Assembly (NCBI GenBank): GCA_927405585.1
Contig: CAKMJS010000134.1
Span: 1 to 64,000 of the forward strand
Length of the DNA: 64,000 nucleotides
Reading direction: 5' to 3'
Source: an uncultured Desulfosporosinus sp.
GTDB lineage: Bacteria; Bacillota; Desulfitobacteriia; Desulfitobacteriales; Desulfitobacteriaceae
Under the pieces are notes generated by a model. The model did not search any database. It had not been told where the DNA came from and saw only the letters and a list, made by a program, of their open reading frames with translations. A program made the translations under genes and the position numbers. The first letter of the stretch is position 1, and each line of letters starts with the position of its first letter. Of the stretch, positions 1-64,000 are shown piece after piece.

Positions 1-26
1 AACTGCTGCTAATGCAGGCCCAAGTG

Positions 27-62
27 TTATAAATAAGAACACCGCTTCCTTATAAATAAGAA
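27..62. repeat. Two direct copies of a 13-bp AT-rich motif
   Basis: TTATAAATAAGAA occurs at 27-39 and again at 50-62, 23 bp apart, in the short leader before the helicase gene. The left edge of the window cuts the region, so I cannot say whether it belongs to a promoter or a larger repeat. No function is proposed. Confidence 0.4.
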
Positions 63-120
63 AGCAGTGTAAATAGTGAAGGAGCCTTGTTAGTATCTTT
101 CAGGTACAAAGCGATAGATA

Positions 121-2283
121 GTGCTATGCCCGTATAGATTGCAACGTCAAGATGAGGCATCATTGAAAATGCAGCAACGGAGCTGGGCCATGAAAGGGGA
201 GCGATTTACCCTAGTTCAGGATCAAACGATCCCGTTGGTCATGCAGACAAATTCGGATATTATCGTTTCAGCTAACACAGCTTCGGGAAAAACCGAAGCT
301 GCTTTTCTACCTATTATCACGAAGATAGAGGAGAGTGCTCAGACGGAATTGAAAGTACTCTATATTTCTCCTCTCAAAGCCTTAATCAATAACCAATTTG
401 ATCGGATTGAACGCTTATGCCAAAACTGTGAAATAAGAATCTTTCGTTGGCATGGGGATGTTGGGCAAAGTCACAAGAATAAACTGCTTAATAACCCTTC
501 TGGAATTCTTCAGATTACGCCGGAATCCTTAGAGAGCTTGTTTATTAACAAGACGGGAAATTTATTAGCCCTTTTCCAGGGGGTAGAATTCATCGTTATT
601 GATGAAATTCACGCATTTATCGATTCTCAACGAGGTGCGCAACTACGGTCCCTTTTATCGAGGATGACTTCGTATACTAGGGTGCGTCCCCGAATAATCG
701 GCTTATCTGCTACCATCCGAAATTTTGACCTAATCAAACAATGGGTTAATCCAAAGCATCCCGAAGAGGTTGAAGTGATCGAAGCGTCTGACGAGGACAA
801 GGAACTTCAGTATTCCTTAATGTATTTTCCAGCTGGAAAGGATGGTAAAATCCCTTTAGAGCTTTTCGAAGACCTGAGAAATGTCACAAGAGATTATCAG
901 GCTCTTATTTTTTGTAATAGCCGCGGCACGGTGGAAGAAACGACGGTCATGCTTAATCGTTTAGCGCAAAAGGAGGGCATCCAAGAAGGGTACTTTGCGC
1001 ATCACTCCTCGATCGACAAAGCCGAACGAGAGTACGTGGAGAAAAAGTTGGCCGCTTCAAGAATCCCTCAAAGTATTGTCTGCACCAGTTCCCTCGAGCT
1101 CGGTATCGACCTTGGAGAGCTCGATTTGGTCTGTCAACTAGATACTACCTTCACGGTTTCTTCCCTTAAGCAACGCATGGGGCGTTCTGGCAGAAAGCAA
1201 GAAGACGCGCAGATCCTGCAGATGTATTCAACTAATGAAGATAGCTTAATACAGTCCATTGCCGTCATGAAGCTCTTGTTGGAAGGGTGGATTGAGCCAG
1301 CTTCCGGATACCCTGTTCCCTACGATATTGCCTTTCACCAAATCATCTCTCTCTGTCAGGAGTATAATGGCTTAACTTGGAGTCAGCTCCTTCATACCCT
1401 CGAAGAAAATGCGACCTTTTATAAACTTCAAAAAAAGGATATGGTAAGTCTCATTGAGTATATGGTGCGTACTGAGATGTTGGAGATTGTTCCTGGACTG
1501 AATCAGTATATCGTAGGGCTAGAAGGTGAGAGGCTATTAAGAGGAAGAGATTTTTACTCAGTCTTTATGGTGGCACTCTATTATGATGTTTACTGTGGCA
1601 TGCGCAAAATCGGGCAACTTGATAAAGGCGTAAGATTTGAGATCGGGGAAAACGTCATCTTAGCAGGAAAGCTATGGACCATCAAGGATATGGACACTAA
1701 AAAGAATAAGATCTTTGTCAAAACGGCAGTGAATGCCAAAAAGCCAAAATATCTGAGTGATCCTGGTAAGATTCATCGTAAACTCTCTGAAACAATGTTT
1801 GAGGTTTTATGTTCGGAAGAACAATTCCAATATCTCGACGCTAACGCAACTGAGTGTCTCGTGGGAGTCCGGCAAAAGTATTCCCAATTTCATGTCTCGG
1901 ATAATCAACGTGTTGTCTGGGAGCTGCGTGAGGTTTTGGTCCTTGAGCCTTATGTAGGAACTGTGATTTGTAATACACTGATTTGGCTGTTCAGAGCTGC
2001 ATCCGGTCTTGATATCAAACGCAGGCCGAGCCAAATAGAACGAATTATTTTACCTAAGGCTGTTGTATTTTCCGACTTACTCGAAAAGATTCTAAGTCGT
2101 GTTTGGGATGAAGCGGATCTTGTCTTGTTCATTCGGGAAAGTGAATGGGTGGTAACAAAATACTCGCCCTATTTGACGGATGAGCTACAACGAAAAATGC
2201 ATATGAAAAGCGAAATAGATCTTATGGGTGCCTTAAAATATTTGGAGAGTTACCACTTTGTGACCATATCGTTGACTGAGTAA
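121..2283 (+). CDS. Lhr-like DEAD/DEAH-box ATP-dependent helicase
   Basis: Superfamily 2 helicase of about 720 residues, expected to unwind nucleic acid with ATP in the cytoplasm. Motif I (ANTASGKTEAAF) lies near residues 51-62, the Walker B box DEIH near 161, motif III (LSATI) near 195, and motif VI (MGRSGRK) near 352. The C-terminal half after the RecA-like domains matches the extended Lhr-like architecture but has no motif I can name. The start is uncertain: GTG at 121 has no good ribosome-binding site, an in-frame stop lies just upstream, and GGAG with TTG at 87 is in another frame, so the extreme N-terminus may be frameshifted or begin later (TTG 142 or ATG 169). The exact cellular role is not known. 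Confidence 0.85.
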   Translation: MLCPYRLQRQDEASLKMQQRSWAMKGERFTLVQDQTIPLVMQTNSDIIVSANTASGKTEAAFLPIITKIEESAQTELKVLYISPLKALINNQFDRIERLCQNCEIRIFRWHGDVGQSHKNKLLNNPSGILQITPESLESLFINKTGNLLALFQGVEFIVIDEIHAFIDSQRGAQLRSLLSRMTSYTRVRPRIIGLSATIRNFDLIKQWVNPKHPEEVEVIEASDEDKELQYSLMYFPAGKDGKIPLELFEDLRNVTRDYQALIFCNSRGTVEETTVMLNRLAQKEGIQEGYFAHHSSIDKAEREYVEKKLAASRIPQSIVCTSSLELGIDLGELDLVCQLDTTFTVSSLKQRMGRSGRKQEDAQILQMYSTNEDSLIQSIAVMKLLLEGWIEPASGYPVPYDIAFHQIISLCQEYNGLTWSQLLHTLEENATFYKLQKKDMVSLIEYMVRTEMLEIVPGLNQYIVGLEGERLLRGRDFYSVFMVALYYDVYCGMRKIGQLDKGVRFEIGENVILAGKLWTIKDMDTKKNKIFVKTAVNAKKPKYLSDPGKIHRKLSETMFEVLCSEEQFQYLDANATECLVGVRQKYSQFHVSDNQRVVWELREVLVLEPYVGTVICNTLIWLFRAASGLDIKRRPSQIERIILPKAVVFSDLLEKILSRVWDEADLVLFIRESEWVVTKYSPYLTDELQRKMHMKSEIDLMGALKYLESYHFVTISLTE

Positions 2284-2330
2284 GTAGAGAAACAAGGGAC
2301 AGGCATAGTGAAGAGGACGGAGCGACGAAA

Positions 2331-3275
2331 ATGAAGAAATTAATTTTCATACTAATGATTATTGTGGTAATAGGGCTTTCCCTTGTGGGGAACCGACCCA
2401 TCGTACCACCCCCCAAAATTACTAATTCTGAGACAACTCATGCCGATCTCACTTTCGCAGTATTAGGAGATGTTCATGACAATAACTCTAGCCTTCAGAA
2501 GGCGATCTATGATCTTTATAGCATTAATCCAGCAATGGACGCCCTTGTATTAAATGGAGATACCGTGGATCAAGGGATAGTCAAACAATATTCCACACTA
2601 AAACGGACACTATCTAAAAACAGGATTTATTTACCTAAAGTAATCATAAAAAATATTGGGAATCATGAATTTTTTAATTATAATATCGAAACGAATTCGC
2701 CAGTCGATGTCCAGAATTTTATTAATCGCTACCTTGAATTTGCGGGGGAGGATAAGGTCTATCACGATCGTTGGATTAATGGTTATCACTTTATTTCTTT
2801 AGGGTCTGAGGATGGTAATTCCCACACGCTTGATTCCATAAGAGCACATATATCGGAGGAACAACAGACATGGTTAAAGGATAAACTTGCTGAAAATCAT
2901 CAACCGGGCAGGCCGATGTTCGTTTTTCTCCATCAACCACTGAATAGTAACCCCAATATCGGGTGGGTTGGATCTGACCAAAGTGACGAGATTAAAAAAA
3001 TTCTTGCCCATTATCCGGAAGTCATACTCTTTAATTCGCACACTCATGCTGATTTATCGGATAGCAGTGTAGTATTTAATCTCCCTTATACTAAAGTCCA
3101 TACTGGCGCGGTTCATTATACGATCGTACAGCGTACCCAAGGGGAAGGTAGAACGAGAGAGCCTCTTATTAAGGGTCTATATATTGAAGTTTATGGTAAA
3201 ACCGTAGTTATTAAGGGGAGAGATCTGAAAGAAAAATCTTGGCTATTTACTCAAGTGGTCGAAAATTTCAAATGA
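2331..3275 (+). CDS. Membrane-anchored calcineurin-like metallophosphoesterase
   Basis: A 314-residue protein with an N-terminal hydrophobic stretch (residues about 3-20) acting as a signal anchor, which places the catalytic domain outside the membrane. Metal-binding blocks of the calcineurin-like phosphoesterase superfamily are visible in order: GDVHDN (about 46), NGDTVD (about 75), GNHEF (about 110), FLHQP, and a C-terminal NSHTHAD. These support a two-metal phosphohydrolase. The substrate (nucleotide, phospholipid or phosphoprotein) cannot be read from the sequence. The gene starts 47 bp after the helicase on the same strand and may be cotranscribed with it. Confidence 0.85.
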   Translation: MKKLIFILMIIVVIGLSLVGNRPIVPPPKITNSETTHADLTFAVLGDVHDNNSSLQKAIYDLYSINPAMDALVLNGDTVDQGIVKQYSTLKRTLSKNRIYLPKVIIKNIGNHEFFNYNIETNSPVDVQNFINRYLEFAGEDKVYHDRWINGYHFISLGSEDGNSHTLDSIRAHISEEQQTWLKDKLAENHQPGRPMFVFLHQPLNSNPNIGWVGSDQSDEIKKILAHYPEVILFNSHTHADLSDSSVVFNLPYTKVHTGAVHYTIVQRTQGEGRTREPLIKGLYIEVYGKTVVIKGRDLKEKSWLFTQVVENFK

Positions 3276-3446
3276 GTTTCAGTTTAGTTGCAAATGTTTT
3301 GAATAGGTTTTAAATAACCACGACGGTGTGTTTTCAAACTCAGCTTTAATATAATCTTATTTCCAGATATAATGGACTATCATAATAAGAATACCGAAGA
3401 ACATAGACGATAGACCATAAGGTCATTCTTGGAGGTTACTAAAACT

Positions 3447-3866
3447 ATGAAAGTATTAAAAGCCATGAAAATGAATCGATGTATCGGCTGTTTATCTTGT
3501 ATGATTACCTGTGCCAGTGTCAATCAACAGGATCATTCTATTTTAAAAAGTGCTATTCGTATCAAAACAAGCGGAGGTTTAACGGGCAAGTTTATAGCAA
3601 TTGTCTGTCAGGCGTGCCAAGGGGACGTGCCCTGTGCAGAAGTTTGTCCGACAGGAGCCCTGGTCAGGCGGCAAGCTGGAGGGGTTCTTTTAGACAAAGA
3701 GAATTGTATTGGCTGTCAGCGTTGTGTTGCTGCGTGCACAGTCGATGCTATTTCTTTCGACCTTGAGACCAAAAAACCCATTGTCTGTAAACATTGTGGT
3801 GTCTGTGTACGATATTGCCCCCATGGATGTTTAGAGTTAACAGAGGGGGAACAGTATGTTATATGA
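3447..3866 (+). CDS. 4Fe-4S ferredoxin partner of the downstream AOR
   Basis: An electron-transfer protein of about 139 residues carrying four cysteine clusters: CIGCLSCMITC near the N-terminus, a CQACQGDVPCAEVCP block, CIGCQRCVAAC, and CKHCGVCVRYCP. This resembles the multi-cluster ferredoxins encoded beside AOR-family enzymes such as the YdhY/YdhV pair. I chose ATG 3447 because GGAGGT at 3431-3436 sits 10 nt upstream; a TTG at 3429 would overlap that site. The gene overlaps the AOR gene by 11 nt, which suggests translational coupling and a shared complex. Confidence 0.85.
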   Translation: MKVLKAMKMNRCIGCLSCMITCASVNQQDHSILKSAIRIKTSGGLTGKFIAIVCQACQGDVPCAEVCPTGALVRRQAGGVLLDKENCIGCQRCVAACTVDAISFDLETKKPIVCKHCGVCVRYCPHGCLELTEGEQYVI

Positions 3867-5610
3867 AAACGTGATCACAGTATTATATATTGACCTCGCT
3901 ACGGGTAAAATTGAAATTAGGAGAAGGACCGATTTGACCGAGTTTCTCGGCGGCGTAGGGGTAGCGTCAAAGTTACTCGAGGAAACTATGCGTCCGGAAC
4001 TTCCACCTTTAGCCCCTGAACAACCTATAGTTTTGGCTATTGGCGCAATCTCTGGAATTTATCCACTGATTACGAAGACGGTGGCTATGTTTATTTCCCC
4101 TTTGACAGGTGAGTTAGGGGAAAGCTATGCTGGCGGAAGACTGGCATTAACCTTATCGATGGCAGGGTATGATGCTATCGTAATACGGGGTCAAGCTCCT
4201 CGTCCTTCCTATATCAGTATTAATGGCGGAAATATCGAAATCAAAGATGCTCGCGCAATTTGGGGGATGGATTCTGATATCGTTGGCCAATTTATTCGGG
4301 ATCATGAAATAGGAAGCGGTAAGCGCAGCATCCTAAGAATAGGGCCTGCTGGAGAAAATAAGGTCAAGTTTGCCAGCGTTTGCGTGGATACCTATCGGCA
4401 TTTTGGTCGACTCGGCTTGGGTGCGGTAATGGGGAGTAAAAACCTTAAGGCTATGGTCGTGACTGGAGACAAGACTACGAAAATACAAGACCCTAAAGAT
4501 TATTTCCGTGTGTATCGTTCAATTTTCAAATCGGTCACTGAGACCGATCTTATGTCAAAATACCATGACTTGGGCACCTCAATCAATGTCGAAGTAATCA
4601 ACGAGTTAGGGGCTTTGCCGACTAAAAATCTGATGGAGAACCGCTTTGAGGCAGCTGATCAAATTAGCGGAGAAGCTTTTGTCAAAAATAATCTCGTTCG
4701 GAAGATGGCTTGTACGGGTTGCCCCGTCGGGTGCATTCATATTGGTCAATTTCGCAGGGTCTTTGACGAGGGGTATGACTATGAATCAGTGAGCGTTGCC
4801 TATGATTATGAGCTTATTTACGCCCTAGGTTCACTACTCGGCATTAGCAAGACGGATGAAATCTTACAGCTTATCGAGGCCGTCGAAAAAACAGGTCTGG
4901 ATGCTATATCAACGGGTGTCTCCTTGGCATGGGCAACTGAAGGTTTATTGAAAGGGATTGTGACGGAAGCGGAAACCCTTCTCCCTCTCGCTTTTGGAGA
5001 TACAAAGCACTATTATCAGGCAATTATCTATTTAGGGAACTGTGAAAATGACTTTTATCGTACTCTAGGAGAGGGGACCCGGTCTGCCGGAGTTAAATAT
5101 GGCGGAGAAGAGTTTGCCCTTCAAGTGGCGGGCAATGAAATCCCTGGGTATCACACTGGATATGGAAACTTAGTCGGTCTAACCGTAGGAGCCCGACACT
5201 CACATTTGTGTAATGCGGGTTACGCTGTTGACCAATCGATTAAAGCGTTTGACGAAGACAAAGCCGTCGAGGCTCTCTTTCAGGAGGAATTAGAGCGAGG
5301 TATTCTAAACTCCTTGGTCATTTGTCTATTCGCTCGAAAAATGTATAATCGAGAAACAGTCCTGAAAGCTCTGAAGGCAGTCGGATATGCTCTTACCGAT
5401 GACGATTTAACAACCATTGGACAAAAGATTTTTGCCACTAAGCTACGCATTAAAGAAAAATTAAGGTTTGATCCACGGCAGGTGAAATTACCAAAACGAT
5501 TCTTCGAAACGGCTAGTATGCAGGGTAAACTCAACTCGCTTGTTGTGGAAAGAATGATACGGAAGTATGTCGAAAAATGTTCGACGCTATTAACCGAATC
5601 AAAAATGTAA
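3856..5610 (+). CDS. Aldehyde ferredoxin oxidoreductase family protein (tungsto/molybdopterin)
   Basis: A 584-residue member of the AOR family, which oxidises aldehydes or related substrates with a W- or Mo-bispyranopterin and one 4Fe-4S cluster. It has the cofactor-domain block GAVMGSKNLKAMVV and the cluster motif CTGCPVGC (near 287), with a further cysteine in VICLFARK (near 494) that would be the fourth ligand. The usual glycine-rich GRGG-type segment reads HFGRLGLGA, as in AOR paralogues encoded with a dedicated ferredoxin rather than in classical AOR. No molybdopterin biosynthesis gene is nearby. The substrate is unknown. Confidence 0.88.
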   Translation: MLYENVITVLYIDLATGKIEIRRRTDLTEFLGGVGVASKLLEETMRPELPPLAPEQPIVLAIGAISGIYPLITKTVAMFISPLTGELGESYAGGRLALTLSMAGYDAIVIRGQAPRPSYISINGGNIEIKDARAIWGMDSDIVGQFIRDHEIGSGKRSILRIGPAGENKVKFASVCVDTYRHFGRLGLGAVMGSKNLKAMVVTGDKTTKIQDPKDYFRVYRSIFKSVTETDLMSKYHDLGTSINVEVINELGALPTKNLMENRFEAADQISGEAFVKNNLVRKMACTGCPVGCIHIGQFRRVFDEGYDYESVSVAYDYELIYALGSLLGISKTDEILQLIEAVEKTGLDAISTGVSLAWATEGLLKGIVTEAETLLPLAFGDTKHYYQAIIYLGNCENDFYRTLGEGTRSAGVKYGGEEFALQVAGNEIPGYHTGYGNLVGLTVGARHSHLCNAGYAVDQSIKAFDEDKAVEALFQEELERGILNSLVICLFARKMYNRETVLKALKAVGYALTDDDLTTIGQKIFATKLRIKEKLRFDPRQVKLPKRFFETASMQGKLNSLVVERMIRKYVEKCSTLLTESKM

Positions 5611-5661
5611 TAAGTATGGTATTATTATAGTTGTTCTAAAATTAGTATAGGAAGTGATTTT

Positions 5662-6831
5662 TTGTCCAACGAGAATGTACATCGGATAGAATATGACGGT
5701 AGGCAGATCATTTTAATTGGGACAGCGCATGTCTCTAAAAAAAGTGCTGAAGAGGTTAAACTATTAATTGAAGAAGAGAAACCTGATACAGTTTGTATAG
5801 AGCTATGTGAGTCTCGTTATAAAGCAATCATGGATTCTGAACGTTGGAAAAATACCGATATTGTCAAAATCATTAAAGAGGGGAAATCTCTAATCTTATT
5901 AATTAATCTGATTATGTCTTCTTACCAGAAAAGGTTAGCCCGGCAGTTTGGGATCAAACCTGGACAAGAGATGATCCAAGCCATTGAGTCAGCGAGTGAG
6001 CATGGAGCGGTACTCTGCTTAGCTGATCGAGATATTCAGATTACCATGCGACGACTATGGAGAGGTTTAGGTTTTTGGGGAAAAGCAAAGTTATTTTATC
6101 AACTGCTCTTAAGCTTAGTGATTGACGAAGAAATCAGTGAAGAAGAACTGGAAAAAATGAAAAGCCAGGATATGTTAACCTCAGTCTTGGACGACCTATC
6201 CCAGTCTTTCCCGTCATTGAAGGCTATTATTGTTGATGAAAGGGACAAGTACCTAGCACAAAAAATTAAGGAAACCTCAGGAAATAAGGTGGTAGCTGTT
6301 TTAGGTGCAGCTCATATAGCTGGAATAAAAAAAGAGCTAGCAAATGACCAAGATTTAAATGAATTGTCCAAGGTTGCGCCGACCTCGAAGATGACAAAAA
6401 TAATTGGATGGTCAATCCCAGTCATAATTTTGGGCATTATTATTGCAACTCTTTCGGTGGATAAGGCTTCAGGAATCGATCAGATTGTAAGTTGGGTTCT
6501 CTGGAACGGTTCTTTAGCAGCGATAGGAGCATTAATTGCTTTCGCTCACCCCCTTTCTATCTTGGTTGCCTTTTTAGTCGCACCTATTAGTTCTTTAACA
6601 CCGCTTTTGGCTGCGGGATGGTTTGTAGGGCTCACAGAAGCAATCATCAGGAAACCAAATGTTCAAGACTTTGAAAATATTGCTGAAGATATTGCCACGG
6701 TTAAGGGTTTTTGGCGCAATAAAGTTACTCATATTCTCTTGGTGGTTATATTAGCTAACCTGGGAAGTACCTTCGGTACATTTATTGGAGGAGCAGATGT
6801 GATCAAACAGTTTATGAACACCTTTCAGTGA
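5662..6831 (+). CDS. TraB/PrgY family membrane protein
   Basis: A 389-residue TraB-domain protein. The N-terminal GTAHVS block and the conserved CIELCESRY segment (around residue 46) are hallmarks of the TraB/PrgY/GumN superfamily, and the HxxG-like LGAAHIAGI block lies near 216. The C-terminal third contains several hydrophobic segments, so the protein is membrane bound with the soluble domain first. PrgY relatives reduce peptide pheromone activity in enterococci and the fold is thought to be proteolytic, but the function in this organism is unknown. TTG 5662 is chosen as start with AGGAAGTG about 7 nt upstream. Confidence 0.8.
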   Translation: MSNENVHRIEYDGRQIILIGTAHVSKKSAEEVKLLIEEEKPDTVCIELCESRYKAIMDSERWKNTDIVKIIKEGKSLILLINLIMSSYQKRLARQFGIKPGQEMIQAIESASEHGAVLCLADRDIQITMRRLWRGLGFWGKAKLFYQLLLSLVIDEEISEEELEKMKSQDMLTSVLDDLSQSFPSLKAIIVDERDKYLAQKIKETSGNKVVAVLGAAHIAGIKKELANDQDLNELSKVAPTSKMTKIIGWSIPVIILGIIIATLSVDKASGIDQIVSWVLWNGSLAAIGALIAFAHPLSILVAFLVAPISSLTPLLAAGWFVGLTEAIIRKPNVQDFENIAEDIATVKGFWRNKVTHILLVVILANLGSTFGTFIGGADVIKQFMNTFQ

Positions 6832-6873
6832 ATTAAGAGGCCTTTTTTGACAGTAACTGACGGAGGGTAATTG

Positions 6874-7455
6874 ATGATTGATATCCTGATCATTGTCGTA
6901 GGGTACCTGCTTGGTGGAATCTCATCTGGTTATTACCTTGTCAGATTCATAAACCATGAAGATGTTAGAAAATATGGATCGGGTGCTACAGGAGCTACTA
7001 ATGTTGGTAGGATGCTTGGAGCTAAGGGCTTTATATTAACGTCTCTCGGAGATGGATTGAAAGGCTGTCTTATTCCTTTGCTGGCTATTTTTTTAGAACG
7101 CTCAGATTTAACTGTGTTTCTAGGCTTAATTGCGGTTGTAATAGGCCATGTTTGGCCGCTACAACTTGGATTCAGAGGAGGAAAGGGAGTCGCTACTGCT
7201 TTTGGAGGAATAGTTGTTATTGATCCCCAGCTGGCCCTAGTACTGTTTGCTATCACTATGGGATTATGGGCAATCACAAGAAAGTTTGCTATAAGCGGAC
7301 TTATAGTTATTCTGGGATCGCCAATCATTACCTTCTACATGTCAGGTTCGATAAATGAGATGATTGGGATTCTGAGCTTGACAATGGTACTACTTATTGC
7401 TCATAAAGAAAACATACTTAAAATGTTAGGAAAAGCAACACCTAGGAGGGATTAG
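6874..7455 (+). CDS. plsY: Glycerol-3-phosphate acyltransferase PlsY
   Basis: Integral membrane acyltransferase of about 193 residues that transfers the acyl group of acyl-phosphate to glycerol-3-phosphate, the first step of phospholipid synthesis. The PlsY signature motifs are visible: GGISSGY near the N-terminus, SGATGATNVGR (motif 1, around 37-47), and GFRGGKGVATAFG (around 107). Five or more hydrophobic helices are evident. ATG 6874 is preferred because GGAGG at 6862-6866 is 7 nt away. The next gene starts 2 nt after the stop codon, so the two are almost certainly cotranscribed, which links that fusion protein to acyl-lipid chemistry. Confidence 0.92.
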   Translation: MIDILIIVVGYLLGGISSGYYLVRFINHEDVRKYGSGATGATNVGRMLGAKGFILTSLGDGLKGCLIPLLAIFLERSDLTVFLGLIAVVIGHVWPLQLGFRGGKGVATAFGGIVVIDPQLALVLFAITMGLWAITRKFAISGLIVILGSPIITFYMSGSINEMIGILSLTMVLLIAHKENILKMLGKATPRRD

Positions 7456-7457
7456 AA

Positions 7458-9065
7458 ATGAGTCCTGGTTTAACCTTTAAACTCGCCACAGAGGACTGGG
7501 AGTTTGAGCAAATTCACGCTCTTAACTATAAAACATTTGTGCAAGAGATCCCCCAACATAGTGTTAATCCGGGGGAAAAGCTTATCGATAAGTATCACCC
7601 GGAAAATTCCTATTGTATTTGTTTACGTGATGGGAAGCTATTAGGAATGCTAGCCTGTCGGAGTAAACGTCCGTTTTCGTTAGACTCTAAACTAGTCGAT
7701 TTGGATACCTACTTGCCTCCTCACAATGCATTATGCGAGATCCGTCTGCTTTCAATAGAAAAAGAGGTTAGGGGCGGTCGAATCCTCGTAGGGTTGATGA
7801 ACACACTCTTTAAATATTGCAACGAACAGGGGTATGATTTAGCGGTCATTTCGGGAACTGTTCGACAGTTGAAATTATATAAGCATCTTGGCTTCGTGCC
7901 CTTCGGGCCACCTGTCGGGAACACTAAAGCTTTGTTTCAGCCGATGTACCTTACGCGAGAAGTAATAGTTCGGAATATCAATAGCTATTCCGAAAAGCCT
8001 GGACTAAAGCCTAGTGAAGAAGACATTGTAAACTTTCTTCCTGGACCAGTAAAGATTCATGAAGCGATTCAGCAGGCTTTTGTTAAAACTCCTGTATCTC
8101 ATCGGTCCGATGAATTTCTGAAAGATATTGCCCAAATTCAAGGAGTACTCTCTCACCTGGTAAATTCAAAAAGCGTTCAGATCCTATTGGGGTCAGGGAC
8201 TCTTGCTAATGATGTCGTAGCAGCCAAGCTTTCAATGGATAAAGGTAAAGGTCTAGTTCTTAGCAATGGAGAATTTGGCGAGCGGCTCATTGACCACGCC
8301 CGTAGGATTAGGCTTGATATTAAGGAGTACAAGACTGCGTGGGGAGATGCCTTTAACTACGAGGATCTCGAAATTACCCTTGATCAAGACCCATCCCTAA
8401 GATGGCTATGGGCTGTTCACCTAGAGACGTCTACAGGGATTCTTAATGATTTGGCTAAGCTGAAACATATCTGTAAGAAGCGAAATATTCTACTCTGTAT
8501 GGATTGTGTTAGCGCTATTGGAGCATTGCCGGTTGATCTTGCAGGAGTGTTTCTAGCCTCAGGTGTCAGTGGAAAAGCTCTATGTTCATATCCGGGGTTG
8601 TGCTTTGTTTTTTATAACCATGCTTTAAGTAGCCAAGGCCTACCTCGCTATATGGATCTAGAGTTGTATAGTAAGTCAGAGGGAGTACCTTTTACCCATT
8701 CATCCAATTTTATCTATGCTTTGCAGCAGGCACTGCGTTTGACATTGTCTAGGGATTTTTTCATTAATGCTAAGCATGCGGCTCGCTTGAGGGGTAGTTT
8801 AAGAGCTCAAAATATAAAAGTTATAGCACCGGAGGAATACGCTGCCCCCAATATTATTACCTTTGAGCTTCCTAGGTATCTTAGTTCTGAGGCGGTGGGA
8901 AAGAGACTGGAAGAGGAGGGTTACTTCCTTAGTTACCGAAGCTCCTATTTGCTTAAGCGAAATTGGCTCCAAGTTTGCTTGATGGGAGAGTATGATATTA
9001 GCGCCATTGATTCCTTTCCGTCTGTTTTGTCTCGTTGCTATGGAGATAAAGCAAAGTCTATGTAA
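7458..9065 (+). CDS. Fusion: GNAT/FeeM-like acyltransferase domain plus class V aminotransferase
   Basis: A 535-residue two-domain protein. Residues 1 to about 165 resemble GNAT-type N-acyl-amino-acid synthases (FeeM-like): an early FEQIHALNYKTFVQEIPQH segment, then EIRLLSIEKEVRGG and a YKHLGFVPFG core. Residues about 190-535 form a class V PLP aminotransferase of the alanine-glyoxylate/2-aminoethylphosphonate type: FLPGPVKIHEA, SHRSDEF, GSGTLANDVVAAKL, the aspartate in CMDCVSAIGALP, and the PLP lysine in SGVSGKAL (near 373). The domain fusion and the tight coupling to plsY suggest production or acylation of an amino compound. This is inference; neither substrate is known. Confidence 0.8.
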   Translation: MSPGLTFKLATEDWEFEQIHALNYKTFVQEIPQHSVNPGEKLIDKYHPENSYCICLRDGKLLGMLACRSKRPFSLDSKLVDLDTYLPPHNALCEIRLLSIEKEVRGGRILVGLMNTLFKYCNEQGYDLAVISGTVRQLKLYKHLGFVPFGPPVGNTKALFQPMYLTREVIVRNINSYSEKPGLKPSEEDIVNFLPGPVKIHEAIQQAFVKTPVSHRSDEFLKDIAQIQGVLSHLVNSKSVQILLGSGTLANDVVAAKLSMDKGKGLVLSNGEFGERLIDHARRIRLDIKEYKTAWGDAFNYEDLEITLDQDPSLRWLWAVHLETSTGILNDLAKLKHICKKRNILLCMDCVSAIGALPVDLAGVFLASGVSGKALCSYPGLCFVFYNHALSSQGLPRYMDLELYSKSEGVPFTHSSNFIYALQQALRLTLSRDFFINAKHAARLRGSLRAQNIKVIAPEEYAAPNIITFELPRYLSSEAVGKRLEEEGYFLSYRSSYLLKRNWLQVCLMGEYDISAIDSFPSVLSRCYGDKAKSM

Positions 9066-9090
9066 GAAGTCTTATGGATTCACTCAATTG

Positions 9091-9118
9091 TTGACATAAG
9101 TAGAGAACATATTAAAAT
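9091..9118 (+). promoter_or_regulatory. Sigma-A-type promoter for the aminotransferase operon
   Basis: TTGACA at 9091-9096 and TAAAAT at 9113-9118 are separated by 16 bp, about 85 bp upstream of the aminotransferase start codon. The -35 box is a perfect match and the -10 box is one mismatch from consensus. Confidence 0.5.
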
Positions 9119-9201
9119 GAGATTAATTGAAGCCTAGCTCCATACCCGATCAAGCATAGTGGCTTGGAAAACAATATTTTAGAAAAGAAAGGTTGAACGC
9201 C

Positions 9202-10389
9202 ATGATATCCGATAAAATGCAAGAACAGGTAAAAACTAGTTCGGTTATACGAGCTATGTTTGAGGAAGGCAAAAGACTTGCCGGAATTCACGGAGTGGAA
9301 AATGTCTTTGATTTTAGCCTAGGAAACCCCAATGTTGAACCACCTAAGGAAGTTAAAAATGCAATTTTAGAGGTTATAAATACTGGAAATTCCATGGGCA
9401 TTCATGGGTATATGAATAACTCTGGTTATGAAGATGTAAGAGCAACAATTGCCAAGTCAATCAATGAAAAATTTTCGACCACTTTTACACAGAATAACAT
9501 TCTTATGACCGTTGGAGCAGCAGGTGGTTTAAACGTCATTTTCAAAACATTGCTTAATCCAAAGGATGAGGTCATTACGTTCGCACCCTTTTTTGGCGAA
9601 TACAGAAACTATGTGAAAAATTATGACGGCGAATTGGTGATCGTTTCCCCTAATACGGTTGATTTCCAACCGAATCTCGAAGAATTCAAAGGGAAGATAA
9701 CCCGTAAGACTAAAGCAGTTATTATCAATTCCCCGAATAATCCAACCGGTGTCATCTATTCAGAAGATACCATCATCAAGCTCTCAGAAATATTACGAGA
9801 GAAGCAACGTGAATTTGGTACGGACATTTATCTCGTCTCGGATGAGCCGTACAGAGAACTTGCTTATGATAAGGCTGTAGTGCCTTACCTGTCGAAATAT
9901 TATGCGAACACGATCATAGGATATTCTTTCAGCAAATCCCTTTCGTTACCCGGCGAAAGGATAGGTTATTTAGTAATTCCGGATCAAGTGGCTGATTACG
10001 AAAATATTATTTCAGCAGCAAATATTGCCAATCGTATTTTAGGCTTTGTTAATGCTCCGTCGTTATTCCAGCGCGTCGTTGCTAAGTGTTTAGATGCAAG
10101 GGTGGATCTTGATACCTATAACAGGAATCGTGAACTCCTTTATAAAGGGCTCTCATCCTACGGCTACCAATGTACTAAACCCGAGGGCGCATTTTACATG
10201 TTTGTTAAAACTCCTATTGAGAATGATGTTGAATTCTGCAATCTTGCTAAGAAGAAGAACATACTTCTTGTTCCTGGCACTGTATTTGGTTGCCCTGGTT
10301 ACGTTCGAATTGCTTATTGTGTCGCGTATTATAAAATAGAGAAAGCATTGCCGCACTTTAAGGCGTTATTTGAAGAAGTTAATATCTAA
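9202..10389 (+). CDS. Class I/II PLP-dependent aminotransferase
   Basis: Fold-type I aminotransferase of about 395 residues, expected to convert an amino acid to its 2-oxo acid in the cytoplasm. Visible landmarks are FSLGNPNVEPP near the N-terminus, the SPNNPTGVIYS block (around 180), VSDEPYREL with the PLP aspartate, and YSFSKSLSLPGERIGY with the Schiff-base lysine. I use ATG 9202, 9 nt after AAAGG, rather than the TTG at 9193. It is followed by a DMT permease, a sigma-54 activator and an oxoacid:ferredoxin oxidoreductase, a context that fits amino-acid catabolism through transamination and oxidative decarboxylation. Specificity is unknown. Confidence 0.88.
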   Translation: MISDKMQEQVKTSSVIRAMFEEGKRLAGIHGVENVFDFSLGNPNVEPPKEVKNAILEVINTGNSMGIHGYMNNSGYEDVRATIAKSINEKFSTTFTQNNILMTVGAAGGLNVIFKTLLNPKDEVITFAPFFGEYRNYVKNYDGELVIVSPNTVDFQPNLEEFKGKITRKTKAVIINSPNNPTGVIYSEDTIIKLSEILREKQREFGTDIYLVSDEPYRELAYDKAVVPYLSKYYANTIIGYSFSKSLSLPGERIGYLVIPDQVADYENIISAANIANRILGFVNAPSLFQRVVAKCLDARVDLDTYNRNRELLYKGLSSYGYQCTKPEGAFYMFVKTPIENDVEFCNLAKKKNILLVPGTVFGCPGYVRIAYCVAYYKIEKALPHFKALFEEVNI

Positions 10390-10452
10390 ATGGAGGTTCC
10401 GCGAAGTTCAGGCTAGCTTACGTGCAACGACAGGTTGGTAGGAGACAAAGTA

Positions 10453-11382
10453 ATGAAAGATAAACAATTGCTTAAAGGTACGTTTTTCATCTTAATTGCT
10501 GCGGTTGGCTTTGGCGCCGCAGCACCTGTTGCAAAGATTCTCTTTACTTATAATATAACCCCCAGCTTTATGTTAGCCACTAGGTTTTTGATTGCTTCCA
10601 TCTTTTTATGGGGATATATTTTTGTGAATAGAAAAGAAATAAACTATAAGATTGATAAAACACAATTGTTAATCATGTTTTTAATTGGGGGATTGGTTTA
10701 TTTCTTAACAACCAGCTTCTATTTCAATGCGATGAGTTACATACCGGTATCCGTGCATGTGATGATATTTTACACGTACCCTTTCTTGGTGAATCTTTTT
10801 GCCTTCATATTTCTCAAAGAAAAAATGTCAATTAAGCAAATTGTAGCACTTATGATAGCTTTTTGTGGTATTTTCCTCATCCTAACGGATTTAAACTCAA
10901 ATATTAAAATAATTGGTCTCGTACTATCCTTTTTAGCTGCAGTTTGTAATGGTGCTTATGTTCTAGCACTCGGATTAAAGAAAATTAGAAATGTCCATTC
11001 AATCGTCACTGCAGCGTATACCATTACCTTCAGTGCCTTAACATTTATGATATATTGCTTAGCTAAAGGGGAAATGAACTTAAATATTGATTTAAATGTC
11101 TGGTTCGGCATCTTATTTATTGCCCTTGTTTCTACTGTGATTGCAATTATTGCGCTTTCGGCAGGCGTTAAAATGATTGGTGCGGCCAAAGCGTCAATCA
11201 TCAGCACGTTTGAACCGATGGAAGGCGTCATTTTAAGCATCCTCATTTTAGGAGAGCAATTATTTGCCAACCAAGTTTTAGGGGTCGTACTTGTTATTGC
11301 AGCTATAATCGTGATTAATTTTAGTGAACTCGTTCAACCAAAGTTGAACATCGAGGGAACCGGGAGGCATGAGAATGGCTGA
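10453..11382 (+). CDS. EamA/DMT-family permease
   Basis: Integral membrane protein of about 309 residues with ten predicted hydrophobic helices in two EamA repeats. Examples are the first helix with GFGAAAPVAKILF and the C-terminal TFEPMEGVILSILILGEQL, the typical EPxxA-like hallmark of drug/metabolite transporters. Such proteins usually export or import amino acids or related metabolites. ATG 10453 with GGAGA at 10441-10445 is preferred over TTG 10435. Its 3' end overlaps the start of the sigma-54 activator by 8 nt, so the two genes are coupled. The last codons lie inside a 32-nt sequence also found at 34607-34638. Confidence 0.88.
   Translation: MKDKQLLKGTFFILIAAVGFGAAAPVAKILFTYNITPSFMLATRFLIASIFLWGYIFVNRKEINYKIDKTQLLIMFLIGGLVYFLTTSFYFNAMSYIPVSVHVMIFYTYPFLVNLFAFIFLKEKMSIKQIVALMIAFCGIFLILTDLNSNIKIIGLVLSFLAAVCNGAYVLALGLKKIRNVHSIVTAAYTITFSALTFMIYCLAKGEMNLNIDLNVWFGILFIALVSTVIAIIALSAGVKMIGAAKASIISTFEPMEGVILSILILGEQLFANQVLGVVLVIAAIIVINFSELVQPKLNIEGTGRHENG
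11324..11355 (+). repeat. 32-nt repeat, copy A (inside a coding region)
   Basis: This stretch at the end of the DMT gene matches 34607-34638 at 30 of 32 positions. It contains an imperfect inverted repeat (CTCG..TCAAC/GTTGAACATCGAG). A related partial version (AACTCGTTCAACTAAAA) lies before dapL at about 38364. It resembles a small dispersed palindromic element that has been partly absorbed as coding sequence. Confidence 0.5.
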
Positions 11383-13285
11383 AATCTTATTTATCACACC
11401 GCTTCAAGAATTAGCCAGTATGGTTGAAGAGGTTAGCCTTCAGGAAGGCGCACCGGCGATCGATATAAGGGTCGCCCGGATGGAGGATGGAGTTAGACTT
11501 GCCTTAGAAGCAGAGCAATTGGGATATCACGTGCTTGTGAGTCGGGGAGTTACGGCGTGGATGATTAAAGAGTCCGGAGTTTCTCTGCCTGTGATTGATG
11601 TGCTGATCGGTGGGTTAGATATTTTAGAAGCGTATTTAAAGGCTAAAAATCTCGGAAGCCCAATCGGCATTGTCGATGTTCCAGAAATCATCCAAGAGAT
11701 AACCAGTTTCGAAGAGCTTGTCGGCGAGAGTTTTATCAAGTATACCCTTAAAGATCAGAAGGATGACATTCTAAATGGCGTCAATGTGCTAAAAGCCGCC
11801 AATGTACAAGTTGTGATCGGTAAAATAGCTATGACCAATGAGGCAGAAAAACAAGGAATGCAGGCCGTGGTCATTAAATCTGGACGGGAAGCGGTTCTAC
11901 GCGCCCTGGCGGAAGCTAGGCGTGTCTTGGCAGTGCGCAAATTAGAAAAACGACGTTTTGAACAACTAAAAGCTATCTTAGATTTTACCTATGACGGTGT
12001 CGTCGCCTTAGATGGAGATGGACGGATTAGCGTTTTTAATCCAGTTGCGCAGAAACTCACGGGATGGACGGCGGACAAGGCCATTGGGCGGCTGATCATT
12101 GACGTGCTACCTAAATCTCACTGCCAAAATGTCCTAACGACGGGTAAAGCAGAAGTTGGTGAGATTATGGAAATCGGCCGCTCAAAAGTCGTGGCTAACC
12201 ATATTCCTATCAAAGTGGATGATAAGGTAGAGGGCGTCGTTACCACCTTTCAGTCTGTAGACCGACTTCAAAGTTTAGAACATAAGGTACGACGTACCTT
12301 AGCTGATAGAGGGCATGTCGCAAAACATCGTTTTAACGATATTTTGGGTTCTAGTCAAGCGATTAAAGATGCCATAAAATGGGCTCGTGAGTATGCTCAA
12401 GTCGATTCTACGGTTCTCCTGCAGGGGAGGACTGGATCGGGAAAAGAATTGTTTGCGCAAGGGATTCATAACGCAAGCCCGCGGCGATGTGAATCTTTCG
12501 TGGCGATAAACTGCGCTGCTTTGCCAGAAAGTCTCTTAGAAAGTGAACTTTTTGGCTACGTGGAAGGTGCCTTTACGGGAGCTCGTAAAGGTGGCAAGGC
12601 AGGGGTATTCGAGATGGCTCACGGTGGAACCTTATTTCTAGACGAGGTAGGAGAGATGGCACCCTCGTTGCAAGCTCAGTTACTTCGTGTGCTAGAAGAA
12701 GGTGAGATCATGCGTTTAGGGGATAATAGTATTTTGCCTGTGAACGTTCGTCTCGTGGCAGCTACACATCGGGACCTGAAAGAAATGGTCGAAAAGGCAA
12801 GTTTTCGTGAAGATCTTTATTATCGACTCAATGTCTTATCCATAGTGGTTCCAGATCTGGCTGATCGGGGACAGGATGTATTAGTGATTGCTCGTCATTT
12901 CTTAGATGAATTTAGTCGAAAGATGAATCGGAGGGCAGGGGGGCTTTCTTCAGCCGCGGAACAGATTCTATTGGAGTATCCATGGCCCGGAAACATTCGC
13001 GAGTTGCGTAATGCCATGGAGCGTTTGGTAATGTTGACCGGGGAGAGAGAGATTTCTGAGGAGGATACGGCCAGGGCACTATCTTTAGACCGGAAGCAGA
13101 CGATCTGTATTCCTAAACGAGAAGAGAGATTACGAGGCGAAGTAGAGTTAGCCGAAATTCGTTCCATACAAAAGGCTCTGAAGGAATGCAAGGGTAATAA
13201 AAGCGAAACTGCACGGCGTTTAGGAATAAGTCGAACCACTCTTTGGAGGAAGATGCAAGAAGCGGGTATTGATATGTTACAATAG
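11375..13285 (+). CDS. Sigma-54-dependent activator with PrpR_N and PAS sensor domains
   Basis: A transcriptional activator of about 636 residues. Residues 1 to about 190 match the PrpR N-terminal ligand-sensing domain, followed by a PAS domain (about 200-300), the AAA+ sigma-54 interaction domain with Walker A GRTGSGKE (near 351), the GAFTGA loop that contacts sigma-54, and LFLDEVGEM (Walker B). A Fis-type HTH (KSETARRLGISRTTLWRKM) closes the protein. ATG 11375 has GGGAGG 7 nt upstream; ATG 11369 is too close to it. The gene sits directly before a sigma-54 promoter and an oxidoreductase operon, its most likely target. PrpR_N domains bind small organic metabolites; the ligand here is unknown. 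Confidence 0.92.
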   Translation: MAEILFITPLQELASMVEEVSLQEGAPAIDIRVARMEDGVRLALEAEQLGYHVLVSRGVTAWMIKESGVSLPVIDVLIGGLDILEAYLKAKNLGSPIGIVDVPEIIQEITSFEELVGESFIKYTLKDQKDDILNGVNVLKAANVQVVIGKIAMTNEAEKQGMQAVVIKSGREAVLRALAEARRVLAVRKLEKRRFEQLKAILDFTYDGVVALDGDGRISVFNPVAQKLTGWTADKAIGRLIIDVLPKSHCQNVLTTGKAEVGEIMEIGRSKVVANHIPIKVDDKVEGVVTTFQSVDRLQSLEHKVRRTLADRGHVAKHRFNDILGSSQAIKDAIKWAREYAQVDSTVLLQGRTGSGKELFAQGIHNASPRRCESFVAINCAALPESLLESELFGYVEGAFTGARKGGKAGVFEMAHGGTLFLDEVGEMAPSLQAQLLRVLEEGEIMRLGDNSILPVNVRLVAATHRDLKEMVEKASFREDLYYRLNVLSIVVPDLADRGQDVLVIARHFLDEFSRKMNRRAGGLSSAAEQILLEYPWPGNIRELRNAMERLVMLTGEREISEEDTARALSLDRKQTICIPKREERLRGEVELAEIRSIQKALKECKGNKSETARRLGISRTTLWRKMQEAGIDMLQ

Positions 13286-13292
13286 TGTAACA
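13275..13292. promoter_or_regulatory. Candidate upstream activator site (TGTTAC-N6-GTAACA)
   Basis: A perfect 6-6-6 dyad overlaps the stop codon of the sigma-54 activator gene. It lies about 170 bp upstream of the sigma-54 promoter at 13463, a usual distance for an enhancer bound by a Fis-type activator. Binding by the adjacent activator is inference. Confidence 0.5.
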
Positions 13293-13432
13293 ATGTGTTC
13301 CTTGGATGGATAAAGAATGTCTTTTTTTGAAACTATTCATCGAGAGAAGCCCACTGAAATTCAGTACTATCCTTTAAATTGCAGACGCTTTAACAAGTGC
13401 TATTGGCTTATAAATTCAGTAAATTTTATTTT

Positions 13433-13456
13433 AAAAAGAGCTTCGGCTCTTTTTTT
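13433..13456 (+). terminator. Rho-independent terminator after the activator gene
   Basis: AAAAAGAGC, a TTCG tetraloop and GCTC followed by seven T residues form a compact intrinsic terminator. It separates the activator transcript from the sigma-54 promoter that begins 7 bp downstream. Confidence 0.8.
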
Positions 13457-13462
13457 AATTTG

Positions 13463-13478
13463 TGGCATGCATATTGCA
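13463..13478 (+). promoter_or_regulatory. Sigma-54 (-24/-12) promoter of the oxoacid oxidoreductase operon
   Basis: TGGCAT-N5-TTGCA matches the TGGCAC-N5-TTGCA consensus with one mismatch; the invariant GG (13464-13465) and GC (13476-13477) are exactly 10 bp apart. It lies 40 bp before the GTG start of the ferredoxin-like subunit and just downstream of the gene for a sigma-54 activator. Confidence 0.85.
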
Positions 13479-13517
13479 TTAACCACTAATATGACATTAA
13501 GAAAGGAGGGAAATGCA

Positions 13518-13802
13518 GTGGTGAAAAATCTTCCAGTTGTCCCGACGGCTAAGGCAGGTAGTCTAGTGGAGACGCCAACGGGAATAACATGGCGTGTTCA
13601 ATATCCGGTAATTTCCGAAAAATGCAATATGTGCTTAGATTGTACGTTATTTTGCCCAGATGGGGCCTTAATCCAGCAAGAGGGTAAAATTGAACTTATA
13701 TTAAGCTTGTGTAAAGGGTGCGGGATCTGTGCCAATGAATGTAAAGAGAATGCCATACAAATGGTCCCTGAGTATTCAGGGGTACAGGGCGTTTTCCGTT
13801 AA
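13518..13802 (+). CDS. 2-oxoacid:ferredoxin oxidoreductase delta (ferredoxin) subunit
   Basis: A small 94-residue 2x[4Fe-4S] protein with CNMCLDCTLFCP and CKGCGICANEC motifs, the electron-transfer subunit of a four-subunit pyruvate/2-ketoacid:ferredoxin oxidoreductase. The open frame extends upstream to 13317, but that region holds the terminator and sigma-54 promoter. GTG 13518, 7 nt after GGAGGG, is therefore the sensible start; GTG 13521 is an alternative. It is the first gene of the operon, 12 nt before the alpha subunit gene. Confidence 0.88.
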   Translation: MVKNLPVVPTAKAGSLVETPTGITWRVQYPVISEKCNMCLDCTLFCPDGALIQQEGKIELILSLCKGCGICANECKENAIQMVPEYSGVQGVFR

Positions 13803-13814
13803 GGGGGGAAATGA

Positions 13815-14960
13815 ATGAATACAACATTGTTAACAGGTAGCGAGGCAGCGGCCTATGGGGCAAAGCTTGCCCGTATTGAAGTTATTGCGTATTACCCGAT
13901 TACACCTGCTTTTCCGGCAATGGAGCGAGTTAGTAAGTTTATCGACGATGGTGAGTTGAATACTCGTTTTGTACGAGTTGAGTCTGACCATAGTGCTTTA
14001 GCTGCGGCATTAGGTGCTAGTCTAGCTGGAAGTAGGGCTTTTACCGTAACGAATTCCCAAGGATTGCTCTACATGACAGAAGTCGTCTATCATACGGCAG
14101 GTTTACGTCAGCCGGTGGTGATGGCAGTCGCAAATCGTGCTCTTTCCGCGCCTCATAGCCGTTTCCCGGAACAAGGCGATGCAATTTCCCAAGGGGCAAG
14201 TGGTTGGATTCAGCTCTTTTGTGAAAACAATCAAGAAGTAATTGACAATATGGTCCAAGCCTTTAAGATCGCCGAAACAGTTCGGCTACCGGTCATGGTG
14301 AATTATGAAGGCTACATCCAGTCGCATACCTCAGAGGAGGTAGAAATCCCTAATCAAGAAACCGTGGATCAATTTTTGCCCTTGAACCGAGTTCGTACAC
14401 TAGATGTCGAGAACCCACAATCGGTCAATACCGTAGCTAGTCCTGATTTTTATATGGATTATAAGTTCCGTCAAAATGAGGCCATGGAGCAGGCACTAAC
14501 GGTCATCGACAGTGCTGCCGCGGATTATGCGAAAGAGTTTGGCCGGGATTGGTTCGGATTAATCGAAGCTTATCAGATGGAGGATGCGGAGCACGCGTTC
14601 GTAGCTATGGGATCGATGGTTAGTGATGCTCGAATCGTAGTGGATGAACTGCGGAAGCAAGGTCGAAAAGTTGGCTTAGTAAAGGTTAGATCGTGGCGTC
14701 CTTTCCCAGCACAAGCACTCCGTGAGGCTCTGAAAAACGTTCAACTCGTTACCGTTTGTGATAAAAATATAGTGTTCGGTCTTGGAGGGGCATTAGGCAA
14801 TGAGCTTAAGTCTGCCCTCTATGGGCAAACAGTACGCATTAATAGTTATATTGTGGGGCTAGGTGGCCGAGATGTAACGTCGGAAGAAATCAAGAAAGTA
14901 CTTGAACTTTCAGAGAAAACTGAGAATCAGGCAACCGCTTCCGAGTGGTTCGGGTTATAA
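13815..14960 (+). CDS. 2-oxoacid:ferredoxin oxidoreductase alpha subunit
   Basis: A 381-residue subunit with the pyrimidine-binding TPP domain (domain I) and transketolase C-like domain of PFOR/VOR enzymes. Landmarks are LLTGSEAAAYGAKLARIEV, AYYPITPAFP, the VESDHSALAAALGASLAG segment, and TVTNSQGLLYMTEVVYHTAGLR. With the beta subunit it oxidatively decarboxylates a 2-oxo acid to acyl-CoA and reduces ferredoxin. Substrate choice (pyruvate, branched-chain or aromatic) cannot be settled by eye. The neighbouring aminotransferase and amino-acid-type permease favour an amino-acid-derived oxo acid, which is inference. Confidence 0.9.
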   Translation: MNTTLLTGSEAAAYGAKLARIEVIAYYPITPAFPAMERVSKFIDDGELNTRFVRVESDHSALAAALGASLAGSRAFTVTNSQGLLYMTEVVYHTAGLRQPVVMAVANRALSAPHSRFPEQGDAISQGASGWIQLFCENNQEVIDNMVQAFKIAETVRLPVMVNYEGYIQSHTSEEVEIPNQETVDQFLPLNRVRTLDVENPQSVNTVASPDFYMDYKFRQNEAMEQALTVIDSAAADYAKEFGRDWFGLIEAYQMEDAEHAFVAMGSMVSDARIVVDELRKQGRKVGLVKVRSWRPFPAQALREALKNVQLVTVCDKNIVFGLGGALGNELKSALYGQTVRINSYIVGLGGRDVTSEEIKKVLELSEKTENQATASEWFGL

Positions 14961-14973
14961 GGAGGGAACAAAC

Positions 14974-15834
14974 ATGGCTCTATCTATCGCAGATTTGCCG
15001 AAAGAGGAATTATTTGGTCAAGGAAATGCAGGTTGTGGGGGCTGTGGGGCAGCCGTTGCAGGAAGACAAGCAATGAAGGCTTTAGGCTCCAGGACGATTA
15101 TGACAATTCCAGCTTCATGCATGGCCACAATGGGTGGCTCAAACCTTAAGACAACTTGGCAAATTCCCTTTTACCATACACTCTTTGAGATTGCTCCAGC
15201 AGTGTCTTCAGGAATCAGGGCAGCCTTAGAGGTGCAGGGAATCGAAGATGTCAATGTGGTTTCTTGGGCAGGGGATGCAGGTACAGCGGATATTGGCTTC
15301 CAAGCTCTGACGGGAGCGGCAGAACGTAATGAACACATGCTGCATGTGTGCTACGACAATGAGATGTACATGAATACAGGTGGACAAACGGGTAGTCAGA
15401 CGCCGATGTACGCGGTTACTAGTAACATGTCGAAAGGCAAAACGATCAAGAAGAAGAATATGCTAGCAATTATGGAGGCCCATGGAATAGATTATGTGGC
15501 GAGTGCTTCTATTGCTTATCCGCTAGATCTGATTGCTAAGTTCAAGAAAGCTGCGGAAAAACCGGGCTTTTCCTACATTCATATCTTGGCGCCCTGTCAT
15601 CGTGGTTGGCAAATTCCCCAGGAGAAAACTATTGAGTTTGCACGCTTAGCGGTAGAAAGTGGTCTTTTTGAACTTTACGAAGTGGAGGATGGTCTGCGCA
15701 CTCGTAATGTTGAGCCGTCCTTTATTCCTGTTGAAGATTATCTGACTCCCCAAGGGCGTTTTAAGAATTTGACACCAGAAGCGATTCAAAGCATACAAGC
15801 TGGAGTGAATAGGCACTATGGAAGAGGGGAGTGA
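14974..15834 (+). CDS. 2-oxoacid:ferredoxin oxidoreductase beta subunit
   Basis: A 286-residue TPP pyrophosphate-binding subunit. The N-terminal CGGCGAAV supplies cluster cysteines, and the GDAGTADIGFQALTGAAERN block with downstream NEMYMNTGGQ is the Mg-TPP motif. A later conserved cysteine lies in HILAPCHRGW. The open frame extends back to 14902 inside the alpha gene, but ATG 14974 follows GGAGG at 14961-14965 and gives the standard N-terminus. It is co-operonic with the alpha gene (13-nt gap) and the gamma gene (6-nt gap). Confidence 0.92.
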   Translation: MALSIADLPKEELFGQGNAGCGGCGAAVAGRQAMKALGSRTIMTIPASCMATMGGSNLKTTWQIPFYHTLFEIAPAVSSGIRAALEVQGIEDVNVVSWAGDAGTADIGFQALTGAAERNEHMLHVCYDNEMYMNTGGQTGSQTPMYAVTSNMSKGKTIKKKNMLAIMEAHGIDYVASASIAYPLDLIAKFKKAAEKPGFSYIHILAPCHRGWQIPQEKTIEFARLAVESGLFELYEVEDGLRTRNVEPSFIPVEDYLTPQGRFKNLTPEAIQSIQAGVNRHYGRGE

Positions 15835-15840
15835 GGATGA

Positions 15841-16257
15841 ATGACTGAGATTCGCTTTCATGGTCGCTTTGGTCAACCTGTGGATAAGCTAGTTAAAGTC
15901 CTTGGCCAACACGCCTTGAGCCAGGGAAAAAAAGTACAAATATTTAATTCTTTTGCTGCATTTCGTCCCGGTGCGCCCATGTATTCAATTTTACGAGTTT
16001 CGAATGAACCAATCCGAGCAAGATCGGCTAATAATACAAGACCTGATGTGGTAGTTGTCTTAGATAATAGTCTATTTGGAGTTGCGGATGTTACCAAAGG
16101 GCTGAAAAATTCCGGTCAAGTTATGGCATTAGGAGTAGGCGAGGAAATTCTGGGTAATCAGGCACTTGATTTTCGTTTCACTCCTTTGGATTCCAAATTC
16201 CAAGAGCGTGCCAATTTGGAAGCTAACTTTATAAACTTATTGGACGATATAATTTAA
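15841..16257 (+). CDS. Short, divergent 2-oxoacid:ferredoxin oxidoreductase gamma subunit
   Basis: A 138-residue protein related to the gamma domain of PFOR-type enzymes: it begins TEIRFHGRFGQPV and keeps NSFAAFRPGAPMYSILRVSNEPI, but the usual glycine-rich GRGGQG turn is changed to GRFGQPV. It ends about 40-50 residues earlier than typical gamma subunits of about 180-190. The reading frame is intact and the gene keeps its operon position, so it is probably expressed. Whether the change affects CoA handling or assembly is unknown. Confidence 0.8.
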   Translation: MTEIRFHGRFGQPVDKLVKVLGQHALSQGKKVQIFNSFAAFRPGAPMYSILRVSNEPIRARSANNTRPDVVVVLDNSLFGVADVTKGLKNSGQVMALGVGEEILGNQALDFRFTPLDSKFQERANLEANFINLLDDII

Positions 16258-16296
16258 AATGAACCATGTATAAAATTTATGATGTCTTATATAGCG

Positions 16297-16356
16297 TAAG
16301 GGAAAAGGCACTCAGATAAAGAGTCTCTGGTTTAAAGAGCGGTGCCTTTCCTTAAG
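16297..16356 (+). terminator. Hairpin after the oxoacid oxidoreductase operon
   Basis: TAAGGGAAAAGGCACT pairs imperfectly with GGTGCCTTTCCTTA around a roughly 30-nt loop. There is no clear T tract, so it may be a weak terminator or an mRNA-stabilising hairpin. Confidence 0.45.
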
Positions 16357-16506
16357 CCTAGTTCTAAAGAATTAAATTTTTTTCTTAGGTTGCGTAAGTG
16401 CAATTTGAACGTGTAAATAATGGCTAAGTTATTTCGGCCTTCTAAATTAACTAATGATGAATGGTTCTTCAAGTTCTACTAATTTCAGAAGGCAGGTGTT
16501 AGGTTA

Positions 16507-17664
16507 TTGACGGGTTATTTCTATAAGAATCTAGCACGCAGTGCGGGAGCGCTTGAAATTACTCAAGGGCAGGACATCGAGGTAGACGTTGACTTAATGC
16601 TGGCTCACGATGGAACCGGACCGAAGTTACTCAAGCTATGGAATCCAAAAGAAAGAGTACTGGAGGGACGGAGAGTAGTTTTCACGGTCGATCATGCTTT
16701 TCCAGCTCCAACTCCAGAAGACCGCGCTTTTCAAAAAGAGTTCGCCGCGTTTTCTAAGTTGCAGGGCTGTGTGCTTTATAATCAAGGCGAAGGAGTCTTA
16801 CACCAAGTGGTAGCGGAAAAGCTCTCTCTTTGGCCAGGTATGATTATTGCTGGAGCGGACGGGCATGTTGCGACGGCAGGAGCCTTTGGAGCCATTGCTT
16901 TTTCAGTAGCACCGGAAGCGCTAATTCCTGTTATGAAGACTGGGAAATTAAAACTCAAGGTACCCAAGGTACTGTCCCTTCAATTAGATGGTGGATTAAA
17001 TCAAGGAGTTTTACCGCGAGATGTGGCCTTATATCTTAGCTGGAAACTGGGTGATCAGATTAAGGGAAAGGCTGTAGCCTTATCGGGGTCGTTGATTAAT
17101 GGGTTGAGCGATGCAGGACGGATGACTATTTGTAACTTTCTACCTGAGGCTGGGGCTATCACAGCCTTCATAGCTCCACTAGGAGAGGAAGAACGAGCTG
17201 ACTTTGCCCTATATGCCCATGAAATCGAGGCTATGATAGCTATCCCTCCGTCCCCCTCTGAGGTTAGATTTGTACACGAACTGAGGGGTACGGCAGTGAC
17301 AATGGCAATCGCTGGTGGGTGTTCGTCCGGACGGATAGAAGATATGGAAGTGATCGCTGAAATCTTAAGAGAACAATCCGTACACCCTGATGTTACCTTC
17401 ATCATTACTCCCGCATCGCGACAAGTGGCCAAAGAGATGGATAACAAAGGCATAAGCACACTCATTAGGGAGCGGGGCGCAATCATAATGCCGCCTGGGT
17501 GTGGCCCATGTCCGGGTAAGCATTTTGGAGTATTAGCCGAAGGAGACGTAGCGATCACAACGACGATTAAAAATACGCCTGGCCGAATCGGGTCTACTCT
17601 GGCTAGTATCTATTTAGCCTCTCCTCGAACGGTAGCACAAGCTGCAGTTAAAGGAGTTATCTAA
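16507..17664 (+). CDS. Aconitase/LeuC-superfamily hydrolyase, large-subunit type, orphan
   Basis: A 385-residue protein of the aconitase/3-isopropylmalate dehydratase large-subunit superfamily. It keeps VDLMLAHDGTGP, FTVDHAFPAP and the three cluster cysteines: one in GGCSSGR (near 272) and two in GCGPC (near 332 and 335), with the normal 60-residue spacing for a labile 4Fe-4S cluster. The usual GADSHT block is GADGHV, so a conserved active-site serine is replaced. No small-subunit (LeuD-like) gene is adjacent; GlcD- and GlcF-like oxidase genes follow instead. TTG 16507 is the likely start. The substrate is unknown, and a 2-hydroxy-acid hydrolyase is my inference. Confidence 0.75.
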   Translation: MTGYFYKNLARSAGALEITQGQDIEVDVDLMLAHDGTGPKLLKLWNPKERVLEGRRVVFTVDHAFPAPTPEDRAFQKEFAAFSKLQGCVLYNQGEGVLHQVVAEKLSLWPGMIIAGADGHVATAGAFGAIAFSVAPEALIPVMKTGKLKLKVPKVLSLQLDGGLNQGVLPRDVALYLSWKLGDQIKGKAVALSGSLINGLSDAGRMTICNFLPEAGAITAFIAPLGEEERADFALYAHEIEAMIAIPPSPSEVRFVHELRGTAVTMAIAGGCSSGRIEDMEVIAEILREQSVHPDVTFIITPASRQVAKEMDNKGISTLIRERGAIIMPPGCGPCPGKHFGVLAEGDVAITTTIKNTPGRIGSTLASIYLASPRTVAQAAVKGVI

Positions 17665-17721
17665 TTAGGTAACCTATTCGAGGGTGCGGATAGGGGAATA
17701 CAAGGAAGAAGGGGTTCGCGT

Positions 17722-19134
17722 ATGTCAAAACAAAGTAAATTAGTGGAAGATATGCAAGCGTTGCTCGGTGCGGAAAAGGTAATTTCAAGTAAGCTTGAAC
17801 GGTATACCTATACTTATGACAGTTCTTTCTTATCCCAGCTTAATGAATACTATCCTGATGTCGTTGTCTGTCCTATGAGCACGGAGGACGTTCAAAAAAT
17901 CATGCGCTATGCTTATCAACATGAGATACCTGTTACACCTAGGGGGGCTGGCTCCGGTCAGACAGGAGGGAGTGTAGCGGTTAAGGGTGGTATTGTACTA
18001 GACCTTTCGGGTTGGACCGACATCGTGGAAATTGATGAGAGCAACATGCAAGTAGTTGTAAGACCAGGGATAGTGCACGCAGACCTCAATGTTGCTCTTT
18101 CACCTTATGGGTTGTTTTTTCCACCTGACCCAGGAAGCTCTAAAATGGCGACGATTGGGGGCATGGTCGGGAACAATGCCAGCGGGTTGCGTGCAGTGAA
18201 GTTTGGGAACACGGGTCAATATGTCCTCGGTTTGGAAGTTGTCTTACCGGATGGGGAGGTCATGAAGACTGGGGGCTTACACTCAAGAGCCTTGAAAAGT
18301 GTTTCAGGGATTAATCTTACGAGCCTATACGTTGGATCAGAAGGTACTTTAGGTGTCATAACACAGATTAGGCTGAAAATACTACCGAAACCTCCAGTAA
18401 GAGGAATTCTGCTTACGTTGTTTTCCAGTTTGGATGATGCCGCTGCAACAGTATTAGAAGTGTTTAAGAATGGGATTATTCCTTCGGGTATTGAGATCTT
18501 GGATGACTCTGGGATTAAAGCCGCCAATAAATTTCAACCGGATCTTAAGCTTCCAGAAGCGGAAGCAGCTTTGTTTTTCGAAGTCACTGGCAGCAAGGCA
18601 GCAGTTGACTTTGAGGGACAACAAGTTAAAGAGATCGCAGAAAAGCGGGCAAGCTCAGTAGAATGGGCGACGGACGCTCAACGTATGGCGAAGCTTTGGC
18701 AAGGACGTGCTGTAATCGGCGCAGCATCAGCCCGTGTTAAAGTAGGCTCAACAAGGATATTTTGTGGTGAGGACGTTTGTTTCCCGATGGCCAGAGTCCC
18801 TGAAGCATTACGAAGAATTAAGGAAATTGGGGCAAAACATAATACGCTCGTGGTCATCTATGGTCATATTGGAGACGGGAATATGCATACAGCTCCAATT
18901 ATTGATCCCTTAAAACCGGAAGAGGTCGAAGCAGCTCACCGCGTGGCAGATGATATTCATCAACTGGCTTTAGAGCTGGAAGGAACGACCACTGGAGAAC
19001 ACGGAGTAGGTTTTACACGGAGTCAATTTATGGAAGCGGAACACGGTAAGGCCTTGGAGATCATGAGAATTATCAAGGATGCCATTGATCCAAAAGGAAT
19101 TATGAATCCTGGTAAGATATGGGCTGAGAGGTAA
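17722..19134 (+). CDS. FAD-linked 2-hydroxyacid oxidase/dehydrogenase (GlcD type)
   Basis: A 470-residue flavoprotein of the GlcD/D-lactate dehydrogenase family. The PCMH FAD-binding domain shows TPRGAGSGQTGGSVAVKGG (near 73-91) and FFPPDPGSSKMATIGGMVGNNASG split across the next part. The C-terminal substrate domain has HIGDGNMHTAP and TGEHGVGFTRS. It would oxidise a D-2-hydroxy acid such as glycolate or D-lactate. The Fe-S partner gene starts 4 nt after its stop codon. The order hydrolyase, GlcD, GlcF and then TRAP transporter suggests one uptake and oxidation route. Confidence 0.88.
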   Translation: MSKQSKLVEDMQALLGAEKVISSKLERYTYTYDSSFLSQLNEYYPDVVVCPMSTEDVQKIMRYAYQHEIPVTPRGAGSGQTGGSVAVKGGIVLDLSGWTDIVEIDESNMQVVVRPGIVHADLNVALSPYGLFFPPDPGSSKMATIGGMVGNNASGLRAVKFGNTGQYVLGLEVVLPDGEVMKTGGLHSRALKSVSGINLTSLYVGSEGTLGVITQIRLKILPKPPVRGILLTLFSSLDDAAATVLEVFKNGIIPSGIEILDDSGIKAANKFQPDLKLPEAEAALFFEVTGSKAAVDFEGQQVKEIAEKRASSVEWATDAQRMAKLWQGRAVIGAASARVKVGSTRIFCGEDVCFPMARVPEALRRIKEIGAKHNTLVVIYGHIGDGNMHTAPIIDPLKPEEVEAAHRVADDIHQLALELEGTTTGEHGVGFTRSQFMEAEHGKALEIMRIIKDAIDPKGIMNPGKIWAER

Positions 19135-19138
19135 ACGT

Positions 19139-20419
19139 ATGAAAACAACGTATCGAATTGATTTTGCTGAAGAACTTAAGAAGTGCGTGCGCTGTGGTGA
19201 GTGCCGTGCGAGTTGTCCTATCTTCTCCGAGTCAAAGAGAGAACCAGACTCACCACGAGGGAGGCTGGCCTTAGTAAAGCTTCTTCAAGACGGAAAGATC
19301 GAAGCATCTGCGGAACTGTCTGAAAAGCTATATGGGTGCCTACTTTGTAAAACTTGTGCAGTCAATTGTCCGTCTGGGGTCATTACGGATGAGATTGTGG
19401 TGGGAGTGCGAGATTACCTTGAGGATGTTTTAGATAAAAACATTGTCAAGAGGGCGTTGCTTAAAGGATTCTTAACTCGTCCAGCTTTACTACAAGCGTC
19501 CTTTTCGCTTGTCAAGCTTTATCAAAAGACGGGATTAAATGACGTTTTAACTAGATCCAAACTAATTGATCATTTGCCCGAAACAATGAGTGCGGGAGCT
19601 AAAATATTACCGGATGTTTCAAAACGACCGGCTCGCGGACGGATCCCTGAAGTTGTTAAGCCTTATGGAGAAAAACGTTTCCGGGTGGCTTATTTTCTAG
19701 GGTGTGCAACCAATTTGATTTATCCGGATGTTGCAGTTACTGGAGTGGACGTACTAGCCAGGCATGGCTGTGAAGTAATAACTCCAGCCATACAGTGTTG
19801 TGGTATGCCGCATTTAGCCTATGGAGATACGGATACTATGGTGCAAATGGCCAAAAACAATATGAAGGTTCTACTGGAGACACAAGCGGATGCAATTGTA
19901 ACGGATTGCTCATCCTGTTCAGCAACTTTAGCGGAAAGTTATCAGAAACTTTTTGAGCCAGGTACTGACGAATATAACCAAGCCATAGAATTGAGTAGTA
20001 AAGTTTATGATCTTAGTAAGTTTTTGATGGAGAAAACGGGTGTCCAGCCAGGTCCTAATCCAGTTAATGTTGTGGTAACCTATCATGACCCGTGTCACTT
20101 AAAACGAGGGCAAAATGTTTTCAAACAACCACGTGAGTTGCTAAAGGCGATTCCGGGTGTAGAATTCCGAGAAATGAAGGAAGCAGACCGTTGCTGTGGG
20201 TCTGCGGGAAGTTTCAGTATTATGCATCACGAGCTATCTATGAAAGTACTCGAGCGGAAGATTAGTAACATCATTACTGCCAAGGCAGAGGTGGTGGCCA
20301 CCAGTTGCCCAACGTGCACGATGCAGTTAAGTTACGGAATGAAATGTCACGGGTTGTCAGGGCAAGTCGTGCATCCAGTTCAGTTGCTGGCTAAGACCTA
20401 TTCAAAGATCAAAAATTAA
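19139..20419 (+). CDS. (Fe-S)-binding oxidase subunit, GlcF type
   Basis: A 426-residue protein with two N-terminal 4Fe-4S motifs, CVRCGECRASCPIF and CLLCKTCAVNCPSG. Two CCG domains follow: CCGMPHLAYGD (near 220) and CCGSAGSFS (near 351), with nearby cysteines in DCSSCSATL and TSCPTC. This is the architecture of GlcF/HdrB-like electron-transfer subunits, which take electrons from the GlcD flavoprotein and pass them to quinone, ferredoxin or another carrier. The 4-nt spacing from the GlcD gene supports a stable complex. Confidence 0.9.
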   Translation: MKTTYRIDFAEELKKCVRCGECRASCPIFSESKREPDSPRGRLALVKLLQDGKIEASAELSEKLYGCLLCKTCAVNCPSGVITDEIVVGVRDYLEDVLDKNIVKRALLKGFLTRPALLQASFSLVKLYQKTGLNDVLTRSKLIDHLPETMSAGAKILPDVSKRPARGRIPEVVKPYGEKRFRVAYFLGCATNLIYPDVAVTGVDVLARHGCEVITPAIQCCGMPHLAYGDTDTMVQMAKNNMKVLLETQADAIVTDCSSCSATLAESYQKLFEPGTDEYNQAIELSSKVYDLSKFLMEKTGVQPGPNPVNVVVTYHDPCHLKRGQNVFKQPRELLKAIPGVEFREMKEADRCCGSAGSFSIMHHELSMKVLERKISNIITAKAEVVATSCPTCTMQLSYGMKCHGLSGQVVHPVQLLAKTYSKIKN

Positions 20420-20593
20420 CTATTTAATATATTCAAAATAATAAGAAATAAATGAAAAAAATGAAATTAAATAGGACTATATTATATGAATCACGAAAAA
20501 TAATGCTATCACCTAATGAGTTCATCTAAAGCTGGGATCAGGACTCAGTGGGGAGTCTCACGCTGGCCCAATACAAAGCGTATTCTTCTAATG

Positions 20594-20652
20594 GTTTCGA
20601 TATTGAAACAGTATTTGTCCCGAAAAACAGGTTTTTGTTTCAGTATAGAAAC
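20594..20652. promoter_or_regulatory. Two GTTTC-N6-GAAAC dyads, candidate activator sites
   Basis: GTTTC-GATATT-GAAAC at 20594-20609 and GTTTC-AGTATA-GAAAC at 20637-20652 have centres 43 bp apart, about four helical turns. They lie roughly 150-200 bp upstream of the sigma-54 promoter at 20795. The arrangement fits tandem enhancer sites for a bacterial enhancer-binding protein. The rest of 20420-20794 shows no convincing gene. Confidence 0.5.
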
Positions 20653-20794
20653 TCTTTTAGGCTTATTAAAAACTGAATCTAGCGACTATTATAGTTATTT
20701 GAAAATATTTAAATAACTACACTTGAGACAGATAAGCAAGAGACACTAACTAGGAATAGTGCAATTGGGCTTGGAACGAAGTTTACTGAAGTGT

Positions 20795-20810
20795 TGGCAC
20801 AGAACTTGCA
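20795..20810 (+). promoter_or_regulatory. Consensus sigma-54 promoter of the TRAP transporter operon
   Basis: TGGCAC-N5-TTGCA is an exact match to the -24/-12 consensus, with GG (20796-20797) and GC (20808-20809) exactly 10 bp apart. It lies 168 bp before dctP, giving a leader of about 155 nt. Confidence 0.88.
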
Positions 20811-20978
20811 ATAATCTGGTTGAGAACAATTTTTGAGGGAAGTCATTCAATATACTCCTTCGAAATTAACTTGTTTTAAATGCTCTAAGGTTAACACATT
20901 ACATGGAGGTGAGGTGGTAAAGAAACCTGATTATATGCTTATGAATATATAAAATTTTTAAAGAAGAGGGGAATTGTT

Positions 20979-22007
20979 TTGAAAAAAAATCACATTCTTA
21001 GTGGGTTACTCGTGTCGGTTCTCTCTGTTGCACTCCTTGGGTGTGGAACAACTGCTGTAGATAAGCCTGCTGCTCCAACTGAAGCTGCTAAAAAGCCAAG
21101 TCTCACTGTTAAGCTTTCCTCGACATCCAGTAAAGGTGGAGCAATGTTTGAAGGGGCTCAGAAGTTTAAAGCGCTCGTTGAAGAACGCTCCAAGGGAGAT
21201 ATAGAGGTTCAAGTTTATCCAGATGGTCAATTGGCAAAAGATCTTGCCGCGATTGATGCCCATAAGACTGGTGCAATCCATATGTCCCTTCCTTCAACTG
21301 TTATGGCACAAATAGATCCTAAATTTGGAGTTTTTGATATCCCCTTCTTATTTAAAGATGCCGCCGCAGTCGCTAAATTTGCCCATGGACCGATGTGGAC
21401 GCAAGACTTTCAACCATTATTTGAGAAATATGGTATGTATGGTTTAGGCTTCTGGGAAAATGGTTTCCGCCATATCACGAATAACAAACGTCCGATTAAC
21501 GTTCCAGAAGATTTAAAAGGTATTAAACTTCGCGTACCAGAAAGTAAACTTCGGGTTGCAATGTTTAAAGAGTTCGGCGCTAATCCTGCAACAGCGGATT
21601 TCAGTGAAGTATTTACAGCGTTACAGCAGGGAGTCTTTGACGGACAAGAAAATCCATATGTTCAAATTGAAGCAGGACGCTTCGCAGAAATTCAAAAATA
21701 TCTGTCGATTACTAATCATAACTATACCCCTGCTTACCTAGTTGCCAGTAAGGTATGGTTTGACAAATTAACACCTGACCAGCAGAAACTGCTTAAAAAA
21801 GCAGCCGTTGACGCTGGAGATTATACACGTGAATATGGATCAAAAGTAGAGGGTGAGCTACTAGCGAAATTTAAGGCAGCAGGGATGCAGGTTAACACTG
21901 CAGATGTAGCAGCATTCCAAGCCAAAACAGGACCTGTCATTGATTTGCTCAAACAAACGCTTGATCCTGCTTTTGTTGATAAAGTAGTAAAAACAGCTAA
22001 AGAGTAG
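20979..22007 (+). CDS. dctP: TRAP transporter solute-binding lipoprotein (DctP family)
   Basis: A 342-residue extracytoplasmic binding protein for carboxylic acids. A lipoprotein signal ends at LLGCGTT, so the mature protein is lipid-anchored outside the membrane. DctP-family features include DLKGIKLRVPES, which carries the arginine that pairs with the substrate carboxylate, and the FTALQQGVFDGQENP block. TTG 20979 follows GAGGGG by 7 nt. It is driven by the sigma-54 promoter at 20795 and followed by the membrane subunits. The ligand is unknown, but the adjacent 2-hydroxyacid oxidase genes suggest a hydroxy- or dicarboxylate. Confidence 0.92.
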   Translation: MKKNHILSGLLVSVLSVALLGCGTTAVDKPAAPTEAAKKPSLTVKLSSTSSKGGAMFEGAQKFKALVEERSKGDIEVQVYPDGQLAKDLAAIDAHKTGAIHMSLPSTVMAQIDPKFGVFDIPFLFKDAAAVAKFAHGPMWTQDFQPLFEKYGMYGLGFWENGFRHITNNKRPINVPEDLKGIKLRVPESKLRVAMFKEFGANPATADFSEVFTALQQGVFDGQENPYVQIEAGRFAEIQKYLSITNHNYTPAYLVASKVWFDKLTPDQQKLLKKAAVDAGDYTREYGSKVEGELLAKFKAAGMQVNTADVAAFQAKTGPVIDLLKQTLDPAFVDKVVKTAKE

Positions 22008-22034
22008 TTAAAAATCTATAGTGCTTTAGAATCC

Positions 22035-22100
22035 AACTCATGTCTCTTAATTCATGTGTTGTGGCTTTTGATTCTATCACAGGATAAAGGGACATGAGTT
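22035..22100 (+). other. Intercistronic hairpin between dctP and dctQ
   Basis: AACTCATGTCTCTT pairs with AAGGGACATGAGTT across the 126-nt gap between the two genes, with a nested TAGAATC/GATTCTA pair. Such hairpins often raise the level of binding protein over the membrane subunits by partial termination or mRNA protection; that role is inferred here. Confidence 0.5.
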
Positions 22101-22133
22101 ATTAAATTGGTAAAACTAGAGGGGGCGAATCAA

Positions 22134-22616
22134 ATGCAGTTCCTAAGTAGAATTGATCGGATCATTACGGAAGGATTAAAATGGACTCTCGTCCTATTAA
22201 TGACCGCGATTACGTTGGCAGTGGCTTGGGGAGTATTCACACGTTTCGTACTACAAGATTCAGCAACATGGACAGGTGAATTTTCTGGGTTTACGCTTGT
22301 TTGGATTACCTTTCTGGGATCTGCTTATGCTGTTTTTGAAAAAACCCATATACGTTTTGAATCCTTGTTCGATATGCTTCCGAAATCGATACGCTTAATT
22401 ATTCAAACGATCTTCAATATAGTTATGCTCCTTTTCTTCGTAATTATTTTGATTACTGGCTATAACTTAGCAATGAGTGCGATGACAGCTGAGACTGTAT
22501 CTCTTCCTATTACTAAAGGAGTAGCTTATTTAATCCTGCCTATAGGTAGTGCGATTATGATGATTGGCTTTTTGTCAGATACCATAAATTCGTTTAAAAG
22601 AGGTGAGAGTCAATGA
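22134..22616 (+). CDS. dctQ: TRAP transporter small permease subunit (DctQ family)
   Basis: A membrane protein of about 160 residues with four hydrophobic helices, typical of DctQ. The conserved WTGEFSGFTLVWITFLGSAY segment is visible near residue 40. ATG 22134 has AGAGGGGG 8 nt upstream, whereas the TTG at 22107 lacks a site. Its stop codon overlaps the start of dctM (ATGA), showing translational coupling in the TRAP complex. Confidence 0.9.
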   Translation: MQFLSRIDRIITEGLKWTLVLLMTAITLAVAWGVFTRFVLQDSATWTGEFSGFTLVWITFLGSAYAVFEKTHIRFESLFDMLPKSIRLIIQTIFNIVMLLFFVIILITGYNLAMSAMTAETVSLPITKGVAYLILPIGSAIMMIGFLSDTINSFKRGESQ

Positions 22617-23884
22617 TTGCAGCGATACTAATTGGAGGGATTATAGGCTTAGTGCTTTTGGGACTGCCAATAGGCTTTGCTTTAGCAGTCATCGGGGTAG
22701 CGCTATTTTTCCTGACTGGTGCGCCTTTAGATATGTTGCCAATTATTTTATTCGATGGTACTAATAACTTCCCCCTTCTCGCCATTCCGTTATTTATGGT
22801 GGTTGGAGAGTTAATGGGTGCTGTGAATTTATCCCAACGACTCGTTAATTTCGCAGGTAGTCTGGTTGGTTTTGCTGTCGGAGGACTTGCGCAAGTAACC
22901 GTTGTAACGTCTATGATCTTTGCTGAAATTTCAGGATCCGCTGTTGCTGGCGCTGCCGCTTTGGGCGGTGTTTTGATACCAGAAATGAAGAAAAAAGGTT
23001 ACCCACAGGGTTTTGCTACGGCCTTAGTGTCTGTGGCTGCGACTATGGCTATTATTCTACCCCCTAGCATTCCCATGATTCTGTACGGGGTTATGGCCGG
23101 TGTCAGCGTATCAGATTTGTTTATAGCAGGTATTTTCCCAGGCTTAATTGTAGGGATTGTCTTAATGGGCGTAAATCACGTTTATGCAAGTAAGAATAAA
23201 TGGGAAGCCGCTTCTACGTTTTCCTTTCCGGCTGTTGGGAAGACCTTTAAAGAAGCATTTTGGGCACTAACTATACCGTTTATTATTCTCGGTGGAATCT
23301 GGGGAGGAATATTTACCCCTACGGAAGCTGCAGCTGTCGCCTCTGTTGCTGCATTCTTGATTGGCATGTTTATTTACAAGGACTTAAAGTGGAAACAAGT
23401 CCCGGAACTTCTGCTGAGAGCTGCAAATCAGACGGCCGTTGTCATGATTATTATTTCCGCTTCAGCAGTTATTGGGTGGTTCTTGACGAGTGAGCAAATC
23501 CCTCAGGGATTGGCTGCCTGGGTAACGACTATCACAAATAACCCAATTGCCGTATTGGCAATCCTTAATGTCTTTCTTTTGGTCGTAGGAATGTTCATGC
23601 ATTCTGCTGCTGCGATAATTATGATTATACCGATTATCATGCCCTTGATTCGTGACTTAGGTATTGATCCGATACACTTCGGTATCATAGTAACCATTAA
23701 CCTTGGAATTGGTCAGCAAACACCACCGGTTGCCTCTGTCTTACTGACAGCGTGTTCAGTCGGAAATGTTCCTTTGGTTGAGACTTTTCCGTATCTAAAG
23801 GTTTATATCGCAGTCATGTTGGGAATTTTAGCAGTGATAACCTACGTTCCGATTATTAGTACGTACTTACCTTCGGTGATGTAA
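22613..23884 (+). CDS. dctM: TRAP transporter large permease subunit (DctM family)
   Basis: A 423-residue polytopic membrane protein of the DctM family that forms the sodium-driven transport channel. It contains GLPIGFALAVIGVALFFL near the N-terminus, EISGSAVAGAAALGGVLIP, and the ILPPSIPMILYGVM segment characteristic of the family, with about 11-12 hydrophobic helices. It is the last gene of the operon and is followed by a terminator shared with the convergent two-component system. Confidence 0.93.
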   Translation: MIAAILIGGIIGLVLLGLPIGFALAVIGVALFFLTGAPLDMLPIILFDGTNNFPLLAIPLFMVVGELMGAVNLSQRLVNFAGSLVGFAVGGLAQVTVVTSMIFAEISGSAVAGAAALGGVLIPEMKKKGYPQGFATALVSVAATMAIILPPSIPMILYGVMAGVSVSDLFIAGIFPGLIVGIVLMGVNHVYASKNKWEAASTFSFPAVGKTFKEAFWALTIPFIILGGIWGGIFTPTEAAAVASVAAFLIGMFIYKDLKWKQVPELLLRAANQTAVVMIIISASAVIGWFLTSEQIPQGLAAWVTTITNNPIAVLAILNVFLLVVGMFMHSAAAIIMIIPIIMPLIRDLGIDPIHFGIIVTINLGIGQQTPPVASVLLTACSVGNVPLVETFPYLKVYIAVMLGILAVITYVPIISTYLPSVM

Positions 23885-23936
23885 AAAACTTGATATTAAA
23901 CACGCGAAAGCAAAGGCCTAAATGGCAAAAAATAAG

Positions 23937-23986
23937 GCAACCAATGTGCTTATGTCTGAATACCAAGCGACATTGGTTGCTATTTT
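23937..23986. terminator. Hairpin terminator between convergent dctM and response regulator genes
   Basis: GCAACCAATGT at 23937 pairs perfectly with ACATTGGTTGC ending at 23980, followed by TATTTT. It probably ends the TRAP operon transcript and may also serve the opposite strand. Confidence 0.65.
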
Positions 23987-24004
23987 CGTGGTAAAAGTTA
24001 GTCC

Positions 24005-24733
24005 TTAGTTGAACGAGTTTACGTTGCCAAGATCACGCGGAACTATCCTGTAGCGTTTTGTCGGACGTCCAATGGTCCCGTACTCTAATTCGACTTGCAC
24101 CTGTCCAGTTTCGACTAAGTATTCTAAGTAACGCCACACAGTTATCTTCGAAATAGTTAGTTCTAAGGCAATATGCCGACAAGAGAGAGTTGTTTCTTGT
24201 TTATTAAGGAAACACAAGATTTGATCTAGGGTTAATTGATGAACACCTTTAGGCAGAGGGATAGATTTCGTTCGAGGGACGATTTCACTAATAATTTCAA
24301 CGGGAGTATTAAGTTTATCAAGATCATACTGGCATAAATCTGAGTTGCTTGACATCATCAGCTGTCGCCTGAGATAGCTTTGTAGGGCCTGTTGGAGACG
24401 CTCCATATCAAAGGGCTTAATCAGATAGTCCACTGCACCATAGCGTAAGGCCTCCTGGATTGTTGAACTGTCCTTAGCGGCTGTCACTAGTATGATATCC
24501 GTGGATATTTTCTTATCACGAATTTTTTTTAAAATGTTTAAACCGTTTCCATTCGTCAAATAGATATCCAATAAAACCAAATCAGGCTTGGTTTCAATGA
24601 TTTGTAGTAAGGCATCGTTTTCATTATTAGTTACCCCAACGACTTTAAAGGGCACCATTTTTTCCGTAAATCGCTTATTTATTCTAGCCACCATAGGATC
24701 ATCTTCAACAATGAATACCTTAATGGGTTCCAA
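24005..24733 (-). CDS. CitB/DcuR-type response regulator
   Basis: A response regulator of about 242 residues. The receiver domain has FIVEDDPMVARIN at the start, the phosphoacceptor aspartate in LVLLDIYL (near 55) and a conserved lysine in YLIKPF. The C-terminal half is a DcuR/CitB-like DNA-binding region (SCRHIALELTISKITVWRYL). The start is probably TTG 24733, 9 nt after AAAGGAG; TTG 24739 is too close to it. It is encoded after the DcuS-like kinase and convergent with the TRAP operon, so control of carboxylate uptake is likely. It lacks a sigma-54 AAA+ domain, so it cannot itself activate the sigma-54 promoter at 20795. Confidence 0.88.
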   Translation of the reverse strand: MEPIKVFIVEDDPMVARINKRFTEKMVPFKVVGVTNNENDALLQIIETKPDLVLLDIYLTNGNGLNILKKIRDKKISTDIILVTAAKDSSTIQEALRYGAVDYLIKPFDMERLQQALQSYLRRQLMMSSNSDLCQYDLDKLNTPVEIISEIVPRTKSIPLPKGVHQLTLDQILCFLNKQETTLSCRHIALELTISKITVWRYLEYLVETGQVQVELEYGTIGRPTKRYRIVPRDLGNVNSFN

Positions 24734-24777
24734 GTGCAAACACTCCTTTCATAACAACACTAACTGAAATTTAAGTG

Positions 24778-26349
24778 TTAAGGTAGATTATAGGGAATGA
24801 TGACTCGGAAAATCGATCCATGATCGGTAGTGTCAAAGGTGATCATCCCTCCTGCAACGTCAATCCGGTTTTTGCAATTAGGAAGACCAAAACCTTGGCC
24901 ATGCTCTTTAGAGGTAAAACCAGCCTCAAATACCCGCTGGCGGTATTCAATGGGAATTCCTGTGCCGCTGTCTTGTACTTCAAGACAAATATCTTGGGGA
25001 CTTTGTTTAATGAGCACCTGAACTAATCGATTTGTCTGGTCAGCAACGGCATCAAAGGCATTCTCAATCAAATTGCCTAAAACTACAATCAAAGCATGTT
25101 CATCAAAATACTCAGGGAGAGCGAGGAGTCTGCTTTTAGTGTCAATTACCAGATTAATTTGCTTTTCCTGAGCTTCGCTCGCTTTACCGGTTAATAGTCC
25201 GACGACAGCGCTACAGTGAATATTAACGATCAGAAAACTGACTAATGACTGTTCTTTCAAGGTAATCGTCGAAATATAGCTTTTCGCTTCGTCATACGCT
25301 TCAAGTTGAATGAGGCCTGAGATAACATGGAGTTTGTTCAGAAATTCATGAGTGCGTGCCCGTAGGGCTTCGACGATTTTCCTTACCCCAGTCAGTTCTT
25401 CAGCAATGTGGCTAACTTCAGTTAAGGGGCGGAAGGTGGCAATTGCGCCCATGACCTTTTTCTTAATAACTAAGGCATGACGATTCGTGAGGACGATGTT
25501 TCCATTGATCAATAACTGCTCGTCGGCTAAGGGTTGTTGAGTATTCAAAACAAGCGGAAGTTGGGAATCGGGGATCAACTCCGAAATATGACGTCCAATA
25601 AATTTCGTACCTAGCGGAAATAGATTTTGGGCTGCTTGGTTAACGACTGTAACCTTACAATTCTGGTCAATCGCAATTATCCCTTCCTTAACGGATTGAA
25701 GCATGCAGTCGCGTTCTTTAAGCAAGGTGGCGATTTCTATGGGTTCCATTCCGAAGATTAAGTTTTTGATGTTATTAGCCAATAGAATTGAAAAGAACAA
25801 AATTAATAAAAAACTGATAGGAATGACCAAATAAAAGATTTTATAAATTTTCGAAAGCGTTAAGGAAATTCCAGGCTCAAAATACCCTACCGCTACAGCT
25901 CCGATTTGTTGGGAGCCGTTAAAAATGGGAGCAAAAGCTCTAATTGAGGGACCTGATATCCCTATAGCTTTAGAGGTATACGATTGGCCCTGTAGAGCGA
26001 GACCTTCATCCCCACCCGTAAAGGGTAAGCCAATTAAGGTTGCGTTCGGATGACTATGGCGTTTGCCATCTCTATCAATAAAGACTATAAAGGCTGCGTG
26101 AGTATTTTGACGGATTTCTTCAGCTATCGACTGTAGATGCAGGGCCGGTGTTTCCGAAAAATATCCTGCCTTAACATCCTCGCGTTGAGCGGCGAGTGTC
26201 GCAATATCCAGGGCTTGAGTAGCAATTTGCTGCTCAAAGCTATTAATAAAACTAAAATGCAAAATGCTCATAGCTAAAATAAGCGGTATTAGGCTACTAA
26301 TCGCAGTTGTTATGAAAACACGAACACGTAAAGGAAGTGGTTTTCCCAT
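24778..26349 (-). CDS. DcuS/CitA-type sensor histidine kinase
   Basis: A 523-residue membrane kinase: a transmembrane helix near residues 12-32, an extracytoplasmic Cache-like sensor (about 35-170) of the kind that binds di- and tricarboxylates, a second helix (about 175-195), a PAS domain (about 215-300) and the SpoB-type kinase core. The phosphoacceptor histidine is in RTHEFLNKLHVISGL (near 340). The ATPase shows NLIENAFDA, DSGTGIP and GFGLPNCK. ATG 26349 follows AGGAGGT. It pairs with the downstream CitB-type regulator and probably senses the solute taken up by the neighbouring TRAP system. Confidence 0.9.
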   Translation of the reverse strand: MGKPLPLRVRVFITTAISSLIPLILAMSILHFSFINSFEQQIATQALDIATLAAQREDVKAGYFSETPALHLQSIAEEIRQNTHAAFIVFIDRDGKRHSHPNATLIGLPFTGGDEGLALQGQSYTSKAIGISGPSIRAFAPIFNGSQQIGAVAVGYFEPGISLTLSKIYKIFYLVIPISFLLILFFSILLANNIKNLIFGMEPIEIATLLKERDCMLQSVKEGIIAIDQNCKVTVVNQAAQNLFPLGTKFIGRHISELIPDSQLPLVLNTQQPLADEQLLINGNIVLTNRHALVIKKKVMGAIATFRPLTEVSHIAEELTGVRKIVEALRARTHEFLNKLHVISGLIQLEAYDEAKSYISTITLKEQSLVSFLIVNIHCSAVVGLLTGKASEAQEKQINLVIDTKSRLLALPEYFDEHALIVVLGNLIENAFDAVADQTNRLVQVLIKQSPQDICLEVQDSGTGIPIEYRQRVFEAGFTSKEHGQGFGLPNCKNRIDVAGGMITFDTTDHGSIFRVIIPYNLP

Positions 26350-26572
26350 AATACCTCCTAAGACAATGAGTCTTAGATTTATTCCTTTGTCTATAATATC
26401 AGAATTTTTGATCGAATCCTATATTTTTCGTGTTATTGTTATTGATTACGACTATTAATGATAAATTCATTAACTATTCATATTTCCCTGAAAACAATGA
26501 AAACAATGAAACAAAATAGGGAGATTAAGGCTGGAGCACGAATAGATTACTTAGTTGAAAGGGGGATAGCAA

Positions 26573-27064
26573 ATGCATAAGCGGATTTTTGTAGATCAAA
26601 ACCGTTGTTTGGGATGTAAAACCTGTGAATTAAGGTGTGCGGTAGAACGAAGTTCCATAAGCAAGTCTTTGACGGATGCTGTCCAGGAGCACATCCTGCC
26701 GCGGCCTAGGGTGTATGTGGAATGGGATGGGGAAAATCCGGTCCCAATTCAGTGTAGGCACTGCGAAGATTCTCCATGTTTGGAAATCTGCTCAACCGGG
26801 GCAATGCAACGGGATGAAAAGAGTGGTTGTGTTTTTGTCGATGGAAACAAATGTATCTCCTGCTGGATGTGTGTTATGGTTTGCCCTTATGGAGTCATAG
26901 CTCCCGTCTATGAGAAACACTCTGCAGATAAATGTGATCAGTGTTTTCAAATGCCGCAACCTTATTGTGTGGCGGCCTGCCCGACAGGAGCCTTACAGGA
27001 GATCTCACCTGAGGACTATGCACTTCAGTTGAAGCAAAAAAGACAGTCTGGGCTAACCTACTAA
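26573..27064 (+). CDS. CooF-like 4Fe-4S ferredoxin
   Basis: A 163-residue polyferredoxin of the CooF/HycB type with four cysteine clusters: CLGCKTCELRC near residue 12, CRHCEDSPCLEIC, CISCWMCVMVCP, and CDQCFQMPQPYCVAACP. CooF passes electrons from carbon monoxide dehydrogenase to partner enzymes, and here the next gene encodes a CODH-like protein. ATG 26573 follows AAAGGGGG. It heads a six-gene cluster on the same strand, so it is the likely electron carrier of that cluster even though the CODH homologue has lost its catalytic ligands. Confidence 0.88.
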   Translation: MHKRIFVDQNRCLGCKTCELRCAVERSSISKSLTDAVQEHILPRPRVYVEWDGENPVPIQCRHCEDSPCLEICSTGAMQRDEKSGCVFVDGNKCISCWMCVMVCPYGVIAPVYEKHSADKCDQCFQMPQPYCVAACPTGALQEISPEDYALQLKQKRQSGLTY

Positions 27065-27105
27065 TCAGTGTTTTTAAGAAGTGAAGGATTGCAGAGTGGA
27101 GTGTT

Positions 27106-27135
27106 CTCCCTTTTATGAAGTGGGAGTCTCCGATT
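27106..27135. repeat. Degenerate hairpin repeat, copy 2 (GTGGGAGTCTC type)
   Basis: CTCCCTTTTATGAAGTGGGAG forms an imperfect hairpin followed by TCTCCGATTG. The same hairpin plus trailing motif occurs at 34665-34701 and, in part, at 20549-20566. It may derive from the ends of insertion elements. Confidence 0.4.
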
Positions 27136-27163
27136 GATTGAATTAAAGGAGGGATTTTATTTC

Positions 27164-28666
27164 ATGCGTCAAGTTCGAAGAAAAACGATGGACACCGCCG
27201 CTAGGGACTATTTGTTGAAAGCTAAAACTGAGGGGCTTCAACTTTCCTGGAATAAATATGAGGGGATGTTGCCCCAAGATGGATTTAGCCAATTAGGGTT
27301 AAGCTGTCATGAGTGTCTACAGGGGCCATGCCGCTTAAATCCGTTTCGTCCCGAGGAAATCAGCACAGTCTGTGGGTTAGGAAAAGATGAGCTTGCCTTT
27401 GCCTGGTTAACTCGACAAGCCAGTCAAAAATGTGAGTTGGTTGCTTCAGTCACGCAAATGTTAGCAGAACTAAGACAGAAAGCAATAGATGGTGTGATTA
27501 CTCCAGACCTGCTGCAATCAGCCGCGGCTAAATGGTCAGTTAGTGGAGAGAGTGCGGTCGACTTAGTAACTGGTTTAACCCTCAAGTTCTCAGAGTTAGC
27601 ATACGCTCAGAACCAGTGTAAATCGAATATCATGAGTTACTTGAAGAGTCTAGGAGCTCAACAAATTAAGCTTGTGAGCTTTAACGCCGATTTGGCAGTG
27701 GTATTATATGGTCAGTGCAAAAGTCAGTCCCGATGGGTCGGCTTAGCTGTACTCAAGGCCAGCGCTGTTAACATTTGCTTAGATGGTGCGAGCCCTTCAT
27801 TACAAGCTAGCGCCCTCGAGTTAATCGATGAACTTAAGCAGGAAGCGATCCAACAAGGCGCGAGCGATGGTCTCAATGTCGTTCTAGCTGGAGATTTCTC
27901 CACAGCGTTTGATTTTAATACTGCATGTAACGCGGGAACAACTGAATTTGCTATTTTAACTGGGCTCGTCGATTTATATCTAATCGGAGAGAGTCTTGGC
28001 AACGGAAGGATTCCCGCTGTGGGCTATCATACCGTGGTCGCTTCAGCAGTTTACACCAAAGAGGCTCTTAGAGAGGTGTTCCTGAAGGGCATTGCGGCTT
28101 ATGCGGGGCGTGATTTGACGAAAGTGAAAGGTTCTAATCAAGTTGAGAGTGCTTTAGCGGTGGGGGCCATCGACCCTCAGTGGATTAAGGCGCAGCTGGA
28201 TCAAGGTTTGGTCAAGGGGATCTGTGTGATTGGCGGTGGCTCGAATCTTAAGCTCACTGAAGATCAAGCGAGCTTGGAACTTGCCAAAACGTTAGGTCTG
28301 AAGAACGTTCTCTGTCTAACCTATGGAAATTCAGCGGTAACCCTCGCTAAATATGGTTATTTAAATCCGAAAAAGCAGGAGGCTGCTCCACTTATCTCTA
28401 GTGTGGGTGGGGAAAGCGATGCTGGTAAGATCCTTGAAGTGCTCGAGTTTGCTGGAGCAGGAAATGTGTTAGCAGTATTCCCAGAATTAACGACTGCTAG
28501 AGATTTGCAAATGGCCTTAGCACTTGCTCAGACAGGAGCCAAGGTATTCACAGGGACTCCGTTACCCGTTGCGGGTAGTGCCAAGATTTCAGAAGAAATC
28601 GGTAAAGTCATTGAGTATTGTGGACCTAAGGAATTAGTGGAAACAGTGGCGAAATGTTTTGAGTAA
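27164..28666 (+). CDS. CODH/CooS-like protein lacking the catalytic C-cluster ligands
   Basis: A 500-residue protein alignable by eye with Ni-CO dehydrogenase. The B-cluster motif is intact: LSCHECLQGPCRLNPF followed by VCG (near 46-70). The D-cluster cysteines are gone (PQDGFSQLGLSC in place of the family's PQCGFGETGLCC). The C-cluster ligands are all replaced: the GHNP histidine reads GASP (near 207), the GICC cysteine AGDF (near 242), the YQC cysteine GES (near 275), the AGCNN cysteine GGGSN (near 357), the TGCGA cysteine YGNSA (near 387), and the MGSC region VFPEL (near 440). It should not be a CO dehydrogenase. ATG 27164 follows AAAGGAGGG by 10 nt. The function is unknown; it is flanked by ferredoxin and oxidoreductase genes. 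Confidence 0.82.
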   Translation: MRQVRRKTMDTAARDYLLKAKTEGLQLSWNKYEGMLPQDGFSQLGLSCHECLQGPCRLNPFRPEEISTVCGLGKDELAFAWLTRQASQKCELVASVTQMLAELRQKAIDGVITPDLLQSAAAKWSVSGESAVDLVTGLTLKFSELAYAQNQCKSNIMSYLKSLGAQQIKLVSFNADLAVVLYGQCKSQSRWVGLAVLKASAVNICLDGASPSLQASALELIDELKQEAIQQGASDGLNVVLAGDFSTAFDFNTACNAGTTEFAILTGLVDLYLIGESLGNGRIPAVGYHTVVASAVYTKEALREVFLKGIAAYAGRDLTKVKGSNQVESALAVGAIDPQWIKAQLDQGLVKGICVIGGGSNLKLTEDQASLELAKTLGLKNVLCLTYGNSAVTLAKYGYLNPKKQEAAPLISSVGGESDAGKILEVLEFAGAGNVLAVFPELTTARDLQMALALAQTGAKVFTGTPLPVAGSAKISEEIGKVIEYCGPKELVETVAKCFE

Positions 28667-28703
28667 CTGAAAGCAAGAGTCAATCTGAAAGGAGGGCTAA
28701 GTT

Positions 28704-29450
28704 ATGCAAATTGATGCGAAAAAATGTGTAGGTTGTGGACAATGCAGGCCGTTTTGCACTATGGGAGTGATTAATTTCACCCGAAGTGGAAAAGGGACCA
28801 AAGTCCATTGCACTATTGATGAAGATGAATGCGTAGATTGTGGGATATGCTACAGGGCCAAGGTATGCCCCGTAGAGGCCCTTAATCAACCATTCCACGG
28901 TTGGCCACGGTCCATCAGAGGGACCTTTAGTAATCCATTAGCGGAACATAAGGAAACCCGGGTCCCAGGCCGTGGTACAGAAGAGATGAAAACTAATGAT
29001 ATTACCAATCGTTATAAACGTGGTTACGCCGGAATGGCCGCAGAGATGGGACGACCAGGCACAGGAGCCCGTATGCGTGACGCGGAAAAGGTATTTAAAG
29101 CCTTAGCCAAATTAGGCGTGGAGTTTGAGACTAATAATCCGTTAACAGGATTACTCAAGAATAAAGAAACTGGGGAGATGAACCCTGAGGTTCTGAGTGA
29201 AAAAGTTCTTTCCGCGATCATTGAAATGATTATCCCCTTAAATAAAATAATCCCTGTGCTCGAAACGATGGAAAAGGTCGCAGAAGAAATCAATACCGTC
29301 TTTTCCATCGATTTAGTAGCCAGAGTCAATGAGGATCTGTCGGACCCAATGGTACCCATTATGCGTGATAACCATAAATGGTTTTCCATGAATGGAAAAA
29401 CTAATTTAGGATTAGGTCACCTGAACGTGAAAGGAGCGGTTGTACAGTGA
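28704..29450 (+). CDS. 4Fe-4S protein with an uncharacterised C-terminal domain
   Basis: A 248-residue protein. The first 70 residues form a 2x[4Fe-4S] ferredoxin domain (CVGCGQCRPFC and CVDCGICYRAKVCP). The remaining 170 residues carry a basic RPGTGARMRDAEKVFKALAK segment, a helical middle part and a C-terminal DNHKWFSMNGKTNLGLGHLN. I do not recognise the C-terminal domain. AAAGGAGGG precedes ATG 28704. Its stop codon overlaps the GTG of the next gene, so the two products are probably partners within the CODH-like cluster. Confidence 0.8.
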   Translation: MQIDAKKCVGCGQCRPFCTMGVINFTRSGKGTKVHCTIDEDECVDCGICYRAKVCPVEALNQPFHGWPRSIRGTFSNPLAEHKETRVPGRGTEEMKTNDITNRYKRGYAGMAAEMGRPGTGARMRDAEKVFKALAKLGVEFETNNPLTGLLKNKETGEMNPEVLSEKVLSAIIEMIIPLNKIIPVLETMEKVAEEINTVFSIDLVARVNEDLSDPMVPIMRDNHKWFSMNGKTNLGLGHLNVKGAVVQ

Positions 29451-30088
29451 GCCATACCCTTCATCGACGGGGAAACGAAGACAATTTACAACAAGATTAT
29501 GTCGTTTTTTCCATGACCGCCAAAGGCTTCAATGAAGTCAATTCCAAGTATGCTTTACAGGAATTCTTACGAATTCTGGATAAATATGACCACGTTAATC
29601 TGGGAGATATGAAAACCGGTGGTAAATTTCTGGTCAGTAAGGATAAAATTATTAATAACGTGGTAGATACTTCGATCGTGCACGCTGTGTTTACGGATCG
29701 AGAGAAGCTCAAAGACGTGCTGAAAGAGCTTAAAGAAGCAGATCTCGGAGTTTCGATCATTGTTTCAGGGATCGTTGAGCATGTAGAACAGGCTTGTAAG
29801 GACGCTGGGATTGAGCGTCATACGGTCGAGTACTCAGTCGGTATTCGAGGCAAGCTTACGAGGCTTCCAGAGGATGAGTTACTTGAAATAACGACCATGT
29901 GTGGGCATGGTATGGTTTCACAGCATTTTGTTCGGCAAATGCTGCTTGATGTTAAGAGGGGCAAACGCACGGCTCAAGATGCAGGAGAATACTTGGCCAC
30001 TCCGTGTGTGTGTGGAGTCTTTAACCCCAAAAGGGCGCAGAGACTGCTTGAGGAATTGGTTGAAATATGGTGCTTTGACGAAGTATAG
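29447..30088 (+). CDS. Conserved protein of unknown function with paired Cys/His motifs
   Basis: A 213-residue protein I cannot assign to a family. The N-terminal part looks like an alpha/beta domain (DYVVFSMTAKGFNEVN, then a KTGGKFLVSKDKIINN stretch). The C-terminal part has two candidate metal or cluster motifs, TMCGHGMVSQHFV (near 151) and TPCVCGVFNPKRA (near 185). The GTG start overlaps the previous stop codon (GTGA), showing translational coupling with the ferredoxin-domain protein. The position inside a redox cluster suggests a catalytic or cofactor-binding partner, which is inference. Confidence 0.78.
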   Translation: MSHTLHRRGNEDNLQQDYVVFSMTAKGFNEVNSKYALQEFLRILDKYDHVNLGDMKTGGKFLVSKDKIINNVVDTSIVHAVFTDREKLKDVLKELKEADLGVSIIVSGIVEHVEQACKDAGIERHTVEYSVGIRGKLTRLPEDELLEITTMCGHGMVSQHFVRQMLLDVKRGKRTAQDAGEYLATPCVCGVFNPKRAQRLLEELVEIWCFDEV

Positions 30089-30104
30089 ACAGGGGGTTAC
30101 ACCA

Positions 30105-31319
30105 TTGGTTTATGTGATTGTGGGTAATGGCCCTGCGGGGACAAATGCGATCGAACAGATTCGCAAGCTCGACCATACGGGGAAAATTATCTTAATAGCT
30201 CAAGAGGCTAACCTTCCTTATAGCCGAATTACAACCCCGGAGTATATGACTAATGAGATCGAAGAACAAGATATTTATATTCGGGGTGCTGATTTTTATG
30301 AGCTTAACCGAGTTGAAACCAGACTCGGGCATAGGGTAGAACAGGTACTAGAGCAAGAGAACGTGGTGATTTTAGAGGACGGTGGGAGAATCCCCTATGA
30401 TAAACTGCTGCTTGCTACAGGTTCGCGTCCCTGTATTCCAGGTTGGATTGATAGGGGAATTGAAGGGGTCTTTTCTCTCTGGAATAAAGCTGATTCCGAA
30501 GCGATCAAGAAGCTATTACCAGAAGTCAAAAATGCTGTGATAATCGGCGGAGGTCTCGTAGGTTTACAGGCTGCCCGTGCCCTAAATTCCTACGGCATCA
30601 CCGTGAGTGTTGTAGAAATGGCGGACCGCCTTATGCCTGCTCAACTAGATCAAGCTGCCGGCGAAATGCTACTCAAGGCCATCGTGCAGCAAGGAGTACA
30701 GGTTTTCCTGGGGACCGAGGTTAAAGCTTTACAAGTTAAGGACAATAAGGTTGAAGGTGTTCAAACAGTAAATCAATTTCTCGAGGCTGAGCTGGTTATC
30801 GTATCCGTTGGGGTAATACCAAACATAGATTTCCTGAGGTCGGGCAGCGTGCAAATTGAAAGGGGAATCGTAGTTAACGAATATATGCAATCAAGTGCTC
30901 CGACAATCTATGCAGCAGGGGATATCGCCCAAGCCAGGAGTATGCTTACCGGTGAGTCGATGCTCAGGGCGTTGTGGCTGACTGCTGTTCAGCAAGGTAA
31001 AATTGCTGGAGCCAGTATGGCTGGGTCTGAGGAAGCCTATGCTGGCAGTAACGCGATGAACTCAATTCAACTCTTTGGGCTACAGGTTATTTCCTTGGGG
31101 AGAATTGAAGGTGGCCCAGGTGTGGAAGAAATTATTCTAAGTCAGCCCACTTCAGGGGTCTATCAAAAACTGTTACTCGAAGATGGGCGCTTAACTGGCC
31201 TTTTATTTGCGGGGGACGTACAAGAAGCCGGCGTAATGTATCACAAATTGGGCCAGCCACTCAATCAAGGATATTTGGGTTCCTTAAAAGTGTCTGATCC
31301 GGAATTCATACTAGCTTGA
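30105..31319 (+). CDS. FAD/NAD(P)-dependent oxidoreductase (rubredoxin/ferredoxin reductase-like)
   Basis: A flavoprotein of about 404 residues with VYVIVGNGPAGTNAIEQIR at the N-terminus (FAD dinucleotide fold), LLLATGSRPCIPG, a second dinucleotide fold VIIGGGLVGLQAARAL (near 147) for NAD(P)H, and the FAD-binding TIYAAGDIAQA (near 268). The frame extends upstream, but TTG 30105 with AGGGGG about 8 nt before gives the canonical N-terminus. Similar NADH-linked FNOR proteins are encoded beside genuine cooS/cooF genes, so it probably links the ferredoxins of this cluster to NAD(P). Confidence 0.87.
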   Translation: MVYVIVGNGPAGTNAIEQIRKLDHTGKIILIAQEANLPYSRITTPEYMTNEIEEQDIYIRGADFYELNRVETRLGHRVEQVLEQENVVILEDGGRIPYDKLLLATGSRPCIPGWIDRGIEGVFSLWNKADSEAIKKLLPEVKNAVIIGGGLVGLQAARALNSYGITVSVVEMADRLMPAQLDQAAGEMLLKAIVQQGVQVFLGTEVKALQVKDNKVEGVQTVNQFLEAELVIVSVGVIPNIDFLRSGSVQIERGIVVNEYMQSSAPTIYAAGDIAQARSMLTGESMLRALWLTAVQQGKIAGASMAGSEEAYAGSNAMNSIQLFGLQVISLGRIEGGPGVEEIILSQPTSGVYQKLLLEDGRLTGLLFAGDVQEAGVMYHKLGQPLNQGYLGSLKVSDPEFILA

Positions 31320-31439
31320 CGAGCTCGTTTGAACTTACAAAGAACTCAGGGCTAACTATAAAAGTAAGTATTGAACGCAATAGTGTCAAAAAAAGAAAGC
31401 GGTCGCCAGGACAAAATTTGAAAAATAGGAGTGGAATGA

Positions 31440-32426
31440 ATGGGAATAACAACGAAAGCAGCCTTACTTAATAAGCCCTACGAAATTTTTCTCGTCGATC
31501 GTAATTTGGAATGTGGACCTGATGAGGTTATTGTTAAAAACCATTTAATTGGAATTTGTGGGTCGGATAAAACCTTTTACAGAGGGCAGATGCCGCCCCA
31601 GACCGCCGAGTTTCGCCAAAAGCCTGAGTTCCCGTTCAAATTAGGGCACGAAAGTGGCGGTACTGTCGTAGAAGTGGGTTCTAAAGTTCGGGAATATAAG
31701 GTCGGGGACAAAGTAATTGCCTTTGGTTGGAATAACAACCTGGCGGAATATTTTAATGCAAGAGAATGGGAACTTCAACCAGTACCAGAAGGATTAGATA
31801 TGGAATTGGCGGCTTTGGGTGAGCCCACGGCCTGTGCGATGTATTCTGGTATGAACTCAGGGGTTCAATTAGGGGATACCGTTGTCGTCATGGGTGGCGG
31901 TTATGCAGGTCAGATTATCGCTCAATGTGCCAAACACAAGGGCGCGGAGAAAGTCATCGTCGTTGATGTGTTAGAGGGCAAACTAGCTCTCGCTAAAAAG
32001 CTTGGTGCGGATATTGTCATAAATTCTACACAACAAGATGCAGTCCAGCTAATTGCCGAGTTAACCAAAGGCCAAGGCGCAGATGTGGTGGTGGAGGCTG
32101 CAGGTAGCCAAGAAGCTATAAATATGTGTACGAAAATGGTTAAACATAATGGGAAGTTTGTATGGTATAGCTGGATCACCCAACCGGTAACCTTAGATAT
32201 CAGTCGGTGGCATGACGATGGTATAGAATTCATCAATACCTGCCTAGTTCATCATTCTTGGCGTGAACGATTTGTCTGGACTCCCAAAACCCTTCGACCG
32301 GTCATTCAAGGGCTGATTGATATCAAATCATTGATTACCCATGAGTTTAAGCTCGATCAAATTAAAGAAGCCTTTGAGTTAGTAGATAAAGATGATACGG
32401 CTATCAAAGTTATTTTACGTCCTTAA
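31440..32426 (+). CDS. Medium-chain (MDR) zinc-type alcohol dehydrogenase family protein
   Basis: A 328-residue member of the medium-chain dehydrogenase/reductase superfamily. It has the catalytic zinc motif GICGSDKTFYRG, KLGHESGGTVVEVG, and a Rossmann fold (VVVMGGGYAGQIIAQCAKHKG, near 148) for NAD(P). The four-cysteine structural zinc loop of classical alcohol dehydrogenases is absent. It lies 120 bp after the flavoprotein gene on the same strand, and a strong terminator follows. Its substrate is probably linked to the CODH-like cluster but cannot be named. Confidence 0.85.
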   Translation: MGITTKAALLNKPYEIFLVDRNLECGPDEVIVKNHLIGICGSDKTFYRGQMPPQTAEFRQKPEFPFKLGHESGGTVVEVGSKVREYKVGDKVIAFGWNNNLAEYFNAREWELQPVPEGLDMELAALGEPTACAMYSGMNSGVQLGDTVVVMGGGYAGQIIAQCAKHKGAEKVIVVDVLEGKLALAKKLGADIVINSTQQDAVQLIAELTKGQGADVVVEAAGSQEAINMCTKMVKHNGKFVWYSWITQPVTLDISRWHDDGIEFINTCLVHHSWRERFVWTPKTLRPVIQGLIDIKSLITHEFKLDQIKEAFELVDKDDTAIKVILRP

Positions 32427-32489
32427 AAACAGTCCATCTTAAGTGAGGCCCATAATTGTAGAATTGGAGTCTTAGATAAATACGGTCAT

Positions 32490-32525
32490 ACGAGCCCCCT
32501 TGGAATCATTCCAGAGGGGCTCGTT
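32490..32525. terminator. Bidirectional hairpin terminator
   Basis: CGAGCCCC at 32491 pairs with GGGGCTCG ending at 32523, with an inner GGA/TCC pair and T-rich flanks. It separates the MDR dehydrogenase gene from the convergent citrate synthase gene. Confidence 0.8.
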
Positions 32526-32543
32526 TGCGTACACAATACTAAA

Positions 32544-33914
32544 TCAGGATCGCTCATTCATGTTAGTATACTTTCTTCTGGGAGCCACGCTTTTATAGGC
32601 TGGTCTTATAATCTTCCCAGCATTGGCAATTTCCTCCATGCGATGAGCACTCCAACCTACGATTCTGGAAATTGCAAAAATGGGTGTAAACATTTCGACT
32701 GGGATATTGAGCATCTTGTAAACAAAGCCTGAATAGAAATCAACATTGGCGCTAACCGCTTTGTACATGGTGTTGTGCTCTGCAATCACTCTCGGCGCAA
32801 GGCTTTCTATCTTTGCATAGAGGGTAAATTCGTCTTCCAGTCCCTTTTCATGGGCAAGCTGGCCAGCATAATCCTTAAGAATGACTGCCCTCGGATCGGA
32901 TATAGAGTATACTGCATGTCCGATTCCATAGATTAATCCAGACCGATCAAAGGCATCTTTAGATAGGATCCGGGTTAGGTAGCGTTCAATCTCTTGATCA
33001 TCGTTCCAATCCAGCAAGTTGTCTTTGATATCATTAAACATCTCGACAACTTTGATATTCGCTCCTCCATGTCGCGGTCCTTTGAGTGCGCCAATCGCTG
33101 CAGCCATCGCAGAGTAGGTATCCGTACCTGTGGAAGTCACGACGTGAGTCACAAAGGATGAATTGTTACCTCCACCATGTTCAGCATGCAGGACTAGCGC
33201 CAGATCAAGTAGTGTCGCTTCTAACTGGGTATAGTTACTATCCGGTCTCAGCATGGAGAGAACATTCTCAGCAATACTCAAATCAGCGCGGGGACTGTGA
33301 AGATATAAGCTTTGGTTGCCATGGTAATGAGAGAATGCTTGAAAACCATAGACGGCTAACGATGGAAAACAGGCAATTAATCGAAGACACTGTTTGAGGA
33401 CATTTTTCATGGATGTGTCATCAGGATTATCGTCAAAAGAGTACAGAGCCAATACACTTCTCGCCAACGTATTCATGATATCTTTGCTCGGGGCTTTTAA
33501 AATCATATCCCGAGCAAAATCTTCAGGTAGCCTTTGATAAAGGGAAAGCAGTTGCTTAAACTCCTTTTGAGCGGTTTGATCTGGGAGATTTCCAAAAAGC
33601 AGTAAATAGGCAGTCTCTTCGAAGCCATAGCGTTTATCGACCATAAAACCATGGACGATATCCTTAATATCCATGCCTCGATAAATTAATCGCCCTGGTA
33701 CCGGCACTATTTCCCCTTCATCAAGAATATAAGAATGGACTTCGCCGATCTCAGTTAAGCCAACTAGTACTCCTTTCCCATCTAAATCACGAAGACCTCT
33801 TTTGACTTCATATTTTCTATATAAGTCAGGTTGAATCTTACCGCTTGTTTCAGCCATGCGACTTAGTTGCTCAAGCATATTCTCTTCCGATTGTTCAAGG
33901 TCAGAATAATTCAT
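32544..33914 (-). CDS. Citrate synthase family protein
   Basis: A 456-residue citrate/2-methylcitrate synthase, condensing oxaloacetate with an acyl-CoA. Catalytic and substrate motifs are visible: LHAEHGGGNNSSFV (first histidine), the GPRHGGAN block, YGIGHAVYSISDPRA (second histidine) and NVDFYSGFVYKML (aspartate). The N-terminal extension of about 60 residues is typical of the longer Firmicute/Clostridial form. A methylcitrate or Re-citrate role cannot be excluded by eye, although the Re-type enzyme is a different family. It is monocistronic on the minus strand. Confidence 0.92.
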   Translation of the reverse strand: MNYSDLEQSEENMLEQLSRMAETSGKIQPDLYRKYEVKRGLRDLDGKGVLVGLTEIGEVHSYILDEGEIVPVPGRLIYRGMDIKDIVHGFMVDKRYGFEETAYLLLFGNLPDQTAQKEFKQLLSLYQRLPEDFARDMILKAPSKDIMNTLARSVLALYSFDDNPDDTSMKNVLKQCLRLIACFPSLAVYGFQAFSHYHGNQSLYLHSPRADLSIAENVLSMLRPDSNYTQLEATLLDLALVLHAEHGGGNNSSFVTHVVTSTGTDTYSAMAAAIGALKGPRHGGANIKVVEMFNDIKDNLLDWNDDQEIERYLTRILSKDAFDRSGLIYGIGHAVYSISDPRAVILKDYAGQLAHEKGLEDEFTLYAKIESLAPRVIAEHNTMYKAVSANVDFYSGFVYKMLNIPVEMFTPIFAISRIVGWSAHRMEEIANAGKIIRPAYKSVAPRRKYTNMNERS

Positions 33915-34023
33915 AATTCAATCTCCTTTACACGTTCTTTAATCAATTCTACCTTATAGTGAATGTTTCAAACACTTTATCAATATATATAGTCAAACTA
34001 ACTGTTAGAAATAGGGGGAAGCT

Positions 34024-34602
34024 ATGTCTTGGGATATCAGAAAACGTGATTGGTCAGGCACTGTCGTTACGGTATCAACGGCAATCTTTGCTTTCGTCTC
34101 GCTTGTATCGGTCTTTATCTCTGTCACAACTTGGCAGACTCAGCGCGAAGCAGCACGCCCATATTTCACCTTCAAAGAATCGCCTTCTGTCCATCAAACT
34201 GACAAACTTAGTTTCGAATTCAAATTCAATAACGTAGGAACTCATCCTGCAACGAACCTTTCCAGTAAAACCATCGTCTTTGACGAAACCATGTTACAAC
34301 AGCCGGTGCTCGTTGATGATTATACTGTAGTTAACGATATTCCTAGAGATACCACCACAAGTTTGCTGCTGAGCATGAAAAGTACTGACTTCAGTCCAGC
34401 CGATATCAACCCACAGTTTATTGTTATCTGTCTTAGCTATACAAATCCTATCACAGGTAAATTATATACCCAAACTCTTTATACCAAATGGGCTGGAGTT
34501 ATAGCCCAAAAACCTCAACCTATTATTCATGTCGAAGCAAGTGAAAAGCAAAAAATTCTAGACTATTTAAAATCCCACCAATTATTGACGTCCAAGAATT
34601 GA
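34024..34602 (+). CDS. Hypothetical protein with one N-terminal transmembrane helix
   Basis: A 192-residue protein that I do not recognise. A single hydrophobic helix (about residues 12-36, WSGTVVTVSTAIFAFVSLVS) is followed by an extracytoplasmic or cytoplasmic soluble domain rich in beta-type residues, with no cysteine motif or catalytic signature. AGGGGG precedes the ATG. It stands alone between divergent citrate synthase and the thiamine locus, with a 32-nt repeat immediately after the stop codon. Confidence 0.7.
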   Translation: MSWDIRKRDWSGTVVTVSTAIFAFVSLVSVFISVTTWQTQREAARPYFTFKESPSVHQTDKLSFEFKFNNVGTHPATNLSSKTIVFDETMLQQPVLVDDYTVVNDIPRDTTTSLLLSMKSTDFSPADINPQFIVICLSYTNPITGKLYTQTLYTKWAGVIAQKPQPIIHVEASEKQKILDYLKSHQLLTSKN

Positions 34603-34606
34603 CGAA

Positions 34607-34638
34607 GTGAACTCGATCAACTAAAGTTGAACATCGAG
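34607..34638 (+). repeat. 32-nt repeat, copy B
   Basis: Thirty of 32 positions match 11324-11355 at the end of the DMT gene. This copy is non-coding and lies 4 nt after a stop codon, which suggests a dispersed palindromic element. Confidence 0.5.
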
Positions 34639-34640
34639 AC

Positions 34641-34701
34641 TACGGTGGGGGACTCTACCTCCTCCTCCCACTTGTAAAAGTGGGAGTCTCACGATTGGAG
34701 G
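34641..34701. repeat. Degenerate hairpin repeat, copy 3 (GTGGGAGTCTC type)
   Basis: CTCCCACTT-GTAA-AAGTGGGAG at 34665-34686 forms a 9-bp hairpin followed by TCTCACGATTGG, and an outer GACTC/GAGTC pair extends it. Related copies lie at 27106-27135 and 20549-20566. The form resembles subterminal hairpins of IS200/IS605-type elements, but no transposase is present. Confidence 0.45.
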
Positions 34702-34710
34702 AATTTAAGC

Positions 34711-34739
34711 TTGCACGGGAACGCCTATTATGTTAGAAT
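34711..34739 (+). promoter_or_regulatory. Promoter of the thiamine-uptake operon
   Basis: TTGCAC (34711-34716) and TAGAAT (34734-34739) are separated by 17 bp. Transcription would begin just before the TPP riboswitch at 34762. Confidence 0.7.
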
Positions 34740-34761
34740 AAAATACAATTTAATATGGTAA

Positions 34762-34846
34762 CAGGGGAGCTGGAAATTTCTGGCTGAGAGGGGCGTTATG
34801 CCCGACCCTTAACCTGATCTGGGTAATGCCAGCGTAGGGAGGATTA
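34762..34846 (+). ncRNA. TPP (thi-box) riboswitch
   Basis: The conserved thi-box elements are present in order: GGGGAGC, GGCTGAGA, GACCCTTAACCTGATCTGGG and TAATGCCAGCGTAGGGA. This aptamer binds thiamine pyrophosphate. A transcription terminator follows directly, so high TPP should switch off the downstream thiamine-precursor transporter. Confidence 0.95.
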
Positions 34847-34857
34847 GAGAATAAGTA

Positions 34858-34883
34858 CGCCGCATTACATGCGGTGTTTTTTT
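34858..34883 (+). terminator. Riboswitch-controlled terminator
   Basis: GCCGCAT and ATGCGGT pair around a short loop and run into seven T residues, about 12 nt after the TPP aptamer. It is the expression platform of the switch. Confidence 0.8.
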
Positions 34884-34941
34884 ATGATCAGAGTCCCCTA
34901 CCGAAATCACGAAAAACTAGTTCGAAGGAGGAAATTGTGCG

Positions 34942-35235
34942 ATGGCGAAAATCATTATGGCCTTACAGGTGGTTCCTAAGGTCGAAGAATCCCGTATCTT
35001 TGAAGTGGTGGACGAGGCGATCAAAATTATTGCAGCCAGTGGGGTTCCCTACGAAGTGGGTCCTATGGAGACAACCATGGAGGGTGAACCCGATCAACTG
35101 TGGGAAATCATTAAAGAAGCTCAGGAAGCATGCATTCGTGCTGGAGCCTCTAGAGTGATGTCCTACATAAAAATGGACTATGTTCCGACAGGTTCAACAA
35201 TTGGCGAAAAAATCGACAAATATCGAAATAAATAA
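34942..35235 (+). CDS. Thiamine-binding protein (MTH1187/YkoF-like, DUF77)
   Basis: A small 97-residue protein of the DUF77/thiamine-BP family, recognised from VPYEVGPMETTMEGE and the GASRVMSYIKMDYVP region. Members of this family fold like YkoF and bind thiamine or its pyrimidine moiety. AAGGAGG lies 10 nt before ATG 34942. The gene is first after the TPP riboswitch, and its stop overlaps the start of the permease gene, which ties it to the transporter. Confidence 0.85.
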   Translation: MAKIIMALQVVPKVEESRIFEVVDEAIKIIAASGVPYEVGPMETTMEGEPDQLWEIIKEAQEACIRAGASRVMSYIKMDYVPTGSTIGEKIDKYRNK

Positions 35236-36008
35236 TGGGATGGTTAAAGTGGAAAGGGATCCCATCCCTATTATTCTTTCTCTTTCTTCTAGGGGTATGG
35301 CAAATAGTGATTACGGCTGCTCAAGTTCCTTTATGGCTTCTGCCCGCTCCCACTCAAATCGTCAACGCCTTATGGGAGACTCGCCAGCTTATTTGGATGC
35401 ATACCCTCACAACGTTAGTTGAAACTACGGTTGGCTTTACGTTGGCAGTTGTCTTAAGTCTGATTACAGCAGGCGCAATGATTCTATCCCCATGGATTAA
35501 ACGCCTATTATATCCGTTCTTAATTATTTCTCAAACGGTTCCTCTGATAGCCATTGCCCCTCTTTTGATCCTCTGGCTGGGTTATGGCCTATTACCTAAA
35601 ATTATGATCGTCATTATAGTATGTTATTTCCCGGTTACCATTAGTTTAATCGAAGGACTCGAATTAACCGATATTGACCTTCTGAATTTATTAAGAAGTA
35701 TGGGGGCATCTCGTTGGCAAATGTTTTATATGGTGCGCTGGCCACACGCTCTACCCTCATTTTTCGCAGGACTGAAAATTGCCGCCACCTATAGCGTAAT
35801 GGGGGCTGTCATTGCAGAATGGCTGGGTTCTAGTTCGGGGTTAGGCGTTTATCTGACGCGTTCGTCCCACTCGTTTTTAACAGACCGTGTTTTTGCTGCG
35901 ATATTTACGATCACCGCCTTGAGTTTTCTCTACTACGCCCTAATTACCATCCTAGCACGACTTGCCTTACCTTGGATCCATAGTAAAAACCAAGATACCA
36001 TCGAGTGA
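35235..36008 (+). CDS. thiX: ABC transporter permease for thiamine precursor (ThiX type)
   Basis: A 257-residue permease of the SsuC/TauC/ThiX family with six hydrophobic helices. The cytoplasmic EAA-type loop LLNLLRSMGASRWQMFYMVR (near 155-174) contacts the ATPase. The start codon overlaps the previous stop (TAATG). Under a TPP riboswitch together with an NMT1-type binding protein, the most likely substrate is the HMP pyrimidine or a thiamine breakdown product. Confidence 0.87.
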   Translation: MGWLKWKGIPSLLFFLFLLGVWQIVITAAQVPLWLLPAPTQIVNALWETRQLIWMHTLTTLVETTVGFTLAVVLSLITAGAMILSPWIKRLLYPFLIISQTVPLIAIAPLLILWLGYGLLPKIMIVIIVCYFPVTISLIEGLELTDIDLLNLLRSMGASRWQMFYMVRWPHALPSFFAGLKIAATYSVMGAVIAEWLGSSSGLGVYLTRSSHSFLTDRVFAAIFTITALSFLYYALITILARLALPWIHSKNQDTIE

Positions 36009-36057
36009 TTAAACTCGTTTAGCTAATGCAGAAGTAAATTATAGGAGAGATTATATT

Positions 36058-37077
36058 ATGAAAAAGTTGCTTGCTTTATTAATTATTTCTATTCTAATAC
36101 TGTCAGGTTGTGGGGCTTCACCTACTGCGCCCGCTTCACCTACTTCCACCGATCCTAAACCACTTACCACGGTTACCTTGATGTTGGACTGGACCCCAAA
36201 TACAAATCACACCGGTCTCTTTGTCGCTCAAGAGAAGGGGTATTTTGCTAAGGCGGGTTTAGATGTTCAAATCATCCAGCCTTCTAGCTCAGGAAGTGTC
36301 GAGCAACTGGTAGCGGCCGGAAAATCCAACTTTGGAGTGAGTCATCAGGAACAAGTGACGACGGCACGGGCGAATGATGTACCGATTCTTTCCTTAGCCG
36401 CTATTTTGCAACATAACACCTCAGGTTTTGCGTCACCAACTTCTAAGAATATTCTAAATGCCAAAGATTTTGAAGGGAAGACCTACGGCGGTTGGGGCCT
36501 ACCATCAGAAGATGCTATTGTCAAAGCACTCATGCAAAAGGAAAACGCGGATTTCTCCAAGCTTAAAATGATCAATATTGGAGAAGCGGATCAACTCATG
36601 TCTTTAACCAAAGACATTGATTTAACCTGGATTTTTTATGGTTGGACTGGCATTGAGGCAGAGTTGCGGAAACAGACTTTAAATATGATTTGGCTTAAAG
36701 ACGTAGACCCAGCACTGGATTTTTATACTCCCGTCCTGATTACCAGCGAGAAAATGACAGAAGCTCAACCTGAGCTAATTCGCCATTTTATGCAAGCGGT
36801 GAGTGAAGGTTATCAATATTCGATCCAGAATCCGCTGGAATCAGCTGAGATCTTAATCAAGAATGCACCTGAAGCAAATGCCGACTTAATACGTAGCAGC
36901 CAGACTTGGCTCAGTCCTAGGTATCAAGCCGATGCAGCCCAGTGGGGGATACAGAAGGCAGACGTATGGGAACGCTATGCGAAATGGCTCGTTGAGCGTA
37001 ATTTGTTGCCGAAGATGATCGATTCCACTAAGGCGTACACGAACGATTTTTTGCCTAAGGCACATTCAAGTAAATAA
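36058..37077 (+). CDS. thiY: NMT1/THI5-like substrate-binding lipoprotein (ThiY type)
   Basis: A 339-residue extracytoplasmic lipoprotein with the lipobox LILSGCG at residues about 16-22. The mature domain shows TLMLDWTPNTNHTGLFVAQE and GYFAKAGLDV, typical of the NMT1/THI5 family binding the HMP pyrimidine moiety or a formylaminopyrimidine. It lies in the TPP-regulated operon between permease and ATPase genes. The last codons (A-H-S-S-K and the stop) lie within a copy of the 164-bp repeat, so the C-terminus has been rewritten by the insertion. Confidence 0.88.
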   Translation: MKKLLALLIISILILSGCGASPTAPASPTSTDPKPLTTVTLMLDWTPNTNHTGLFVAQEKGYFAKAGLDVQIIQPSSSGSVEQLVAAGKSNFGVSHQEQVTTARANDVPILSLAAILQHNTSGFASPTSKNILNAKDFEGKTYGGWGLPSEDAIVKALMQKENADFSKLKMINIGEADQLMSLTKDIDLTWIFYGWTGIEAELRKQTLNMIWLKDVDPALDFYTPVLITSEKMTEAQPELIRHFMQAVSEGYQYSIQNPLESAEILIKNAPEANADLIRSSQTWLSPRYQADAAQWGIQKADVWERYAKWLVERNLLPKMIDSTKAYTNDFLPKAHSSK

Positions 37078-37219
37078 CCAGTCAGTATGCCAGTCTATTT
37101 AACGTCATACTGTGTCGGCATGTTCACCTAATAGCCCCACTATGAGGTGAACATACCTCCTTGTCTGACGCAAAATATCCAAGGCATCTTTGACTTGTTA
37201 TTTTCTTTCATATGCCTAA
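37056..37219. repeat. 164-bp inverted-repeat element, copy 1 (MITE-like)
   Basis: This copy starts with TAAGGCACATTCAAG inside the end of thiY and ends with TTTCATATGCCTAA. Its ends are inverted repeats of roughly 29 bp (left TAAGGCAYATN-AAATAACAAGTCA type). Inside are a CAGTATG/CATACTG hairpin, a GTGTCGG/CTGACGC stem and a TGTTCACCT/AGGTGAACA hairpin. Copies 2 and 3 lie at 38034 and 42460. It has no coding capacity. Confidence 0.85.
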
Positions 37220-37278
37220 AGCAAATTCATAAAAATACCTTGTCAGTATTTCAAGCCTAAATCCTAAGGAGGACCACA

Positions 37279-38037
37279 ATGGGACTATCTCTGAGAGGCC
37301 TTTCCAAAGCTTACGTTAACCCACAAAAGAGCCCATCCATGGAGGTTTTGCATGCTCTGGATTTAGAGATTGAGACGGGTTCCTTTGTTTCTATAATCGG
37401 GCCTTCCGGCTGTGGAAAGAGTACAATCTGCAATCTCTTAGCTGGAATTGAGCTTCCGGATACTGGGGAGATAATATTAGATGGTGAAGCGATCCAGGGG
37501 ACACTAGGGAATGTCGGTTATATGCCTCAAAAGGATTTACTGCTGCCCTGGCGTACCCTGCTTGAGAACGTGCTCTTGGGATGCGAGATTCTGCATAAAG
37601 ACAAACGCAAAGCGCAGGTTGAGGCTAAGGAATGGTTAAATCAATTTGGTCTAGCTCCATTTTCTGAGCATTACCCACACCAATTATCCGGTGGTATGCG
37701 GCAACGAGGGGCGTTGCTGCGAACGATTCTCTTTGGCAAAAAAACGTTGCTCCTCGACGAACCCTTCGGTGCTCTGGACGCTTTGACTCGACGGGAAATG
37801 CAACGCTGGCTTTTAAAGATTTGGAATCGGACTCGCCATACGGTCCTATTGATCACTCACGATATTGATGAGGCTATTCTTCTTTCTGACAGAGTTGTTG
37901 TTTTAAGCCAACGTCCTGCTCGTATTATTCATGAGTTTATTATTCCATTTCCCCACCCACGCGATCCTGAGGAACTGCTGCTTTCTAGTGATGCCTTAGA
38001 ATTCAAAAGGCAACTATTAAAGCTTCTCATACCTTAG
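37279..38037 (+). CDS. thiZ: ABC transporter ATP-binding protein for thiamine precursor (ThiZ type)
   Basis: A 252-residue ATPase of the SsuB/TauB/ThiZ group: Walker A GPSGCGKST (near 40), Q-loop MPQKDLLLPW, ABC signature LSGGMRQRGALLR (near 138), Walker B LLLDEPFGALD, and the switch histidine in LLITHDIDEA. AAGGAGG precedes ATG 37279. It energises the ThiX permease. The gap from thiY (about 200 bp) is filled by copy 1 of the repeat, and its stop codon lies in the first bases of copy 2, so both repeats sit at transporter gene ends. Confidence 0.9.
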   Translation: MGLSLRGLSKAYVNPQKSPSMEVLHALDLEIETGSFVSIIGPSGCGKSTICNLLAGIELPDTGEIILDGEAIQGTLGNVGYMPQKDLLLPWRTLLENVLLGCEILHKDKRKAQVEAKEWLNQFGLAPFSEHYPHQLSGGMRQRGALLRTILFGKKTLLLDEPFGALDALTRREMQRWLLKIWNRTRHTVLLITHDIDEAILLSDRVVVLSQRPARIIHEFIIPFPHPRDPEELLLSSDALEFKRQLLKLLIP

Positions 38038-38197
38038 GCACATTCAAGAAAATAACAAGTCAGTATGCCAGTCTATTTTGCGCCATACTGCGTCAGTATA
38101 TTCCCCTAATAGCCCCGCTATGAGGGGAATATACCTCCTTGTCTGACACAAAATATCCATGGCATCTTTGACTTGTTATTTTCTTTCTTATGCCTTA
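38034..38197. repeat. 164-bp inverted-repeat element, copy 2 (MITE-like)
   Basis: This copy begins TTAGGCACATTC, overlapping the thiZ stop codon, and ends TTATGCCTTA. It has the same length and orientation as copy 1. Its inner hairpin reads TATTCCCCT/AGGGGAATA, while copy 1 reads TGTTCACCT/AGGTGAACA, so two base pairs have changed on both strands together. That is direct evidence that the hairpin is maintained. Confidence 0.87.
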
Positions 38198-38207
38198 ACA
38201 CAGACCC

Positions 38208-38258
38208 ACGAATCGACAGGCGCTTAGTTCGGTTACTAAGTACCTGTCGATTCGTTTA
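38208..38258 (+). terminator. Strong terminator after the thiamine operon
   Basis: ACGAATCGACAGG pairs perfectly with CCTGTCGATTCGT, with an inner CTTAGT/ACTAAG pair, followed by TTTATATA. It closes the transporter operon. Confidence 0.8.
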
Positions 38259-38305
38259 TATATTGGTGGGTAAATTTGTGTTCAATGTATACTTGGTCTC
38301 CTGAG

Positions 38306-38334
38306 TTGCAAAATCTCCAATTAATTAATATAAT
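38306..38334 (+). promoter_or_regulatory. Promoter of dapL
   Basis: TTGCAA (38306-38311) and a perfect TATAAT (38329-38334) are separated by 17 bp, about 68 bp before the dapL start codon. Confidence 0.75.
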
Positions 38335-38401
38335 CTATAACAATGCAAATCTGTGGGATGAGTAAACTCGTTCAACTAAAAATGAAGGAGTAGGATTACA
38401 T

Positions 38402-39634
38402 ATGGCACTTGTGAATGAGAACTATCTTAAGTTATCGGGGAGCTATCTTTTTTCAGAAATTGCTCGCCGAGTAAACCACTTTAAAGCAAGCAGTCCGAAG
38501 GCCGATATCATTCGACTGGGAATCGGAGACGTGACACGTCCCCTGCCACCTGCTGTCATTGAAGCGATGCATAAGGGTGTTGAAGAGATGGGAAGTGCGA
38601 ATACCTTTCGAGGGTATGGTCCGGAACAAGGCTATCAGTTTCTGATCGAAAAGATCATCGAAAATGATTTCACCCCGCGTGGAGTGGAACTCTCTGTCGA
38701 CGAAGTTTTTGTAAGCGATGGAGCGAAAAGTGATACCGCAAATTTTCAAGAACTTTTCGGGATTGATAACATCATGGCCGTTACGGATCCCGTTTATCCG
38801 GTTTATGTCGATAGCAATGTAATGGCTGGGCGAACGGGGAAGTTCAACAGTGAAAAGGGACAGTATGAAACGATTGTGTATCTGCCATGTACAGAAAAAA
38901 ATGGCATGAAGCCTTCTCTACCCGAGACACACGTGGATTTGATCTATCTCTGCTTCCCAAATAACCCGACCGGAATGACGCTTTCTAAGGTGGAGCTGAA
39001 ACAATGGGTGGATTATGCTCGGGAAAACCGTGCGATCCTTTTGTTTGATGCGGCTTATGAAGCATTTATTCGGGAAGAGGGCGTTCCGCACAGTATTTTT
39101 GAGATCGAAGGCGCCCGAGAGGTCGCTGTAGAGTTCCGAAGTTTCTCCAAGACGGCAGGTTTTACCGGAACGCGTTGTGCGTACACTATCGTTCCGAAGG
39201 AAGTCATGGTCTATGATTCAACGGGTACAGCCCATAGCCTTAACCAGCTATGGCTAAGAAGACAAACCACGAAATTCAATGGAGCGTCTTATCCAGTTCA
39301 AGCAGGAGCAGTCGCCGTGTTCTCGGAAGAAGGAAAGCAACAGATTAAAGAAACTATTGATTACTATATGGAAAATGCCAGGATTATTCGAGAGGGCTTA
39401 CAAGAAGCCGGCTATACAATATTCGGTGGAGTGAATGCGCCGTATATCTGGATGAAGACTCCGAACAATATGGACTCTTGGGAGTTTTTTGATAAACTGA
39501 TGGAGGATGCACATGTCGTTGGTACACCGGGAGCTGGCTTTGGTGCGAACGGTGAGGGGTATTTCCGACTGACTGCTTTTGGCACTAGAGAGAATACCCT
39601 TAAGGCGATTGATAGGATTAAGACGAGGATGTAA
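38402..39634 (+). CDS. dapL: LL-diaminopimelate aminotransferase
   Basis: A 410-residue class I aminotransferase that converts tetrahydrodipicolinate directly to LL-diaminopimelate with glutamate as donor. The family is recognisable from [20 protein letters not shown] at the N-terminus, [33 protein letters not shown], and the PLP lysine in [15 protein letters not shown] (near 250). DapF, the next enzyme of lysine and peptidoglycan synthesis, is encoded at 45875. It has its own promoter and terminator. Confidence 0.95.
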
Positions 39635-39661
39635 GTAAGTTCATTAAACAGAAGAAACTGC

Positions 39662-39706
39662 AAAGCCCCGTTTGAGTATGTTTGGTGCTCAAACGGGGCT
39701 TTTGAT
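39662..39706 (+). terminator. Rho-independent terminator of dapL
   Basis: AAGCCCCGTTTGAG pairs with CTCAAACGGGGCTT around a 12-nt loop, followed by TTGATTTT. Confidence 0.88.
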
Positions 39707-39754
39707 TTTAGGGGAATGTTTGCGTTCCACTGTCGAGCCAGAATCTGCACATGA

Positions 39755-40066
39755 ATGAATAACTTGCTTGAAAAGTCCTACCAGAAAGCTCTCGAAATGG
39801 CTGGTTTCGCAAGGGCGGTGCAGCATTTCCCGGCGTTAGGGCAATTTAATCACGAGGCAGCTACGCAGATCTTACAGTTCAAGAATTTGTTAACCCAACT
39901 TCAAGAAATGCTCCTTAGCAAAACTGTCTTAGGAATCCTTGATCCATTAATACCGGATCATATGTTTCGGGAAGAATGCTATTATTTGGTAAAACTTTCC
40001 GCTGTTTCAGATGTTAAAAGTCCGCCCTGCGACCCAGGAAAACCAAGAATTATGGAAAAAGTATAA
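39755..40066 (+). CDS. Short hypothetical protein, possible fragment of a DUF2935-type protein
   Basis: A 103-residue open frame without a clear ribosome-binding site. The segment LGILDPLIPDHMFREECYYL resembles the metal-ligand HxxREExxY region of DUF2935/hemerythrin-like proteins common in spore-forming Firmicutes, which are normally about 250 residues. A neighbouring frame just upstream reads VEPESAHE, which looks like the missing preceding part, so the gene may be a truncated and frameshifted remnant. The assignment rests on a short motif only. Confidence 0.45.
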   Translation: MNNLLEKSYQKALEMAGFARAVQHFPALGQFNHEAATQILQFKNLLTQLQEMLLSKTVLGILDPLIPDHMFREECYYLVKLSAVSDVKSPPCDPGKPRIMEKV

Positions 40067-40102
40067 GTAAATTCTAATCTTCTTTCATGAATCGTTCATT
40101 GA

Positions 40103-40429
40103 TTAATAATCCAATGCCGTTACGTTTCTTAGAGATTTCCACAGATACACTTTCAAATCCACGCACCCGTTTCTCTTAAACTGGATGCCTTCTTCGGCTA
40201 ATAGCTGCCTTTGATCTGCCCAGTCGGGTGTTAAACGACCTTGGCAGTTTACTACACGATGACATGGGATATTAAGAAAATCTGGGGCATGATGTAGCGC
40301 TTGACCGACCATTCTAGAACGTTGTGGTTGGCCTGATAAAATGGCAATCAGGCCATAAGTGGCAACGCTTCCCGGTGGGATATCATCTACGATCTGATAT
40401 ATTTTAGTGAAAAATTCTTTCTGTTTCAA
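40103..40429 (-). CDS. MGMT-family protein (alkyltransferase-like, DNA-binding domain only)
   Basis: A 108-residue protein corresponding to the C-terminal domain of O6-alkylguanine-DNA alkyltransferases, with GSVATYGLIAILSGQPQRSR (helix-turn-helix with arginine finger) and the acceptor motif IPCHRVV. The cysteine is retained, unlike alkyltransferase-like ATL proteins with PWHR, so methyl transfer is possible. The usual N-terminal domain is absent. TTG 40429 is the likely start, with GAGGAG about 9 nt before. Confidence 0.85.
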   Translation of the reverse strand: MKQKEFFTKIYQIVDDIPPGSVATYGLIAILSGQPQRSRMVGQALHHAPDFLNIPCHRVVNCQGRLTPDWADQRQLLAEEGIQFKRNGCVDLKVYLWKSLRNVTALDY

Positions 40430-40460
40430 TTTAAGTACTCCTCACCGTATACTTACAAAA

Positions 40461-40601
40461 GCGTAGCCGAAAGCCTCTGACTTCAGTCACGGGGATGAAG
40501 GCAGCCTTGTTGCCATAAAATGGAATATCATGCCTGTAAGCGAGAGTGGATCGGAAGTCTATGTACCTAAGAACCCGCCGACTTTAGTCGCGCGGAGTAT
40601 C
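40461..40601 (+). mobile_element. Vestigial right end of an IS200/IS605-type TnpB element (omega-RNA-like)
   Basis: The sequence carries the pattern seen downstream of many tnpB genes: CCTCTGACTTCAGTCACGGG with ATGAAGG, then a distal short hairpin (GCCGACT-TT-AGTCGCGC) followed by GGAGTATCAG. No tnpA or tnpB remains on either side, so this looks like an orphan right end with the omega-RNA scaffold. Its 3' edge touches the stop codon of rqcH. Recognition is by pattern only. Confidence 0.5.
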
Positions 40602-42438
40602 AGTCTGATTGCCCTTCACTTGACAGCAAGCGCTCTAGGACTTCCTGCTTGGGGGTGAGATACAAGGTCCAGTTTTGGTCATAAATCACCATTCCAGGTT
40701 TAGCGGAATTAGGTTTCCTGATCTGTTTGACATGGGTATAATCCACAGGAACTTGAGAGGAACCACGCGCTTGGCTGTAATAAATGGCCAGTGCAGCTGC
40801 TTCTTCTAAGGTAGTGTCATCTGGGAATTCTTCCCCCTCTTCAAGGGGAATTAGGACGTGTGACCCTGGAATGACTTTGACATGGAGCCACAGATCACTG
40901 GGCCTTCCTTTACGCATGGTCAGCCAATCGTTTTGAGTATTATTTTTTCCAACATAGATAATTCTGCCCTGGCTAGAACGATAGACTCTCGGGTGGATAG
41001 ACTCTTTAGGTGCTTTCGTCTTTGCCTTTGACTTCGTATTGAGGCGGCCTTTCTTAGGCTTAAAGGTTTCTTTTTTTAAGTGTTTGCCAGCCACATATCC
41101 TTGACTCACTAGTTCAAGATGGATCTCCTCAAGTTCTGCAAGGGAAGACACTTGGTCCAAGCTAACCTGTAAGGAGTCCAAGTAGGTTAATTCTTCGAGT
41201 GCGGCTTCTTTGAGCGTCTTAGTGTTGAGAAGGGTGGCTTTCGCCTTATTATAAAGCTTGTAATAGTGCTGGGCGTTGTCAATGGCACTAATATAAGGAT
41301 TGAGAGGAATGACCACCTTAGAGAGTGCCGGGTCATAATAGTTTTCGACAGTGGCTTCAGCCGAGCCTGGAGGAATAAGATAGAGGTTTGCGGTCAGGAG
41401 TTCTCCCCATTGTTGATACATTAAACTAGACATTGCTTTGGACTCTGCCTCTGTATATATTTTAAGTTTTTTCTTGAAATGGGCGTGTTGTTCTTGGACG
41501 ATTTTACGGAGAGAGCCTCGCTTGGATTCAAGGGTGTTATTGGTGGATTTTGATTGGTAAAAGCTCGTGATCGCGTCATTTAAGGAGGGCGCGTTTTCCA
41601 GCCTTAACTCTTGGTATTGTTGAAAGGGCATAAAGCTAAACGCCACGGGAGGAGCCTGAAGAGCGGATTTATAGTAGAGGCAGGGTTGAATCTCAGGAAC
41701 ACCTTCGGGGTTGCTTAACCGGCGATAAGCCTGGAAAAGCCGTGAAAGGTCAATATCTCCGCATTGATGGAGGAGGGTGTCTGTAGCTAATCCAGCTTGA
41801 ATGACGATTTCTCGGGCTAACTCCGGGCTAATCCCGGCGAAAAGGGCAAGCAAAGCACCGGTGAGCGGGTGTTCAAGATCTTCCGAATAAAGTGCCTTTC
41901 TCCATAGTTCTTCGTCTTCGATAGGAGGACGTTTTCCCTGGGAGGGGGGCTCGAAATATGCTCGTCCGGGTAACACTTCGCGGTAGCGGCTTAAAGAGTG
42001 AGAGTATCGCTTAAGCCCGTCTAGAATCGTATTTGTGGTCGGATCAACGAGAATGAGATTGCTGTGTTTTCCCATGATTTCCAAGTGAAGATGTAGGGTG
42101 ACTAAATCGCCGCGTTCGTTATAATTCTGAATGCTAAAGGTCACGACTCGTTCAAGTTCACTCTGAGAAAGGCTGACTAGTTTACCACCTTCAAGATGTT
42201 TGCGTAAAATCATACAAAACATGGGCGGGGAAGGAGGATTTTTCTTGTTTTCCTGGGTGAGGTGGAAGCGGGGGGAGGTTGCATTGGTACTAAGCAGGAG
42301 GCGCCGGGATCCCTGTTGCCTTAATAAGAGATGAATTTCATCCTTTTCTGGTTGGAAAATTTTATCGATACGTGCTCCGATAAGTTGGGGAGCTAGCTCG
42401 TTCACTAAATAGGCGAGGGTCACACCGTCTAAGGCCAT
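40600..42438 (-). CDS. rqcH: Ribosome quality control factor RqcH (NFACT/fibronectin-binding family)
   Basis: An NFACT-family protein of about 612 residues that binds stalled 50S-peptidyl-tRNA and directs C-terminal alanine tailing. Visible are the N-terminal MALDGVTLAYLVNELAPQLI, the GARIDKIFQPEKDEI loop, ATSPRFHLT, the coiled-coil middle part, and the C-terminal NFACT-R domain (GRIIYVGKNNTQNDWLTMRK, DLWLHVKVIPGSHVLIP). The start is set at ATG 42438, with AAAGGAG about 8 nt upstream; the frame extends to 42459 next to the repeat. The third repeat copy occupies its promoter region. Confidence 0.92.
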   Translation of the reverse strand: MALDGVTLAYLVNELAPQLIGARIDKIFQPEKDEIHLLLRQQGSRRLLLSTNATSPRFHLTQENKKNPPSPPMFCMILRKHLEGGKLVSLSQSELERVVTFSIQNYNERGDLVTLHLHLEIMGKHSNLILVDPTTNTILDGLKRYSHSLSRYREVLPGRAYFEPPSQGKRPPIEDEELWRKALYSEDLEHPLTGALLALFAGISPELAREIVIQAGLATDTLLHQCGDIDLSRLFQAYRRLSNPEGVPEIQPCLYYKSALQAPPVAFSFMPFQQYQELRLENAPSLNDAITSFYQSKSTNNTLESKRGSLRKIVQEQHAHFKKKLKIYTEAESKAMSSLMYQQWGELLTANLYLIPPGSAEATVENYYDPALSKVVIPLNPYISAIDNAQHYYKLYNKAKATLLNTKTLKEAALEELTYLDSLQVSLDQVSSLAELEEIHLELVSQGYVAGKHLKKETFKPKKGRLNTKSKAKTKAPKESIHPRVYRSSQGRIIYVGKNNTQNDWLTMRKGRPSDLWLHVKVIPGSHVLIPLEEGEEFPDDTTLEEAAALAIYYSQARGSSQVPVDYTHVKQIRKPNSAKPGMVIYDQNWTLYLTPKQEVLERLLSSEGQSD

Positions 42439-42459
42439 GTCGGAACTCCTTTCATCCAC

Positions 42460-42620
42460 TAAGGCACATTCAAAAAAATAACAAGTCAGTATGCCAGTCT
42501 AGTTTGTGCCATACTGCGTCGGCATGTTCACCTAATAGCCCGCTATGAGGTAAACATACCTCCTTGTCTGACGCAAACTATCCGTGGCATCTTAGACTCG
42601 TTATTTTCTTTCATATGCCT
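42460..42620. repeat. Inverted-repeat element, copy 3 (161 bp)
   Basis: A third copy of the element at 37056 and 38034, same orientation on the plus strand. It is slightly shortened (one C missing in the loop, right end lacking the final AA) and carries one mismatch in the inner hairpin (AGGTAAACA). It lies immediately upstream of rqcH, so it could alter that gene's promoter or 5' leader. Confidence 0.85.
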
Positions 42621-42742
42621 GACTCGTTTTTTTAGTATAACACACTTGGTTTGTCGAGGCATTTTTCTCCCCTTTTGAGAATAAGCATGTACTACTAAAG
42701 GGACAAAGCCACTTGCACGAGGCACGAGCAACGAGGCAATAC

Positions 42743-42770
42743 GTAGGGGCAATTCATGAATTGCCCGTAC
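42743..42770. repeat. 28-bp near-perfect palindrome, GTAGGGGCAATTCATGAATTGCCC type
   Basis: The arms GGGCAATTC/GAATTGCCC are perfectly complementary around the central ATG-type loop-less core. Similar short palindromes are dispersed in many bacterial genomes. It lies in a stretch of direct repeats of ACGAGGCA/GCACGAG-like words before the P-type ATPase gene. Confidence 0.6.
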
Positions 42771-42825
42771 ACGGTACGAGGCACAATACTCGATGCATGA
42801 AGTAGGAAAAAGGGGGAAAAAGGGC

Positions 42826-45564
42826 ATGCGGCAACAGGCATGGCATGTATTACCTTGGCTGGATGTGGCCAAGGTCTTGGATGTACATCCGGCTAAGGGG
42901 TTGAGCGTCAAAGAGGTTCATCGTCGGATCCTTGAGGTCGGGAAAAATGTTCTAGCAGTAAAAAAGGGGATTCACCCTGTTTTTCTGTTCATGGGGCAAT
43001 TTAAAGATTTTATGGTCTTGGTCTTACTTGCCGCCACAGTTGTCTCCGGACTTTTGGGCGAAATAGCGGATGCAGTTACGATTCTATCGATTCTGATTAT
43101 TAATGCTATCTTAGGCTTTGTGCAGGAGTATCGCGCGGAGCGTTCCATGGAGTCTCTGCGTTCCCTCACAGCCCCTGAGGCGCGTGTCTTAAGGGAAGGC
43201 ATGGAACAGCGAATTCCAGCCGCCGAAGTTGTGCCTGGTGATATTGTTCTTCTAGAAGCAGGGGATCGCATTCCGGCGGACGTACGATGGATCCAAGCCG
43301 TCAATATGCAAGTCGAAGAGTCAGCACTTACGGGAGAATCCCATCCTGTAAGTAAAAGCATTTTACCGATAGAAGAGGAACTCACCCCTATGGCAGATCG
43401 TAAGAATATGGGCTATATGGGGACCTCAGTCGTCAATGGACGGGGGGCAGGCGTTGTTGTGGCGACCGGGATGGAAACGGAAATGGGCGTCATTGCAGGA
43501 ATGATTCAGAGTGTAGAAGATGAAGAAACACCCTTGCAAAAGCGATTAGCTGAACTGGGTAAATGGTTGGTACTGATCAGCTTTTTGGTTTGTACAGCGG
43601 TCGTAATCACGGGAGTTTTAAGAGGAGAGGGCTTTTACAAGATGTTCTTCACGGGTGTGTCGTTGGCGGTGGCGGCTATTCCAGAAGGACTGCCAGCGAT
43701 TGTCACTGTAGCTTTGGCCGTGGGAGTGCAACGAATGGTCAAACGGAAGGCGATTATTAGGAAGCTTCCAGCCGTGGAAACCTTGGGATGTGCGACGGTG
43801 ATTTGTTCTGACAAGACAGGGACGCTAACCCAGAATGAAATGACTGTGCGTCAAATATATTCAGATGGTCGAAGGATTACTGTCTCAGGACAAGGGTATG
43901 ATCCCAAAGGGGAATTTTATGGTGCCGATCCGGAGAAAAAACGGGATCCTCTTCGAGAAGGGTTACAAATTGCAGCCCTTTGCAACAATTCTACGTTGAC
44001 CAAGAAGGGGGTTCAAGTTGCTGGTCTCTTTCGATCGAAGGGGAATGATGCACCATGGGGGATTGAGGGGGATCCAACAGAAGGGGCCTTGCTGGTAGCT
44101 GCAGCCAAGGCGGGGATATGGAGAGAAGTTCTGGAGCGCAAACAAGAGCGGATCGGGGAGCTGCCCTTTGACTCCGATCGGAAACGAATGAGTGTTGTGT
44201 ATCAGACTAAGCAGGGGCGTATGGTCTATGTCAAAGGGGCACCAGACATGGTGCTAAGGCTTTGTCGACAAGAGTTAACTGCTCAAGGAGTCGTAGAGCT
44301 GTCCACTGAACGCAAGCAACACATTATGCGGGCTAATGATGAAATGGCTCGGCATGCGCTTCGCATCCTAGCAGTAGCAGAGAAACCGTTGTCAGATTTA
44401 GACCCTCTAGATGAGCATGTTGAAGAAGGCTTAACGTTTGTCGGGTTACTAGGGATGATTGACCCTCCACGAGCCAGTGCTGTCAGAGCGATAAAAGTAT
44501 GTCGGCAGGCCGGTATTAAACCGGTGATGATTACAGGCGATCATCGCTTAACAGCAGAAGCTGTCGCTCATGAGTTGGGGATGTTCCGCGGATCAAAGAG
44601 CGGAGTCATCACAGGAGAAGACCTTGAGCGGATGTCTGAACGGGATTTGAATGAAAGAGTCATGGATATTTCCGTCTATGCACGCGTGACACCAAAAGAT
44701 AAACTGAGAATTGTAAGGGCCTTTAAAAAGCGAGGGCAAGTAGTTGCCATGACAGGGGACGGAGTGAATGATGCCCCTGCGGTTAAAGAAGCTGATATTG
44801 GGGTAGCTATGGGTTTGACTGGCACGGATGTCACGAAAGAAGCTTCTGCTATGGTTTTAGGCGATGATAATTTTGCAACGATTGTTGCTGCTGTGGAAGA
44901 AGGTCGTGGGATTTACGACAATATTCGGAAGTTTATTCGTTACTTGCTTTCCTGTAACTTAGGAGAAGTGTTAACCATGTTTTTGGCTACCCTTGTGGGT
45001 TTACCACTACCCTTGCTACCTATTCAAATCCTCTGGGTTAATCTCGTCACAGACGGCTTACCAGCGATGGCTTTAGGGGTAGACAGAGCTGAACCAGGCA
45101 TTATGAGTCGTCCGCCAAGGACTCCGGGAGAAAGTATTTTTGCTCGAGGGCTGGCCAGCAAAATAGTAATACGAGGGACCATGATTGGACTTGGAACTCT
45201 TATCGTATTCGTAGTGGCCCTCTTTATGGGAGTGAATATTCTAGGAGCGCGAACTATGGCCTTTACTACACTAGTGTTTTCTCAGTTGTTTCATGTCTTT
45301 GATTGCCGTTCTGAAGAACGTGGGATTTTCGAGGTGGGTCTCTTTACAAATCCATACCTAGTAGGAGCAGTCATGGTATCAACGATTATGCAACTTAGTG
45401 TCATATACCTTGCTCCCTTACAAGCGATTTTTAAGACTGTCCCATTAGTTGGTTGGCAATGGATTCTTATCCTTTGTGTAGCCGGTGGTCCGTCCGTCTT
45501 ACTTGGATTTTCTCGACTTTTAAAGAACAGTTGGCAAGGAAGAACAGTTATAGCCAAGGGGTAA
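42826..45564 (+). CDS. Calcium-type P-type (P2A) cation-transporting ATPase
   Basis: A P-type ATPase of about 912 residues. It has the actuator TGES loop (ALTGESHPV), the phosphorylation site CSDKTGTLTQNE (near 335), nucleotide-binding KGAPDMVL, and the hinge TGDGVNDAPAVKEADIGVAMG. The transmembrane EGLPAIV (M4, PEGLP) supplies cation ligands typical of SERCA/PMR1-like calcium pumps. About ten hydrophobic helices are present. ATG 42826 has AGGGGG 9 nt upstream; ATG 42793 has no such site. The transported ion is most likely Ca2+, possibly Mn2+. Confidence 0.92.
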   Translation: MRQQAWHVLPWLDVAKVLDVHPAKGLSVKEVHRRILEVGKNVLAVKKGIHPVFLFMGQFKDFMVLVLLAATVVSGLLGEIADAVTILSILIINAILGFVQEYRAERSMESLRSLTAPEARVLREGMEQRIPAAEVVPGDIVLLEAGDRIPADVRWIQAVNMQVEESALTGESHPVSKSILPIEEELTPMADRKNMGYMGTSVVNGRGAGVVVATGMETEMGVIAGMIQSVEDEETPLQKRLAELGKWLVLISFLVCTAVVITGVLRGEGFYKMFFTGVSLAVAAIPEGLPAIVTVALAVGVQRMVKRKAIIRKLPAVETLGCATVICSDKTGTLTQNEMTVRQIYSDGRRITVSGQGYDPKGEFYGADPEKKRDPLREGLQIAALCNNSTLTKKGVQVAGLFRSKGNDAPWGIEGDPTEGALLVAAAKAGIWREVLERKQERIGELPFDSDRKRMSVVYQTKQGRMVYVKGAPDMVLRLCRQELTAQGVVELSTERKQHIMRANDEMARHALRILAVAEKPLSDLDPLDEHVEEGLTFVGLLGMIDPPRASAVRAIKVCRQAGIKPVMITGDHRLTAEAVAHELGMFRGSKSGVITGEDLERMSERDLNERVMDISVYARVTPKDKLRIVRAFKKRGQVVAMTGDGVNDAPAVKEADIGVAMGLTGTDVTKEASAMVLGDDNFATIVAAVEEGRGIYDNIRKFIRYLLSCNLGEVLTMFLATLVGLPLPLLPIQILWVNLVTDGLPAMALGVDRAEPGIMSRPPRTPGESIFARGLASKIVIRGTMIGLGTLIVFVVALFMGVNILGARTMAFTTLVFSQLFHVFDCRSEERGIFEVGLFTNPYLVGAVMVSTIMQLSVIYLAPLQAIFKTVPLVGWQWILILCVAGGPSVLLGFSRLLKNSWQGRTVIAKG

Positions 45565-45567
45565 TTC

Positions 45568-45673
45568 GGGGTTCGAGGTTCGAGGTTCGAGGTTCGAGGT
45601 TCGAGGTTCGAGGTTCGAAGTTCGAAGATCGAGGATCGAAATCTGAGTTGTGAGTTATGAGTTATGAGTTATG
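45568..45673. repeat. Heptanucleotide tandem repeats after the P-type ATPase
   Basis: About nine head-to-tail copies of the 7-mer GGTTCGA, decaying to variants such as AGTTCGA and GGATCGA, run to about 45640. A second 7-mer array (TGAGTTA) follows at about 45650-45673. Another GAGGTTCGAAGG lies at about 45677. Such arrays arise by slippage; no spacer structure is present, so this is not a CRISPR. The remaining gap to 45874 holds no gene I can support. Confidence 0.85.
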
Positions 45674-45874
45674 CCCGAGGTTCGAAGGTTGAACTTCAGC
45701 TTCTTAATCGGTTCATCTTTATCAGCACCCTTGTTGAGACGTTCGCAACGTATAATATATAACTCACCTCCTCCACGTGTATACTTGGTTTCAAATGGTT
45801 GACCCACTTCATCTGGCGTAGTATTCTTTTAAAGAGACAATGCGTATGATGGAGAAACAAGAGGGGGATGCACG

Positions 45875-46714
45875 ATGGAGTTTATAAAAATGCATGGTCT
45901 GGGGAATGATTTTGTTTTCCTAGACCATTTTTCTGTTTCGGTCGACGAGGATTACCCAACGTTAGCCAAGATGCTTTGCCACCGACAATTCGGAGTTGGG
46001 GGAGACGGATTAGCCGTGATTCTGCCTTCGAGCGTCGCAGATGCCCGGATGCGCATCTTTAACCCTGATGGTTCTGAACCTGAAATGTGTGGGAATGCTA
46101 TCCGTTGTTTTGCACGGTATGTTTACGATCAAGGGCTGGTTCTACTTAATCCAATGCGTGTGGAAACGCTGGCGGGGGTCTTGACACTTGATTTAGAGGT
46201 TAAAGAAGGTCAAGTTCATGGGGTGCGAGTTGATATGGGAGAGCCCATTTTGCGAGCTGACCTCATTCCTGTTATGGGCCAAGGAGAACCAGTAGTAGGA
46301 CAGCCCATTGAAGTGTTAGGACAAATATTTCAATATTCGGCAGTTTCCATGGGGAACCCGCACTGCATTATTTTTGTGGAGGATTTTGGGGCACTTGATT
46401 TTGAGCGTGTTGGCCCGGCGATTGAGAACCATCTGCTGTTTCCGCGTAAAACCAATGTTGAGTTTATTCGGGTCAATACACCTCAGGATATTACCATGAA
46501 AGTTTGGGAGCGGGGCGCAGGACCAACGCTGGCCTGTGGTACGGGTGCCTGCGCTTCCGTAGTTGCTGCCGTGCTCAATGATCAAACAGAACGCTCAGTG
46601 ACGGTCCATCTTCCAGGTGGAGATTTATTGATAGAATGGGGAGCCGACAATCACGTCTATATGACTGGCCCTGCGACGTATGTGTTTAAAGGGGAATGGC
46701 TGGAGGTTAAGTAA
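45875..46714 (+). CDS. dapF: Diaminopimelate epimerase
   Basis: A 279-residue epimerase interconverting LL- and meso-diaminopimelate for lysine and peptidoglycan synthesis. Both catalytic cysteines are visible: NPDGSEPEMCGNAIRC (near 75) and GPTLACGTGACASV (near 220). FIKMHGLGNDF at the N-terminus is the family signature. AGAGGGGG precedes the ATG. With dapL at 38402 it indicates the aminotransferase variant of the diaminopimelate pathway. Confidence 0.96.
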   Translation: MEFIKMHGLGNDFVFLDHFSVSVDEDYPTLAKMLCHRQFGVGGDGLAVILPSSVADARMRIFNPDGSEPEMCGNAIRCFARYVYDQGLVLLNPMRVETLAGVLTLDLEVKEGQVHGVRVDMGEPILRADLIPVMGQGEPVVGQPIEVLGQIFQYSAVSMGNPHCIIFVEDFGALDFERVGPAIENHLLFPRKTNVEFIRVNTPQDITMKVWERGAGPTLACGTGACASVVAAVLNDQTERSVTVHLPGGDLLIEWGADNHVYMTGPATYVFKGEWLEVK

Positions 46715-46775
46715 AAAAATTGCAAAAGGGCGTATCAGCGTGTTATGTGTTATGCGTGTTATGATTTCTAGGTAT

Positions 46776-46833
46776 GTTATGGGGACGGTCCTTTTACACA
46801 CTAAAAATGTGTTAAAAGGACCGTCCCCATAAC
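46776..46833. repeat. 58-bp palindromic repeat (GGGGACGGTCCTTTT type)
   Basis: The left arm, GTTATGGGGACGGTCC and following bases, pairs with the right arm over about 25 bp with one indel, leaving a short AT-rich loop. It is in the intergenic space between dapF and yicC. Related palindromes with a GGGGACGGT core are dispersed in several anaerobic Firmicutes. It may also act as a terminator-like hairpin for dapF. Confidence 0.7.
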
Positions 46834-46872
46834 GCGTTAACGCGTGAGGAAGTTTTGGTAATATATCCATTC

Positions 46873-46881
46873 TGATATAAT
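46873..46881 (+). promoter_or_regulatory. Extended -10 promoter before yicC
   Basis: TG-A-TATAAT gives an extended -10 element at 46873-46881, with only a weak -35 (TTTTGG, 17 bp upstream). It would drive the yicC-remA-gmk-rpoZ-coaBC run. Confidence 0.5.
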
Positions 46882-46956
46882 ATAAAGAAAGAAGTTCTGG
46901 CTTATTAGATTAAGTAGGAGGTGAATGACCTGGTTGATTGATTCGCCAGGTGGCAT

Positions 46957-47835
46957 ATGGCAAATAGCATGACGGGATTTGGTCGAGGAGAAGCCAGTGG
47001 TAGCGGATATCAAGTAGCTATTGAACTGAAATCTGTTAATCACCGGTTTTTGGAGATTGTGGTAAGGACCCCTCGAAACTTAAGTAGTTTTGAGGAACGG
47101 ATTCGTAAAATACTCCAAGAAAAGTTCCAGCGCGGTCGGATTGAAGTGTATCTTAATGTGGTGGAAACAGAAGGACGAAAGAGATTGGCGAAGGTTGACA
47201 ATGATTTGGCACTGACGTATGATAAGACATTGAAGGATCTCGCTTTAGCCCTACATACAGTGTATGAAACAGATATTTACCGATTAGTTTCTTTACCAGA
47301 GGTTCTTTCGGTCGTGGAACCAGAGATGGATCTTGATGCTTTGTGGGGCACGTGTGCTGAGGCACTTAGAATAGCCTCCGATAGTTTCGGGAAAATGCGT
47401 CGTATCGAAGGAGAAAAATTAACGTGCGACCTACTCCTTAGACTTGAGCTTATTACCGAGTATCTGCACTTAATTGCAGAGAGATCGCCCTATGTAGTGA
47501 CAGATTATCAAGAGCGATTGCAGGAACGCATTCAGACTCTCTTAGGAGAAGTTGAATTGGATGCAACTCGATTAGCAAACGAAGTGGTTTATTTTGCGGA
47601 TCGTGCATCGATTACGGAAGAGTTAGTTCGCTTTGACAGTCATCTATCCCAAGGGCGCGATGCCCTGAAAAGTAACGACTCAGTCGGACGTCGACTGGAT
47701 TTTCTACTTCAAGAAATGAACCGAGAAATCAATACCATCGGTTCAAAAGCTAATGATTTAAAAATTGGTCAACAAGTAGTTAGTGTAAAGAGTGAATTGG
47801 AAAAAGTGCGCGAGCAAATCCAAAATCTTGAGTAA
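46957..47835 (+). CDS. yicC: YicC-family endoribonuclease
   Basis: A 292-residue protein of the YicC family, reported as endoribonucleases acting on small RNAs and mRNA. The signature N-terminus [20 protein letters not shown] and [15 protein letters not shown] are clear. So is the C-terminal [20 protein letters not shown] (near 250), which contains the conserved acidic residues. It begins the conserved Firmicute order yicC, remA, gmk, rpoZ, coaBC. Confidence 0.93.
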
Positions 47836-47848
47836 TGGAGGATTCATC

Positions 47849-48124
47849 TTGGACATTAAGCTCATTAACATTGGGTTCGGCAATATTGTTTCTGCCAACC
47901 GAATTATTTCGATTGTGAGCCCGGAATCCGCCCCAATCAAACGTATTATCCAAGAAGCACGGGATGCGGGTATGCTTATTGATGCGACATATGGTCGACG
48001 TACACGCGCTGTGATTATCTGTGATAGCCATCATGTGATTCTTTCCGCAGTCCAACCTGAAACAGTGGCTCATCGTCTTTCAACGAAAGAGGCCAATAAC
48101 CACGTAGAAGATCCGGCAGACTAG
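47849..48124 (+). CDS. remA: Extracellular matrix regulator RemA (DUF370)
   Basis: A DNA-binding protein of about 91 residues homologous to Bacillus RemA, an activator of biofilm matrix and osmoprotection genes. Conserved [27 protein letters not shown] and [16 protein letters not shown] are present. TTG 47849 lies 7 nt after GGAGG (47837-47841), so the longer open frame is not used. It is located between yicC and gmk as in other Firmicutes. Confidence 0.92.
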
Positions 48125-48133
48125 AGGTGTAGT

Positions 48134-48742
48134 GTGGAAAACAATCATGGACTATTAATTGTAATATCTGGCCCTTCTGGGGCAGGCAAAGGAACGCTTT
48201 GTCAAGAATTACTGCGTCAAATGCCTGACCTGAGATATTCTGTCTCATCTACGACAAGGTGTCCTCGCCCGGGTGAAGTAGAAGGGATTCATTATTATTT
48301 TCGTCAGCGGCAGGAGTTTGAAGTCATGTTAGCTCGTGACGAGATGTTGGAATGGGCCGAGTTTTGTGACCATTATTATGGAACTCCACGATTTGCGGTT
48401 GAGCAGGCCATAAAGGATGGGATGGATGTTATTTTAGAAATTGAAATTCAAGGGGCTTTGCAAATCAAAAAGCGTTTTCCTCAAGGGGTTTTTACTTTTA
48501 TCGTTCCGCCTTCGTTGGATGTTCTCTCTGAACGTATTCACAAACGTGGAACGGAGAGTGAGGAAGTCATTCAGAAACGCTTAGCCACGGCAATTCGTGA
48601 ACTAGAATATGTGACTGAGTATGATTATGTTGTTATTAACGATGAAGTTCCATTGGCTGTTGATAAATTGAAAAGTATACTAGTTGCGGAAAAATGTCGC
48701 GTCAAACGAAAACCGTTTGTTTTTAAGGGGGAATATAAATGA
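48134..48742 (+). CDS. gmk: Guanylate kinase
   Basis: A 202-residue kinase that phosphorylates GMP to GDP. The P-loop [10 protein letters not shown] (near 13), [20 protein letters not shown] (GMP-binding) and [13 protein letters not shown] are standard. The GTG start follows GAGGTG. Its stop overlaps the ATG of rpoZ by 4 nt. Confidence 0.96.
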
Positions 48743-48948
48743 AACAACCTTCACTTGATCTGCTAATGAATAAGGTGGATAGTAAATACACATTGGTCAT
48801 AGTTGTTGCCAAGCGGGCGCGTACGATTATGGAAGAGGGGAAGCATGAAGATTTAGCTAAGGGTGTGAAACCGGTCAGTATTTCACTCGAGGAGATTTCA
48901 CATGCTAAATTTACCTATGAATGTACCCCAGAGGCAGAGATATCCTAA
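48739..48948 (+). CDS. rpoZ: DNA-directed RNA polymerase omega subunit
   Basis: A 69-residue omega subunit, supporting RNA polymerase assembly. The N-terminal [20 protein letters not shown] matches the conserved helix. Its stop overlaps the coaBC start (TAATG) and its start overlaps gmk, so all three are translationally coupled. Confidence 0.93.
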
Positions 48949-50156
48949 TGTTGACCAAGAGAAAAATTCTCGTTGGAGTTTCAGGTGGAATTGCAGCTTA
49001 TAAAGCGGCGGAAGTTATTAGTCGCTTACGCAAGCTGCACGCCCAAGTACATGTCGTTATGACGAAATCTGCAACGGAGTTTATTACTCCACTTACTCTG
49101 CAGAGTCTTTCATCCAACCCAGTGTATGTAGATCTTTTTGACGCGCCTAAACGTTGGAATATAGAACATATCGCCTTAGCGGAGCATGTGGATGCAGTCA
49201 TTATTGCGCCAGCCACCGCCAATGTATTGGCGAAGATGGCTATAGGTTTAGCAGATGATTTTCTTTCGACAGTTCTTTTAGCCACTCGCGCACCGATCTT
49301 TGTGGCGCCGGCCATGAACCACGCAATGTATCACCATCCGGCGACACAAACCAATTTGGCACTCCTTAAGGATCGCGGAATCCACGTCATTGGCCCTGAC
49401 ACGGGCTTTCAAGCGTGTGGGACTGATGGAGAGGGACGCATGAGCGAACCAGTCAAGATTATTGAATCCTTAGCTGGTTTTTTCGCTGGGTCGGATTGCT
49501 TAAAAGGTAAGAAAGCTCTGGTGACTGCGGGTGGAACCCAAGAACCGCTTGATCCAGTTCGATATCTAGGTAACAGAAGTTCTGGGCGGATGGGTTATGC
49601 CATCGCTCAAGCGCTCCAGGAAGCTGGTGCGGAGACTATACTTGTCAGTGCGCCAACCGATTTGCCAACCCCTCATGGAGTGAAACGAATATCAGTGCAA
49701 ACGGCCCAGGAGATGTATCATGTAGTTTTAGAGCTATTTCTCGAAATGGATGTTGTCATTAAAGCCGCAGCGGTTGCAGACTATCGTCCGGCGTATGAAG
49801 CTGAACAAAAAATTAAAAAAACAGGGGCCGGCTATACCCTTGAGTTGGTTCCGAATCCGGATATCTTAGCCGAACTTGGGCGAAAGAAGACGTCTCAGGT
49901 TCTTATTGGTTTTGCAGCTGAGACGGAAAACCTATTGGCTAACGCTCAAGATAAACTGCAAAAGAAGAATGTCAATCTCTTAGTGGCTAATGATATTACT
50001 AAACCGGGCGCTGGCTTTGGAAGCGCTACTAACATTGTCAGTTTTCTCTTCCCTGACGGAAGAAAAATAGATCTCCCTCAAATGAGCAAACTTGAGGTTG
50101 CTCGACATCTCGTTCGTGAGATTGCCAAGATCCTCGGTATCGAAACAAAGGAGTGA
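48948..50156 (+). CDS. coaBC: Bifunctional CoaBC (phosphopantothenoylcysteine synthetase/decarboxylase)
   Basis: A bifunctional enzyme of about 402 residues in coenzyme A synthesis. The CoaC flavodoxin-like part begins KILVGVSGGIAAYKAAE, with the active histidine in RWNIEHIALAE, PAMNHAMY (PXMNXXMW-like) and the ACGTDGEGRM loop. The CoaB part shows VTAGGTQEPLDPVRYLGNRS and KIKKTGAGYTLEL. ATG 48948 overlaps the rpoZ stop. It is followed by metK after 5 nt instead of priA, which is usual in many Firmicutes. Confidence 0.96.
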   Translation: MLTKRKILVGVSGGIAAYKAAEVISRLRKLHAQVHVVMTKSATEFITPLTLQSLSSNPVYVDLFDAPKRWNIEHIALAEHVDAVIIAPATANVLAKMAIGLADDFLSTVLLATRAPIFVAPAMNHAMYHHPATQTNLALLKDRGIHVIGPDTGFQACGTDGEGRMSEPVKIIESLAGFFAGSDCLKGKKALVTAGGTQEPLDPVRYLGNRSSGRMGYAIAQALQEAGAETILVSAPTDLPTPHGVKRISVQTAQEMYHVVLELFLEMDVVIKAAAVADYRPAYEAEQKIKKTGAGYTLELVPNPDILAELGRKKTSQVLIGFAAETENLLANAQDKLQKKNVNLLVANDITKPGAGFGSATNIVSFLFPDGRKIDLPQMSKLEVARHLVREIAKILGIETKE

Positions 50157-50161
50157 ACTAA

Positions 50162-51352
50162 ATGGTTAAAAAATTATTTACATCCGAGTCTGTGACTGAA
50201 GGGCATCCTGATAAGATCTGTGATCAAATTTCAGATGCCATTTTAGATGCAATTTATGAGTTAGATCCTAATGCTCGAGTGGCGTGTGAAACAACCGTAA
50301 CGACAGGATTGGTTCTAGTCTGCGGTGAGATCACGACCACGTGTTATGTGGATATTCCTCATGTTGTTCGGGAGACAGTCCGTTCTGTCGGGTATACTCG
50401 GGCTAAATATGGCTTTGATGCCGATACCTGCGCAGTATTAACGTCAATCGGAGAACAATCTGCCGATATAGCGTTAGGGGTAAATCGCTCCTTAGAATCA
50501 AAGTCTGGCGAAATGACCGAAAGTGATATCGAAGCGATCGGGGCCGGTGACCAAGGCATGATGTTTGGTTATGCAACGAATGAAAGCGAAAGCTACATGC
50601 CGATTCCAATTGATTTAGCTCATCGTTTAGCACGTAAACTCAGTGAAATGCGAAAATCTGATTTTCTGAGCTACCTGCGTCCGGATGGAAAAACTCAGGT
50701 GACCGTGGAGTATGAGGATAACAAACCAATTCGGGTGGATACCGTTGTGATTTCCACACAGCATCACCCAGATGTTACTCAAGACCAAATCCGACGCGAT
50801 TTGCTGCAATACGTTGTGTATCCAACCATCCCTAGAGAGCTCTTAGATGAGGATACCAAGTATTTCATCAACCCTACGGGTCGTTTTGTAATTGGCGGAC
50901 CTCAAGGGGATTGCGGTCTGACGGGACGTAAGATTATTGTGGACACCTATGGCGGCATGGCTCGCCATGGCGGTGGTGCATTCTCCGGCAAGGATCCCAC
51001 AAAAGTTGACCGTTCAGGTGCCTATGCAGCTCGTTATGTGGCCAAAAATGTTGTTGCCGCGGGATTAGCAGACCGTTGTGAATTACAAATTGCTTATGCC
51101 ATCGGAGTCGCTCGTCCAGTATCTGTCTCGATTGAGACGTTTGGAACGGGAAAAATCGCCGATGATAAGATCATTGAGTTTATCTTGCAAACGTTTGATC
51201 TACGTCCGGCAGGCATCATAAAGGCTTTGGATCTTCGTCGACCAATTTATCGCCAAACCGCGACTTATGGTCATTTCGGAAGAACCGACCTCGACCTTCC
51301 CTGGGAAAAAACTGATAAGGCCGAAGCGTTAAGGAAACTAGCAGGACTGTAA
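50162..51352 (+). CDS. metK: S-adenosylmethionine synthetase
   Basis: A 396-residue enzyme making S-adenosylmethionine from ATP and methionine. Motifs are [20 protein letters not shown] at the N-terminus, [13 protein letters not shown] (near 122) and [16 protein letters not shown] (P-loop-like, near 276). It follows coaBC with a 5-nt gap, implying cotranscription. No SAM riboswitch precedes it. Confidence 0.97.
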
Positions 51353-51533
51353 ATAAGTTTGAGAATAATTGAATTCGACGTAAATATGAGTTCCCTCAAG
51401 CACATAAACTGTGATGGGGGGCTCTTTCTTTATGAAATATCTGAACGCCAAAGACCTCATAGTAGCCTTTCGACGCCGGTCCCTTCTCGCCATCCATGGC
51501 TACAGGGACACTCGTCCATCCATGGACAGCGCA
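51353..51533. other. Non-coding gap between metK and the paaK promoter
   Basis: No gene is supported. It contains a run of CCATCCATGG-like palindromes (about 51490-51528) and small open frames without ribosome-binding sites. I see no structured RNA I can name. Confidence 0.5.
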
Positions 51534-51570
51534 TTGACAAGATGGAGAGAAGTTAGGTATGATAACCTAA
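51534..51570 (+). promoter_or_regulatory. paaK promoter with overlapping operator-like dyad
   Basis: TTGACA (51534-51539) and TATGAT (51558-51563) are 18 bp apart. A perfect TTAGGT-N6-ACCTAA dyad (51553-51570) covers the -10 box, the usual position of a repressor site. A separate 14-bp palindrome TAGTCTATAGACTA lies at 51608-51621 in the leader. Confidence 0.6.
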
Positions 51571-51657
51571 ACTGTAGTATATTAGTTTTCCTAATTGTGA
51601 GTAGTTATAGTCTATAGACTAAGAGAAGACAATGAGGGAGTAGAAAGGATCGAGGTA

Positions 51658-52905
51658 ATGGAACAACAATTGTTAATGGGCCTTCGTAAAACGGTAGAGA
51701 GCGTTTTGCCAATTCCCTACTATCGAGAACGCTTTGGAGCGGTAGGAATAAATAAAGCAGAGGATATTCTGTCACTTGAGGACTTCCAGCGGCTTCCCTT
51801 AACGACGAAAGAGGATTTGCGCAAAAATTATCCTTACGGGCTTTTTGCAGAACCTATGGAAAATATTGTTCGTCTTCACGCCTCCTCCGGCACTACAGGT
51901 AAGCCGACAGTTGTAGGATATACTAGTAAAGATATTGAGCTCTGGGCAAAGATCGTAGCCAAAGAACTTGCGCGATTAGGTGTAACCAAGCAGGACGTCG
52001 TTCAGATCGCTTACGGATATGGTTTATTTACAGGAGGAATGGGACTGCACTATGGCTGTGAAGAACTAGGTGCCGTAGCCGTTCCCATATCCGGAGGAAA
52101 TACAGCGCGGCAACTAATGCTGATGCGAGATTTTGGAACGACTGTGCTGGCTTGTACGCCCTCTTATGCGTTGTATTTAGCGGAAAGTCTCGAGGAATCT
52201 GGAATTGCACGAGAAGAACTAAAGCTCAAAATTGGTGTTTTCGGTGCAGAACCTTGGTCCGAGGGAATGAGAGAACAAATCGAAGCTCGACTCGGAATCA
52301 AAGCGTTTGATATTTATGGGCTTAGCGAAACCATGGGGCCTGGTGTTGCATTAGAATGTCCGGCTCAGCAGGGATTACATATTGACGAACATTTTTATCC
52401 AGAAATTCTGGACTCAGAAGGAAATCCTCAACCTATTGGCGAACGAGGAGAATTAGTTCTAACTAGTTTGGAAAAAGAGGGCTTTCCCGTTTTACGCTAT
52501 CGAACCAAAGACTTGACTGCCTTGAGTTATGGTAAGTGTTCTTGCGGAGAGGTCGGTTGGACCATGGAACGTGTTTCTGCTAGGGTTGATGATATGTTAA
52601 TTATTCGAGGGGTTAATGTCTTCCCCAGTCAAGTGGAAGAGGCGATTCTTTCCTTGGGAGGGTTTGAACCACACTACTTGCTGGTTGTATACCGTGAGGG
52701 TAGTTTGGATCAACTAGAAGTTCAGGTGGAAGTCAATGAAACTAGTTTCTTTGATGAAGTACGAGAATTGGAAGGCCGTCAGGAGCGTCTAAAGCAAAGA
52801 ATCGAAGAGATTCTAGGAATCGCGGTTCGTATTCGGCTGGTAGAACCAAAAAGCATACCGCGGAGTGAAGGAAAAGCCGTTCGAGTCATCGATAAACGTA
52901 AGTAG
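51658..52905 (+). CDS. paaK: Phenylacetate-CoA ligase family protein
   Basis: A 415-residue acyl-adenylate-forming enzyme of the PaaK family, activating phenylacetate or a related aryl acid to its CoA ester with ATP. Landmarks are YYRERFGAVGI, the P-loop HASSGTTGKPTVVGYT (near 78-93), IYGLSETMGPGVALEC and the C-terminal MLIIRGVNVFPSQVEE. An ACT-domain gene follows 11 nt later, a pairing found in anaerobes that oxidise aromatic amino acids through indolepyruvate-type ferredoxin oxidoreductases. Confidence 0.93.
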   Translation: MEQQLLMGLRKTVESVLPIPYYRERFGAVGINKAEDILSLEDFQRLPLTTKEDLRKNYPYGLFAEPMENIVRLHASSGTTGKPTVVGYTSKDIELWAKIVAKELARLGVTKQDVVQIAYGYGLFTGGMGLHYGCEELGAVAVPISGGNTARQLMLMRDFGTTVLACTPSYALYLAESLEESGIAREELKLKIGVFGAEPWSEGMREQIEARLGIKAFDIYGLSETMGPGVALECPAQQGLHIDEHFYPEILDSEGNPQPIGERGELVLTSLEKEGFPVLRYRTKDLTALSYGKCSCGEVGWTMERVSARVDDMLIIRGVNVFPSQVEEAILSLGGFEPHYLLVVYREGSLDQLEVQVEVNETSFFDEVRELEGRQERLKQRIEEILGIAVRIRLVEPKSIPRSEGKAVRVIDKRK

Positions 52906-52916
52906 AGGAGGGTATA

Positions 52917-53321
52917 ATGATGTTGCAATTATCAATTTTTCTCGAAAATGCAAAAGGACGGTTGGCAGAGGTAATTAGTCTACTTGCCGAACTTAATGTA
53001 AATTTGCGAGCCTTATCCTTGGCGGATACCAAGGATTATGGGGTCTTACGAATCATTGTGGATGAACCTGAAGCAACGACGGAAAAATTACGTGAACGAA
53101 ATGTTGTCGTTTCTTTAACACCTGTCTGGGTACTCAAGGTTCCAGACCGCGCTGGTGGTCTAGCTGAGGTGCTCAATCAACTCGTTAAACTGGACGTAGT
53201 CGTGGAGTATATGTATGCTTTTGTGGAGAAAGAGCATAAACAAGCGCAAGTTGTCATTAGAGTTCAGGATAAGGATATTATGGAAAAGGCAATGAAGGAG
53301 ATCAATTTGCCGTTCCTATAG
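52917..53321 (+). CDS. ACT-domain protein (tandem ACT, amino-acid binding)
   Basis: A 134-residue protein consisting of two ACT-type halves: LQLSIFLENAKGRLAEVISL at the start, and VLKVPDRAGGLAEVLNQLVK from about residue 71. ACT pairs bind amino acids and act as allosteric sensors. It is co-operonic with the PaaK-type ligase gene, so it may sense an aromatic amino acid. ATG 52917 or 52920 is the start; GAGGAGGG favours 52920. Confidence 0.88.
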   Translation: MMLQLSIFLENAKGRLAEVISLLAELNVNLRALSLADTKDYGVLRIIVDEPEATTEKLRERNVVVSLTPVWVLKVPDRAGGLAEVLNQLVKLDVVVEYMYAFVEKEHKQAQVVIRVQDKDIMEKAMKEINLPFL

Positions 53322-53386
53322 GAAAAAATTTCGTAGCATTCTATGTCGTAAGTGTTCGATTAAGTGAATATTTGTTAAGTTAATAA

Positions 53387-53416
53387 GCCAGAACTCTTTC
53401 AAAGTTCTGGCATTAT
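53387..53416 (+). terminator. Terminator of the paaK-ACT operon
   Basis: GCCAGAACT pairs with AGTTCTGGC around a 7-nt loop, followed by ATTATTT. The gap continues to 53631 and otherwise holds only the kinase-like remnant and a second hairpin. Confidence 0.75.
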
Positions 53417-53507
53417 TTATGTAATTTTTGTTAATTAAGGAGGAATATTCAGGAGAACTGTTGAAATAGTGAAAAAAATAATTATTATATAAGGGTGTGT
53501 GTAACAT

Positions 53508-53549
53508 TTTAAGTAAAAATGAGCAGACACTTCTTTGTTCTTCGATACT
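53508..53549 (-). pseudogene. Remnant duplicate of a histidine kinase 3' end
   Basis: The 42-nt segment matches the 3' coding end of the adjacent kinase gene (53689-53730, region for ESIEGQGSVFSFSL) at about 36 of 42 positions, in the same orientation. No open frame remains. It is probably the remains of a tandem duplicated or recombined kinase gene. Confidence 0.5.
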
Positions 53550-53596
53550 GAAAGTATTAAATCTTCTTCGTATGCTAATATGGAGCAACCAGAATA

Positions 53597-53628
53597 AAGA
53601 ATCTCTTGTCACTGGACAAGAGATTCTT
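53597..53628. terminator. Hairpin terminator of the histidine kinase operon
   Basis: AAGAATCTCTTGTC pairs perfectly with GACAAGAGATTCTT around a four-base loop, 4 bp from the kinase stop codon on the minus strand, with T-rich flanks. Confidence 0.8.
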
Positions 53629-53631
53629 GCC

Positions 53632-55128
53632 TTATTTTCTTAATTCTGAAGGCTTGGCGGTGTTCAAAGAATCCTTTGGAGAAACTGTTTTGAGTGAAAA
53701 TGAGAAGACACTTCCTTGTCCCTCGATACTCTCCACCCAGATTCTCCCCTGATGCGCTTCCACAATAAACTGACTGATAGATAGACCTAACCCTACTCCA
53801 CCGTACATAAGTGATCGAGATTTTTCTCCACGATAAAAGCTCTCGAAAATGTGAGGGACATCTTCTTGAGAGATGCCAGGACCATGATCTGCGACGGATA
53901 TGATTAGGTAAGGTTTTTCCAAATAGGCTTTAACTTGAATTATCCCACCCTCTGAGGCATAGCGTTGAGCATTACTTAATAAATTCAGAAGGACTTGTTC
54001 TATTCGTTGGCGGTCCACTAGGATTTGAACGGAGGGGAGAGGACGCTCAATTTCCAGCTTTAAAGGGCCTTCGTCATAGAAAAACTCAAGTTCATAGGGT
54101 TTAAGTATACTTTCGAGAACTTCTTGACTATCCTCTGGAAATAGGTTTACTTCTAACCGGCCAAGATCAAATTGCGATAGTTGAAATAAATCTTGGATTT
54201 GCCGGTTTAGCTGCTCGGTTTTTTGGTGAATTACAGCTAAATATCGTTTGACACTTGCTTCATCTTCAGCAATTCCATCCTGAAGCCCTTCTACATATCC
54301 TTTTATTGAAGAAATGGGTGTCCTAAGATCATGGGAAATGCTTGCAATCAAGGCCTTACGGGATTGTTCGTAGGCTTTCTGTTTCGATAAGGAAGCTTTG
54401 AGCTGATTTCGCATATGGTCAAACGATTTAATAAATTTACCAAATTCATCCTTTCCTTGATACTGAAGGGAAAAATCCAAATTACCCTCAACGATCTTTT
54501 GGGTCGCAACACTCAGTTCATCAATTGGTTTCAAAATTGTTTTCGAGAGATACCAGGTGAAAAGAATGATCAGAAAGATCAAGGTGAAGAATCCTAAGGC
54601 AAAGCTCGATAGGATACCTTTTAATACTTCTGCGAAAACGTCAAAGGGAGGAATCGAAGGATTAACTTCGATGAAGGCCGTTGCAACTTGTGTTCCTTCG
54701 ACCACAATGGGTACCGAATATTGAAAAGGGTTGAGACTGCTCAGGGAATGGTTCCAGCTAACTTCTTGAGAATTTTGTGGAAGCTCGTTGATCGGTTCAT
54801 GGTCCTGAGAAGAATTAGTCGTGCCCTTTGAGTCATATAACAATCCACTTGGATCAACAATTCGAATATGAAGTTGATACTTAGATATGAGCGGTGCTAA
54901 GGCTTCTGAAAAGACCTCATAATTGCGGATGTTGATAAATTCATCTTCAATCTTAAAAGCGACTTCTTTGTTAAACTTTTCTATCGTAAAGCTTTCAGGA
55001 GAAGTAGGATCTAATGGTTCCTTCATTTGCTCCACAGTCGTGTATAAGGTTACCCCGGCTACAATGATTGGTAAAACGATAAGCGCTATTATGATCAAAA
55101 GAAAACGGAGTCTAATTCCAATCCTCAT
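53632..55128 (-). CDS. Sensor histidine kinase (HAMP, HisKA)
   Basis: A 498-residue membrane kinase: an N-terminal transmembrane helix (about 8-28), an extracytoplasmic sensor region (about 30-170), a second helix (about 175-195), a HAMP linker, the HisKA phosphoacceptor in ASISHDLRTPISSI (near 275), and the ATPase domain with NLLSNAQRYA, DHGPGIS and GGVGLGLSI. It overlaps the upstream regulator gene by 4 nt. The neighbouring ABC-2 transporter genes on the same strand suggest a drug- or peptide-responsive system, which is inference. Confidence 0.92.
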   Translation of the reverse strand: MRIGIRLRFLLIIIALIVLPIIVAGVTLYTTVEQMKEPLDPTSPESFTIEKFNKEVAFKIEDEFINIRNYEVFSEALAPLISKYQLHIRIVDPSGLLYDSKGTTNSSQDHEPINELPQNSQEVSWNHSLSSLNPFQYSVPIVVEGTQVATAFIEVNPSIPPFDVFAEVLKGILSSFALGFFTLIFLIILFTWYLSKTILKPIDELSVATQKIVEGNLDFSLQYQGKDEFGKFIKSFDHMRNQLKASLSKQKAYEQSRKALIASISHDLRTPISSIKGYVEGLQDGIAEDEASVKRYLAVIHQKTEQLNRQIQDLFQLSQFDLGRLEVNLFPEDSQEVLESILKPYELEFFYDEGPLKLEIERPLPSVQILVDRQRIEQVLLNLLSNAQRYASEGGIIQVKAYLEKPYLIISVADHGPGISQEDVPHIFESFYRGEKSRSLMYGGVGLGLSISQFIVEAHQGRIWVESIEGQGSVFSFSLKTVSPKDSLNTAKPSELRK

Positions 55129-55826
55129 GGAGTACCTCCATCAAATTTATATCCCACACCCCACACAGTTTTTATGAAACGTGGCTTTGATGGGTTTTCC
55201 TCGATTTTTTCTCGTATTTTGCGAATATGTACCGTCACCGTATTAATATCCCCATACTCGTTTTGACCCCAAACGGCTGCAAAAATTTGTTCTCGTGTAA
55301 AAACCTGTTGCGGATGGCAAGCGAGAAAACGCAATATCTCAAATTCCTTTGTGGCCAAGTCTACTTGGTTATTGTTAAGGAAGACACGATATCCTTTGCT
55401 GTCAATTTCTAATGGGCTAAACTTTAGCCACTCATGGGGTTTGAGGGGAGAAGACAATAACGTATAACGACGGATTAATGCTTTGACGCGTGCTACTAGT
55501 TCTCCAGGGCTAAAAGGTTTGGTGATATAGTCGTCAGCGCCTAAGCCCAAACTTAGAATTTTATCGATATCGCTTGATTTTGCACTCATCATCAGGACAG
55601 GAACAGCCGATTGATTGCGAATGATCCGACATAATTCCATACCATCAATTTTAGGTAGCATTATATCTAAGACGACGAGGGTCGGGTGGTGTTGATGAAA
55701 GAGAGCTAGTCCCTGTTCTCCATCGAAGGCCAAGATCGTCTCAAAGCCTTCTTTTTTAAAATAGTCTCGTAATAACTGACCGAGCTCCTTCTCATCCTCA
55801 ACGACCAGGATCTTGTGAGAATCCAC
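55125..55826 (-). CDS. OmpR/PhoB-family response regulator
   Basis: A regulator of about 233 residues with a receiver domain (KILVVEDEKELGQLLRDYF, phosphoacceptor in LVVLDIMLPKIDG, lysine in YITKPF). The winged-helix DNA-binding domain shows EFEILRFLACHPQQVFTREQ and VHIRKIREKIEE. GTG 55826, with GGAGGT 7 nt upstream, is preferred over ATG 55841. It is cotranscribed with the kinase gene downstream (4-nt overlap). Confidence 0.92.
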   Translation of the reverse strand: MDSHKILVVEDEKELGQLLRDYFKKEGFETILAFDGEQGLALFHQHHPTLVVLDIMLPKIDGMELCRIIRNQSAVPVLMMSAKSSDIDKILSLGLGADDYITKPFSPGELVARVKALIRRYTLLSSPLKPHEWLKFSPLEIDSKGYRVFLNNNQVDLATKEFEILRFLACHPQQVFTREQIFAAVWGQNEYGDINTVTVHIRKIREKIEENPSKPRFIKTVWGVGYKFDGGTP

Positions 55827-55909
55827 GCCGCCCACCTCCAATAACTAGTTTATATTGTCTTTCACTGCGTGAGTTCACTTCTGTTCTCTATAATTACCAT
55901 TATAAGAGT

Positions 55910-55946
55910 ACCCCGCACCTTAAATCAATTACTTTAGGTACGGGGT
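55910..55946 (-). terminator. Hairpin after the ABC-2 transporter genes
   Basis: ACCCCGYACCT and AGGTRCGGGGT arms form a strong 11-bp stem between the permease gene and the regulator gene on the minus strand. No long T run follows, so termination strength is uncertain. Confidence 0.5.
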
Positions 55947-55971
55947 TTAGGGGCTGCGCAATATAAACTAA

Positions 55972-56901
55972 CTATGCGATATCTCTTTTCTGAAAGGTTA
56001 TCCAGGAGATGGCAATAAATAAGAGTAAATAACTGCCTAAAATTAGTAGGGAGAAAGGGAGGGTTACGTTAAAAGGATTGCTCCCTAGAGTAATCATGGT
56101 TAAATCGGTATTTGCAAAAAGGATATATTTACTCCAAGTTTGTTGGGCAAACATGCTGGTTAATTGTGGACCTAAAAGAACTAAGACCAACGTAGAACCA
56201 ATCGCTAAGGCATTGCTACGGAATACGACTGAGAGCATAAAGGCTAGGGTTAAATAAATAACAATTTCTACAGATTTTAATAAATAAGTTTGTAGAGTGT
56301 TGATCACCATATTCATTTGTGAAACCTCTCCGTTGGAGTCGATAAACAAATAAGGATTAACAGGATTATTAAAACCATAAAGAATACCGTTCGTAAAAAA
56401 TGAGCTTCCAAGTAGGATAATCACGAGTAATAATGCAAACATTACGGCAGCTAAATATTTTGATAGCAAAATCTTAGAACGACTAATAGGGCGGATGAGA
56501 AGAAGTTTGATGGTTCCCCATGCAAATTCATTAGAAACGATTCCTCCAGCTACAACTGCAGCCATCATGGTGATGATACTTAAGAGGGATGCCTGTTTTG
56601 CGACTTGTTCATAAACTGAGGTAATAGGTGAGATATCATGGCTTAAGGCGTATTTATCAAGTTTTATTCGCTTTTCCACTTCACTTTTTTGAAAATCAGG
56701 GATCTGAGGATTCTTGAGGAGTTCAATTTCTGTTTGGATTTTTTGTTCAGTTTGCAGCTTCCAGTCGCCTAGGCTTTGAGGCGTTGTTTTGTAGGTATAG
56801 ATTGAGGTAAAAACTGAGATCCCGATCAGGATGAAGATCATGATAAATTGACCAGCTCTACTGTATAGCTTCATGTTTTCATTTAGAATTAGTTTTAACA
56901 T
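55972..56901 (-). CDS. ABC-2 type transporter permease
   Basis: A 309-residue membrane protein with six hydrophobic helices: one near the N-terminus, followed by a large external loop (about 40-105), then VVAGGIVSNEFAWGTIKLLL, the conserved region of BcrB/NatB-like ABC-2 permeases. It overlaps the ATPase gene by 23 nt. The transporter probably exports an antibiotic, lipid or peptide. Confidence 0.88.
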   Translation of the reverse strand: MLKLILNENMKLYSRAGQFIMIFILIGISVFTSIYTYKTTPQSLGDWKLQTEQKIQTEIELLKNPQIPDFQKSEVEKRIKLDKYALSHDISPITSVYEQVAKQASLLSIITMMAAVVAGGIVSNEFAWGTIKLLLIRPISRSKILLSKYLAAVMFALLLVIILLGSSFFTNGILYGFNNPVNPYLFIDSNGEVSQMNMVINTLQTYLLKSVEIVIYLTLAFMLSVVFRSNALAIGSTLVLVLLGPQLTSMFAQQTWSKYILFANTDLTMITLGSNPFNVTLPFSLLILGSYLLLFIAISWITFQKRDIA

Positions 56902-57832
56902 GATGATCCCCCCTAGTGATTTCTAAGAATTTATCCTCAAGAGATTTTTTCTGAGAATATATCCCATACACATTGATACCCTTACGATTTAGCTCGGAGT
57001 TAATTAAAGCAATGGTTTTTTTGGAAGCCCTAACCTCTAGGCCATCTATATCATTTTTAGCTTCTGAAACTGGTATTTCACTGAATGTGGCAGTGATAAT
57101 CGCTTTTGCTTTGATGAAATTGTCTACTTCGAAGATTGTCGTAACATCATCACCATTTCCTAGAATAAATTCTTTGAGATTCTTTACCTCGATTAACTTA
57201 CCTAGGTTAATCACAGCAATTCTGTCACACATCAACTCCATTTCCGCCAAAAGATGACTTGACACAATTACAGCAACATTTTCTTCTTGGGACAATCGCC
57301 GGATATATTCCCTTAGTTCGCGAATTCCGGCTGGGTCAAGTCCATTGGTGGGTTCATCTAAAATTAAGATGGACGGCTTGTGGAGCAGTGCTTGGGCAAT
57401 ACCTAACCTTTGTTTCATTCCTAAAGAATACGTTTTAACCTTATCTTTGAGACGTTGGTCTAAATTCACTAAGGCTGCAACCTCTTGAATGCGCTCTTTA
57501 CTAACTCCCGGTGTCATATTTGCAAAATGAACGAGGTTCTGGTAGCCCGTAAGAAATGGGTACAACTCAGGGTTTTCTACTATGGCACCGACATGTTGGA
57601 CGGCTACCATATAATCAGAGGAGATACTTTTGCCTTGGATAAAGATCTCTCCTTCAGTGATCGAGATCAATCCAACCAACATGCGGATTGTCGTTGTTTT
57701 TCCCGCGCCGTTCGGTCCTAATAATCCGAATATTTCTCCGCGATTAATGTCAAAGGTTAAATGATCCACGATGGTTTTACCAGAGATTCTTTTTGTGACA
57801 TTGATTAATTGAACTGCGGATTTGCTCGACAT
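56879..57832 (-). CDS. ABC transporter ATP-binding protein (BcrA/NatA type)
   Basis: A 317-residue ATPase with Walker A GLLGPNGAGKTTTIRML (near 38), signature YSLGMKQRLGIAQALL (near 139), Walker B ILILDEPTNGLDPAGI, and the switch histidine in VSSHLLAEME. The C-terminal 90 residues form the typical extension of BcrA-like ATPases. It pairs with the overlapping permease gene and lies upstream of a two-component system of the same strand, similar to bacitracin-type resistance modules. Confidence 0.9.
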   Translation of the reverse strand: MSSKSAVQLINVTKRISGKTIVDHLTFDINRGEIFGLLGPNGAGKTTTIRMLVGLISITEGEIFIQGKSISSDYMVAVQHVGAIVENPELYPFLTGYQNLVHFANMTPGVSKERIQEVAALVNLDQRLKDKVKTYSLGMKQRLGIAQALLHKPSILILDEPTNGLDPAGIRELREYIRRLSQEENVAVIVSSHLLAEMELMCDRIAVINLGKLIEVKNLKEFILGNGDDVTTIFEVDNFIKAKAIITATFSEIPVSEAKNDIDGLEVRASKKTIALINSELNRKGINVYGIYSQKKSLEDKFLEITRGDHHVKTNSK

Positions 57833-57998
57833 GTTAAACCTCCTCTTCGATCCTAATCGATACTTTGTAAGCGTTATCAGGTCAATTATTTTTAGTATGC
57901 GTCCTAAAAATAGACTAGTACTTATAAAAAGATTAAGAAAGTATTAACTCTGCTTTGCGAACTAGAGGAAGGTAGACTTCAATTAAGAAGACTAAAAT

Positions 57999-58046
57999 AA
58001 TGAAAGAGGCTCTTGTTCAAAAAATGCGACAAGAGCCTCTTTCATT
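57999..58046 (-). terminator. Terminator of the uracil permease gene
   Basis: AATGAAAGAGGCTCTTGT pairs perfectly with ACAAGAGCCTCTTTCATT around a 12-nt loop, 50 bp after the permease stop codon on the minus strand. Together with promoter-like AT-rich sequence it fills the gap before the ABC genes. Confidence 0.8.
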
Positions 58047-58095
58047 ATTCTGCTTAAACTTATTTTATTACTTTACTTTTCGTTCTCACTTGGAG

Positions 58096-59328
58096 TTACT
58101 TCACGGGGCTTGAAGTTTTGACGGGCTGATCCGGCTCTTTTAGAACTAGATTTAAGGTGATACCGACGACGGTTGCCCAGGCTACTCCGTGTTCAGGTAA
58201 CCCGATACCTAGGGCGAAAATGACGGAAGCAAGAATGAGGTTTTTCGTTTCGGAAAAGTCTATTTTAGCTTCGATAAGAGTACGTAATCCTGCTGCGCCA
58301 ATCATACCGAAAAGGAGGATCGTGACTCCTCCCATGACGGGTACGGGAATGGACATGATCGCGATTTGTAAGGGGTTCACCATACTGAAGATAATTGCAA
58401 GGATTGCGGCAATCCAGATGTTGAAGGTGCTGTATACTTTTGTTACGGCTAGTACTCCTATGTTCTCACCGTAGGTAGTAACCGGAGGGCCTCCGAGTAA
58501 ACTGGCAACGCCAGTAGCCAGACCATTGCCTAGGATGACTCGATGAAAGCCTGGATTTTTAATGGGATCAGAATGGGTAATATTTCCTAAGACAATCATA
58601 TGGCCTAAATCTTCGATGATAGTAACAAGTGCGAGAGGAGCCATTACTAAGATCGCTACTTTATCAAGGCTAGGTAGTACAAAATCACTACCTAAGGCAA
58701 CGGGGAAGACAATGATGGATTGAGTGAAGGAAGCAAAAAATGGCGTTAGATCGACAAGTCCCATGAACGCTGAGACGGTATACCCAGCAATAATAGCGAT
58801 AAGGATCGGGATAATCTTTAGAAAGCCTTTAGCATAGACGGAAAGCAAGGCTGCAACAGCTAACGTGAAGGCGGCAATATACCAATTCCCAGAGGCCATA
58901 TTGGCAGCCACTGGTGTTAAGCTTAAACCGATGATGGCAACAACTGGGCCGGCAACGATGGGAGGAACAATTTTGTGAATCCAGCTTGTCCCAAAGGCAG
59001 CCATGAGAAGATAGAGGATGATATACACGACACCGACTGCTAGTACTCCACCCATAGCCCCAGAAACATTGTTATCAGTCTGTACAAAGGTGGTTAAGGC
59101 CGCAATATAGGCAAATGATGAACCAAGATAAGCGGGCACCCGACTTTTTGTCAATAAAAGGAATATTATGGTACCGATCCCCGAAGAAAGGAGAGCAACA
59201 GATGGGCTTAATCCCGTCAAAAAAGGAACTAGAACTGTAGCGCCAAACATGGCAAAGACGTGTTGCAAGCCGAGAGGGATCGCTTGGGTTAAAGGGAGTT
59301 TTTCGTGAATTTGAACTTCTGTAGACAT
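58096..59328 (-). CDS. uraA: Uracil/nucleobase permease
   Basis: A membrane transporter of about 410 residues in the NCS2 (nucleobase:cation symporter 2) family, with 12-14 hydrophobic helices. PLTQAIPLGLQHVFAMFGAT at the N-terminus and the helix-8/10 motifs TIIEDLGHMIVLGN and GPPVTTYGENIGVLA are typical of UraA, including the substrate-binding glutamates. ATG 59328 follows GAGGAGG. It is preceded by a PyrR-type attenuator, which supports uracil as substrate. Confidence 0.93.
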   Translation of the reverse strand: MSTEVQIHEKLPLTQAIPLGLQHVFAMFGATVLVPFLTGLSPSVALLSSGIGTIIFLLLTKSRVPAYLGSSFAYIAALTTFVQTDNNVSGAMGGVLAVGVVYIILYLLMAAFGTSWIHKIVPPIVAGPVVAIIGLSLTPVAANMASGNWYIAAFTLAVAALLSVYAKGFLKIIPILIAIIAGYTVSAFMGLVDLTPFFASFTQSIIVFPVALGSDFVLPSLDKVAILVMAPLALVTIIEDLGHMIVLGNITHSDPIKNPGFHRVILGNGLATGVASLLGGPPVTTYGENIGVLAVTKVYSTFNIWIAAILAIIFSMVNPLQIAIMSIPVPVMGGVTILLFGMIGAAGLRTLIEAKIDFSETKNLILASVIFALGIGLPEHGVAWATVVGITLNLVLKEPDQPVKTSSPVK

Positions 59329-59340
59329 GGTATTCCTCCT

Positions 59341-59462
59341 CTTTTTAAACAAAAAACCTCTTCCCTGCCCGCAAGCAAGAAAGAGGTGTCCATGTTTAAC
59401 TCATGGTTCGCCATTCCCTTCTTAGTCTCACGGGACTAATTTAAAGGTACAAGGATTTACTT
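59341..59462 (-). ncRNA. PyrR-type attenuator upstream of the uracil permease gene
   Basis: On the minus strand the leader contains the PyrR-binding hairpin TTAGTCCCGTGAGACTAA (loop core TCCCGTGAGA, matching the UCC-N-GNGAGG consensus closely) followed by GAAGGGA, then a terminator hairpin ACCTCTTTC/GGGAAGAGGT with a run of six T. Binding of PyrR with UMP would favour termination and shut down uracil uptake. Confidence 0.85.
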
Positions 59463-59468
59463 GTACTG

Positions 59469-59498
59469 AGCATACCATAATTCATTCTATTTTGACAA
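59469..59498 (-). promoter_or_regulatory. Promoter of the uracil permease transcript
   Basis: On the minus strand TTGTCA (59493-59498) and TATGCT (59469-59474) are 18 bp apart, just upstream of the attenuator. Confidence 0.55.
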
Positions 59499-59684
59499 GA
59501 GGGTATCAAAATTTGATATAATGATATTCACAAAGGTCATCCATTGCGATATTAAGATTAGTATGGCTACAAATAAAGGAGGCTAGTAGCTGTTGTTTAA
59601 TATCTAGACATTTCTATTTAATTATAAACATTTCTACTGTGATTAGTTGTTGTATGTGGTAAAATATAGTAGAGGTGACTAAGA

Positions 59685-60374
59685 ATGCAAAATAATTTAA
59701 TAGATATAAGTGAAGCATCTCAACGGTTGGGTGTTACAATAGCAACTCTTCGACGGTGGGATACATCGGGTAAACTAAAATCGGTGAGAACTTTTGGAAA
59801 TCATCGGCGCTACCGACTTGAAGAAATTGAAGCTCTTGTTAATCCCACCGTCGATGTGCCATCGACACAGAAAAGGGCCTTTATTTATTGTCGAGTTTCC
59901 ACTAAAAAACAACAAGAAAGTGGCAATCTTCAACGACAACGAGACCGTTTAATCCAGTATTGCCAGGATAAGCATTACACGGTGGTTACCCTATATGAAG
60001 AAGTCGCTAGTGGACTTAATGACCATCGCAGGGAACTTACGAAACTGTTAAGAAATTTAAGTGATGTTGATGTTGTTGTGGTGGAGTCTGCTGATAGATT
60101 GGCTCGGTTTGGCTACTCATATCTAAAGGAATCCGCAGCATCTTTCAACGTCGAGATTGAAACGATTGAACAAGGTGTGAAGTTGCAACCGAATGAAGAA
60201 ATGGTCAATGACTTAGTGAGTATTGTCACCTGTTTTAGTGCAAGACTCTACGGTGCCAGGGGTGGAAGAAAGCTCAAGAAGACGATTGTACAAACCTTAG
60301 AGAAACTGGAACAGAATAGAGGTGAGCCCGATGAAAACGACGATGAAAGCGATTCTAATAGACCTCACAAGTGA
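59685..60374 (+). CDS. tnpA: IS607-family serine recombinase (TnpA)
   Basis: A 229-residue transposase with an N-terminal MerR-like helix-turn-helix (ISEASQRLGVTIATLRRWD, then GNHRRYRLEEIEAL). A serine-resolvase catalytic domain follows (AFIYCRVSTKKQQESGNLQRQ with the nucleophilic serine near 72, and VVESADRLARFG). This order is unique to IS607-type transposases. The frame is intact, so the element may be active. It overlaps the tnpB start by 44 nt. Confidence 0.93.
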   Translation: MQNNLIDISEASQRLGVTIATLRRWDTSGKLKSVRTFGNHRRYRLEEIEALVNPTVDVPSTQKRAFIYCRVSTKKQQESGNLQRQRDRLIQYCQDKHYTVVTLYEEVASGLNDHRRELTKLLRNLSDVDVVVVESADRLARFGYSYLKESAASFNVEIETIEQGVKLQPNEEMVNDLVSIVTCFSARLYGARGGRKLKKTIVQTLEKLEQNRGEPDENDDESDSNRPHK

Positions 60375-61785
60375 GCAAAAGGCGCTACTAGATCACATGA
60401 TGCTCGTTTTCTGTACGGCAGTTCGCTACTCATTCAAGCGACAACTCGAAGGTCAGGTGATCGGTGATCTGGAGAGGGTTGTGGCGCATAAGTACAATTT
60501 GAATATACGACAAGCTAAAGACGCTGTGGAATCGGCGAGGCAGACTATTGTGTCACAGCATGTACTCGTCAAGCTCTACCATGAAGACTATACGAAAAAG
60601 GCTGAGGCACTTGTTAAGAAACTTAAAAACCCGAAGCTATCTGTTCGCAAGGTCAAAGCATTAACTTCAAAATTAGCAAAACGTCAGCGCAAGCTAAGCT
60701 ATTGGACGGTGTTCAAAGAGAGTAAGACCTTTCCGCCGGTTACGTTTGGCACTAAAGAAATGTTTCTTAGGCGGTGCAAAGGTTTGATCACAAAGAAGGA
60801 ATGGAACGACCGCAGGAACAACCGTTTTTACAGTCGTGGTGATAAATCGAAGGGCGGAAATCCGAATTTAAGGGTAGTCTTTAAGGAGGAAGCTAGTTTT
60901 TTGGAAGTCTCTACGTTTGAAAAGACACCCAAGAATAGAGCAATCAAAGTACTAATTCCGATTTACCTACCTCAAAAACTGTCTAAGAAGACTGGTAATG
61001 TCAACGGCATTCCTTATAGGCAATTGTTTATAGATTCGTTAGAACGAGGTGAAGCCTACCAAGTGGAGTTACTTAAACGAGAAGGCAAATATTATGCTCA
61101 CATTACGTTTGATGAACTTGAAGCGAAGGTTATCTATACTGGACACCTCAGTGCGATTGGTACCGATACAAATCCCAATGGATTTGGACTCACCGAGGTT
61201 GGTATCAATGGCAACTACAAGTGCCACACCTATTTAAAGCAGCATGAATTAACCTTCTGTCGCGGTAATCGGCGGACAAACTTATGTGGTGAGCTTGTAG
61301 CTCAGGCAGTTGACAAGGCAGAGAAACATCATTGCGGGATGGCTACGGAGAACTTGAAGTTTAAGGACGACCTTGATGTAGCAAGTAAGTTGGCGAGAGT
61401 AAATCATCAGTTTGTTTATTCAACGCTACTTCAAATGTTGGAACGACGATGCCTACGCCATGGTGTTGAATTTATTAAAGTAAAGCCTCAATTCACAAGT
61501 AAAATTGGTTTGTATAAGTATTGTCACCAGTACGGTTTAGCTGTTCACAATGGTGCTGCCTTAGTTATTGCAAGACGAAGTTACGGTTTAAAAGAAGCTG
61601 TACCAAAACTTCTTCAGGATAAATTAATACTTGAGAAAAAACTGGTCGCTTTTAAAAAAATGAACGCATGGGGTCAGTGGAGTGAAATTAGTAAACAAGT
61701 AACGAAATTGTTTAAGAAACGAAAGGAAGTGAACACGCCTGGTTTATGGCTAGTGCGTAGGAAAGAACTACTGGGGATTGCTTAA
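60331..61785 (+). CDS. tnpB: TnpB-family RNA-guided nuclease homologue of the IS607 element
   Basis: A TnpB-like protein of about 484 residues. RuvC-I is seen in IGTDTNPNGFGLTEV (Asp, near 279) and RuvC-II in MATENLKFK (Glu, near 341). The RuvC-III region reads QYGLAVHNGAALVIARRSYG, with no aspartate at the usual place (near 405). The usual CxxC-CxxC zinc ribbon is not evident either. It is longer than minimal TnpB proteins. ATG 60331 is chosen, with GAGGTGAG upstream. Whether cleavage activity is retained is open; TnpB proteins cut DNA guided by omega RNA from the element's right end. Confidence 0.85.
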   Translation: MKTTMKAILIDLTSEQKALLDHMMLVFCTAVRYSFKRQLEGQVIGDLERVVAHKYNLNIRQAKDAVESARQTIVSQHVLVKLYHEDYTKKAEALVKKLKNPKLSVRKVKALTSKLAKRQRKLSYWTVFKESKTFPPVTFGTKEMFLRRCKGLITKKEWNDRRNNRFYSRGDKSKGGNPNLRVVFKEEASFLEVSTFEKTPKNRAIKVLIPIYLPQKLSKKTGNVNGIPYRQLFIDSLERGEAYQVELLKREGKYYAHITFDELEAKVIYTGHLSAIGTDTNPNGFGLTEVGINGNYKCHTYLKQHELTFCRGNRRTNLCGELVAQAVDKAEKHHCGMATENLKFKDDLDVASKLARVNHQFVYSTLLQMLERRCLRHGVEFIKVKPQFTSKIGLYKYCHQYGLAVHNGAALVIARRSYGLKEAVPKLLQDKLILEKKLVAFKKMNAWGQWSEISKQVTKLFKKRKEVNTPGLWLVRRKELLGIA

Positions 61786-62035
61786 CAATTGAACTTAAAA
61801 TAAACCACTGCATAAGTACACTTAGTTGAAAGGCTTGTGCGGAGTGACCTTTAAGGGCGACTAACAGTCGCACATCTGGTGTACTAATGGATGTCGTGCT
61901 CCATAGGCGTTACGGATGTTTGATACGAAAGTATTAACCCTAGTAGCTGAATCCTGTGAAGCTACCACTTTGTTTAGTCGGCAAAGTGAAGATACTGGGC
62001 AAATGTATAGAATTGTTCAGTATTTAGAAACCAGG
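61786..62035 (+). ncRNA. Candidate omega-RNA / right-end region of the IS607 element
   Basis: About 250 nt of non-coding, hairpin-rich sequence follows tnpB: GCGAC/GTCGC, CACTTTG/CAAAGTG and ATACTG/CAGTAT pairs can be drawn in order. In TnpB systems the scaffold RNA overlaps the tnpB 3' end and extends to the element's right border, with the guide taken from the flank. The 3' border here is close to the priA start. Call based on position and structure only. Confidence 0.5.
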
Positions 62036-62042
62036 CGTCATA

Positions 62043-64000
62043 ATGTTAAGCTATGCTGAAGTCTTAGTTGATGTAGCAAATCGGCGCCTAGATCAAAGTT
62101 ATCATTATCTTATTCCTGAACTACTTGACGTTAAGATAGGGATGCGGGTTCTTGTTTCACTCCAGAACCGCAAGGTTCAGGGGCTTGTTGTGAATGTGAC
62201 AAATGAGCTACCCTATGAACTGGCATTAGTGACGATCAAACCTGTCTTAGAGCGTATGGACAAAGATAGCCTAATCCCTCCAGACCTAATTGAACTAGCC
62301 CATTGGTTAGCTCAAACGACCATTTGCTCAATTGCTCAAAGCCTACATACGGTTTGGCCGCTTCTCAATGGAAAAGTGGAAGAGTGGGTTATTCCCTTGG
62401 CGTCCCTTAAGGATGCGGATGTTCAGACCTTACAATGGCTAGATCCAGATGCCTTCCGAGCGATGAATGTAATTAACCGAGCACGGAGTAAAGCGATTGC
62501 CCTAAATACCTTTATTAAGCGAGCGGATATTTCCGGTACAACCCTCGAGAAGCTGATCCAACAAGGGTGGATTAAAAAGGAAGCGCGCTTTGTATCGATA
62601 GGGAAAGGGGCTGTGAAGAAAGGAACCTTGGGTGAGGATCCTTTAGTGAAATCGCTTAACCAAGAAAACGGGGCAAATGGGCCTGAGAATCGAACAGGTC
62701 GAACGTATGAATTAACGAGGGAGCAAGCGACAGCGGTGAAGAGCGTGGTGGCTTCTTTAGAAGAAGGCTCGTCCCATACTATTCTGTTGCATGGTGTGAC
62801 GGGTAGTGGTAAAACGGATGTTTATCGTGATTTGATAGCGCATGTCATTGCACAAGGCGGAGACGCAATTCTTCTTGTTCCAGAAATTTCTCTAACCTCA
62901 CAAGTTGCTCGGTATTTTGAGACCCAATTCGGCGACCAAGTCATTATTTTGCACTCTGGGTTACGACCAAGAGAGAAAATGAAAGCTTGGGAGGATATTT
63001 TGGCAGGTGATAAGCGGATTGTGATTGGAGCTCGTTCTGCAGTGTTTGCACCGCTACTGAATTTGCGGCTGATCATTTTGGATGAGGAACATGATGGCGC
63101 CTATAAACAAGATGAGAATCCCAAATATCATGCGCGAGACGTCGCTCGCAAACGCATGGAACAGCTCAAAGGAGTCGTTTTGCTTGGTAGTGCAACACCA
63201 TCCTTGGAGGCCTATGCTGCGGCACAATCAGGTAAAATTCGTATGCTAACAATGACTCGTCGGATTGGGGAAAGTACCCTGCCCCCGGTTGAGATCGTGG
63301 ATATGAGGGAAGAACTAATAGGGGGAAACCGAAGTGTGTTTTCCCTTCTGCTGCAACAAAAGCTGCGGGAAAGGATAGAGCGGGGCGAGCAAGCAATGCT
63401 CTTTCTGAATCGTAGAGGGTACTCGACTTTTGTAGCTTGTCGAGAATGTGGCTACGTGGTCAGTTGTCCCAATTGTGATATAACCTTGACGTATCATAGC
63501 CAAGGACAGGCCATGCGCTGTCATTATTGTAACCACACAGAACTTCCTCCCCTTACGTGTCCAAAATGTGCTAGCCGGTATATCAGGTTTTTTGGGCAGG
63601 GAACGCAGCGTGTCGAAGAGGAGTTGCAAGGGTTGCTTCCAGAGGTGTCCATATTGCGATTGGATTTCGATACCACCCGCTCTGGAGAAGCGCATCGAAC
63701 AATTTTGGCACGTTTCCGCCGTCAAGAAGCGTCTATTCTAGTTGGAACGCAAATGATGGCTAAAGGACTTGATTTTCCAAATGTCACCTTGGTGGGGGTG
63801 GTTGCTGCTGATCAAACGCTCAATATGCCTGATTTTCGGGCGAGAGAACGGACCTTTCAACTGTTAACCCAGGTTGCAGGTCGAGCGGGACGGAGCACTA
63901 AGCCGGGTGAGGTTATTATACAGACCTATTCCCCGACTGATGGTGCTATTCTGAGAGCTGCTCAGCACGATTACCAAGGGTTTTTTTGGGAAGAAATTCG
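62043..64000 (+). CDS. priA: Primosomal protein N' (replication restart helicase PriA), 3' end outside window
   Basis: At least 652 residues, open to the right edge. The start reads MLSYAEVLVDVANRRLDQSY, the PriA N-terminal DNA-binding domain. The helicase has VTGSGKTDVY (Walker A, about residue 255), DEEHDGAYKQDENPKYH (Walker B and PriA-specific loop), and the zinc-binding cysteines in CRECGYVVSCPNCD, CHYCNH and CPKC (near 465-510). VAGRAGRST is motif VI. ATG 62043 has only a weak AGG upstream. The IS607 element lies directly before it, separating it from the coaBC-metK block it often follows. Confidence 0.95.
   Translation, partial: MLSYAEVLVDVANRRLDQSYHYLIPELLDVKIGMRVLVSLQNRKVQGLVVNVTNELPYELALVTIKPVLERMDKDSLIPPDLIELAHWLAQTTICSIAQSLHTVWPLLNGKVEEWVIPLASLKDADVQTLQWLDPDAFRAMNVINRARSKAIALNTFIKRADISGTTLEKLIQQGWIKKEARFVSIGKGAVKKGTLGEDPLVKSLNQENGANGPENRTGRTYELTREQATAVKSVVASLEEGSSHTILLHGVTGSGKTDVYRDLIAHVIAQGGDAILLVPEISLTSQVARYFETQFGDQVIILHSGLRPREKMKAWEDILAGDKRIVIGARSAVFAPLLNLRLIILDEEHDGAYKQDENPKYHARDVARKRMEQLKGVVLLGSATPSLEAYAAAQSGKIRMLTMTRRIGESTLPPVEIVDMREELIGGNRSVFSLLLQQKLRERIERGEQAMLFLNRRGYSTFVACRECGYVVSCPNCDITLTYHSQGQAMRCHYCNHTELPPLTCPKCASRYIRFFGQGTQRVEEELQGLLPEVSILRLDFDTTRSGEAHRTILARFRRQEASILVGTQMMAKGLDFPNVTLVGVVAADQTLNMPDFRARERTFQLLTQVAGRAGRSTKPGEVIIQTYSPTDGAILRAAQHDYQGFFWEEI

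Follow-up and report, generated by a model that had tools for sequence, protein, structure and literature searches.

A GNAT-aminotransferase fusion gene and its linked plsY in Desulfosporosinus: a candidate pathway to an acylated amino lipid

The locus and the fusion family

The DNA analyzed here, referred to as the window, is a stretch of 64,000 nucleotides from an uncultured Desulfosporosinus sp. It carries a gene in which a GNAT domain is fused to an aminotransferase (GNAT-AT fusion), and a plsY gene lies directly upstream (Table 1). Only 2 nt (7456-7457) separate the end of plsY from the start of the fusion, a spacing already stated in a first-pass annotation made from the sequence alone. 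An AGGAGG sequence is found within the 3' end of plsY, just ahead of the ATG of the fusion. The same annotation had placed a FeeM-like GNAT and a class V aminotransferase in one open reading frame, which is borne out by matches of PF21926 and PF00266 above their cut-offs within a single frame of 535 aa. In the AlphaFold2 model of the fusion, a GNAT fold and an aminotransferase fold are joined by a short linker of low confidence (residues 178-186). The open reading frame is real and complete, with GNAT and AT in one chain.

Table 1. Positions of the plsY and fusion features in the window
Feature	Position	Strand	Details
Dedicated PlsY paralogue	6871..7455	+	194 aa; start TTG 6871 or ATG 6874
Gly143 of the linked PlsY	7297-7299	+	position of aaPlsY Ser142 (G3P 2-OH contact)
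GNAT-AT fusion gene	7458..9065	+	535 aa, ATG start, no internal stop
FeeM/AHL-synthase-like GNAT domain	7458..7991	+	residues 1-178; PF21926, AlphaFold2 model, fold matches
Class V aminotransferase (AT) domain, PhnW/AGT-like	8019..9062	+	about residues 188-535; PF00266, fold matches
Lys373, expected PLP Schiff-base lysine	8574..8576	+	invariant, 41/41
Gln505 replacing substrate-carboxylate Arg (AGT Arg360 position)	8970..8972	+	alignments including 1vjo and 1m32

With one genome scanned per species, 40 loci in other genomes, those of Desulfosporosinus among them, were found to encode a relative, and the mean column identity of the 41 aligned homologues is 55%. GNAT and AT share a single reading frame at 64 of the 70 loci with a strong GNAT signal, and an AT lies beside the GNAT at 67 of them. 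Together with the FeeM matches of all 45 family N-domains described below, these figures show that the fusion is not a chance join. The family occurs in Bacillota, Verrucomicrobiota, Gemmatimonadota, Chloroflexota, Thermodesulfobacteriota/Dadabacteria and Hydrogenedentota, and a homologue with 42.5% identity is encoded on a Cytobacillus plasmid. The fusion was found in 8 of 60 related genomes and in 3 of 398 sampled genomes of the window's phylum, the window's own genome being counted in both cases. L013 is a Verrucomicrobia bacterium; of 387 genomes sampled from its phylum, 22 gave a strong GNAT signal, and 19 of these have an adjoining AT. In the phylum of L035, the signal was obtained in 4 of 395 sampled genomes. 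At L035 itself GNAT and AT are encoded separately, with 54 nt between the two genes, and in a more distant branch (L185, L186, L188, L189) they are adjacent and unfused, an arrangement that speaks for a functional connection independent of the fusion. Three loci with a strong GNAT (L164, L176, L183) have neither an AT nor a plsY beside it in the stretch fetched and count against a strict GNAT-AT link. A PHROGs search yielded no useful match.

Outside the plsY-fusion pair, the flanks of the window differ from those of three other Desulfosporosinus, indicating that plsY and the fusion behave as a unit. Given these different flanks, we do not count as members of the cassette the TraB gene on the upstream side or, on the downstream side, the genes for a class I aminotransferase, EamA and a PrpR-like protein. 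A promoter-like site at 9091-9118 also speaks against their membership, although such sites are no rarer in shuffled sequences.

The two domains of the fusion

The PF21926 (FeeM) profile matched residues 19-165 of the whole protein with 29.3 bits and the isolated N-domain with 32.6 bits (gathering cut-off 27), and the FeeM model was matched by 45/45 family N-domains at E<=0.01. In the AlphaFold2 model of the isolated N-domain (pLDDT 90.9), the Z score was 18.9 with the acyl-homoserine-lactone synthase BjaI (175 residues aligned) and 18.5 with FeeM (165 residues aligned). The acetyltransferase SACOL1063 (5jph) ties with both at a Z of 18.4 over 142 aligned residues, so that the fold alone does not decide the donor class. 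This tie, together with the variation of the neighbours other than plsY from lineage to lineage, would speak for an ordinary acetyltransferase that detoxifies amino sugars or amines, fused to an AT and keeping its adjacency to plsY by descent. We consider such an enzyme improbable: in the region searched, around residues 98-116, the CoA-pyrophosphate motif Q/RxxGxG/A of common GNATs is missing from 45/45 N-domains, and the linked PlsY belongs to a shifted subfamily that is absent from fusion-less relatives. Among the 50 folds listed by Foldseek, acyl-homoserine-lactone synthases and FeeM gave the highest query coverage and TMq values of 0.72-0.82, compared with 0.55-0.69 for other GNATs. The FeeM matches, the fold coverage and the absent CoA motif favour a long-chain acyl enzyme. 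The first-pass annotation had likened the domain to N-acyl amino acid synthases, which use acyl carriers, and would have given up this reading for an ordinary acetyl-CoA GNAT lacking an acyl-chain pocket; the domain does not look like such an enzyme. The domain shares the PF21926 family (above the gathering score) and the fold with FeeM and the N-acyl amino acid synthases; unlike FeeM, it has an AT as fusion partner and a coupled PlsY, and instead of tyrosine a phosphorylated amino alcohol is predicted as its acceptor.

PF00266 (Aminotran_5) matched residues 209-391 with 39.6 bits (cut-off 21.5), while the best NCBIfam match of the AT was PhnW-AepZ, over residues 193-523 with 142 bits, below the equivalog cut-off of 360.8. 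As the PhnW-AepZ model is covered almost end to end, the AT domain represents a whole enzyme, and the earlier description of a full PLP aminotransferase thus stands. Lys373 and Asp349, the expected PLP lysine and aspartate, are invariant in 41/41 homologues, and Lys373 is also invariant among all other ATs aligned. Compared with the structures of PhnW, AGT and PntC-AEPT, the AT model gave Z scores of about 38-42. The fold, the PLP lysine and an HxETSTG motif are common to the AT, PhnW/AepZ and AGT. Unlike these, however, the present AT lies far under the equivalog cut-offs, carries an invariant Gln in place of the carboxylate-binding Arg and has distinct residues at W316, N502 and W503, which are (nearly) invariant in the family and different in stand-alone ATs.

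The 505 position is occupied by Gln in 41/41 homologues and in 21/21 further members (62/62), whereas 22 of the 23 class V ATs that stand alone in related genomes have Arg; as these genomes are close relatives, the 23 ATs do not count as independent. The distant GNAT and AT pairs have Glu (3) or Gln (1) at this position, with one not aligned. In AGT, the corresponding Arg360 is described as forming a salt bridge with the substrate carboxylate (PMC9340776). The replacement of this Arg by Gln therefore makes two ordinary 2-oxo/amino acids unlikely as the substrate pair of the AT; since the carboxylate of the amino donor also needs binding, the change could affect the donor as well.

Several further proteins were compared with the AT. 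ATs encoded on Burkholderia/Cupriavidus plasmids (H3, H4) gave good E-values but were rejected on account of the Arg at the 505 position. The only stand-alone AT with Gln is that of L082, whose locus, judged by eye, is apparently carbohydrate-related. PDB entry 9os7 (labelled methionine-tRNA ligase) was taken up as a solved GNAT-AT fusion of similar length and discarded, as only the AT is in common. It is absent from the matches of the N-domain profile, and PMC13215547 describes a nucleotidyltransferase-like domain, an AGAT and a MetRS, with no mention of GNAT or acyltransferase in a term search.

With PhnW-AepZ as the top NCBIfam match (142 bits) and PhnW among the closest folds, the AT might be thought to produce 2-aminoethylphosphonate (AEP) for a phosphonolipid pathway, as PhnW/AepZ would. 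We regard this as extremely improbable, given the shortfall against the PhnW-AepZ cut-off and the fact that AEP has no hydroxyl for acylation by PlsY. Moreover, PEP mutase (TIGR02320) scored above its cut-off in 0/20 unit-carrying genomes and in none of 14 controls, in a search that had no positive control and bears only on a biosynthetic AepZ. The window's genome gave no match, and 8 of the 20 unit genomes matched below the cut-off (at best 150.7 compared with 319.55 bits). The AEP idea was dropped after this search, in which no control scored above the cut-off either.

Linkage to plsY and the linked PlsY subfamily

A plsY gene lies directly upstream of the GNAT-AT genes, on the same strand, at 43 of 64 loci. 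This denominator was derived from the 70 strong-GNAT loci by retaining the 67 with an AT (all except L164, L176 and L183) and then the 64 with at least 600 nt of upstream sequence, which left out L010, L011 and L168. L033, with a truncated GNAT, and the five distant pairs, none of which has a plsY, are also outside the count. Linkage was observed at 10/10 loci in Bacillota (including L083, whose plsY has an in-frame stop), at 17/18 in Verrucomicrobiota labelled as such, at 14/17 in further genomes of the L013 phylum, at 1/3 in the phylum of L035 and at 1/2 of the remaining loci. It was not observed in Gemmatimonadota (0/5), Chloroflexota (0/4), Thermodesulfobacteriota including Dadabacteria (0/4) or Hydrogenedentota (0/1). 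In several Verrucomicrobiota, plsY and the fusion overlap by 4 nt. No PlsY match was obtained anywhere in the four Thermodesulfobacteriota/Dadabacteria genomes, and PlsY is thus not indispensable.

The distances of plsY and of the fusion are correlated (Mantel r 0.886, 39 pairs), and a value as high was reached in 0 of 1000 permutations. In the fusion tree, which like the PlsY tree was obtained by a quick search without bootstrap and with long branches flagged, linked loci occur in both halves, and the linkage label needs at least 9 changes, 3 of them forced by well-supported branches. An early origin of the linkage, followed by its loss from some phyla, is probable. Conservation of the plsY linkage was the other point on which the first-pass annotation had made its reading depend; it holds in at least two phyla and extends to a dedicated PlsY subfamily, but fails in four other phyla. 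The link is stronger than the sequence alone could show, though not universal.

The PlsY of the window matches PF02660 (E 3.9e-39, 134.8 bits, cut-off 24.1) and falls under the cut-off of the NCBIfam equivalog TIGR00023 (129.3 compared with 137.2 bits). Another plsY is present elsewhere in the window's genome (G000:C11). Among the 60 related genomes, scores of 244-262 bits with a profile of the linked PlsY were confined to the 8 fusion genomes, all of which reached them, and the other 52 gave 113.7 at best. In the L013 phylum (387 genomes), a linked-type PlsY scoring 159 bits or more occurs in 16 genomes, all of which carry a GNAT-AT gene, and 12 genomes without a GNAT have a PlsY of 140-153 bits; the score gap is narrow here, with 159.2 bits for the lowest linked-type and 153.2 for the highest other PlsY. 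One of the linked-type genes, in G1163, is located at a contig end, and the contig of the fusion stops 90 nt upstream of it. Linked-type PlsY was not found in the GNAT-AT genomes G1065, G1057 and G1227 of this phylum, nor in its three GNAT-only genomes. A tree of 57 PlsY proteins is split at one branch (SH-aLRT 98.9) into 41 linked and 16 housekeeping copies, after 13 of the 29 non-linked PlsY had been dropped from the tree and the residue count (the fragment L100 and twelve divergent Chloroflexota extras, L103-L114). Judged by these sequence comparisons, the linked plsY is a separate subfamily and not the housekeeping gene.

In aaPlsY, the G3P phosphate is reported to be held by Ser35, Arg45, Lys104 and Asn180 and the 2-OH to be contacted by Ser142 and His177 (PMC5700162). 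We transferred this numbering by alignment to 5xj5, the chain index of which is one higher. All four clamp residues are present in the PlsY of the window. In the 41 linked PlsY proteins, Ser35, Arg45 and His177 are kept throughout (41 each), Lys104 is kept in 31 and replaced by Arg in 10, and Asn180 is kept in 29 and changed in 12. In contrast, the Ser142 position holds Gly in 31, Ala in 6, another residue in 4 and Ser in none; in four divergent copies (L157, L171, L172, L174) this residue is possibly misaligned, while Gly143 of the window aligns to 5xj5 without a local gap. Ser occupies the position in 16/16 housekeeping PlsY, or in 19/29 if all non-linked copies are kept. With the clamp mostly kept and Ser142 lost, the linked PlsY probably still accepts a small phosphate ester that has a hydroxyl free and is different at carbon 2, and an amino or acylamino group at this carbon would fit the residue changes. 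Compared with PlsY as described in PMC5700162, the acyl phosphate and phosphate binding motifs are largely kept; unlike it, the linked proteins form a separate subfamily, have Gly or Ala for Ser142 in 37/41, and are represented in the window by a copy under the equivalog cut-off.

These residues also bear on an aminolipid route of the OlsB/OlsA type, in which the AT would supply an amino acid, the GNAT would attach a 3-hydroxy acyl chain to its nitrogen, and esterification of the 3-hydroxyl would fall to the PlsY paralogue. N-acylation followed by O-acylation is a known logic of bacterial aminolipids according to the review PMC11631085, and 45/45 N-domains are matched at E<=0.01 by PF13444, the family of N-acyltransferases to which OlsB belongs (22.0 bits at best for the N-domain of the window, cut-off 22.4). 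Such an acceptor would not need the phosphate clamp that the linked PlsY has kept, however; the AT has lost its binding residue for the carboxylate of an amino acid or 2-oxo acid, and the OlsB equivalog NF052554 gave only 14.3 bits for the window protein against a cut-off of 350. An OlsB/OlsA-type route is accordingly judged unlikely. A GNAT N-acylation and then an O-acylation by a lipid acyltransferase would be common to the ornithine-lipid system and to the pathway proposed below, in which, unlike in OlsB/OlsA, the fused AT apparently supplies the acceptor, this acceptor carries a phosphate, and the O-acyltransferase is PlsY-like.

A candidate pathway to an amide analogue of phosphatidic acid

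Two loci that both lack a linked-type plsY have other acyltransferase genes beside the unit. At L035, a gene for a PlsC-like acyltransferase (PF01553; TIGR00530 at 91.8 bits, cut-off 102.95) starts 4 nt 3' of the AT, and at L169 an Aas-type acyl-ACP--phospholipid O-acyltransferase (NF005291 at 1538 bits, cut-off 1349) is encoded 18 nt 5' of the fusion. Three kinds of glycerophospholipid O-acyltransferase, PlsY, PlsC-like and Aas-like, thus adjoin the GNAT/AT unit, the latter two at one locus each. Other neighbours vary between lineages. No lipid theme was seen near the fusion in Dadabacteria/Thermodesulfobacteriota (DCC1-like neighbour), Gemmatimonadota (Lon) and Chloroflexota (aconitase, on the opposite strand), where one protein of each kind was scanned, and no head-group step downstream in the pathway was identified.

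At L180 and L181, a FeeM-like GNAT is fused to a HisC/CobD-like AT that scores below the HisC and CobD equivalog cut-offs; the GNAT of L181 is above the FeeM cut-off, and that of L180 is below it and above that of PF13444. HisC acts on an acetol phosphate, and HisC and CobD handle phosphorylated C3-C4 amines. A precedent for the amine itself is the N-domain of RtxA from rhizobitoxine synthesis, reported to transaminate DHAP to serinol phosphate (PMC3222319), which is the acceptor that the residue changes in PlsY suggest. By this description, RtxA is likewise a fusion protein with an aminotransferase domain making serinol phosphate; its fusion partner is a sulfhydrylase-like domain, whereas that of the present family is an N-acyltransferase.

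Based on these findings, we propose that plsY and the fusion form a lipid cassette that would parallel phosphatidic acid synthesis on a 2-amino C3 phosphate. The AT domain would transaminate a C3 ketone that carries a phosphate, DHAP being the most likely one, and so yield 2-amino-1,3-propanediol phosphate (serinol phosphate), replacing GpsA, which makes G3P. The fused FeeM-type GNAT would N-acylate this amine with a fatty chain, probably from acyl-ACP, and so replace PlsC acting on the 2-OH, while the dedicated PlsY would acylate the free hydroxyl from acyl phosphate. With either order of acylation, the expected product would be an amide analogue of phosphatidic acid, namely 1-O-acyl-2-N-acyl-serinol-3-phosphate or the corresponding lyso compound.

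A dedicated pathway yielding an N-acylated and O-acylated amino lipid appears likely to us. The exact chemistry, from DHAP via serinol phosphate, GNAT N-acylation and PlsY O-acylation to the amide analogue, is put forward tentatively, at somewhat less than an even chance; DHAP as the substrate, the acyl chain length, the acyl donor and the product are inferred, and what the sequences themselves show is the fused architecture, the conserved linkage, the separate PlsY subfamily with its largely kept clamp and lost 2-OH serine, and the loss of the carboxylate Arg. That several phyla make amide phospholipids via serinol phosphate, the fused GNAT and a re-tuned PlsY, and that the product can enter normal head-group synthesis, is a more speculative and doubtful extension. 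In favour of the pathway we count the linkage at 43/64 loci, the PlsY subfamily that tracks the fusion, the residue changes in PlsY and AT, the O-acyltransferases at L035 and L169, the HisC/CobD-like fusions and the DHAP reaction of RtxA. Against it stand the 21/64 loci without an adjoining plsY, whole lineages without linkage, the GNAT-only loci L164, L176 and L183, the incomplete clamp in part of the newer sample and a GNAT that by Z is as near to an acetyltransferase as to FeeM. The first-pass suggestion of an acylated amino lipid built on an amine supplied by the AT is thus well supported in its direction, while a phosphorylated C3 amine is favoured over an amino acid.

In several lineages no linked PlsY accompanies the fusion, which would agree with an N-acyl serinol or other N-acyl amine that is released as a small molecule or signal, like the N-acyl serinols of Gemella, with PlsY only adjusting lipid supply or acting on a by-product. 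In work of Cohen et al. from 2017 on N-acyl synthases of the human microbiome, a Gemella N-acyl synthase domain is reportedly joined to an aminotransferase that would make serinol from DHAP; a dedicated PlsY is not known for that enzyme. Gemella N-acyl synthases are described as making N-palmitoyl serinol (PMC11271093, PMC10666787), a product class that, as far as these descriptions go, would be common to both systems. However, a mere supply role would not need a PlsY subfamily with altered acceptor contacts and distances that track those of the fusion, and two other O-acyltransferase types adjoin the unit at L035 and L169, so that we consider a released product rather unlikely. In contrast to the Gemella enzyme, the present family is spread across many environmental phyla and is predicted to feed a phospholipid.

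Our literature search, which covered titles and abstract openings with most subscription journals outside it, returned no prior description of the fusion or of its plsY link, and the word "serinol" has 0 occurrences in the main text of a 2024 review of bacterial aminolipids (PMC11631085). If the proposed pathway is correct, there would be a class of membrane phospholipids with an amide at the 2 position, and each of the three enzymes building it would have its counterpart in a step of the ordinary route to phosphatidic acid. It would also explain the second plsY genes of many genomes, which are now annotated as plain glycerol-3-phosphate acyltransferases. The changes of Ser142 to Gly or Ala in PlsY and of Arg to Gln in the AT provide sharp, testable predictions.

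Genes neighbouring the fusion

On a Cytobacillus spongiae plasmid (L071), the fusion of a FeeM-type GNAT domain with a class V aminotransferase is preceded on its 5' side by a TMEM164-family gene, and its end is overlapped by an LTA-synthase-family gene (sulfatase domain). These two neighbours possibly encode head-group or transfer steps. The TraB/PrgY-family gene found near plsY in the window was not kept there in three other Desulfosporosinus.

Variation in PlsY

The linked plsY, the dedicated paralogue directly upstream of the fusion, is broken by an in-frame stop in the single-contig genome G435, with the downstream fusion intact. Chloroflexota genomes G456, G460, G461 and G462 (loci L103-L114) show an expansion to 3-5 PlsY-like proteins per genome, some of them with the GGK motif changed to GGR or GGD.

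GNAT and aminotransferase genes in other arrangements

At L185 (G862), L186 (G871), L188 (G930) and L189 (G1165), a distant FeeM-like GNAT gene adjoins a separate PhnW-like aminotransferase gene; a MarR regulator gene lies immediately 5' of the pair at L186 and L189, and another is located 5' of the Aas-like O-acyltransferase gene of the fusion locus L169. No adjoining aminotransferase or plsY was found at the strong family GNATs of L164 (G1082), L176 (G992) and L183 (G1230). A stand-alone class V aminotransferase (L082) carries Gln at the carboxylate-Arg position, as in the fusion, in a locus that, judged by eye, is apparently carbohydrate-related. The two class I fusions listed below represent a second GNAT-aminotransferase fusion, apparently separate in origin from the class V one.

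Coordinates of the features described
Feature	Coordinates	Genome	Position
TraB/PrgY-family gene	5662-6831	window	same strand as plsY, 39 nt upstream
TMEM164-family and LTA-synthase-family genes flanking the fusion	L071:13631-18455	C. spongiae plasmid	
Broken linked plsY	L083:7513-8118	G435	
Stand-alone class V aminotransferase	L082:7168-8349	G353	
FeeM-like GNAT fused to class I aminotransferase (HisC/CobD type)	L180:3962-5548	G765	
FeeM-like GNAT fused to class I aminotransferase (HisC/CobD type)	L181:4292-5995	G785
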